This document shows positions 1-32,724 of a stretch of DNA of 32,724 bases, one piece after another. The DNA is taken from the NCBI GenBank assembly GCA_027021615.1, contig JALUTY010000074.1:1-32724 (forward strand), written 5' to 3'. Position 1 is the first letter of the stretch. Every line of letters begins with the position of its first letter. This DNA comes from a bacterium (GTDB lineage Bacteria > Desulfobacterota > Deferrisomatia > Deferrisomatales > Deferrisomataceae). The notes beneath the pieces are model-generated. The model searched no databases and was not told where the DNA came from. It saw only the letters and a program-made list of their open reading frames with translations. A program made the position numbers and the translations under genes.

Positions 1-2
1 AG

Positions 3-89
3 GCCTCCACGGAGCGCAGAACGTGGCTGGAGAGGGTTCTGGAGACCTGGAGGCCGTTCGGGTCTTGGAGTCCCACCCAGGCCGGATGA
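3..89 (+). CDS. possible 3' end of a gene entering from the left (unrecognised)
   Basis: An open frame enters the window and ends at a TGA at 87-89, giving 28 residues that finish in SWSPTQAG. Its codons mostly end in G or C like the other genes here, which is the only support. The product is too short to recognise, and the opposite strand is also open over the same stretch. Between 90 and 133 I see nothing else. Confidence 0.2.
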   Translation, partial: ASTERRTWLERVLETWRPFGSWSPTQAG

Positions 90-133
90 GCTGACCACGG
101 CCCGATTTGGAATTCTTCAGGGACGACTATTGC

Positions 134-205
134 GACGGGGGGACGTTGCTGCCTAGTTGCCGGGAAGGCGGCCGGGACGTTGAGCGGTTATTCGGTTATT
201 GGTCT
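134..205. repeat. 72-bp direct repeat, left copy
   Basis: A 45-bp unit (134-178, starting GACGGGGGGACG) is followed by a 27-bp tail (179-205) containing CGGTTATTCGGTTATTGG. The same 72 bp recur at 818-889, and a second 45-bp unit sits directly in front of that copy at 773-817. The two 72-bp copies bracket a transposase remnant. Confidence 0.85.
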
Positions 206-296
206 CCCAACTTTGACGCTTTGCAGTACAAGAACGCTGTGATTCTGAGGGGTTAAACTTTTCGGACTCGTGATTTTTACACTACATCGCCACTCC

Positions 297-772
297 TCAC
301 AGGGCCTTGGGAATCGGGGGTAGGCCGAGGGTGCGGAGAATCTTGGCCTGCTCCCTGGTGGGCCGTGTCGGCAGGCGTGTGGACGTGGCACCAACCACGA
401 GATCGACCACTTTGTTCCGCTGCAAAAGCGCCAGCGCTCGGGGCACCGTTAGACCCAGGGCCCGAAGCCGGCTGCGCATCCAGCGCTCCACTTGCAGCGC
501 CAACACGCACACGAAGATGTGGGCCCGGATCCGACGCTCGGTCCAGTGGTACACGGGCCGTACTTTCACGGTGCTCTTGAGACATCGCCATCCCCTCTCG
601 ATCTCCGCCAGCTCCTTGTACCGGGCGATGATCTCTTCCGGCGGGAGGTCCATGTCGGTGGTTTCCACCAAGAGCACCCCGTCGATCTTGGCCTCCCACA
701 GGAGGGCCTTGCGGTTCTTGGTCACTTGGAGGCCCTCGGCCTCGGAGAGCGTGACGTCGTAGAATTTCGGAC
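297..772 (-). pseudogene. truncated IS1634/IS4-type transposase (C-terminal part)
   Basis: The frame reads FYDVTLSEAEG, then KIDGVLLVETTDMDLPPEE, then YKELAEIERGWRCLK and VRPVYHWTERRIRAHIFVC. This is the C-terminal end of an IS4-superfamily DDE transposase, closest to the IS1634 group. The Y..L...E......K spacing matches the catalytic-Glu signature (Y-(2)-x-(3)-E-(6)-K). The N-terminal half with the first two catalytic Asp residues is absent. The reading frame stops being transposase-like at about 772, exactly where the 45-bp repeats begin, so the element was cut there. Positions 206-296 look like the noncoding 3' end of the IS. The product cannot be an active transposase. Confidence 0.8.
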
Positions 773-889
773 GACGGGGGGACGTTGCTGCCTAGTTGCC
801 GGGAAGGCGGCCGGGACGACGGGGGGACGTTGCTGCCTAGTTGCCGGGAAGGCGGCCGGGACGTTGAGCGGTTATTCGGTTATTGGTCT
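773..889. repeat. 45-bp unit (773-817) plus right copy of the 72-bp repeat (818-889)
   Basis: Two head-to-tail 45-bp units (773-817 and 818-862) are followed by the same 27-bp tail (863-889) as in the left copy at 134-205. The array abuts the broken 5' end of the transposase remnant. The direct repeats could recombine and delete the remnant. Confidence 0.85.
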
Positions 890-1032
890 GGGCCGGGGGC
901 TTTCTGTGCCTCTGGGCGCGCGGGCCGGGGGTGGGGAGGGAAGGTCGGGGCCGTTCCCCGCGGGTTGCGGTGCGCGCGGCGATCGGTGAGCCCGGTTCTG
1001 GGGTCCGGCGGCTGAGTTTACCCCCTAGGGGG
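890..1032. other. intergenic spacer, GC-rich, no gene seen
   Basis: No convincing coding frame or RNA gene is visible. The only structured part is the perfect palindrome at 1020-1033, described separately. Confidence 0.5.
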
Positions 1033-1033
1033 T
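1020..1033. other. perfect 14-bp palindrome at the 3' end of the coiled-coil gene
   Basis: ACCCCCTAGGGGGT lies directly behind and overlapping the TAA stop of the minus-strand coiled-coil gene. It could act as a short 3' stem or a protein-binding site. There is no T-run, so it is not a canonical terminator. Confidence 0.4.
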
Positions 1034-1464
1034 TACGCGCCCTTCGCCGGGCGAGGAAGGTGGACTTCGGTGTCCCGGCGGTGGGCAGCGAGGTCTTCCT
1101 TCACCTCTTGGAGGGTCGACCCCACACGATCGATCTTGGCACTGAGCCGGGCGTCCACCTCATCGATCTTGGCGCTGAGCCGGGTGTCCACTTCATCGAT
1201 CTTGGCGCTGAGCCGGGCGTCCACCCCATCGATCTTGGCGCTGAGCCGGGTGTCCACCTCATCGATCTTGGCGCTTAACCGGGCGTCCACCCCATCAATC
1301 TTGTCGTTGAGTGCGCCGATCATGAACAGAAGTTGTTCATCGCGCTCCCGCGACTCTTGACGGGCCCGTTCGATGTCGGCGCGAAGGACCTCGTGGCCCT
1401 CCAGGACAAGGTCAAACTTTCCCCGAATGTCTTCGAGCAGGATTTCGAGATGGTCCTTTTCCAT
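1033..1464 (-). CDS. small coiled-coil protein with 11-residue repeats
   Basis: The 143-residue product starts MEKDHLEILLEDIRGKFDLV. It carries a helical N-terminal part (residues 1-50), then about six tandem 11-residue units of the form IDEVDTRLSAK or IDGVDARLSAK (about 52-120), and a basic, His-containing tail. Hendecad repeats with hydrophobic I, V and L positions predict a long right-handed or straight coiled coil. There is no signal peptide or membrane segment, so it is probably cytoplasmic. The ATG at 1464 is preferred because the upstream extension runs into repeat DNA. Small proteins with this N-terminus and repeat are common in bacterial genomes, but I know of no assigned role. It lies alone next to the toxin-antitoxin cluster. 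Repeat number probably varies between strains, because the units are nearly identical at DNA level. Confidence 0.75.
   Translation of the reverse strand: MEKDHLEILLEDIRGKFDLVLEGHEVLRADIERARQESRERDEQLLFMIGALNDKIDGVDARLSAKIDEVDTRLSAKIDGVDARLSAKIDEVDTRLSAKIDEVDARLSAKIDRVGSTLQEVKEDLAAHRRDTEVHLPRPAKGA
1128..1310 (-). repeat. 33-bp tandem repeat inside the coiled-coil gene
   Basis: Units of 33 bp begin with ATCGATCTTGGC (plus-strand reading) at about 1128, 1161, 1194, 1227 and 1260, with a diverged unit near 1293. Each encodes one 11-residue coiled-coil unit, so gain or loss of units keeps the frame. Confidence 0.85.
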
Positions 1465-1540
1465 GGCCGTGTCTCCGGTGGACGAGATCGACTCGCACAC
1501 GGGCATCTTGCCCCCCTGGATTCCGGGATGCAAGTGGGAA

Positions 1541-1613
1541 CTGCGGTGACCAGTGACGGGTGTCGACGCTTCGCGTCTCAACGTCCCAACGTCCTACCGT
1601 CCCAACGGTCCCC
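1541..1613. repeat. mosaic intergenic repeat, copy 1
   Basis: It contains GTGACGGGTGTCGACGCTTC with a partial version of the CGACGC-TTC-GCGTCG hairpin (1563-1577), then tandem decamers of the ACGTCCCA type ending in CCCAACGGTCCCC. It lies upstream of the coiled-coil gene. The rest of the gap to 1686 shows no gene. Confidence 0.8.
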
Positions 1614-1686
1614 TGCGGGTCCATCGAGCCCAGTTGCCGGGCTGCCCAGCCGCCGCCCATGTGTTGCGGGCCACGAGGGAAAGGGG

Positions 1687-2133
1687 TCACGAGCGCTTTC
1701 CGCCCTGCGGATCAGTCGGGCCGGCACACGGCATGAGCGCTCGGCGATAAGCGCGTTCCAGACCCTTGTCGGCTGTGACGAGATCGGCACCGTGGTCCAG
1801 GGCGAGGCGGAGGAAAATCGCGTCGTAGACCGTCAGCCCCATCTGCCGGGCCAGCTCGACGGCTCCGAAAACATGGTCCCGGTGGCCCACCACGTCCAGG
1901 GGAAGGGCCAGGATCTCCGTCAGGATCCCGTCCACCTCGTCCGCGCGCAGCAGACCGGCCCGTTCCTTCCTGAGCAGAACCTGGGGCGCTTCGGCCAGTG
2001 CCAGTTCGGGCACCAGCAAGACACCGTCGCCACGCCACGCCGTCTCCACCGCATCCACCAGCCCGTCCGGCACGGGGCCGTCGGGCACGTAGAAGCGCAC
2101 GATCGCCGAGGTGTCCAGGACCCAGGCTCTCAC
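1687..2133 (-). CDS. vapC: VapC-type PIN-domain toxin (ribonuclease)
   Basis: The 148-residue protein has a PIN domain over nearly its full length. The acidic metal-binding residues expected of the family are visible as D7 (VLDTSA), E43 (VPELALAE), D104 (YDAIFL) and D122 (TADKGL). PIN toxins are Mg-dependent endoribonucleases that typically cut tRNA or rRNA and are held inactive by the partner antitoxin. The start is a GTG at 2133 that overlaps the antitoxin stop by four bases, so the two are translationally coupled. The C-terminal tail after about residue 135 is short and unstructured. The family call is secure; the target RNA cannot be read from sequence. Confidence 0.9.
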   Translation of the reverse strand: MRAWVLDTSAIVRFYVPDGPVPDGLVDAVETAWRGDGVLLVPELALAEAPQVLLRKERAGLLRADEVDGILTEILALPLDVVGHRDHVFGAVELARQMGLTVYDAIFLRLALDHGADLVTADKGLERAYRRALMPCAGPTDPQGGKRS

Positions 2134-2360
2134 CTGCGGCGCTCCTCCCGGACCTCCGCGACGGTATTTCCCAAGGGCCGGCCCTGGAGGCGTGCCCTCC
2201 AGTGGGCGGCTGCACCGACCGGTGAGGGGCGGTCCAGCGTGCGTACCCGCTCGAGCAGGACGAGGACCTGCTGCTGGAGGCTCCGACGGTTGCGTTTCGC
2301 CAACGACGCCAAGGCTTCGTAAACGTCATCCGGAACGTTGCGTACCGTTAGGGACTTCAT
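2130..2360 (-). CDS. vapB: FitA/VapB-type ribbon-helix-helix antitoxin
   Basis: This 76-residue protein begins MKSLTVRNVPDDVYEAL, the beta strand and first helix of an Arc/FitA-type ribbon-helix-helix DNA-binding domain. RNRRSLQQQVLVLLE follows as the second helix. The region after about residue 45, including ARLQGRPLG, would wrap the toxin. It lies directly upstream of vapC with a 4-base overlap, the normal order for these modules. Such antitoxins neutralise the PIN toxin and repress their own promoter. The ATG at 2360 follows an AAAAGGAGG ribosome-binding site. A promoter with an overlapping inverted repeat lies just upstream. Confidence 0.9.
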   Translation of the reverse strand: MKSLTVRNVPDDVYEALASLAKRNRRSLQQQVLVLLERVRTLDRPSPVGAAAHWRARLQGRPLGNTVAEVREERRR

Positions 2361-2386
2361 GATGTGATGCCTCCTTTTCGCGAGCC

Positions 2387-2416
2387 CAGTATGGTGTGCT
2401 TGCAAAATACTGTCAA
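2387..2416 (-). promoter_or_regulatory. promoter and candidate operator of the FitA/VapC module
   Basis: On the minus strand a perfect -35 TTGACA (2411-2416) is followed after 17 bp by a -10 CATACT (2388-2393). An inverted repeat, CAGTAT (2387-2392) and ATACTG (2407-2412), covers both elements. This fits autoregulation by the ribbon-helix-helix antitoxin. Confidence 0.65.
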
Positions 2417-2455
2417 TTGCCAGTCTCCGGGCTCACGAGGCTGGAAGGCATTTCG

Positions 2456-2520
2456 GCGTCCTACCGTCCCAACGTCCCAACGGTCCCCGACCAACGACTC
2501 ACGATTCACGGCAGTTTGGC
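2456..2520. repeat. mosaic intergenic repeat, copy 2
   Basis: Tandem CGTCCCAACGTCCCAACGG decamers are followed by the tail module GACCAACGACTCACGATTC and CGGCAGTTTGG. The copy sits between the FitA/VapC promoter and the yoeB stop codon at 2529. Confidence 0.85.
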
Positions 2521-2528
2521 GGCCCGGG

Positions 2529-2798
2529 TCAGTAGTGGTATCGGGCCTGGAGAAAGTCCACACGGTCCGCTGTTACGCGGTACACCAGACGGTGTTCCTG
2601 GGTGATTCGGCGGGACCACACGTTGGGATCGAGGTATTTCAGGGGTTCGGGCTTTCCCAGCCCCTGGAAGGGATCGCGCAGCACGGCCTCCACGAGATCG
2701 AGCACGCGCAGGGCGGTTTTCCGGTGGGTCCTCACCCACCAGCGAAGATCCTCCCGAAACTCCGGATGGAAGACCGCGGCCCGTTCATTCGGCGGCAC
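2529..2798 (-). CDS. yoeB: YoeB-family mRNA interferase toxin
   Basis: The C-terminal half is nearly diagnostic: GKPEPLKY, then WSRRITQEHRLVY and the terminal RYHY, all characteristic of YoeB/Txe. YoeB cleaves mRNA at the ribosomal A site. The family's catalytic Glu (KPE), Arg (SRR) and terminal His (RYHY) are all present. I chose the GTG at 2798 because a GGGAGG lies just upstream; it gives 89 residues against 84 in E. coli and overlaps the antitoxin stop by 14 bases. No ATG fits. The product looks intact. Confidence 0.9.
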   Translation of the reverse strand: MPPNERAAVFHPEFREDLRWWVRTHRKTALRVLDLVEAVLRDPFQGLGKPEPLKYLDPNVWSRRITQEHRLVYRVTADRVDFLQARYHY

Positions 2799-3069
2799 CC
2801 TCGACCTCCCGCCGCAGTTCCTCCAAGGACGTGGGGGCACCTTCCCCTTTGCGCGCCCGGATCAGAGCCCGAAGTAAACGCTCGGCATTGCGGGGCGAGC
2901 GGAGCAGGTGGGCGGTCTCGAGCAGGCTCGAGAGCTCGTCGGCCGCGATGAGCGCCACGTCCTCGCGGTTCCGGCGGCGGATGATGATCGGCTCCCGCGT
3001 GGAGGCGGCCTCGTCCAGGTACTTTGCCAGGTGGGCCCGGGCATCGCTGTACGTGGTTTGGATCGGCAT
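2785..3069 (-). CDS. yefM: YefM/Phd-family antitoxin
   Basis: The 94-residue protein starts MPIQTTYSDARAHLAKYLDE, the YefM/Phd N-terminal DNA-binding fold. REPIIIRRRNREDVALI follows, matching the conserved beta hairpin. The C-terminal part after about residue 60 would bind and neutralise YoeB. It precedes yoeB and overlaps it, the standard order. The ATG at 3069 follows a GGAGGTACC sequence. An eight-base inverted repeat in the promoter is a probable binding site for its own repression, as known for YefM-YoeB. Confidence 0.92.
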   Translation of the reverse strand: MPIQTTYSDARAHLAKYLDEAASTREPIIIRRRNREDVALIAADELSSLLETAHLLRSPRNAERLLRALIRARKGEGAPTSLEELRREVEGAAE

Positions 3070-3083
3070 CGGTACCTCCAGAG

Positions 3084-3126
3084 AGTTGTACATCGTTACG
3101 GTACAACTCGTCGGTGGTCCTGTCAA
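3084..3126 (-). promoter_or_regulatory. promoter and operator of yefM-yoeB
   Basis: On the minus strand -35 TTGACA (3121-3126) is followed after 17 bp by -10 TACCGT (3098-3103). A perfect inverted repeat, AGTTGTAC (3084-3091) and GTACAACT (3101-3108) with a 9-bp spacer, overlaps the -10. It contains TGTAC cores like the known YefM operator of E. coli (TGTACA), which makes repression by YefM likely. Confidence 0.7.
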
Positions 3127-3130
3127 ACGG

Positions 3131-3261
3131 CCGTGACGAGTGGAAACTTCCGTGACGCGTGATCGGTGACAAGTGTCGACGCTTCGCGTCGGCTGGGAGG
3201 CTGGAACGCTAGGAGGCCTTCTAGCTTTCCAGCGGCCCGCGTAGCGGGCCATGGGTGACGG
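3131..3261. repeat. mosaic intergenic repeat, copy 3
   Basis: The modules run in this order: GTGACGCGTGATCGGTGAC; the hairpin CGACGC-TTC-GCGTCG (3177-3191); GGCTGGAACGCTAGGAGGC; then CAGCGG with the hairpin GGCCCGC-GTA-GCGGGCC (near 3234-3250). It fills the gap between yefM and the decayed RelE/ParE gene and ends right at that gene's stop codon. Confidence 0.85.
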
Positions 3262-3519
3262 CTACCGTCCCACTCGTTCCTTCAACAGGCGAACCGTTTC
3301 GATGTAGATGGTGCGCCACGGGCCCACCGCCACGATCTCCAGGATCCCTTCTTCCGCTACCCGGTAGACGATCCGGAACCGAGCCACACGGTAGTTCCGG
3401 AGCCCTTCGAGTTCGGCCCGCAGTGGTTTGCCGGCGAACGGGTCTTTCTGGAGGTGGCGGAAGGCCTCCTTGATCCGCGTCTTGATTCCCGGGTGAAGGG
3501 TCCGAAGGACGCGGCCACA
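3262..3519 (-). pseudogene. RelE/ParE-family toxin lacking a normal N-terminus
   Basis: The frame reads LRTLHPGIKTRIKEAF, DPFAGKPLRAELEGL, NYRVARFRIVYRVAEEGIL and TIYIETVRLLKERVGR, which is a RelE/ParE toxin of the kind paired with Phd antitoxins. About 10-15 N-terminal residues are missing. The frame is closed upstream by the antitoxin TGA (3520-3522), and there is no ATG, GTG or TTG before the conserved part. An ATG overlapping that TGA exists but is in the wrong frame. The lost N-terminus may lie in the last 15 codons of the antitoxin frame, separated by the TGA. The simplest reading is a toxin inactivated by small mutations; a sequencing error is an alternative. Confidence 0.65.
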
Positions 3520-3831
3520 TCAGGCGGCACGCGAAGCGTTCGGGGGGCCGAGGCTGGTGTCAACGGCGCTATTCCCCAAGAGTTCGTCCAGGGTGTAGAG
3601 CGAGGCACATCCCCCGTCGAGATCTTCGAGCCCCTTTCGGATCTCTGCGAGGAACTCCGAATCGAGGCGGATCTCGTGGGTTTCCCGCCAGCTTTCGAAC
3701 TCATGGGGGCTTACCAGAACGGCCACCGGCACGCCGTTCTTAGTGACAACCACCTCTTCGTCGGTACGGCGCACGGCGTCCACGGGGGCGTTTAGCTTCA
3801 TTTTCGCCTCGGACACCGAAAGAGTTTTCAT
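3520..3831 (-). CDS. Phd/YefM-family antitoxin with extended tail
   Basis: The 103-residue product starts MKTLSVSEAKMKLNAPVDAV and continues EEVVVTKNGVPVAVLVSPHE, the typical Phd/YefM fold. The toxin-binding part ends YTLDELLG. Family members usually stop one or two residues after this motif, yet here the frame runs on for 17 residues to ASRAA. Adding a single G to the G-run on the coding strand (plus positions 3574-3577) would give DELLGE followed by TAG, so the tail is probably a frameshift product. The ATG at 3831 has a GGAGG upstream. Its toxin partner immediately downstream is damaged. The fold call is secure. Confidence 0.85.
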   Translation of the reverse strand: MKTLSVSEAKMKLNAPVDAVRRTDEEVVVTKNGVPVAVLVSPHEFESWRETHEIRLDSEFLAEIRKGLEDLDGGCASLYTLDELLGNSAVDTSLGPPNASRAA

Positions 3832-3900
3832 GGCAGCCTCCATTCAGGACGACCAGAACCTTGACCAGAGGAGAGCCGGCATGGGGAGGGGACACAACCC

Positions 3901-3996
3901 GCGACACCGTCCCAACGTCCCAGCGTCCCAACGGTCCCCGACCAACGATTCACGGCAGTCTACGGCAGTTTGCCGGTGACGCGTGACGGGTGATCG
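3901..3996. repeat. mosaic intergenic repeat, copy 4
   Basis: CCGTCCCAACGTCCCAGCG decamers are followed by the tail module CCCCGACCAACGATTCACGG and by GTGACGCGTGACGGGTGATC. It separates the Phd antitoxin gene from cysQ. Confidence 0.85.
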
Positions 3997-4001
3997 GAAT
4001 G

Positions 4002-4793
4002 TCACGCACCGGGGTCCCCTGGCGCCCACGCCCCCTTCGCCACGAAGTAGGGGTTTCGCAGGTCGGGCTTGTTGTAGCGCAGGGGCTCGCCGTCCAGGGT
4101 CTCGACCCGGCCGCCGGCGGCCTCCACGATGGCCTGGCCGGCTGCGGTGTCCCACTCCATGGTGGGGCCCAGCCGAGGGTAGAGGTCGGCCCGCCCCTCG
4201 GCCACGGCGCAGAGCTTGAGCGAGCTGCCGGCCGCGATGCTCTCGGCCACCGGCAGACTCCTCAGATACGCCTCGGTCTCGGGGGAGGGGTGGGACCGGC
4301 TCCGGACCACCACCAGCCCCCGGGCCGGGTCGGGCCGGCGGGCCCGGATGGGCCGGGATTCGCCGTCCGCCTGACGGGTCCAGGCGCCGTTGGTGACGTC
4401 GCCCCAGTACACCCGCTCCTGCACCGGCACGTGGATGACGCCGAGCACGGGCCGGCTCCCCTCCACCAGGGCGATATTCACGGTGAACTCCCCGTTTCGT
4501 TTGATGAACTCCTTGGTGCCGTCCAGCGGGTCGACGAGCCAGAACCTGGACCAGGCCCTGCGGGTCGCGTAGGGGATCTTCCGGCCCTCTTCGGACAGCA
4601 CCGGCACGTCCGGGAAGGCGCGTGCGAGGCCCTCGGCGATCACCCGGTGGGCCGCCCGGTCCGCCTCGGTGAGGGGGGATCGGTCACCCTTCTCCTCCAC
4701 CTGGATGTCGCCCTGGTAGATCCGGAGGATCTCGGCGGCCGCGGCTTCGGCGAGTTCGAGCAGGAGTCGGATGGTGGGGTTCGGGTTGTCCAT
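4002..4793 (-). CDS. cysQ: 3'(2'),5'-bisphosphate nucleotidase CysQ
   Basis: The 263-residue protein belongs to the inositol-monophosphatase-like phosphatase family. Metal-binding motifs are in place: VLSEEG (E68, E69), VDPLDGTKEF (D88-F95) and the later MEWDTAAG. TKEF after the DPLDG motif is the form typical of CysQ rather than inositol monophosphatase. CysQ removes the 3'-phosphate of PAP (and PAPS), recycling the by-product of PAPS-dependent reactions. Its place behind cysC, cysD and cysN on the same strand supports this. The gene is separated from cysN by a 200-bp repeat block, so whether it is co-transcribed is unclear. The ATG at 4793 is the first plausible start. Confidence 0.92.
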   Translation of the reverse strand: MDNPNPTIRLLLELAEAAAAEILRIYQGDIQVEEKGDRSPLTEADRAAHRVIAEGLARAFPDVPVLSEEGRKIPYATRRAWSRFWLVDPLDGTKEFIKRNGEFTVNIALVEGSRPVLGVIHVPVQERVYWGDVTNGAWTRQADGESRPIRARRPDPARGLVVVRSRSHPSPETEAYLRSLPVAESIAAGSSLKLCAVAEGRADLYPRLGPTMEWDTAAGQAIVEAAGGRVETLDGEPLRYNKPDLRNPYFVAKGAWAPGDPGA

Positions 4794-4810
4794 GGGATGC
4801 CTCCGAAAGG

Positions 4811-5017
4811 CCGTGACGAGTGGGAAAGGCGGTGACGCGTGATCGGTGATCGGTGACGGGGCCCCGTGCGGACGCTCGGACGTGCGGACGTGCGAACGGA
4901 ACGTCCCAACGTCCTAACGTCTAACGTCCCAACGTCTAACGTCTAACGTCTAACGTCCCAACGGTCCCCGACCAACGATTTACGATCCACTTACGATCCA
5001 CGATTCACGGCAATTTG
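4811..5017. repeat. mosaic intergenic repeat, copy 5 (long decamer run)
   Basis: It starts GCCGTGACGAGTGGGAAAGG and contains a run of ACGTCCCAACGTCTAACG-type units. It ends in repeated TTACGATCCACG units and GATTCACGGCAATTTGG. It fills nearly the whole gap between cysN and cysQ. Confidence 0.85.
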
Positions 5018-5028
5018 GCCCCCGCTCC

Positions 5029-6852
5029 TCACCCCCTGAAGATCACCCCCCGCTCCTGGAGCGCCGCCGTGATGCGGCGTACCGCGTGGTCCAGGGGCTC
5101 GGCAGGGTCCGACTTGATGTCGAACGGGATGTCGGTGCGGACCTCGTCGCCGGCCCACACCACGAGGGTGCGGTGCTGCTGCACCACGGTCTGGATCAGG
5201 TCGAGGTCGGTGTGGGTCAGATCGATGGCGCTGGCCACCAGGATGGTGCCCGCGTCGAGGAACAGGTGCGCCACCTCGGCGAACCGACGCAGGTGCTCCT
5301 CGCGGTGGTCGGCCAGGCTGTTGATGCCGGGGGCTTTGATGTCGGCGTCCAGTCCGTAGACGAGGCTCCCGAGCCCCAGGTAGTACACGAAGCGGCCCCG
5401 GGCGAACAGCTCGGCCTCCAGGGCCTTGGCCAGGTCTTTCTTGTGGGACTCCCGGGCGCCGGTCACGAGGACCAGGGCGGGCTCCTGGCTGTACCGGGCA
5501 GCCCGGTCCTCCCGCGGGATGGCGCTGCGGGTCCACTTGATGTTGCGGACCACCACCTTGTCGCGGACCCAGGACTGGTCGTCCGGCAGGGCCTCCTGGA
5601 TGATGCCGCCCCCGCTGATCTCATAGTTGTCGATGATGACGAACCGGCCGGTGTCCGGCAGGTCGCGGCTCAGGTCGAAGGCCAGCGGCTGGTCGCAGAC
5701 GATCACGCATTCGGCCACGTCGTGGCGACCCACGGCCTTGGCGTCGTCGGTGGCCTCGAGGGTGGAGGCGTCGATCAGCCGGTGGACCGACTCGAGCCGG
5801 GCGGGCACCTTGGCGGTGCCGATCCGCAGCACGTAATCCCTGCCCGGTGTCATGGGTTGGCGGCCGAGCCAGAACAGGCTCGACCGGAACCGGGTGGACA
5901 CGTGGGGCGGCGGCTCGTCGGCCCGGACCGCCAGGTCGCCCCGCGTCACGTAGATCTGCTCGGTCATGGTAAACCCGGCCGGCTCCCCCTGGGTCGCGCT
6001 GCGCAGTGCGTCCTCGGGGGGCTCGGGCGGAGGGAACTGCTCGAACGACTTGACCACGGTGCTCTTGCCCGAGGGGTAGAACACCACCCGATCACCCACC
6101 CGGAGGGTCCCTGACGCCACGGTGCCGGCGATGATCCGGCGGTTGTCCCCGAACCGGGTGAACTTGTACACGTCCTGCACCGGCATCCGGAAAGGGAGGT
6201 GGTCGTGGTCGGCCCGGGCCTGGAAGGCGTCCAGGGCGTCGAGCACGGTGGGGCCCCGGTACCAGCCCGTCCGTTCCCCCCGGTCGGCCACGTTGTCGCC
6301 GGCGAACCCGCTGACCGGGATGTAGGCGCTGGCCTCCATGCCGATGGTGCCCAGGAACGATCGGTACTCCTCGCGGATCCGCTCGAAGGCCTCCTGGCTG
6401 TACTCCACCAGGTCCATCTTGTTCACCAGGACAGCCACCTGCTGGATGCCGAGCATGGAGAGCATGTAGCCGTGGCGCCGGGAGTTCTCCCGCACGCCCT
6501 CGTTCGCGTCGATCACCAGGAGTGCGGCCTCGGCTCGGGACGCACCGGTGATCATGTTCTTCAGGAACTCGATGTGGCCCGGGGCGTCGATGATGATGTA
6601 ATGGCGCTTGGCCGTCTTGAAGAACACCCGGGCCGCGTCGATCGTGATGCCCTGGGACTGCTCGTCCTTGAGGGCGTCGAGAAGGAAGGCGTACTCGAAC
6701 GGCCTGGAGGTCCGTTCGCACAGGTCGCGGATCTGCTCCAGCTTGCCCTCGGGCAGGCTGCCGGTGTCGGCCAGTAGCCGGCCGATGATGGTGGATTTGC
6801 CGTGGTCCACGTGGCCCACGATCACGATGTTCATCTGCTCCGTCTGGGTCAT
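5029..6852 (-). CDS. cysN: sulfate adenylyltransferase subunit 1 (CysN) with degenerate APS-kinase-like C-terminus
   Basis: CysN is the regulatory GTPase of ATP sulfurylase and drives APS synthesis by CysD. The N-terminal GTPase has GHVDHGKS (about residues 13-20), DAPGH and NKMD. Translation-factor-like beta-barrel domains follow up to about residue 430. The last 150 residues resemble APS kinase ([28 protein letters not shown]), but the Walker A segment is [11 protein letters not shown] instead of GLSGSGKS, so kinase activity is unlikely. A true cysC lies upstream in the same operon. I use the ATG at 6852, which follows an AGGTGA; a GTG at 6864 and an ATG at 6834 are alternatives. A repeat block separates it from cysD. 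Confidence 0.93.
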
Positions 6853-6880
6853 CTCGTTCGTCACCTGTTTCGTTGTGCGA

Positions 6881-7054
6881 CTGCCGTTTGGTCGGGGACC
6901 GTTGGGACGTTAGACGTTGGGACGTTAGGACGTTGGGACGCTGGGACGTTGGGACGTTCGGACGTTGGGACGTTGGGACGCCGAAATGCCTCCTAGCCTC
7001 CTAGCGTCCCAGCGTCCCAGCCGACGCGAAGCGTCGACACCCGTCACCGCAGTT
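6881..7054. repeat. mosaic intergenic repeat, copy 6 (opposite orientation)
   Basis: Modules appear in reverse-complement order: CTGCCGTTTGGTCGGGGACC, about ten GGGACGTT(A/G) decamers, CCTCCTAGCCTCCTAGCGTC, and the CGACGC-GAA-GCGTCG hairpin (7021-7035) with ACACCCGTCACC. It lies between cysD and cysN and ends two bases from the cysD stop codon. Confidence 0.88.
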
Positions 7055-7055
7055 C

Positions 7056-7961
7056 CTACATATACCCTTCTCGCCGCAGGGTCTCGAGGCCGCCGCCGTC
7101 GTCCTTGTCCTGGGCTCGGCCGGCCCGCTCGGCCACGTTCTTGAGACGGCCGCTGCGCAGCTCATCGATGATCTCGTCCACGGTGCCGGCGTCGGACTCG
7201 ATGGGGAACGTGCACGGCCAGCACCCAAGGGAGCGGTAGCGCTTCCCCTCGCCCTGGTCGTAGTAGAGGGACACGGTGGGGATGTTCTCGAGCTTGATGT
7301 ACTCCCAGATGTTGAGCTCGGTCCAGTCGAGCAGCGGATGGATGCGCACGTGGGTGCCGGGTGCGAAGTCCACCTTGTAGTAGTTCCAGAACTCGGGGGG
7401 CTGGTCACCGATGTCCCAGCTCGAGGCCCGGTCGCGGGGGGAGAAGTACCGCTCCTTGGACCGCGAGCCCTCCTCGTCGGCGCGCACCCCCACGATCACC
7501 CCGGTGAACGGCTCGGTGTTCCTGTCCTTCTCGTACCGCCCGGTCTCGTGGTTGAACCGGTATCGAGGCCAGGTGCCGGCCAGGGTGTTCCGGAGCGCCA
7601 GGGTCTTGAGGTTCCGGCAGCACGTGATCCGATCGACGTTGCCGTCGGGGAAGGTCTGCTTCGCCTCGAGGGCCTCCCGGTTCTCCCCGTAGATCATGGT
7701 CAGGTGCCACTCCCGGGTGAGCCGGTCCCGGTACTCGATCATCTCGGGGATCTTGTAGTGGGTGTCGATGTGCACGAGCGGGAACGGTACGTGGCCGTAG
7801 AACGCCTTGCGGGCCAGCCACAGCAGCACTGTGCTGTCCTTGCCGATGGACCACAGCATGCACAGGTTTTTGAAGTTGGCGTACGCCTCCCGCAGGATGT
7901 GCACGGAGGTGTTCTCCAGCTTGCGAAGATGGGCGTATCGGTTGACCAGGATCTCCGTCAT
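7056..7961 (-). CDS. cysD: sulfate adenylyltransferase subunit 2 (CysD)
   Basis: The 301-residue protein is the catalytic subunit of ATP sulfurylase (ATP + sulfate to APS + PPi). The PP-loop SIGKDS is at residues 38-43, followed by family segments such as [38 protein letters not shown] and LGCWPCTFP. Length and domain order match the family. The ATG at 7961 is four bases inside the end of cysC (ATGA overlap), so translation is coupled. The last residues, RREGYM, are a typical CysD end. The gene order cysC-cysD-cysN, with cysC first, is unusual but coherent. Confidence 0.97.
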
Positions 7962-8596
7962 CGTGCCTCCCGTCTCTCCGTGAGGGGCTGAAACCAGTCC
8001 TGCTTCCGGGTCTCCACGTACCGCACCACGTGCGAGACGCACTCATCCACGCTCCAGCGGGCCGTGTCGAGGACGAGATCGGGGCTGTCGGGCTCCTCGT
8101 AGGGGCTGGAGATGCCGGTGAAGTCCGGGATCTCTCCGGCCCGGGCCTTGCGGTACAGCCCCTTGGGGTCGCGCCGCTCACATGTGGCCAGGTCGCACTT
8201 CACATGGATCTCCACGAACTCCCCCGGTCGGAACAGGGCCCGCACCCGCTCCCGGTCGTCCCGGAACGGCGAGATGAAAGCGGTGAGCACCAGCAGCCCG
8301 GCGTCCACGAACAGCTTGGCCACCTCGCCGACCCGCCGGATGTTCTCCTTGCGGTCCGCCGCGGAGAAGCCCAGGTCCCGGTTCAGGCCGTGACGGACGT
8401 TGTCCCCGTCGAGCAGGTAGGTGTACCAGCCCCGGTCGAACAGCTGCCGCTCGACGGCGTGGGAGATGGTGGACTTGCCCGAGCCGGACAGACCGGTGAA
8501 CCAGAGCACCATGGAGGGGTGTCGGTTTCTCCGGTGGTAGTCGGCCCGCGACACGAGCCGCTCGTGCCACCGGATGTGGGTCGGTTTCGCGGACAT
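7958..8596 (-). CDS. cysC: adenylyl-sulfate kinase (CysC)
   Basis: CysC phosphorylates APS to PAPS. The 212-residue product has the Walker A motif GLSGSGKS at about residues 35-42, then [18 protein letters not shown], the family's APS-binding signature. [25 protein letters not shown] and [20 protein letters not shown] follow. All expected elements are intact, unlike the degenerate copy fused to CysN. The ATG at 8596 overlaps the permease stop by one base (TGATG), and the gene end overlaps cysD by four bases, so permease, kinase and CysD form one coupled unit. Having PAPS and CysQ suggests a PAPS-dependent reduction or sulfation route elsewhere in the genome. Confidence 0.96.
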
Positions 8597-10371
8597 CAAA
8601 AGCTCCAGATCATGGGAATGAGAAGCACGGATCCTACCAAGTAGAGCAGGTGCAGGGGGAGCCCCACCCGGACGAAGTCGGTGAACCGGTACCCGCCCGG
8701 GCCGTACACCATCATGTTGGTCTGATACGCCACCGGGCTCGCGAAGCTGGCCGAGGCTGCCACGGCCACGGCGATGACGAACGGGTGGGGGTCGAGCCCC
8801 GCGCTCTTCGCGGCCGACAGGGCCACCGGGAACGCCAGGGCCGCGGCGGCGTTGTTCGTGATGAACCCCGTGAGCCCCGACGCGAACACGAACACCGCTC
8901 CCAGGAGGACACGGGGGCCCAGCCCCTGGACCGCCTGCAGCATGATCGAGGCGATGGAGGCCGCCGCCCCGGTCTTTTCGAGGGCGTAGCCGATGCCGAG
9001 GGAGCTGGCGATGACGACCAGCACGTTGATCTCGAGGGATCGGCGGGCCTCCACGGCGGTGACGCAGCGGGTGACAATGAGGAATACGGCCGCGAGCACG
9101 GCGGACTTGAGCACGCTCAAGGCTCCCGATGCCGACAGAAGCACCATGCCGCCCAAGGCGATGGCGGCGAGCCAGGTCTTCCGCCGGTCGAGGCGGGGCA
9201 TCTCGGAGACCGTGGAGACCAGGTAGAACTCGCGGGAGCGGCCCCAGCGCTTCAGAAAATCGGGGCCGCTCAGCAGGAGCAGGGTGTCGCCGGGCCGGAG
9301 CTTGAGCGCACCCAGCTTCCCGCGCACGCGCCCGCCATGCCGGTGCACGGCCAGCACCACGGCGTCGTAGCGGCCCCGGAAGTTGCCCTCTTTGATGGTC
9401 CTTCCGAGCAGCGGCGAGGACCGGGACACCACCGCCTCGAGCACCTTGCCTTCGCCGCGGCGACGGATCTCGTGGTACAGGTCGTGGCCCCCCGACGGCA
9501 CGAGGCCCGGGATCCGGTGGAGGACCACGGCGCCCTCGGCTGCGCCAGCGAAGATCAGCCGGTCCCCCTCCTCCAGCACGTCGGTGGGCTTGACCGGCGC
9601 GATCGAGGTCGGACCGCGCAGGATCTCGGCCAGGAACACGCTGCCCAGCCGCCGCAGGCCGGCGGTCTCGACCGTCTTTCCCCGCAGAGGGCTTCCCGGG
9701 GTGAGCCGCATCTCGAACAGGTACTCCCGGCCGGGCCCAAACAGGGACTCTTCCGGGTCGCTACGGTCGGGCACGAGCCGCGGCCCCAAGGTCAGGAGAT
9801 ACACGATGGCGAGCAGGGCGCAGGGCACCCCCACCCACGCCAGTTCGAACATCGAGAGGGAGCGTCCTACCGTCTCCTGGTACATGCCGTTGATCAGGAG
9901 GTTGGTGGAGGTGCCGATCAGAGTGCACAGCCCTCCCAAGATTGAGGCGTACGACAGGGAGATCAGGAACTTCGATGGGGGGAACCCCTTACGGTGGGCC
10001 CAGTCGCGCACGGCCGGCAGGAACATCGCCACGATCGGGGTGTTGTTGAGGAAGGCCGAGAACGAGGTGACCGAGAGGATCATGCGCGCCAGCGCACGGC
10101 GCATGCCCCTGCCGTCGCCCATGACCTTGGCGGCCACGTACTCCAGCACGCCGGCCGACTGGGCCGCATAAGCCACGATAAACAGCACCGCCACGGTGAT
10201 CATGGCGCTGTTGGAGAAGCCGGCCAGGGCCTCGGAGGGGTCGAGCACGCCGGCCAGGAGCAAGGTGCCGAGGGCCGAGAAGGTGACCACGTCGGGCGGA
10301 AGCAGGTCGAAGGCAAGGCACACCACCATGGCGGCCACCACCACCAGGGTGAGCACGGCTTCAACCGTCAT
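8596..10371 (-). CDS. SLC13-family permease with two RCK-C (TrkA-C) domains, probable sulfate transporter
   Basis: The 591-residue membrane protein has about ten to twelve hydrophobic segments in two blocks. Between them is a soluble part (about residues 215-390) with two TrkA-C-like modules: MRLTPGSPLRGKTV to GDRLIFAG, and VVSRSSPLLGRTIKEG to LRPGDTLLLLSG. SFLNNTPIV-type segments (FSAFLNNTPIVAMFLP and GFITNNAAAALAFP) and LIGTSTNLL are SLC13/DASS signatures. Close relatives carry sulfate. Position at the head of the cys operon supports sulfate uptake, although other anions cannot be excluded from sequence. The ATG at 10371 is preceded by AGAGGG. An upstream ORF overlaps its start by 11 bases. 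Confidence 0.9.
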   Translation of the reverse strand: MTVEAVLTLVVVAAMVVCLAFDLLPPDVVTFSALGTLLLAGVLDPSEALAGFSNSAMITVAVLFIVAYAAQSAGVLEYVAAKVMGDGRGMRRALARMILSVTSFSAFLNNTPIVAMFLPAVRDWAHRKGFPPSKFLISLSYASILGGLCTLIGTSTNLLINGMYQETVGRSLSMFELAWVGVPCALLAIVYLLTLGPRLVPDRSDPEESLFGPGREYLFEMRLTPGSPLRGKTVETAGLRRLGSVFLAEILRGPTSIAPVKPTDVLEEGDRLIFAGAAEGAVVLHRIPGLVPSGGHDLYHEIRRRGEGKVLEAVVSRSSPLLGRTIKEGNFRGRYDAVVLAVHRHGGRVRGKLGALKLRPGDTLLLLSGPDFLKRWGRSREFYLVSTVSEMPRLDRRKTWLAAIALGGMVLLSASGALSVLKSAVLAAVFLIVTRCVTAVEARRSLEINVLVVIASSLGIGYALEKTGAAASIASIMLQAVQGLGPRVLLGAVFVFASGLTGFITNNAAAALAFPVALSAAKSAGLDPHPFVIAVAVAASASFASPVAYQTNMMVYGPGGYRFTDFVRVGLPLHLLYLVGSVLLIPMIWSF

Positions 10372-10495
10372 GAGGGCCCTCTAGGCAAGCGGGAGGAGAC
10401 GAGGTCGGTCTGGAGAGGTTGCCGGGGCTCGGGCGCGGCCACTCCGAGACACGGCAGCGCGTGGCGGGCAGCAGGCTGTCTTCGGCCTCGGTCAT
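10361..10495 (-). CDS. short upstream ORF overlapping the permease start
   Basis: A 44-residue frame with ATG at 10495 sits behind a very strong GGAGGGGGAGC ribosome-binding site and ends 11 bases inside the permease gene. It has Cys at positions 14 and 37. It matches no family I know. It could be a translated leader coupling ribosomes to the permease start, possibly sensing cysteine supply. That is inference; it may also be a chance frame in a GC-rich leader. Confidence 0.35.
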   Translation of the reverse strand: MTEAEDSLLPATRCRVSEWPRPSPGNLSRPTSSPPACLEGPHDG

Positions 10496-10570
10496 GGGCG
10501 CTCCCCCTCCGTCGGGATCGTAAGAGCCGTCGGGTGTCCGGCGGCCTGCCCCGGGGACGACGGAGCCGGA

Positions 10571-10600
10571 ATGATACGGGAAACCAGGGAGAACCGGCAA
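10571..10600 (-). promoter_or_regulatory. sigma-70-type promoter of the sulfate operon
   Basis: On the minus strand -35 TTGCCG (10595-10600) is followed after 18 bp by -10 TATCAT (10571-10576), matching consensus at 4 of 6 and 5 of 6 bases. It lies about 75 bp upstream of the short leader ORF and 200 bp upstream of the permease. Confidence 0.55.
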
Positions 10601-10606
10601 GGGAAA

Positions 10607-10739
10607 TGACCGGTGACGGGTGTCGACGCTTCGCGTCGGCTGGGACGCTAGGAGGCTAGGAGGCTTTCTGGCTCCCCAGCTTCCCAGCTTTCTAGCTTTC
10701 CAGCGGCCCGCGTAGCGGGCCATGGGCGACGGGTGACGT
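10607..10739. repeat. mosaic intergenic repeat, copy 7
   Basis: Modules in order: GTGACGGGTGTCGACGCTTC with the hairpin CGACGC-TTC-GCGTCG (10624-10638); CTAGGAGGCTAGGAGGC; a pyrimidine-rich CCCAGCTTCCCAGC stretch; then CAGCGG with the GGCCCGC-GTA-GCGGGCC hairpin (about 10703-10720). It lies between the divergent sulfate operon and the histidine kinase gene. From 10740 to 10862 I see no gene and no convincing promoter; an AT-rich patch (GTAAACTTTCAATTTTTGAG) ends near 10810. Confidence 0.85.
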
Positions 10740-10862
10740 AAAGAACGGGTTACGGTGCGCCGATAGGTAGCCCCGTGCGGAGGGAGGGGGTAAACTTTCA
10801 ATTTTTGAGACCCCAATGGCAGATCCGCCCCTGCAGCGGCTCCGCCACCACCCGGAGAACCC

Positions 10863-12416
10863 ATGGATACCCCGGAGGACCGAGCCACCTTTTCACGTTT
10901 GGCACTGCGGTTGGCCGAGGCGTCAACCCTGGAGGAGGGGGCCGAGGCGCTGGCCTGGGCCTGCGCCGAACGGATCGAGTTCTACCGTTTGTCGATCGTG
11001 CTCCCCTTGACCGAGCCCGGCGAGTACTGGGTGGGCGCCTCTTGGGCCGAGAGGCCCGAAGAGGAGATGGCCGGGTACACTTTCCACCTGACCGGCCATC
11101 CTCTGGCTCCGGTGGTGGAGCAAGGGACCACCGTGGTGCGCCACGACCCGGAAAACGATGCACCCGAGCTGCCGGTATCGCGGCTGTTCCGGGGCGAGGG
11201 GAAGCTTTGGGAGCTGGCGGCCCCCCTCCACATCGGGGCTCGGCGGGGCATGCTGGTGCTCGCGAGCCGTTCGCCGACCGTGCCGTGCCCGGACGCGGTG
11301 GCCTGGGCCGAGGAAGTGGCCCTGTGGGCGTCGGTGTGGAGCCGGGCGTGGTGCGGGCCCGACGCCCCCGAGGTACTCCGCGAGCTGTACCAGTCGCTCT
11401 TGGAGGGCGCTTTGGACGGGATCGCCCTCCTGCGCGACGGTGAGGTGGTGTTCGCCAACCCGTCGTTCCGGGAGCTGTTCGGGCTGTCCCCGGCCGAGAC
11501 GATGGGGCTAGGGTTCGAGGCCCTGTTGGCTCCCCGGTCCCGGGAGCGGTTCCGGGAGGCATTGGGCCTCTTGGCAGAGCGGCCCCGGGTGCTTCCCCGG
11601 GTCGAGGTGGAGGGCCGGGGGCGGGGGGGACGGACCCTTGCGTTGGACCTGGGGCTCCAGATGATCTTACACCGTGGTGGGCCGGCCGTGCTGGTGCAGG
11701 TGCACAACGCCACCCCCCGGGCCCGGCGGGAGCAGGAGACCCGGGAACGGGTGGACCAGATCCTCCGGGTGCTGGGCCACGACATGCGTACCCCCCTGAC
11801 CGCCGTGCTGGGGTACGCCCAGCTCGTGTCGGAGCGGCTGGGCAAGGAGGAGCCAGAGCGCTTACAGGAGATGCTGTCGATCCTCCGGCGTTCGGCGGAC
11901 GGGCTGCGGGGCTTGGTGGAGGGCATGCTGGAGTACAGCTCGCTGGGGCGGGAGAGCAGCCCCCTGGGACCGGTTGCAATGGAGCCGATGTTTCGGACGG
12001 TGGAGGCCGAGCTGGCAGAACCGATCGAGCGCTCTGGGGCGCGGATTCGGTACCACCAGGTGCCGCCCCGGGTCTGGGGGCGATCGGCCGAGGTGGGCAG
12101 GGTGTTCCGGAACCTGATCGAGAACGCCATCCGGTACGCCCGGCCCGGCGTGACCCCGAAGGTGGAGGTAAGGGGAGAGGGGGACGAGAACGGGTTTCAC
12201 GTGATGTGTGTGGCTGACAACGGCCGCGGCGTGGCTCCTGAGGACCGGGAGCGGGTGTTCGACCTCTTCGTCAAAGGCCCCAGCGGAGGGTGTGGGGTGG
12301 GCCTGGCCGTGGTTCACCGGATCGTGACCCGGTACGGGGGCCGCATCTGGGTGGAGGATGGCCCAGAGGGGGGAAGCCGGTTTTACGTGACCCTACCGCG
12401 GGTCCCGGAGGAGTAG
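10863..12416 (+). CDS. sensor histidine kinase (GAF-like, PAS, HisKA, HATPase)
   Basis: The 517-residue protein has no obvious membrane segment and is probably cytoplasmic. Residues about 10-165 look like a GAF-type sensor, about 180-290 form a PAS domain (GIALLRDGEVVFANPSFREL), and about 295-360 form the dimerisation domain with the phosphorylated His at H306 (VLGHDMRTPLTAVLGY). The ATPase domain has the N box around N421 (RNLIENAIRYA), DNGRGV and GVGLAVVHRI. It would autophosphorylate and pass phosphate to a response regulator, which is not encoded nearby, so it is an orphan here. The start has GGAG eight bases upstream. Its last 34 bases overlap the end of the convergent PilZ gene. Confidence 0.9.
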   Translation: MDTPEDRATFSRLALRLAEASTLEEGAEALAWACAERIEFYRLSIVLPLTEPGEYWVGASWAERPEEEMAGYTFHLTGHPLAPVVEQGTTVVRHDPENDAPELPVSRLFRGEGKLWELAAPLHIGARRGMLVLASRSPTVPCPDAVAWAEEVALWASVWSRAWCGPDAPEVLRELYQSLLEGALDGIALLRDGEVVFANPSFRELFGLSPAETMGLGFEALLAPRSRERFREALGLLAERPRVLPRVEVEGRGRGGRTLALDLGLQMILHRGGPAVLVQVHNATPRARREQETRERVDQILRVLGHDMRTPLTAVLGYAQLVSERLGKEEPERLQEMLSILRRSADGLRGLVEGMLEYSSLGRESSPLGPVAMEPMFRTVEAELAEPIERSGARIRYHQVPPRVWGRSAEVGRVFRNLIENAIRYARPGVTPKVEVRGEGDENGFHVMCVADNGRGVAPEDRERVFDLFVKGPSGGCGVGLAVVHRIVTRYGGRIWVEDGPEGGSRFYVTLPRVPEE

Positions 12417-12730
12417 CGGTCGCGCAGGAAGGCGGCGTCCCCCTTCGAAAGGGCCTCCCACCGGACCCCGACCCGGCCGTCGGGCCCCACGTACACCACC
12501 CGGCCCGAGAGGGTGCGCACCCCGTGCTCGAACACCACGGAGAACCGCCACAGCAGGCCGCTGCCGGGGATAGGGGGGCGTTCGAACCGGATCGCGGCCC
12601 CGCCCTCCGACAAGTCGAGCGTTTTCCCCAGGTTCTCCCCCTCCGGCCCACGGCCCAGCACGGTCCGAACATCCCTCCACCGGGGGGAGAGGCGGGCCTC
12701 GTCAATCCATTCGGGCAAGCGGGTCGCCAT
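12383..12730 (-). CDS. PilZ-domain protein, putative c-di-GMP binder
   Basis: The 115-residue protein has an Arg-rich segment (SPRWRDVRT, about residues 15-23) followed by LGKTLDLSEGGAAIRF, matching the PilZ (D/N)xSxxG signature. The remaining strands (GRVVYVGPDGRVGVRWEAL) complete a PilZ beta barrel. PilZ proteins bind cyclic di-GMP through the Arg motif and the DxSxxG motif. The Arg spacing is not a perfect RxxxR, so binding is likely but unproven. The ATG at 12730 is preferred because GGAGGTG lies just upstream; a GTG six bases earlier is the alternative. It is a single-domain protein, convergent with the kinase gene and divergent from the envelope cluster. Confidence 0.82.
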   Translation of the reverse strand: MATRLPEWIDEARLSPRWRDVRTVLGRGPEGENLGKTLDLSEGGAAIRFERPPIPGSGLLWRFSVVFEHGVRTLSGRVVYVGPDGRVGVRWEALSKGDAAFLRDRYSSGTRGRVT

Positions 12731-12852
12731 GGGCACACCTCCGGGATCGGCTCCGATGCGTCCGGCTCGGTTCCACGAGGGGGAAGCCGGTTGTGGTGGT
12801 TCGGGGCGGCGGACAAAGGCAGGATATACGGTTTCTGCCGAGAGACAAGAGG

Positions 12853-14163
12853 ATGGAGAAGACGTTTCGAGCCCAGCCGGTCTCCGGGACCCTCTGCCGC
12901 CGGGTGTGGGCAGCCACGGTTGCGGCGTGGTTTGCCTGGGCCGCGGTCGCCGAGGGGGCGGCGTTTCGGGTGGTGGCCCCGCCCCCGCCGCCGGCCCGGC
13001 CGATCATGGTGGTCACGGGGCAGGCCCTGGACGGGGGGGATCCGTCGCCGGAGCTGCTGGAGCGGGCAACTGCGGCGCTGACCTCGGGCGGGGGGCTGTT
13101 GTTCGTGGGCCGGACCGACCCGGTGGGGCCCCGGCCGGTGAACCGGGAGCTGGGCCGGATGTGGGCCGAGGCCCTGGCATTGGGGACGGCGCGGGCGTTG
13201 GGGGTGGAGCCGCGGCGGTTCGCGGTGGCCTCGGCAGGGGAGGGGGCGGCGGCGGAGGTGCGGGTGTACCCGTGGCGCCCTCCTGCCGAGGCTCGGGCCC
13301 GGCCCGGTCCGGTGACGGTGCTCGAGCCTGGGCCGGGGGTACCCCACGCGGGCCGGGTATGGGCCCTGGGACGGCCGGCGGGGGCGGTCTGGGCCGAAGC
13401 GGACGGGCAGGTGTGGCGGTACCGGCCGGCCGAGCCCTTGTGGGCCCTGCCGGTGCCGGTGGGGGGGGGCGGCCTGGCCGCGGCCACGGCGGATGGGGTG
13501 TGGACCCGGTGGGTGGGACCGGCCGGACCCCGCTGGGACGCCCTGAGGGTCCGGGTGGAGGCGCGGGAGGACTGGTGGGCCACGCTCCGGGTGGAGATAC
13601 CCGACGGGGTCAGCGATCCGGTGGTGTGGGCTGGGGGCATCCCGTACCCGGTGGCCCCGGCCGCGACGGAGGTGCCGGTGCTCCTGTTCCCCTTCGCCCG
13701 GCAGGCCCGGCTGGAGGCCAGCGATGCCGAGGGCCGTCGCCGTGGGGGGCCTGAGGTGGCGCTGCCGGCCGGCCAGGGCGAGCCGCCCCGGTGGGCCCTG
13801 GTTCTCTCGTGGGAGGGGGCCTCGGTGGATCTGGACCTGTGGGTGACCGACGGCCGGCGGCGCACGGGACCGGCGAGGCCGGATCCCCTGTTCGATCCCG
13901 AAGCCGTGGCCGGCGTTCGGCTGCTGTTCGACGGGGGGGTGGGGGGCTCGGCCTCGGCGGTGGCCGGGTGGCGGGACCCGTCCGGGCTGCGCGCGTGGGT
14001 TACCTGTTTCAGCGATCTGGGAGGCGGGGGCGCCACGGCGCGCGCGTACCTGCTGGAGAACCCGGGGGATCCCCTGGAGGGAACGGTCCGGTTCCTGGGC
14101 GTGCGGAAGACGTCGCTCCGGCCGGTCCAGGCCGCCTGGCGGGTGTGGGAGCGTGACCGGTAG
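12853..14163 (+). CDS. secreted protein with degenerate OmpA-like domain and DUF2135-like C-terminus
   Basis: The 436-residue product begins with a signal peptide (MEKTFRAQP to AVAEGAA, about 1-36). Residues about 45-135 resemble an OmpA-type peptidoglycan-binding domain: GLLFVGRTDPVGP, then NRELGRMWAEALA and GVEPRRFAVASAGEG, parallel to the GHTDxxG, N..L...RA and V....GyGe motifs. The C-terminal part contains WALVLSWEGASVDLDLWVTD and later ATARAYLLENPGDP, like DUF2135/YfaP domains that often have a DxDLWV motif. It opens the envelope cluster and probably anchors it to the cell wall or outer membrane. I chose the ATG at 12853; an in-frame ATG at 12793 would put the signal peptide internally. 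Function is inferred from context. Confidence 0.72.
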   Translation: MEKTFRAQPVSGTLCRRVWAATVAAWFAWAAVAEGAAFRVVAPPPPPARPIMVVTGQALDGGDPSPELLERATAALTSGGGLLFVGRTDPVGPRPVNRELGRMWAEALALGTARALGVEPRRFAVASAGEGAAAEVRVYPWRPPAEARARPGPVTVLEPGPGVPHAGRVWALGRPAGAVWAEADGQVWRYRPAEPLWALPVPVGGGGLAAATADGVWTRWVGPAGPRWDALRVRVEAREDWWATLRVEIPDGVSDPVVWAGGIPYPVAPAATEVPVLLFPFARQARLEASDAEGRRRGGPEVALPAGQGEPPRWALVLSWEGASVDLDLWVTDGRRRTGPARPDPLFDPEAVAGVRLLFDGGVGGSASAVAGWRDPSGLRAWVTCFSDLGGGGATARAYLLENPGDPLEGTVRFLGVRKTSLRPVQAAWRVWERDR

Positions 14164-14246
14164 GCCGCGAGGCGGGCGGTTTCCAGTGGGCAGAGGGCCC
14201 CGGACCGACGACCGATGACTGACGACCGAACTGACCGGGAGGCTCC

Positions 14247-14726
14247 GTGAGACGGTTTTGGACCCTGGCGGTTGCAGCGGTGCTGCTCCTGGGGGCCGGC
14301 GCGGCGCGGGCGGCCGACCCCGTGGACGACTACGACGCCCGGCTGGAGGAGATCGCCCGGGAGGTGGAGGCGATCCGCAAGGACCTGGAGGCCGTGGCCC
14401 GGGAGGTGGCATGGGCCGGCATGGCCCAGGCGTTCGTGTTCGTGGAAAGGCCGGACCCGGCGTGGAAGGACCGGCCCGTGGAGGTGCGGGTGGACGGCGC
14501 CCGGGTGGCGGTGCGGCGGCTCCTGCCCGAGGAGTGGGAGCTGCTGGAGAAGGGGCTCGCGGTTGAGGTGGCCCGGGTGTGGGTGGCCGCCGGGGAGCAC
14601 GAGGTGTGGATCGGGGCGGCGGGCGGGGAGCCCGACGGTGCGGCACGCCTGGAGGCGCCGGCGGCCCGGCCCTCGGCCTGGGTGGCCGCGGCAGGGGAAG
14701 GGGAAGTGGAGTGGCGGGTCGAGTGA
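14247..14726 (+). CDS. small secreted protein, unrecognised
   Basis: The 159-residue protein has a clear signal peptide (MRRFWTLAVAAVLLLGAGAARAA). A short coiled-coil stretch follows (DYDARLEEIAREVEAIRK, about residues 26-55), then a beta-rich region with KDRPVEVRVDGARVAVR and AAGEHEVWIGA, resembling a small PEGA-like or carboxypeptidase-regulatory-like fold. I do not recognise a family with certainty. The GTG start at 14247 follows GGGAGG. The end overlaps the next gene by 16 bases, so it belongs to the cluster. The 83-base gap before it holds short GACGACCGA-type units related to the dispersed repeat tail. Confidence 0.65.
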   Translation: MRRFWTLAVAAVLLLGAGAARAADPVDDYDARLEEIAREVEAIRKDLEAVAREVAWAGMAQAFVFVERPDPAWKDRPVEVRVDGARVAVRRLLPEEWELLEKGLAVEVARVWVAAGEHEVWIGAAGGEPDGAARLEAPAARPSAWVAAAGEGEVEWRVE

Positions 14727-16444
14727 CCCTGGCGGCCGCCGTGCTCCTGGCGTCCGCCGGGCCCGCGCGGGCCGGGGTGTGGGGGGAGGCCGGCGTGGTC
14801 CGGGCCCTGACCGGCGATGGGGCCGACGCCGTGGATCTGCTTGCTCGGGTCCCCCAGCCGACCCGGGCCGAGCGGTACTTCCGGGCCGTGGCCCTGGACC
14901 GGGCCGGGTTCCGGCCCGCCGCGTTCGGGCTGTGGGCCGAGCTGTCCGTGTCGGACGGGGCGTTCTCCGGCCCGGCCCTGGAGGAGCTGGTGAAGCGGGA
15001 GTTCGGCCGGGCCCGGTACGACCGGGTGATCGCAAGCTACGAGGCGGCCCGGCCCGGCCGGCTCACCGACCCGGCCGGCCTGTGGTACCGGGTGGGCCAG
15101 AGCTACCGGATGCTGGGCCGGCAGCAGGAGGCGGCCGAGGCCCTGGCCCGGGTGGACGGGGGGACGTTCCTGCCCTACGCGCTCCACACCCTGGCCCAGA
15201 TCCGGTTCGAGCAGGACCGCCACGCCGAGGCGCTCGACCTGCTGGCCGAGGCCATCGAGGCGGCCCCCCCACCCCTGGCCGACCGGATCCGGCTGACCCG
15301 GGGCCGGGTGCTCTACCAGGTGGCCACCGGGCTGTCGGACCTGACCCCCCAGGCCCGCAGACGGGCCTTGGCCACGGCCCGGGCCCAGTTCGACCGGGTC
15401 GGGCCCGACAGCCCCTGGTACCCGGAAGCCCTAGAGGGGATGGGGTGGTGCGACCTGGAGCTGGGGGCCGCGGCCGCGGCCCTGGCCGCGTTCGGCCTGG
15501 CGGCCGAGCGGGATCCCGGCAGGGAGCCGTTGTACCTCTGGGCCGAGGGGCGGGCCTACGAGGCGGCGGGGGTGCCGGCCGAGGCGGCCCGGTGGTACGG
15601 CAGGGCCCGGGATCGGGCCCGGGCCGCGGCGGCCGCGCTCGAGGCCCGGGCCGACCGGCCCGAGGTGGCGGCCGTGTGGCGCCGGGAGCTCGACCGGATC
15701 CGTCCGGTGGCGAGGCGCCTCGACACCCTCGACGCGCGCCTCGAGGCGGTGTCGGCGGCCCTGGTGGCTCGCGAGGGGGCCCTGGCCCGGCGGGCCGGCA
15801 GGGTGGACCGGGCGGAGGCGGGGCTGGCGGCCCTGGGGGCGGAGCTGGGGCGGATGTCCGAGGGGGTGGGTGCGTACCTGGACACGGTGCCCCTGGACGT
15901 ACTGGTGCCCCGGCAGACCCGGCCCAGGGTGTCGGCCCTGTCGGCCCGGCACCGGGGGCTCGACCGGGAGGCGGACCGGCTCTACGGCGCGGCCGAGGCC
16001 CTGGAGGCCGCCTCGCCCGGGGCGGCCCAGGGCCTGCGGGACCGGCTGCTGGCGGTGCGGCAGCGCCTGGCGCGGGCCCGGGCTGCGTTCCTGGAGGGGC
16101 TGCGCCAGCGGGTGTCGGCCCGGCAGAAGGAGCTGGCCGCCCGGATCGCCCAGGAGCGGGAGGGGCTCGCCACGGTGGCGTCGTCGGTGGAGGGGGTGCG
16201 GGAGGCCCTCGAAGAGGCCGCGGCCCGGGTGGGCCGGGCCCGGCAGGCTCTGCGGGGGCTGAGGGGGCGGATCGAGGTGGTTCGGGGGAAGATCGAGGCC
16301 CTGCGCGCCGAGGCCCAGGCCCAGGGGCGCAGGGCGACGCGGGAGCGCCTGGTGGCCGAGGCCTCGCGTTGGCGCAGACGCGCGGACCTCTACGCCCTGG
16401 ACGAGACCCAGGCCCTGCACCTGCTGCGGGAGGGCCGGCCGTGA
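14711..16444 (+). CDS. secreted TPR and coiled-coil protein
   Basis: The 577-residue protein starts at a GTG (14711) behind an AAGGGGAA site and has a short signal peptide ending GPARA. Residues about 60-330 are TPR-like helical pairs (GLWYRVGQSYRMLGRQQEAA, YALHTLAQIRFEQDRHAEAL). From about 330 to 570 it is a long coiled coil rich in Arg, Ala and Glu. This pattern fits a periplasmic scaffold spanning part of the envelope. It overlaps its neighbours on both sides (16 and 4 bases). GltD/AgmU-type TPR proteins of Myxococcus motility clusters are a functional parallel, not a proven homologue. Confidence 0.75.
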   Translation: MAGRVTLAAAVLLASAGPARAGVWGEAGVVRALTGDGADAVDLLARVPQPTRAERYFRAVALDRAGFRPAAFGLWAELSVSDGAFSGPALEELVKREFGRARYDRVIASYEAARPGRLTDPAGLWYRVGQSYRMLGRQQEAAEALARVDGGTFLPYALHTLAQIRFEQDRHAEALDLLAEAIEAAPPPLADRIRLTRGRVLYQVATGLSDLTPQARRRALATARAQFDRVGPDSPWYPEALEGMGWCDLELGAAAAALAAFGLAAERDPGREPLYLWAEGRAYEAAGVPAEAARWYGRARDRARAAAAALEARADRPEVAAVWRRELDRIRPVARRLDTLDARLEAVSAALVAREGALARRAGRVDRAEAGLAALGAELGRMSEGVGAYLDTVPLDVLVPRQTRPRVSALSARHRGLDREADRLYGAAEALEAASPGAAQGLRDRLLAVRQRLARARAAFLEGLRQRVSARQKELAARIAQEREGLATVASSVEGVREALEEAAARVGRARQALRGLRGRIEVVRGKIEALRAEAQAQGRRATRERLVAEASRWRRRADLYALDETQALHLLREGRP

Positions 16445-19239
16445 GACGATGGGCGCTCCTGTGGGCCGCGCTCCTCGTCTCGGGCTGTGCCGGTGCCCCT
16501 CCGGCTCCGCGGCAGCGGCCGGCTCCCCCCGGCCGACAGGAGGCCGCACCCCGTGCCCGGACCCTGTCGGAGGCCACCCGCCAGGCCCGGGCCCGGCTCG
16601 AAGCCCTGCGCAGGGGCGGGGCCGCGCCCCCCGAGCCGGGCGACGACCTGGTCGCCCGGTACGAAGACCTGCTGCGCCGGCCCGGCACGCCCGAGGACCG
16701 CAAGCCGGAGATCTTGCTGCGGCTGGCGGAGCTCGCGTTCGAGCGGGAGACCGAGGCCCTGCGCCGGGCCTACGAGGGCGAGGCCGACATCCCCCCCCGC
16801 GACCGGTACGTGAACACCGTGGGGTACTACGAGCGCCTGGTGCGGAGGTACCCCGACAGCCCCCAGGCCCTGACCGCCTTCTACAACCTGGGGTACGTGT
16901 ACGGCGAACGGGGCGAGGTCCGTCGGGCCGCCGAGGCCTACCGCGAGGTCCTGCGCCGGGACCCGGACGCTCCGTACCGGGACGAGATCCACATGCGGCT
17001 GGGCGAGGTGGCCTTCGACGACGGCCGCCTCGAGGAGGCCGCGGCCCACTACCGGGCCGTGGTCGAGGAGGGCAAGGAGGCCTACCGGGCCGCGGCCCTG
17101 TACAAGCTGGGCTGGTGCTTCTTCAACCTGGAGCGGTACCCCGAGGCGGTGGAGGCGTTCCACCGGGTGCTGGCCGACGCAGATCCCTCCCGGGAGGACC
17201 TCAGGCGGGAGACCCTGGAGGTGCTCAGCAAGACCCTGCTCGAGTGGGGGGGGCTTCCCGCCCTCGAGCGGTACCTGGCCGACCACCCGGAGGTGGCCGA
17301 CCGGGGCCCGGACCTGTACCGCAAGCTCGGCGACCTGTTCCTGGACGCCAGCCGCTACGACGAGGCCGTGGCCACCTACGCGGCCGGGGTGGAGGCGTAC
17401 CCGACCTCGGCCCTGTGCCTGGAGATGGAGCGGGGCATCCTGGCCGCTTACCGAATCCGGCGGGACGTGGAGGCCGCGATGACGCGCCGGGAGAGCTGGG
17501 TGCGGCGCTACGGGCCGGGGTCGGCCTGGGACCGCGCCCACGCCGGCACGGACCTGGCCGCCGAGCGCGACGCCATGGTGGAGGAGGGGCTTCGGCTGGC
17601 CGCCCTGTACCGCCACGGCCGGGCGCAGCGGGGGCAGGGCGAGCCGGGCCGGGCCCTGGCCCTGTACCGGGCGTACCTGGACTGGTTCGGGGACGGCTCC
17701 GAGGCCGGCTACGAGATGGCCTACCGGTACGCCGACGCCCTCCGGGAGGCCCAGCGGTTCCGGGAGGCGGCCGACGCCTACCGGCGGGTGGCGGAGCGGG
17801 AGGACCGGCGGAACCGCCGGGAGGACGCGGCGCTGCGGCGGATCGAGGTGCTGGGCCGGCTGGTCGAGGAGGATCCCTCCGTGCTGGACGAGTGGATCGA
17901 GAGCCACGCGGACTTCGTGCGGTGGAACCCGACCTCGCCTCGGGTCCCGGAGGTGCTCCTGGCCCAGGGGGACCGGCTGCTGGCCGCGGGCCGCCTGGAG
18001 GCGGCCGCGGCGGTGTACGAGCGGCTCCGGGCCGGCCACCCCGCCTCCGCCCGGGCCGCCCGCTCCTGGGGCCGGACCGCCACGTGCCTGTTTCGGCTCG
18101 ATCGCTACGCCGAGGCCGAGGCCGCCGCCCGCAAGGCCCTGGCGGCGGCGGCCGATCAGGACGAGCGCAGCCGGGCCCGGGAGCTGGTGGTGTTCAGCGT
18201 GTTCAAGCAGGGGGAGGCGGCCGAGGCCGCGGGCCGGATCGACGAGGCGAACCGGCACTTCCTGCGGCTGGTGGAGGAGTTCCCTGCGGCCGAGGCCTCG
18301 CGCATCGCGCTGTACCGGGCGGCCGAGGACCTCCGGAAGGCGGGTCGGGATCGGGAGGCGGCCGAGCTGTACGAGCGCCTGGCCCGGACCTACCCGGGCT
18401 CGGACCACGCCCGGGCCGCTCTGCTGCTGGCCAGCCGCATCCACGAAGGCCAGGGGGACTGGGTCCGGGTGGCCCAGGACCGCGAGGCCCTGCTCTGGGG
18501 CTCGTCGGAACCGGCCGAGGCCGCGGACGCCCTGTTCGGGGCGGCCCGGGCCTGGGCCAAGGCCGGGAGGTGGGACCGGGCGGCCGACCGGTACGCCGAG
18601 TTCGCACGCCGGTTCCCGCACGACCCCCGAGTGGCGGAGGCGTGGGTAGGCCGGGCCGAGGCCCTGGAGGCCGGCGGCGGCGACCCCGAGCCGGCCTATC
18701 GGGCCGCCTGGGAGACCCCGGCCGGGGGCCCCGGCGCCTACCACCGGGCCCGGGCCGCCCTGGCCCTGGCTCGTCGCCGGCTGGAACGGTTTCGGGCCGT
18801 GGAGCTGCGGGGCGATCTGGAGATCCGGCTGGCCGAGAAGGAGACCCTGCTGGAGGAGGCCCTGGCCTGGCTCACCCGGGCGGCAGGGGTGCCGTTCGCC
18901 GACGTGGTGACCGAGGCCCTGTACCGGGCCGGGAAGGCGTTCGAGCACCTGAAGCAGGCCCTGCTGGAGTCGGAGCGGCCCGAGGGGCTGAGCCCGGAGG
19001 AGCTGGAGGAGTACGACTTCCTCCTGGAGGAGCGGGCGTTTCCCCTGGAGGAGCGCGCGGTGGGGTTCTACCAGAAGGGCGTGGCCGTGGCCCGACGGGC
19101 CGGGACGGTCACGCCGTGGGTGGAGCGGATGTTCGTCCGGCTGGAGGCGCTGGCGCCCTGGGCGTACCGGAGGCCCGAGCTGGCCGTGACCGCGGTGGAC
19201 CCGCCGGCCTTGCCCCCGGCGCCGGAGGCGGAGCGATGA
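16441..19239 (+). CDS. large TPR-repeat lipoprotein
   Basis: The 932-residue protein begins with a lipoprotein signal (lipobox VSGC, lipidated Cys at 16) and a Pro-rich linker. Many TPR units follow, for example YYERLVRRYPDSPQALTAFY, YKLGWCFFNLERYPEAVEAF and AAELYERLARTYPGSDHAR. The units resemble outer-membrane TPR lipoproteins such as YfgC/BamD-like and Glt/Agl-associated proteins. It probably sits on the periplasmic face of the outer membrane as a scaffold. The GTG at 16441 overlaps the previous stop by four bases (GTGA). The frame stays open for long stretches upstream and in other frames, as expected for such GC-rich DNA, but the lipobox and coupling fix this start. Confidence 0.85.
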   Translation: MRRWALLWAALLVSGCAGAPPAPRQRPAPPGRQEAAPRARTLSEATRQARARLEALRRGGAAPPEPGDDLVARYEDLLRRPGTPEDRKPEILLRLAELAFERETEALRRAYEGEADIPPRDRYVNTVGYYERLVRRYPDSPQALTAFYNLGYVYGERGEVRRAAEAYREVLRRDPDAPYRDEIHMRLGEVAFDDGRLEEAAAHYRAVVEEGKEAYRAAALYKLGWCFFNLERYPEAVEAFHRVLADADPSREDLRRETLEVLSKTLLEWGGLPALERYLADHPEVADRGPDLYRKLGDLFLDASRYDEAVATYAAGVEAYPTSALCLEMERGILAAYRIRRDVEAAMTRRESWVRRYGPGSAWDRAHAGTDLAAERDAMVEEGLRLAALYRHGRAQRGQGEPGRALALYRAYLDWFGDGSEAGYEMAYRYADALREAQRFREAADAYRRVAEREDRRNRREDAALRRIEVLGRLVEEDPSVLDEWIESHADFVRWNPTSPRVPEVLLAQGDRLLAAGRLEAAAAVYERLRAGHPASARAARSWGRTATCLFRLDRYAEAEAAARKALAAAADQDERSRARELVVFSVFKQGEAAEAAGRIDEANRHFLRLVEEFPAAEASRIALYRAAEDLRKAGRDREAAELYERLARTYPGSDHARAALLLASRIHEGQGDWVRVAQDREALLWGSSEPAEAADALFGAARAWAKAGRWDRAADRYAEFARRFPHDPRVAEAWVGRAEALEAGGGDPEPAYRAAWETPAGGPGAYHRARAALALARRRLERFRAVELRGDLEIRLAEKETLLEEALAWLTRAAGVPFADVVTEALYRAGKAFEHLKQALLESERPEGLSPEELEEYDFLLEERAFPLEERAVGFYQKGVAVARRAGTVTPWVERMFVRLEALAPWAYRRPELAVTAVDPPALPPAPEAER

Positions 19240-20321
19240 GGCCCGCCCGGCTCGTGTCGTGGCTCCTGGCGGGCCTGCTGGCCGCCTGCGCCGGCCCGCG
19301 GCCCGCGCCCACCCCCGCGCCGACGAGGAAGGCCCCGGTCCTGGGGGAGGCCGCGGGCCAGCTGGGCCCCGCCCAGTGGGTGGCCCGGGCCCGGGCCGCG
19401 TTCGAGCGGGGCGAGTACGGGAGGGCCATCGAGGCCGCCCAAAGGGCCCGGACCCAGGCCCCGGACCTGGCCGAGGCCTGGCGGCTGGAGGCCCGGGCCC
19501 GGGAGGCCACAAGCGACCTGGCCGGAGCCCGGGAGGCCTGGGCCGGGGTGATGGACCGGCTTCCCGGGGATGCCGGGGCCGTGGAGGCCTATGCCCGGCT
19601 CTCGGCCCGGCTGGGCCGCGAGGCGGAGAGCTGGCAGGGTCTGACCGGGCGGGGGGCCGTGGCCGCGGGGTGGGCCGGGTGGCTGGCCCTGCGGGCGGGA
19701 CGGGCGGACGAGGCGTCCCGGCTGCTGGAGACGGCGGTGGGGGCCGAGGAAGGGGATCGGTGGTGGGTGCCCTTGGGCCGGGCCCGGCTCCTCCGGGGGG
19801 ACCTGGCTGGGGCGGCCGAGGCCGCGCAGGCGGCCGTGGAACGGTGGCCCCGGGATCCGGAGGCGTGGGGCCTGCGGGGGGACGTGGCCAGGGAGCAGGG
19901 GCTCGGCGCCGAGGCCCGCTCGGCGTACGAGGAGGCGCTTCGCCTGGATCCGGGGCGGTACGCGGCCCGGGTGAACCTGGCCGTGGTGCTCCTGGGCCAG
20001 GGGGAGGCGGCCGAGGCCGAGGCCGTGCTCCGGGAGGCGATCGGGCGGGAGCCGGGCCGGCCCGAGGCCTGGAACGACCTGGGCCTGGCCCTTCGGTCCC
20101 AGGGCAGGTATGCGGAGGCGGCCGAGGCGTATCGGAAGGCGCTGGAGGCCCGGCCCGGCTACCTGCCGGCCCTCAAAAACCTGGGCATCTGTTACGAGAA
20201 GTACCTGGGCCGGCAGGCCGAGGCGGTCCAGGTGTACGACCGGTACCTGGATCTGTCCCCGGACGACCGGGAGGTGGCCCGGTGGCGCAAGGCCGCAAAA
20301 CGAAGGGCAAGGGAGAGATGA
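19236..20321 (+). CDS. TPR-repeat lipoprotein
   Basis: The 361-residue protein has a lipobox LAAC (Cys at 18), then a Pro-rich stretch and TPR motifs throughout. The last three are the clearest: AYEEALRLDPGRYAARVNLA, AVLREAIGREPGRPEAWNDL and AYRKALEARPGYLPALKNLG. It is coupled to the large TPR lipoprotein by an ATGA overlap and to the next gene by another. It resembles AglT/GltE-type TPR lipoproteins of gliding and related envelope clusters. Location and anchoring are clear; partner proteins are inferred. Confidence 0.85.
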   Translation: MRPARLVSWLLAGLLAACAGPRPAPTPAPTRKAPVLGEAAGQLGPAQWVARARAAFERGEYGRAIEAAQRARTQAPDLAEAWRLEARAREATSDLAGAREAWAGVMDRLPGDAGAVEAYARLSARLGREAESWQGLTGRGAVAAGWAGWLALRAGRADEASRLLETAVGAEEGDRWWVPLGRARLLRGDLAGAAEAAQAAVERWPRDPEAWGLRGDVAREQGLGAEARSAYEEALRLDPGRYAARVNLAVVLLGQGEAAEAEAVLREAIGREPGRPEAWNDLGLALRSQGRYAEAAEAYRKALEARPGYLPALKNLGICYEKYLGRQAEAVQVYDRYLDLSPDDREVARWRKAAKRRARER

Positions 20322-20755
20322 AAGAACTACCGGGTTGGGGCGCGGAGCAGCGGGGTGGGAGCCGCTTGGCAGGTCGCAGGTCGCAGGTCGTAAGTCGTGC
20401 AACGCCCACCACGGACGACCAACGAAGAACGACCCGCGGCGGTCGAACGATTCCCGATTCCCGATTTACGATTCACGACCTCCGGCCATTCCTCGCGCTT
20501 CTCGTCGCCGTGGCGCTCCTGGGCGTTGGAGGGGCCGTGCCGGCGGCGGAACGGCCGAAGCCGCCGGCCGAGATCCGGATGAAAGAGGTCGAGATCCGGG
20601 GCGAGGTGGAGCGGCCCGGGGTGTTCTACGTGATCCCCCGACGGCCCACCCCCCTGGACCTGGGCCCCCGCACCCGGGACTTCCGGCCCGAGATCCTGGA
20701 GCCCTTGCTCCCGCAGGGGGAGGCGGGGGGGAACGTTGGGACGTTAGGACGCTAG
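20318..20755 (+). CDS. small secreted protein with repeat DNA inserted in frame at both ends
   Basis: The ATG at 20318 overlaps the previous stop (ATGA), as do other joins in this cluster. After about 18 codons the frame runs through dispersed-repeat DNA (20370-20480). A signal-peptide-like segment (FLALLVAVALLGVGGAVPAA) therefore appears only at about residues 58-77. A conserved-looking core follows, EIRMKEVEIRGEVERPGVF and YVIPRRPTPLDL, of a kind I have seen beside ExbB/ExbD genes. The last residues NVGTLGR and the stop come from another repeat copy. No ATG, GTG or TTG lies just before the hydrophobic segment. Export may be impaired, or a non-standard start may be used. The repeat insertions are visible in sequence; their effect is inference. 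Confidence 0.6.
   Translation: MKELPGWGAEQRGGSRLAGRRSQVVSRATPTTDDQRRTTRGGRTIPDSRFTIHDLRPFLALLVAVALLGVGGAVPAAERPKPPAEIRMKEVEIRGEVERPGVFYVIPRRPTPLDLGPRTRDFRPEILEPLLPQGEAGGNVGTLGR
20370..20480. repeat. mosaic intergenic repeat, copy 8, inside a coding frame
   Basis: AGGTCGCAGGTCGCAGGTCG units are followed by GACGACCAACGAAGAACGAC and by GATTCCCGATTCCCGATTT units ending ATTCACGACC. It belongs to the tail module of the family and is translated as part of the 20318-20755 frame. Confidence 0.8.
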
Positions 20756-21015
20756 GACGTTGGGACGTTGGAAGGCTAGGAGGCGGAAAGGCCGTGACGC
20801 GGTGACGGGGTAACGCGTGACGGGTATCGACGCTTCGCGTCGGGTGGAAGGCTGGAACGCTAGGAGGCTAGGAGGCTTTCTGGCTTCCCAGCGGCCCGCG
20901 TAGCGGGCCATGGGTGACGGGGAGGCGTGCGGACGGCGTTGCTGCCCCCCTCGTCCCAACGTCCTAACGTCCCAGCGTCCCAACGGCCCTCGACCAACGA
21001 CGAACGACGAACGAT
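20731..21015. repeat. mosaic intergenic repeat, copy 9, most complete copy
   Basis: In order it has GGGACGTT decamers, GTGACGCGGTGACGGGGTAA, the hairpin CGACGC-TTC-GCGTCG (20828-20842), CTAGGAGGCTAGGAGGC, the GGCCCGC-GTA-GCGGGCC hairpin (about 20892-20908), then inverted decamers (CGTCCCAACGTCCTAACG) and the GACCAACGACGAACGACG tail. It sits between the small secreted protein and the TolQ-type gene, splitting the motor cluster. Confidence 0.9.
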
Positions 21016-21036
21016 ACAAACTACGGAGGTACGCGC

Positions 21037-21672
21037 ATGTGGGAAGGTTTGGCCAGGGCGTTTCAGGAGGGAGGGGTGTTCATGTACGCCATCACCGGCG
21101 CCCTGGGGTTCGGGGTGGCGGTGATCCTGGAACGCCTGTACCGGCTTCTGGTGCGGTTCAATGTGGACGGCCGGAAGTTCTACGGCGAGCTGAGGCGCCT
21201 GATCGAGGCCGGAGATCTGGAGGCGGCCCGCGACCTGTGCGGGGACGCGCCCCTGCCCCGGATCCTGCGGGCCGGCATCGAGGCCGCCTTGGGCTCCGGG
21301 GGAACGGAGCGGGCGGTGCAGAACGCCGTGGACGAGGAGGCCCTGGCCGTGATCCCCAAGATCGAGAAGCGCATCCACTACCTGTCGATGATCGCGAACG
21401 TGGCAACCCTTCTGGGGCTTCTGGGCACGATCCTGGGCCTGATGCAGGCGTTCCAGGGCGTGGCCGGGGCCGACCCGTCCCAGAAGGCGGCCATGCTGGC
21501 CCGGGGCATCTCCATGGCGATGAACACAACGGCCTACGGGCTGCTGGTGGCGATCCCGTGCATGGTGTTCTACGCGTTCCTCCAGTCGAAGGCGGCGAAG
21601 ATCGTGGACGAGATCGACGAGTACTCGGTGAAGCTGATCAACCTCCTGACCACCTCCCGGAGGGAGGGGTAG
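21037..21672 (+). CDS. MotA/TolQ/ExbB-family proton-channel protein
   Basis: The 211-residue inner-membrane protein has three membrane segments (about 13-32, 115-138 and 163-184). The segment MIANVATLLGLLGTILGLMQAF and the polar third helix (GISMAMNTTAYGLLVAIP) are the family hallmarks. With ExbD-type partners it forms a channel that turns proton flow into motion or force across the envelope. The ATG at 21037 follows GGAGGT. Two ExbD-type genes and a TonB-like gene follow directly. In Myxococcus the AglR-AglQ-AglS motor has this composition (one TolQ-type, two TolR-type), so it is the closest functional analogy. The upstream promoter region consists of repeat DNA. Confidence 0.93.
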   Translation: MWEGLARAFQEGGVFMYAITGALGFGVAVILERLYRLLVRFNVDGRKFYGELRRLIEAGDLEAARDLCGDAPLPRILRAGIEAALGSGGTERAVQNAVDEEALAVIPKIEKRIHYLSMIANVATLLGLLGTILGLMQAFQGVAGADPSQKAAMLARGISMAMNTTAYGLLVAIPCMVFYAFLQSKAAKIVDEIDEYSVKLINLLTTSRREG

Positions 21673-21675
21673 CGG

Positions 21676-22164
21676 GTGCCCGGCCTGCGGCCCAGCAAGC
21701 GGCGCCACCGGGTGCACGCGGACGTGGAGCTCAAGCTGATCCCGGTGATGAGCCTGCTCGTGGTGCTCGTGCCCATGCTGCTCCAGACCGCGGTGTTCCA
21801 GAAGGTGGCCGCCATCTCCATGAGCCTGCCCAGCGCCGACGAGGTCCGGTACCTGGAGGAGCCGACCCCCGAGGAGCTGGCCCGGTCGGTCACGGTGGCC
21901 ATGACCGACGAGGGGTTCGTGGTGGCGTCGGGGGACGAGACGCTGGAGCGGGTGCCCCTGACGACCGAGGGGGGGTACGACTTCGAGGCCCTGGCCGCGG
22001 CCCTGGCCCGGGTGAAGAGGTCGTTCCCGAGCCAGGAGGCCCTGGTGCTGCTGGTGGAGGACGCGGTGCGCTACGAGGACGTTGTGCACGCCATGGACCG
22101 GGCCCGGCCCCACTTCCCGCACGTGTCCCTGGCCGACCGGGTCCAGGCCCCGGCCGAGGAGTGA
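21676..22164 (+). CDS. ExbD/TolR-like protein without the channel aspartate
   Basis: The 162-residue protein has a basic N-terminus, one membrane segment (about residues 20-42) and a periplasmic domain, as in ExbD/TolR. The family's TM motif is PxxD; here it reads LIPVMSLLVVLVPML, placing Ser26 where the proton-carrying Asp should be. No other acidic residue lies in the helix. It may be a structural partner rather than a proton carrier. The GTG at 21676 is three bases after the TolQ-type stop, and the next gene follows after three bases. Alignment could shift the Asp position, but the nearest Asp (D16) lies before the membrane segment. Confidence 0.8.
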   Translation: MPGLRPSKRRHRVHADVELKLIPVMSLLVVLVPMLLQTAVFQKVAAISMSLPSADEVRYLEEPTPEELARSVTVAMTDEGFVVASGDETLERVPLTTEGGYDFEALAAALARVKRSFPSQEALVLLVEDAVRYEDVVHAMDRARPHFPHVSLADRVQAPAEE

Positions 22165-22167
22165 GCC

Positions 22168-22668
22168 GTGCCGTTCTCGCCCACCAAGCGCAAGAAGCAC
22201 TTCCGGCGCAGGCCCCGGGAGATGACCCTGCAGATCACGTCGATGATCGACGTGTTCACGATCCTGTTGGTGTTCCTCCTGAAGAGCTACTCCACCGAGG
22301 GCCACCTGATCAACATCGCCGAGGCGATCCGGCTGCCCACCTCCACGGCCACCCTCGAGGTGGCCCGGGCTGTGAGCGTGGGGTTCAACGACCGGGCCCT
22401 GTACCTGGACGGCGAGCTGCTGGTGGAGGACGTGACGCCCTACCTGGCCTCGGACGAGATGGCGATCCCCCCGCTGCTGCGGGCCCTGGAGGAGCGGGCC
22501 GCGAGGGTCAAGGAGGTCGCGGCGAAGAACCCGTCGGTGGTGTTCACCGGTGAGATCGTGCTCCAGGGCGACCGGGAGATCCCGTTCCGGCTGCTCAAGA
22601 AGGTCATCTACACGGCGGGCCAGGCCGGGTACGTGAACCAGTCGCTGGCCGTGTTTCAGGAGGAGTAG
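22168..22668 (+). CDS. ExbD/TolR-family protein with intact channel aspartate
   Basis: The 166-residue protein has a Lys/Arg-rich N-terminus, then LQITSMIDVFTILLVFLLKS with Asp28 in the membrane segment. This is the residue required for proton conduction in ExbD and TolR. The Pro of the usual TPxxD motif is replaced by Ser. The rest is a periplasmic domain ending VNQSLAVFQEE. The GTG at 22168 gives a tight cluster (3-base gap upstream, next ATG directly after the stop). It likely forms the active channel with the TolQ-type protein, with the Asp-less paralogue as a second subunit. Confidence 0.88.
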   Translation: MPFSPTKRKKHFRRRPREMTLQITSMIDVFTILLVFLLKSYSTEGHLINIAEAIRLPTSTATLEVARAVSVGFNDRALYLDGELLVEDVTPYLASDEMAIPPLLRALEERAARVKEVAAKNPSVVFTGEIVLQGDREIPFRLLKKVIYTAGQAGYVNQSLAVFQEE

Positions 22669-24123
22669 ATGGGGCTGGCCAAGCCGAAGCCGGGTGCCCC
22701 CGCAGCCCGCCGGGTGCTGTGGGTGCGGTTCTGGCGGGGCGACCGCCGGGTGGGGCTGGTGGTCGCCCCCACCGGCCGGGTCCGGTGGGGGCCCAGCGTG
22801 GGGATTGAGTTCGCATACCCCGTGCCGGGGGTGGACCGTTGGGAAGACCTGTTCCTGCCGGGCCCGCGGCTGGTGGTACGGCCCGGCATGACCGGCGAGA
22901 TCCGTACGGGCCGGTCGGTGCTGGCCGTGGAGGACCTGGAGGCCCTGGGGCTCCTGCAGGGGGGGCGCCGCCGCCAATGGTTCGGCCTGACCCCGGCCAT
23001 GGAGGGCGCGGTGGTGGCCCGGGGCCTCCGCATCGAGTTCTCGTTCGGGCCTCCGCCCCTGCTGGAGCCGGTGGCCCGGTTGGGCGGGGTGCCCCGCCGG
23101 TTCCGCCGGGGCCTGCTGAGCCGGGAGGAGTGGCCGTTCGCCCTGTTCTCGTGGGCCCTGTACGGCGTGCTGGCCCTCCTGTGCCTGCGCCTGGGCACGG
23201 TGCCCGTGCCCCCCGCCCCCAAGCCCGAGGCGGTGAGCCGGCGGTTCGCGAAGCTGATCTACGAGGCCCCCCAGGAACGCACCCGGATCCAGCAGGAGCT
23301 TCTGGCCCGACGCCGGGCCGAGGAGGCCCGGAGGACGCCCGCGACCGAGGCGAAGAAGAAGCCCGCCGAACCCGCGCCCCAGCCCAAGCCGGAGCCGGAA
23401 CGTGAGCCGAAACCGGAAGCCAAGCCCGAGCCCCGGGCGCAAGCCCCGGCCGGGGAGCGGCCGGCCGGCCCGGCGGAGCGGCCCGCCGGGCCCAGCCGCG
23501 AGCAGATCCGCAAGAGGGTGGCCGACAAGGGCCTCCTGGGGCTCCTGAGCGGCCGGGGCCGGGCCTCGGTGTCCCGCCGCCGGGCCTCGGTGCTCCAGGG
23601 CGGCGGAGCGGCCGCGGACCTGGACCGGGTGCTGGAGAAGGTCCAGGGGCTCGAGGCCGCCCCGCTCGCGGGGGGCGGCGGGGGCGGGGGCTCGGGCGGG
23701 CCCGCGGTGGCCACCGGGGTGGACGAGGCCGCGAGCCGGGTGGCGGCGGCCCCGGAACCGGCGGAGCTGGAGGGCCCGGCCGAGGAGGCCGTGGAGGCGC
23801 CCCGGGAGGAGGGGTGGGACGAGGTCACGATGCGCGAGGTGCTGGCCGAGCTCCACCGGGCCGTGGGCGCCTACCTGGGTGGGCTGCGGTACCTGTACAA
23901 CCGGGCCCTGCGCCGCAACCCCGACCTGGAGGGCAAGTTCACGGTGCGCATGACCGTGGGGCCGGACGGCAGGATCCAGGCCCTGGAGGTGGTGGAGTCC
24001 ACCCTGGGGGATCCCGAGCTGGAGAAGGCCCTGCTCGCCCGAATCCGCCGTTGGACCCTTCCGGCCGTGGCGGACCGTGCGGTCACGGTCACCTATCCGT
24101 TCGTGTTCTTCCCGAGCATGTGA
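22669..24123 (+). CDS. AgmX/PglI-type TonB-like transducer
   Basis: The 484-residue protein has a cytoplasmic beta-rich N-terminal domain (about 1-150) and one membrane helix (about 155-177, WPFALFSWALYGVLALLCLR). A Pro/Lys/Glu-rich linker (about 205-265) is typical of TonB-like energy transducers. A Gly-rich stretch follows, and the C-terminal domain (about 385-484) has VGAYLGGLRYLYNRALRRNP, GKFTVRMTVGPDGRIQALEV and TVTYPFVF. This C-terminus is of the AgmX/PglI kind related to TonB. Such proteins (GltG, GltJ) link the inner-membrane motor to outer-membrane parts in Myxococcus. It starts directly after the ExbD stop. Confidence 0.85.
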   Translation: MGLAKPKPGAPAARRVLWVRFWRGDRRVGLVVAPTGRVRWGPSVGIEFAYPVPGVDRWEDLFLPGPRLVVRPGMTGEIRTGRSVLAVEDLEALGLLQGGRRRQWFGLTPAMEGAVVARGLRIEFSFGPPPLLEPVARLGGVPRRFRRGLLSREEWPFALFSWALYGVLALLCLRLGTVPVPPAPKPEAVSRRFAKLIYEAPQERTRIQQELLARRRAEEARRTPATEAKKKPAEPAPQPKPEPEREPKPEAKPEPRAQAPAGERPAGPAERPAGPSREQIRKRVADKGLLGLLSGRGRASVSRRRASVLQGGGAAADLDRVLEKVQGLEAAPLAGGGGGGGSGGPAVATGVDEAASRVAAAPEPAELEGPAEEAVEAPREEGWDEVTMREVLAELHRAVGAYLGGLRYLYNRALRRNPDLEGKFTVRMTVGPDGRIQALEVVESTLGDPELEKALLARIRRWTLPAVADRAVTVTYPFVFFPSM

Positions 24124-24125
24124 CC

Positions 24126-25079
24126 ATGGGGAGCCGAGCCTGCGCCGTGGCCGTCGCGGCCGTCCTGACGCTCGCCGGGCCGGGGAGCCGAGCCCAGGTC
24201 CGGGGGGCTGCTGCCGCGGCCGCCCGGGTCGAGGCCGTGGCCCGGGACCCGGCGGCGCTGGCCGACCTGGTGGGGGACACCACCCCCGCGCCCGCGGTGC
24301 GAGCCCGGGCGCTGCTGGCGCTGGGCCGGCTGTGGGCCGGGCCGCTGGAGTCCGAGGCCCGGCTCCTGCTGGCCCGGAGCCTGGAGGATCCGTCGCCCCG
24401 GGTGCGCCGTGCGGCCGTGCGGGTGGTGGGGGAGCTGGGGGAACGGCCCCTGGAGCGGACCGTCTTGAAGCGGGTGGCCGAGGACCCCGACCCCGGGGTT
24501 CGGTGCGAGGCCCTGGCGGCGGTGGAACGCTGGACCCGCCCCACCCACCTGTACTACCTGGAGGCCGCGCTCGGCTTCGGGGACCCGGGCGTACGCGCCC
24601 AGGCCCTGCGGAACCTGGGCCGCTTGGGGGTCAGGGACCTGCGGCCCGACCTGGTGGCCACGGCGCGGACCGCCCTGCGCCGGGGCTCGCCGGCGGAGCG
24701 GGCGGCCGCCCTGGGGGCGCTGAGGGCCTGGGACCGGCTGGGGGACGAGGATCTGGCCGACCTGCTGCAGGACCCCGGCGCCCCGGAGTTCCTGGTGCTG
24801 CAGGCCCTGGAGGCGGCGCGGGGCCGGGAGGGGGTGGTAGAGGCCGTGGCCGACCGGCTGGCCCGGTCCAGGGGACTTCGCACGGCCTGGGCCGCGTTCA
24901 CCTGGCTCCGGCAGGAGGCGCCGGGCCACGGCCGGGTGGCCCCGGCCGTGGCCCGGATCGTGGACGGCGAGACCCGCCGGAACCGGGCCCTGTTCGAGAT
25001 GGCCGCCTACCTCAAGGGCGAGGGGTACCGCGTGGAGCAGACCCCATCGGGCTGGCGGGTGCTGGGGAAGGGGCCGTGA
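24126..25079 (+). CDS. secreted HEAT-repeat protein
   Basis: The 317-residue protein has an N-terminal signal-peptide-like stretch (MGSRACAVAVAAVLTLAGPGSRAQ). HEAT/armadillo-type repeats rich in Ala, Arg and Leu follow, for example DPSPRVRRAAVRVVGELG, DPDPGVRCEALAAVERW and GDPGVRAQALRNLGRLG. HEAT proteins are binding scaffolds. It is the last gene of the plus-strand cluster (2-base gap from the TonB-like gene) and probably binds a motor or TPR partner in the periplasm. The ATG at 24126 has a weak ribosome-binding site. The frame ends seven bases before the stop codon of the opposing HEAT gene. Confidence 0.78.
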   Translation: MGSRACAVAVAAVLTLAGPGSRAQVRGAAAAAARVEAVARDPAALADLVGDTTPAPAVRARALLALGRLWAGPLESEARLLLARSLEDPSPRVRRAAVRVVGELGERPLERTVLKRVAEDPDPGVRCEALAAVERWTRPTHLYYLEAALGFGDPGVRAQALRNLGRLGVRDLRPDLVATARTALRRGSPAERAAALGALRAWDRLGDEDLADLLQDPGAPEFLVLQALEAARGREGVVEAVADRLARSRGLRTAWAAFTWLRQEAPGHGRVAPAVARIVDGETRRNRALFEMAAYLKGEGYRVEQTPSGWRVLGKGP

Positions 25080-25085
25080 GGGCCC

Positions 25086-25859
25086 CTAGCCCACGAACTG
25101 CTTGGCCTTGGCGGCCTCGGCCCGGACCACGTAGGCCACGTCCCAGTTCTCGGCGTCGTCCTCGCCGAGGATCCGGGCCAGCATGGAGGCGAGCTGCTCC
25201 TTCTGCTCGGGCTCCAGGTAGCCGAACCGGGCCATCTTCCCCAGGCTCCGCACCGCCTTGCTGCGCACCCCGGCGTACCGGTCCGACAGCCGGGCCATGA
25301 GCCGGTCGAACATCTCCTTGCGCAGCGCCTGGTCCACCCGGTCGGGCTTCACGTACTCGCAGATCTTGCCCACCGCCCGAGACGCGGTGTCGCGTACCTC
25401 TGGGTTGGGGTCCTCCATGGCCTCGAACAGCACGGGCAGGGCCCTCACCACCTCGGGGTCCCGGATCTTGCCGAAGGCGTACAGCAGGAACACCCGGTCG
25501 TCGTCCCGCTCGGCCGTGTGGTAGGCCTGGAGCAGCGGGTCCACGGCCGCGTACCCCATGCGACCCAGCACGGCCGCTAGGTGGAAGTGGGTCTTCAGGT
25601 CGGACTCCGCGAGCATCTCCAGGAGCACCGGGATGATCCGGGTGCGTTGCTCGGCCAGCACCTCCTCGGCCTGCTCCAGCACGGGGATCAGCTCAGGATG
25701 ATCCATGGGGTCGATGTAGAACAGGGCTGACACCGCCTGGACCGCCTCCTCGAACGACGGGCCTTCCAGCTGGGGAAAGAGCTCGGACAGGCCCTCCAGC
25801 CCTTTCTGAATCTGCAGTTTGTCCTCGCTGCGCAGTTCGTTGAGCAGTCGGTCGAGCAT
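25086..25859 (-). CDS. cytoplasmic HEAT-repeat protein
   Basis: The 257-residue protein has HEAT/armadillo repeats over most of its length (YAAVDPLLQAYHTAERDDDR, DPNPEVRDTASRAVGKICEY, RYAGVRSKAVRSLGKMARFG). There is no signal peptide, so it is cytoplasmic. The ATG at 25859 follows a GGAAGG and is preferred over an upstream extension with poor composition. HEAT proteins of this sort often bind other proteins or nucleic acid; no enzyme motif is present. It faces the secreted HEAT-repeat gene tail to tail; the two share the fold but little visible sequence. It is divergent from the membrane-protein/cytochrome triad. Confidence 0.8.
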   Translation of the reverse strand: MLDRLLNELRSEDKLQIQKGLEGLSELFPQLEGPSFEEAVQAVSALFYIDPMDHPELIPVLEQAEEVLAEQRTRIIPVLLEMLAESDLKTHFHLAAVLGRMGYAAVDPLLQAYHTAERDDDRVFLLYAFGKIRDPEVVRALPVLFEAMEDPNPEVRDTASRAVGKICEYVKPDRVDQALRKEMFDRLMARLSDRYAGVRSKAVRSLGKMARFGYLEPEQKEQLASMLARILGEDDAENWDVAYVVRAEAAKAKQFVG

Positions 25860-26017
25860 GGTGCCTTCCTTTCTGTGGTGGGGGCCCGGGGCCTGAGTTC
25901 GTCCGCTTGTGAAAAGCCAGTGTACCCGTTTGGCGTGGCGATGCAAGCCGTTCAAGTGCGAGGGCCCAGCTGCCGAAACAGACCACCAGATCCCACACGC
26001 CCCGGGGAGGGGGTGCG

Positions 26018-26590
26018 ATGAGCCAACGAGTGCCGTTCCGCCGCCGTACGTTCCTGGTCAAGCAGGGGTTCCAGCTCCGGTGGAGCCTGGCGCCCGTGGT
26101 CGCGCTGCTGCTATTTCTGGCCGTGGCCGGCGTCCACGTGTACCGGGAGGCGGACGAGGCCCTTCGGTTCGAGTCCTACCGGCCCCACAGCCGGATCGTG
26201 AGCACCTGGGAGCTGGTGGGGCCGGCCACCCTGGACGCGGCGGCCGTGGGCGGGGCCGGAGCGTTGGTGTTCTTGGGGCTCTGGGGGGTGGTGTGGTTCC
26301 GCCGCCTGCGCCGGGACCTGTCGGCCGTGGCCGCGTGGCTTGAGGACCGCGCCGAGCGACCGGGGACGCCGCGGCCTGGGTTGGGCGATCGGGAGATCCG
26401 GCTGCTGGCCGAGGGGTTCGAGCGGGGTGCCCGGACCCTGGAGGCCTGGGACCAGGAGATGAGCTCCGCGTGGCGTGGCCTGGGGGCCGAGCTGGATGCG
26501 CCCGAGCCCGACCCCGAGGCGGTGCGCTCCGCCTTGGCCCGGCTCCAGCGGTGCCTGGGCCGCGTTCGGGTGGACGAGGGGGTGCGATGA
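26018..26590 (+). CDS. two-TM inner-membrane protein, HAMP-like
   Basis: The 190-residue protein has two membrane segments (about 26-42 and 75-93) with a short periplasmic loop. A cytoplasmic helical region (LRRDLSAVAAWLEDRAER) resembles a HAMP linker. There is no kinase, methyl-accepting or cyclase output domain. It is the first gene of a coupled triad: its stop overlaps the cytochrome gene (ATGA), and a second two-TM protein follows. Related HAMP-only proteins occur beside small multiheme cytochromes in Geobacter-type genomes, but I know of no proven role. Sensing of redox state, or electron transfer near the inner membrane, is an inference. Confidence 0.72.
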   Translation: MSQRVPFRRRTFLVKQGFQLRWSLAPVVALLLFLAVAGVHVYREADEALRFESYRPHSRIVSTWELVGPATLDAAAVGGAGALVFLGLWGVVWFRRLRRDLSAVAAWLEDRAERPGTPRPGLGDREIRLLAEGFERGARTLEAWDQEMSSAWRGLGAELDAPEPDPEAVRSALARLQRCLGRVRVDEGVR

Positions 26591-27108
26591 GGCTGCGCCG
26601 GGGGGGGTGGGCCCTCCCACTGGTGGTTGCGGCATCGGCGTGGGCCCTGGCGTCGCCGGCCCGCTTGCCCGAAAACCCCCATGCCTACATGGACGCAGAG
26701 TCGGCCTGCGGAGGGTGCCACCGTATGGAACGGGACGGGGAGGACTGGCTGCTCGACCCCCACATCTTCGTGCGACCGGTGGGTGAGATCTGCAAGGGGT
26801 GTCACCCCGACGGGGAGATCGGCCGCTCCCACCCCGTGGACGTGGACCCCTATCGGAAGCTAGGGCTGAAGGACCTGCCCGAGGAGCTCCCGCTCCAGCT
26901 CACCGAAGGGGAGCGGGACGAGCTCATGACCTGCGGCACCTGCCACAACCCCCACATTCCCCGGTTCTCACCTCAGAAGCTGTACACTCGCCAAAGGCCC
27001 GTGGAGGGGGTGTCGAGCCGGTACCTCACCTACTTCCTGCGGCTCCGCCCCGATGACCCTCGAGACGGGCTCGCGCCTTTGTGCAAGTCGTGTCACCCCA
27101 GGATGTGA
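26587..27108 (+). CDS. tetraheme c-type cytochrome
   Basis: The 173-residue protein has a signal peptide (MRLRRGGWALPLVVAASAWALA) and four CxxCH heme-binding motifs: CGGCH (41-45), CKGCH (69-73), CGTCH (116-120) and CKSCH (166-170). Further His residues (H59, H82, H123) could be distal ligands. It is exported and matured by the c-type system in the periplasm. The RSHPVDVDP and CGTCHNPH segments resemble the cytochrome c3/NrfB-like doubled-CXXCH family. Flanking genes encode two-TM proteins, so it probably works at the inner-membrane surface. Start at 26587 overlaps the preceding stop. Confidence 0.92.
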   Translation: MRLRRGGWALPLVVAASAWALASPARLPENPHAYMDAESACGGCHRMERDGEDWLLDPHIFVRPVGEICKGCHPDGEIGRSHPVDVDPYRKLGLKDLPEELPLQLTEGERDELMTCGTCHNPHIPRFSPQKLYTRQRPVEGVSSRYLTYFLRLRPDDPRDGLAPLCKSCHPRM

Positions 27109-27131
27109 CGTCCGACATCGGAGAGAGAGCC

Positions 27132-27689
27132 ATGGCGTCTCAGCCCCCCACGGTCGAGCGGTCCCACTCGGTCGGGTTCGTGGTCCAAGCGGCCCTGGTG
27201 TCCCTGGTGTCCTCGGCGCTGGGGATGTGGGTGCTGCGGTGGGTCCTGGATCGACCCCTGGGCCCGGAGTACGGGGAGGCCCACCACACCCTGCGGTCCC
27301 TGCTGCCCATGATCGGACCGGCCGTGGTGTTTTGCGCCGTGTCGGTGCTGCTGGCAGGGGCTGTGGGGCTGCTGATCCTGGGTGTGCTGGCCTCGCACAA
27401 GGTGGCCGGGCCCCTGTTTCGGCTTCAGAGGGTTGCTGGGTTTGTGGAGCGGGGCATCCTGCCCGGCCGGATCCACCTGCGGGCCACCGACCAGGGGGTG
27501 GCCCTGGCCACCGCCCTAAACGGGTTCGTGGATCGGTGGAAGGGAGTGCTGGCCGGGCACGAGGAGCGGGTCGCCTCGGCCGAGCAGGCCTTCCGGGGGT
27601 GGGTGGCGGCCCGGGGCACCCCGGCCGAGCCCGAGGCCCTGGCCCGGCTCCGGGCCCTGGTCCGCCGGGATCCGGCCGGCCCGCCTTGA
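27132..27689 (+). CDS. HAMP-domain-like inner-membrane protein
   Basis: The 185-residue protein has two membrane segments (about 14-34 and 63-88). ASHKVAGPLFRLQRVAGFVE follows, the P-containing start of a HAMP domain (VAGPLxRL). The remaining helices lack a known output domain. It starts 23 bases after the cytochrome stop with a purine-rich GGAGAGAGAG site, so it belongs to the same operon. The triad of HAMP-like protein, cytochrome and HAMP-like protein suggests a redox-linked membrane unit whose partner is encoded elsewhere. That role is inferred. Confidence 0.8.
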   Translation: MASQPPTVERSHSVGFVVQAALVSLVSSALGMWVLRWVLDRPLGPEYGEAHHTLRSLLPMIGPAVVFCAVSVLLAGAVGLLILGVLASHKVAGPLFRLQRVAGFVERGILPGRIHLRATDQGVALATALNGFVDRWKGVLAGHEERVASAEQAFRGWVAARGTPAEPEALARLRALVRRDPAGPP

Positions 27690-27765
27690 CGCGCCGGTGC
27701 GGATTGCACTATGTGGGGGGCGGCGACGGCCGTTAGGGTTAAACAGGAGCTGCCGCCCGCTGTTC

Positions 27766-27957
27766 GGAGGGGCGAGGGACCTGCCGGAGGGCCGGGTGCG
27801 GCCCCTTGGATCGCCGCGCAGCGCTCCTGGCGCTCGGACCGCGAAATGGTCCGAGTTGCACCAAGCTGGCATGAAACCAGCTCGCTTCTCCTGTGCCTGC
27901 GCGGCGAATCTCATGCCCGGCTTCGCGCCCGGCCGGAGGCAGGTCCCTCGCCCCTCC
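27766..27957. other. 192-nt nested-palindrome element (structured RNA or MITE-like)
   Basis: An imperfect outer stem pairs 27766-27800 with 27924-27957; both arms share the core GGGGCGAGGGACCTGCC in inverted form. Inside is a perfect 11-bp stem, TCGCCGCGCAG (27811-27821) with CTGCGCGGCGA (27897-27907). Within that are two hairpins: CTCGGACC/GGTCCGAG (27833-27840, 27848-27855, loop GCGAAAT) and AGCTGG/CCAGCT (27864-27869, 27877-27882, loop CATGAAA). No coding frame fits. It sits upstream of the Fur-family gene. It could be a palindromic mobile element or a structured leader or ncRNA. The 74 bases after it are T-rich. Confidence 0.6.
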
Positions 27958-28031
27958 CTCCGTGGTGACGCGCCTGTTTTGTCGCCGTGTTGATTCGTTG
28001 TGTTTGTTTTTGTTTCCAGAAAGGGGGCCGC

Positions 28032-28472
28032 ATGGCCGGTGGAAGGTATCTGGAGGACGTCGTCCGGAGGCTGAAGGAAACGGGATTGAAGGTCACGCCG
28101 CAGCGGCTGGCGGTGATCCGGTGCCTGGAGGGAAACTCATCCCACCCTTCGGCGGAGCAGATCCATCGGGCGGTGACCCGTTCGTTCCCCACCATCTCCC
28201 TGGCCACCGTCTACAACACCCTCGAGACCCTGGAAAGGATCGACGCGGTCCGGTCCATGTACCTGACCGGCGGCCGACGGCACTACGACCCGGAGACGCG
28301 GCCCCACCACCACGCGGTGTGCCGGCGGTGCCAGCGGATCGAAGACGTGTTCCCGGAAACCGGAGGCCCGGTGCCGGTACCCGCCACCGTCCGCGGCCGG
28401 TTCGCCGAGGTCACCCCCATGGTGCTGTACCGCGGCACGTGCGCCGACTGCGCCTCTTTCTCGTCGTCCTAG
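28032..28472 (+). CDS. Fur/PerR-family metal-dependent transcription regulator
   Basis: The 146-residue protein has the Fur winged-helix domain (LKVTPQRLAVIRCLEG, HPSAEQIHRAV, SLATVYNTLETLE, about residues 10-75). The dimerisation half has RHYDPETRPHHHAVC and the structural zinc sites CRRC and CADC. In most Fur and PerR proteins a His precedes the last CxxC by about seven residues; here the segment reads VTPMVLYRGTCADC and lacks it. Metal choice cannot be decided from sequence. The ATG at 28032 follows AAAGGGGG. Its end overlaps the beta-helix gene by 34 bases, so it probably heads that operon, and may regulate itself. Confidence 0.9.
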   Translation: MAGGRYLEDVVRRLKETGLKVTPQRLAVIRCLEGNSSHPSAEQIHRAVTRSFPTISLATVYNTLETLERIDAVRSMYLTGGRRHYDPETRPHHHAVCRRCQRIEDVFPETGGPVPVPATVRGRFAEVTPMVLYRGTCADCASFSSS

Positions 28473-30085
28473 CCGGCCTGGTCGCTTCGGCGGCCCGGGC
28501 CGGGGTGGAGGGGGTGGTGGCAGGCCGGACCGAGTGGTCGGGCACGGTCGAGGTGACGGCCGATGTGTGGGTACCCCCCGGGGCCGAGCTGGTGATCCGG
28601 TCGGGCACGCGCGTGCGGTTCGCCGAGGCCCTGAGCACCAAGACCGACCCGGTGTTCTGGCACCCGGGCACCGAGCTGGCCGTGGGGGGGCGGCTCGTGG
28701 TCGAGGGCACGCCCGACGCGCCGGTGGTGTTCGACGGGGAGGGGTGGGGCGGCCTGGTCGCGGCGCCGGGTAGCCGGGTGCGCCTGCGGAGTGTGCGGAT
28801 CCGCAACGCCCGGGAGGGGCTGTTGGCCGTGGAGGCCCGGGCCATGCTGGAGGACGTCGCGGTGGAGGGCGGTGCGTTCGGCCTGGTGGCCGGGCCGGGG
28901 TCCCGGATCGAGGCGGCCGACACCCGGATCCGGGTCGCGGGGGTGGGCGTGCTCGAGGCGGGGGGGCAGGTGGTCGGCGGGCCGGTCGAGGTCGCAGCGG
29001 ACGATGCGGAGCGGCTCCGGGTGCCGTCGGCGGAGCCGGAGGTGGCGCTGGTCCCGGTGCCTCCGGCCCGGGGCCCTCGGGTGGAGTACGTGGGGGAGTA
29101 CACCGTGGGTCGAGACGAGACCTGGCGGGGCGAGGTGGTGGTGGCCGGGCGGGTGACGGTGGTGCCCGAGGCCGTGCTGACTCTGGCCCCGGGCACCCAC
29201 GTGCGGTTCCGCCGCATCGACACCAACGCCGACGGCCTGGGAGAGGGAGAGATCCTGGTGCTTGGGGGCATCCGCAGCCTGGGCACCCTGGCCGCGCCGG
29301 TGGTGTTCGAGTCGGCCGAGCCCGAGCCCCGGCCAGGAGACTGGGGCAAGGTGAGCCTGGTGGCGTCCGAGGACCCGGACAACCGGTTCCGGTTCACGGT
29401 GTTCCGCCATGGGGTGCAGGCCCTGCACGCCCACTTCTCGGCCATGACCGTGGACTCGTGTCTGTTCACCGACAACCTGCGGGCCGTCCAGTTCCAGGAG
29501 AGCCCCCAGGCCGAGATCCGGTCCAGCGCGTTCTGGCGCAACAAACAGGCGCTGCGGTTCCGGGACTCGCGGGTGCGGGTGATCGGGAGCTGGTTCGGGG
29601 AAAACTGGTTCGGGGTCCACGCGTTTCGGGCCGATCTGGAGTTCCGGAACAACCGGATGGTCGGGCAGGCGTTGGGGAACTTCCTGGCCAAGGAGGGCCG
29701 GGTGGTGGTCGAGGGCTGTCGGTTCGAGGCCGCCCGGGACGGGGCCCGGTTCAAGGACCCGGAGGGAGTGGTCCGGGTGCGGGGCTGCGAGATCCGGGAC
29801 GTGGCCCAGGACGCGCTCTCGTTCTCCCGGGTGGAGGCCCGGGTCGAAGGGTCGGAGCTGGAGGGAGCCGGCCTGGACCTGGTGGGGGTGGACGGGGCCC
29901 GGGTCGTGCTGCGGGGGAACCGCTTCGGTCGGGCCGGACGGGACGCGATCCACCTGAGCGGGCCGGCCGAGGTGGACGCCCGCCGCAACCGGTGGGAGGG
30001 GCGGCCGCCGGGTCGCATCCACGACGGGGAGGACGAGCCGGGCCTGGGCCGGGTGCTGTGGAGGCCCGAGGAGGAGCCCGAATGA
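28439..30085 (+). CDS. secreted parallel beta-helix repeat protein
   Basis: The 548-residue protein begins at a GTG with a signal peptide (LRLFLVVLAGLVASAARA). Two similar entry motifs, WSGTVEVTADVWVPPGAELV (about 31-50) and WRGEVVVAGRVTVVPEAVLT (about 230-250), show an internal duplication. Each leads into short repeating strands of right-handed beta-helix type (NNRMVGQALGNFLAKEGRVV, CEIRDVAQDALSFSRVEARV). Such NosD/pectate-lyase-like folds often bind or act on polysaccharides. No catalytic motif is evident, so binding or structural use is equally likely. It is coupled to the amidase gene by an ATGA overlap, which suggests a cell-wall role. Confidence 0.8.
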   Translation: MRRLRLFLVVLAGLVASAARAGVEGVVAGRTEWSGTVEVTADVWVPPGAELVIRSGTRVRFAEALSTKTDPVFWHPGTELAVGGRLVVEGTPDAPVVFDGEGWGGLVAAPGSRVRLRSVRIRNAREGLLAVEARAMLEDVAVEGGAFGLVAGPGSRIEAADTRIRVAGVGVLEAGGQVVGGPVEVAADDAERLRVPSAEPEVALVPVPPARGPRVEYVGEYTVGRDETWRGEVVVAGRVTVVPEAVLTLAPGTHVRFRRIDTNADGLGEGEILVLGGIRSLGTLAAPVVFESAEPEPRPGDWGKVSLVASEDPDNRFRFTVFRHGVQALHAHFSAMTVDSCLFTDNLRAVQFQESPQAEIRSSAFWRNKQALRFRDSRVRVIGSWFGENWFGVHAFRADLEFRNNRMVGQALGNFLAKEGRVVVEGCRFEAARDGARFKDPEGVVRVRGCEIRDVAQDALSFSRVEARVEGSELEGAGLDLVGVDGARVVLRGNRFGRAGRDAIHLSGPAEVDARRNRWEGRPPGRIHDGEDEPGLGRVLWRPEEEPE

Positions 30086-31296
30086 GGAGGTGGGTGGCAG
30101 CGGTGCTGGCTTGCCTCGCGGCCGTGGCCGTGGCCGAGGCGGAGAGCCTGGAGGCGATCCGGCAGCGGCTGCGGGCCGAGGCCGGGGTGTGCGAGACGCT
30201 GTCGTCCCCGGCCGACCTCCCCATGGTGGGCCTGACCGTGCTTCCCGGCGACAGCCACGCGCGCCTGGCCCTGGACCTGACCGGCCAGGCCGAGACCGCG
30301 GGGGTGCTCAAGAAGGTGGCGCCCCGTCTGGTCCCGGGGTCCCGGGTGTTCGTGCCCCGGGCGCTGCTGTCGCCGCTGCTGGCCGACCCGCGGCTCGAGC
30401 CGCTGCGGCTCGGGCCCGACACCCCCACCCTTTGGCGCCTGGTCCGCCGCCGGGTGGACACCACCGAGGGCGGGCCGGCCGTGGCGGTGCGCAACCTGCA
30501 GCGGCTCAACGGCATCACCGACCCCCGGCGTCTGCCCCGGGGCGCCCGGATCCTGGTGCCCCGGAGCCTGCTGAAGGGGCGCCCCGAGGAGCCGGCCCCG
30601 CCCCTTCGGCTGTCCAAGAGGTACCGGGTGACTAAGGTCTCGGGTCTCCGGCGGACCCCCACGCCGGACGACTTCTCGGCGGTGATCCGCCGCCGGCTTC
30701 GCGGCCGGGCGTGGCGGCGTCAGCTCGAGCCCCGCAAGCCCGACCTGGTGGTGATCCACACCACCGAGCACCGGGGCGCTCCGCTGCCCAACGTGGCCTC
30801 CTACATCCGACGCAAGCGCCTGACCAACTACCTGGTGGGCCCCGACGGCACGGTTTACGAGATCGTGCCGGACCGGTACCGGGCGTTCGGGTGCGGCCAG
30901 AGTCTGTGGGAGGGGCGCTACGAGGTGGACTTCAACGCGATCAACGTGGAGGTGTACGCCGACACCAGCCCCGGCCGGCCAGCGGGCGGGGGCATCCGGC
31001 CCGCCCAGTACGAGGCGCTGCGGGCCCTGCTGGGGCTTCTGCGGGGGAGATACCCGGGGCTTCATCAGGGGCGGGTGGTCACCCACCGCATGGTCGCGGT
31101 GAGCTACGCCACCGGCCTGCGCTCCCGCAAGGGGGACCCCTACGTGTTCGACTGGGCCCGTGCAGGGCTGCCGGACAACAGCCAGGTGATCGACCAGGAC
31201 GTGCTGGTGGGCCGGGCCAAGCCCTGCACCGATCCCCGGTACGCGGACCGTATGACCGAAGGCCAGGCCGCCGCGGCCCGCATGGGGGAGCTCTGA
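30082..31296 (+). CDS. N-acetylmuramoyl-L-alanine amidase with LysM-like domain
   Basis: The 404-residue protein has a signal peptide (MRRWVAAVLACLAAVAVAEA). A LysM-like peptidoglycan-binding region follows (about 110-170: NLQRLNGITDPRRLPRGARI), then an Amidase_2 domain (about 225-375). The expected zinc ligands are visible: His in VVIHTTEHRG, His in VVTHRMVA, and Asp in KGDPYVFDW. Amidase_2 enzymes cut the amide bond between muramic acid and the peptide stem. Location is periplasmic or outer-surface. It is the last gene of the Fur, beta-helix, amidase unit; a terminator follows at 31343. Gene family is secure, substrate detail is not. Confidence 0.9.
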   Translation: MRRWVAAVLACLAAVAVAEAESLEAIRQRLRAEAGVCETLSSPADLPMVGLTVLPGDSHARLALDLTGQAETAGVLKKVAPRLVPGSRVFVPRALLSPLLADPRLEPLRLGPDTPTLWRLVRRRVDTTEGGPAVAVRNLQRLNGITDPRRLPRGARILVPRSLLKGRPEEPAPPLRLSKRYRVTKVSGLRRTPTPDDFSAVIRRRLRGRAWRRQLEPRKPDLVVIHTTEHRGAPLPNVASYIRRKRLTNYLVGPDGTVYEIVPDRYRAFGCGQSLWEGRYEVDFNAINVEVYADTSPGRPAGGGIRPAQYEALRALLGLLRGRYPGLHQGRVVTHRMVAVSYATGLRSRKGDPYVFDWARAGLPDNSQVIDQDVLVGRAKPCTDPRYADRMTEGQAAAARMGEL

Positions 31297-31342
31297 TCCA
31301 AAAAAGACGCCCCGGGCCAGGAGGAGAGCCCGAGGTCGCCAA

Positions 31343-31398
31343 CCCGCGGCCCGGAAAGGAGGGAGAAAACGGGCCGCGGGGGAACGTCCCCGTTTTTT
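31343..31398 (+). terminator. Rho-independent terminator behind the amidase gene
   Basis: An 11-bp perfect stem, CCCGCGGCCCG (31343-31353) with CGGGCCGCGGG (31370-31380), is followed by a second GGGGA-ACG-TCCCC hairpin (31379-31391) and GTTTTTT (31392-31398). The two stems overlap and may be alternative forms. It ends the plus-strand operon; the opposite strand has no T-run. Confidence 0.8.
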
Positions 31399-31500
31399 CA
31401 ATATAGCCTCGCCCCCGCCCGGGCGGAACCCCCGGGCCGCATCCCGGTGACCTCGGGCCTCGGCCCGCCAGAAGGCTGAGAGACGAAACGGCCGTTCGTC

Positions 31501-31592
31501 GTGGGAACTGCCGTGAATCGTGAATCGTTGGGGCGACCGTCCCAACGTCCCAGAGTCCCAACGTCCCAACGTCCCAACGTCTTTCCCGATTG
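31501..31592. repeat. mosaic intergenic repeat, copy 10
   Basis: The tail module CTGCCGTGAATCGTGAATCG (inverted relative to copy 2) is followed by CGTCCCAACGTCCCAGAG and CCCAACGTCCCAACGTCC decamers. It lies between the terminator and the leader of the CAP-domain gene. Confidence 0.85.
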
Positions 31593-31610
31593 AGGGCTCA
31601 CACCCCTCTC

Positions 31611-31780
31611 GCCCGGTACCGGCGCGGTCCGGCGGCCGCCGGTTTCGTCCCGGGTTCCCCAAGGGGGGACCGGGTACCGGTTTCGTGCCGGGCAGGGGGC
31701 CGGACCCCCGGCGCGGGCCCCGGCGGGCACGGGCTCCGGTGCGGCCCCGGGCTTGCATCCGTTGGACGGATCGAACCCGG
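31611..31780 (+). other. GC-rich, highly structured leader of the CAP-domain gene
   Basis: Two near-identical segments, CCGGTTTCGTCCCGGG (31639-31654) and CCGGTTTCGTGCCGGG (31677-31692), flank a hairpin of GGTTCCCC with GGGGGGACC (about 31653-31671). A last hairpin has two stacked stems: CCGGG/CCCGG (31747-31751, 31776-31780) and ATCCG/CGGAT (31757-31761, 31767-31771). It ends 12 bases before the GAGGAGG of the downstream gene. I match it to no known riboswitch. Confidence 0.4.
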
Positions 31781-31805
31781 TCCGAGACCTGAGGAGGAAT
31801 CTGCG

Positions 31806-32724
31806 ATGGCGCGGTGGGTGCGGTGGTTGGGGGCATGGTGCCTGGTGGCGGTGTGGGCCGCGGCGGCGTCCGGGGCCTGCCCCACGGCGGACGAGGCCGA
31901 GGTGGTACGGTTGATCAACGAGGCCCGGCAGGCCGCGGGGCTGGGTCCGCTCCAGGCAGAGGTCCGGCTGACCGGTGCGGCCCGCGGCCACAGCCGGGAC
32001 ATGGCCGCAAACGGGTTTTTCAGCCACACCGGATCGGACGGTTCCGTGTTCTGGCAGAGGATCCGCACCGGGGGCTACGGGTTGAGGGCGGGCGCCGAGA
32101 ACATCGCGGCCGGCTACCGTTCGCCGTCCGCGGTGGTGAACGCCTGGATGGCCTCCCCGGGGCACCGGGCGAACATCCTCGGGCCCTACCGCGACGTGGG
32201 GGTGGGGGTGGCGCGGGGCGGGCCGTACGGGGTGTACTGGACCGTGGACTTTGCCACGCCGCTGGGGGCCAGTGAGCCGTTCGACCCGGTGTGCTCCGGG
32301 GGGGACGAGCCGGCTTCCGACCCGGTCCCGACGCCCGTGCCGGGCCCGCCGGCCGGGGGCGAGGTCGTGGTGGACGACGGCGGCGCGGGCACCTCGTTCG
32401 TGGGGCTCTGGCGGCCCTCGGCGATGCCCGGCGGATACGGGAGCGGAAGCCTGTACTGCGTGGGGTACCGGGGGGAGCGGTACCGGTGGACGCCCCGGCT
32501 TCCGGCCGCCGGCCGCTACCGGGTGTTCCTGTGGTGGGCCGAGGGCAGGGGGCGGAGCATGCGGGTGCCGGTGCGGGTGCGCCACGCCGGCGGCGAGTCC
32601 GAGACGCTCGTGAACCAGCGCCGGGACGGGGGGCGGTGGAACCTGCTGGGCACGTTCGAGTTCCGGGCCGACGGCAGCGAGTGGGTGGAGCTCTCGGGCG
32701 AGAACGGCCAGGCCTCGGCCGACG
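31806..32724 (+). CDS. secreted CAP-domain (SCP/PR-1) protein with golvesin-like C-terminus, partial
   Basis: The frame is open to the window end (306 complete codons). It starts with a signal peptide (MARWVRWLGAWCLVAVWAAA). A CAP domain follows (about residues 30-155) with LINEARQAAGLGPL, GHSRDMAANGFFSHTG, GAENIAAGY and PGHRANILGP, the family signatures. A Pro-rich linker leads to a beta-sandwich domain (VVVDDGGAGTSFVGLWRP, GRYRVFLWWAEGRG) like the golvesin/xanthan-lyase carbohydrate-binding C-terminal domains. It is probably exported and bound to the cell envelope or to an extracellular polymer. The ATG at 31806 follows GAGGAGG. The true C-terminus lies beyond the window. Confidence 0.88.
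   Translation, partial: MARWVRWLGAWCLVAVWAAAASGACPTADEAEVVRLINEARQAAGLGPLQAEVRLTGAARGHSRDMAANGFFSHTGSDGSVFWQRIRTGGYGLRAGAENIAAGYRSPSAVVNAWMASPGHRANILGPYRDVGVGVARGGPYGVYWTVDFATPLGASEPFDPVCSGGDEPASDPVPTPVPGPPAGGEVVVDDGGAGTSFVGLWRPSAMPGGYGSGSLYCVGYRGERYRWTPRLPAAGRYRVFLWWAEGRGRSMRVPVRVRHAGGESETLVNQRRDGGRWNLLGTFEFRADGSEWVELSGENGQASAD

Follow-up and report, generated by a model that had tools for sequence, protein, structure and literature searches.

In the ATP sulfurylase of Penicillium chrysogenum, a dead APS-kinase domain that has kept its fold is located at the C-terminus, and, in the available portion of PMC3734648, this domain of a single-chain enzyme, unrelated to the one studied here, confers regulation by PAPS. 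The APS kinases of Entamoeba histolytica and Thiobacillus denitrificans belong to sulfurylase-kinase fusions of which one half, although dead, has been kept; the dead sulfurylase half of the Entamoeba protein stabilises the oligomer and raises activity, as described in the available part of PMC13213808. A third kind of relative comprises the bifunctional CysNC and NodQ proteins, in which CysN carries a C-terminal domain with the APS-kinase fold. Here, we show by sequence, tree and structural model that the C-terminal domain of a bacterial CysN is a pseudoenzyme, derived from an APS kinase whose lid and capacity to bind ATP and APS were lost at the root of a distinct CysN lineage. A mainly open-access literature search, with subscription papers mostly outside its scope, turned up no account of CysN carrying a dead APS kinase.

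The window, by which we mean the entire 32,724-nt stretch of DNA analyzed, contains a minus-strand sulfate-activation operon with, in order, genes for a transporter, cysC, cysD, cysN and cysQ. The anion transporter (8596–10371), which has TrkA_C domains and matches CitMHS (254.6 bits) and Na_sulph_symp (45.1 bits), is likely involved in sulfate uptake. The APS kinase gene cysC (7958–8599) was originally predicted to be intact, as borne out by matches to Pfam APS_kinase over profile positions 2–152 (230.1 bits) and to TIGR00455 (271.7 bits, cut-off 138.7). The small subunit of ATP sulfurylase is encoded by cysD (7056–7961); the open reading frame is listed from 8042, but the likely start is the ATG at 7961, which overlaps the stop codon of cysC. 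The last two genes are cysN (5029–6864), for a 611-aa protein consisting of the GTPase subunit of ATP sulfurylase and the C-terminal pseudo-APS-kinase domain, and cysQ (4002–4793), for a 3'(2'),5'-bisphosphate nucleotidase (TIGR01331, 312.4 bits, cut-off 228.8).

Degenerate tandem units of about 8 bp (ACGTTGGG / CCCAACGT) flank cysN on both sides, at 4900–4975 and 6882–7005, and also fill the intergenic regions 1558–1613, 2433–2488, 3884–3939, 20701–20816, 20928–20991 and 31522–31585. A dispersed intergenic element of about 110–130 nt (families D4 and D8) is present in three copies in the window (3160–3268, 10607–10739 and 20811–20927), and minus-strand toxin-antitoxin genes (1687–2133, 2529–2840, 2785–3252 and 3520–3843) encode a PIN protein, YoeB and two Phd/YefM antitoxins.

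The GTPase part of the protein (residues 1–425, minus strand, 5590–6864; GTP_EFTU, 158.5 bits) is that of a genuine CysN: it lies next to cysD, the protein exceeds the cut-off of the TIGR02034 profile (348.2 bits against 336.1), and the G1, G3 (DAPGH) and G4 (NKMD) motifs are intact in the translation. The best solved relative of this part is 1zun_B.

The pseudo-APS-kinase domain comprises residues 439–611 (minus strand, 5032–5550), as delimited by alignment A1, the structure model and structural matches. The original prediction that the CysN tail keeps an APS-kinase core but lacks the Walker A motif proved accurate: Pfam APS_kinase matches the last ~150 residues with 38.6 bits (cut-off 21.1) over profile positions 2–99 of 152, and GARESHKK stands opposite GLSGSGKS of CysC. 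The region of homology starts at about 5550, some 50 bases beyond the earlier limit of 5500, because it includes the counterpart of the CysC N-terminal arm (NIKW..., minus strand, 5482–5550). In APS kinases, the N-terminal arm contacts the partner subunit. The AlphaFold2 model of the domain alone, built with 78 sequences, has a pLDDT of 88.6 and a pTM of 0.86, and that of full-length CysN has a pLDDT of 85.6. Among solved structures, APS kinases are the top matches to the domain model, with Z scores from 21.0 to 16.7 (6b8v_A, Z 21.0; 3uie_A, Z 20.5), whereas the best kinase of any other kind reaches 14.6, so the fold expected at the outset is upheld by structure prediction. Given this model and its structural matches, a chance resemblance to APS kinases is excluded. 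Furthermore, Pfam reports APS_kinase in all 78 members of alignment A1, with E values of up to 0.01.

The fold is that of an APS kinase, whereas the catalytic and ligand-binding residues are not. Beyond the eroded Walker A (minus strand, 5437–5460; identified by translation and alignment), the domain lacks DGDN, the APS-binding arginine, the I-S-P turn and the entire lid. At 5359–5376, GLGSLV replaces DGDNVR, with the loss of both Asp residues and the APS-binding Arg; the lid (...FTG in CysC) is deleted, its place being at 5110–5169 (both on the minus strand). We compared the 78 family domains of alignment A1 with 47 intact kinases, with the functional roles of the scored residues assigned from structures of Mycobacterium tuberculosis CysC in the available part of PMC4373884. 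Among the 78 domains, the P-loop Ser/Thr is lost (Lys instead in 63), as are the first DGDN Asp (Gly instead in 74), the APS-binding Arg (Leu instead in 56) and the SP turn; every one of the 78 has gaps in the lid columns. A broader set comprises 154 distinct family domains, of which 1 has an intact Walker A, 3 have the second DGDN Asp (Asp66) and 2 have the APS-binding Arg69; none has the [SAT]P turn, and none has the lid Arg together with the lid Lys. In the sole domain with a Walker A (L117), neither Arg69 nor the SP turn nor the lid is present. By comparison, 66 of 70 intact kinases possess all six features scored. None of the five catalytic or ligand features scored is present in 149 of the 154 domains, so the refuting case originally named, a single-strain lesion, fails; such a lesion or an assembly error is also ruled out by the presence of the domain at 96–97% identity in same-genus genomes and its conservation across phyla.

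We searched for further members of the family by scanning one genome per species, which confirmed 572 relatives of the query, and retained the best 80 of the 572, from many phyla. About half of the family sequences stem from the full-length query and are thus biased toward domain-bearing relatives; as a correction, searches with the GTPase part only were run in five groups, matching 29 of 297, 24 of 198, 26 of 246, 22 of 245 and 25 of 145 genomes (threshold 1e-90 in the first group, which includes other CysN types, and 1e-120 in the other four). Of the 163 distinct CysN whose GTPase score exceeds 450 bits, 160 have an APS-kinase-like tail, dead in 156 (one being a remnant of ~94 aa) and live in 4; the 3 without a tail include one that ends at a contig edge. 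The domain occurs in records labelled Bacillota, Planctomycetota, Spirochaetota, Omnitrophota, Chloroflexota, Calditrichota and others.

In all, 195 sequences were classified, from which we selected 81 and 73 of those in hand for two trees. The 81-sequence tree, in which the bootstrap has not fully settled, contains a clade of 63 (support 100/100), comprising 57 with a dead domain, 3 with a live one and 3 with none. In the 73-sequence tree of GTPase parts, the 45 domain-bearing members form one clade (100/99), apart from that with the NC fusions. The dead domains themselves also form a single clade in the tree of domain sequences (100/99).

The domain is missing from two CysN of the planctomycete set (L201 and L202) and from one, on a long branch, of the spirochaete set (L178), and only the ~94-aa remnant is left in L184, so the domain is not indispensable. 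The GTPase branches of the three domain-less proteins are unusually long (1.52–1.61, compared to a median of 0.5), as if the constraint on CysN had been released or shifted. One genome (G147) encodes two dead-domain CysN, one by CysC and the other by an APS reductase (L117/L206; L185), and a clostridial family member (L217) has an in-frame TGA within the GTPase part. The source genome of the window encodes a second CysN (L002; G000:C17:96117-97352), with a GTPase part 47% identical and a different terminal domain of ~105 aa that is common to its relatives L012–L015, L137–L139 and L143; another tail, of ~155 aa, is found in L140, L203 and L227. The C-terminal end of CysN seems to be a preferred site of domain gain.

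Descent of the dead domain from a canonical CysNC fusion is not supported, the GTPase parts being in separate clades. Descent from a live fusion within the same lineage is plausible because three CysN with an intact-looking kinase (L134, L204 and L205) branch just outside; Asp66 and some of the lid signature are missing from the L134 kinase, and the kinase tree gives no resolution on a live-fusion origin. Within the clade, three Clostridia (L212, L225 and L226; 99/87) have an intact kinase in place of the dead domain, and their sister (L218; 99/96) has the dead domain, with CysC encoded directly downstream. The swapped-in kinases cluster with CysC proteins encoded by genes of their own (98/86) instead of with the dead domains, so that a return to life of the dead domain is rejected as the source of the swap; a deletion joining cysN to the neighbouring cysC would account for it. 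No separate strong APS kinase was found in the genomes of these three Clostridia. It seems that an APS-kinase fold, live or dead, fills the same need, and this interchangeability favours a structural role.

The domain is under strong purifying selection in the genus of the window. Comparison of the window with each of two same-genus genomes gave dN/dS values of 0.035 and 0.056 for the domain and of 0.115 and 0.121 for the GTPase part; when the two genomes were compared with each other, the values were 0.055 (domain) and 0.097 (GTPase part). The domain also diverges no faster than the active enzyme: in 150 sampled pairs from 60 operons with both, pairwise identity averages 48.1% among the dead domains and 47.8% among the active CysC proteins. 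Both results disfavour a drifting remnant.

Conservation within the domain is exceptional at positions mapped from a published APS-kinase dimer interface. In the M. tuberculosis kinase, dimerisation is mainly via helices 2 and 3 (available part of PMC4373884). We took the interface positions from the Entamoeba APS kinase dimer, as a single published list in the available part of PMC13213808, the numbering of which we derived from the P-loop Lys315, a remark on the glycine/Asn345 and the helix spacing. With this mapping, the mean entropy of the eight mapped positions is 0.95 bits, compared to 2.05 for the whole domain, and only 5 of 20,000 random sets were equally low. The ATP site (2.72 bits) and the APS site (2.41 bits) are variable in the dead domain. 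In intact kinases, the same interface positions have 1.43 bits, that is, the dead domain is tighter, and Glu50, Phe54 and Tyr61 are examples of positions more conserved in the dead domain than in live kinases. A helix that contributes much of the interface between the subunits of APS-kinase dimers is conserved here (residues 521–537, minus strand, 5254–5304, from the secondary structure of the model); rather than pairing, its conserved residues may serve the fold itself or an interaction with the GTPase part.

On balance, the domain is probably a pseudoenzyme module for dimerisation and assembly of CysDN, with oligomer formation suggested by the conservation of the mapped interface. It would have been retained for a structural task, the pairing of domains with the APS-kinase fold, and, judging from that interface, would most likely link CysDN units into a dimer or a larger sulfate-activating complex. 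With its motifs intact, CysDN would still make APS, the next step being presumably catalyzed by the separate CysC; in relatives without CysC, the gene neighbours suggest that APS passes to a 4Fe-4S APS reductase. The proposal that the domain became a regulatory or assembly module stands as to non-catalytic retention, with assembly fitting best, and falls as to APS binding of the normal kind, given the near-complete loss of Arg69 (2/154), the second DGDN Asp (3/154), the SP turn (0) and the lid (0).

A different partner for the conserved face would be CysC itself: the dead domain might pair with live CysC via the kinase dimer interface and tether it to CysDN, with APS handed on. The interface entropy is 0.45 bits in 33 CysC-bearing sequences (L044, L051 and L053 being assigned by the CysC at the same locus and the rest by genome scan) against 1.00 in 15 without a strong separate kinase, with Tyr61, Gly71 and Glu92 each present in 33 of 33; however, the two groups differ in relatedness and the gap may be phylogenetic. 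Moreover, cysC often adjoins cysN, and the three Clostridia with a fused live kinase are those where no separate strong APS kinase was found. Against such docking, 15 of 49 genomes scanned for APS kinases have the dead domain but no strong separate APS kinase, part of which could reflect missing sequence in genomes that were reached via other loci and have no completeness values; the other 34 hold another APS kinase or a fragment, including one with a contig-edge fragment of a real CysC (G109). All 13 CysH-like proteins of at least 150 aa near cysDN loci have the 4Fe-4S APS-reductase signature, none of these loci holds CysC, and 11 lie in CysC-less genomes. Because of this reductase near cysDN, CysC is unnecessary for reduction in 11 of the 15. 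The dead domain outlives CysC, so that CysC binding cannot be its only role. As a general function, the originally suggested CysC binding thus does not hold, whereas it is possible where CysC exists; overall, we regard docking as a rather unlikely alternative to the assembly module.

Allosteric sensing of a nucleotide, by analogy with the PAPS-binding dead C-terminal domain of Penicillium ATP sulfurylase, is unlikely. The logic would be the same, with an ATP sulfurylase carrying a dead APS kinase (available parts of PMC3734648 and PMC13213808), and the Lys at the P-loop Ser/Thr position (93/154) and the Lys or Arg at position 42 (123/154) make anion binding conceivable. However, the APS contacts described above are gone, only Arg83 staying in 94 of 154 domains, and the entropies of the sites are 2.4–2.7 bits. 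Also doubtful, and somewhat more so, is a substrate-passing complex for sulfate activation built around the dead domain, whose dimer face would hold the next consumer of APS, CysC or, in other lineages, possibly APS reductase; if so, APS would be handed over rather than released, and live-kinase fusions would no longer need a separate CysC.

It is very improbable that the domain is a vestige on its way out, kept only through the rarity of deletion: four proteins (L201, L202, L178 and L184) have lost or shortened it, but the low dN/dS (0.035–0.056), the identity equal to that of active CysC and positions such as Glu50, Phe54 and Tyr61, more conserved than in live kinases, all speak against this. 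Residual APS kinase activity by an unusual mechanism, with which automatic annotation would agree given APS_kinase in 78 of 78 members of A1, is hardly credible from the sequences, which have lost the lid altogether, along with the Ser/Thr that binds Mg, the two Asp of DGDN and the Arg, and 34 of 49 genomes have another APS kinase or a fragment.

The dead domain is a widespread bacterial pseudoenzyme within a core pathway. Pfam calls it an APS kinase, so pathway predictions can err where the domain is the only match. The swaps for a live kinase that occurred in nature make the role of the dead fold for CysDN directly testable.

Compared with the known systems, the CysN domain has the fold of CysC but neither its Walker A and DGDN motifs nor its lid. 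It resembles the bifunctional CysNC and NodQ proteins in architecture, but scores 455 bits against PRK05506 (cut-off 715), lacks the residues of a competent kinase, and is attached to a GTPase part in a clade separate from canonical CysN/NodQ. Relative to the Entamoeba and Thiobacillus enzymes, it is a mirror image, the sulfurylase half being dead and the kinase live there. The Penicillium domain is likewise dead, C-terminal and close in fold (Z 17.7 for 1m8p and 17.4 for 1i2d); however, the partner here is the GTPase CysN and not a single-chain enzyme, Pfam finds no sulfurylase domain in the CysN protein, and the APS contacts and the lid are lost. The CysN domain works somewhat like the fungal regulatory domain without being a member of that system.
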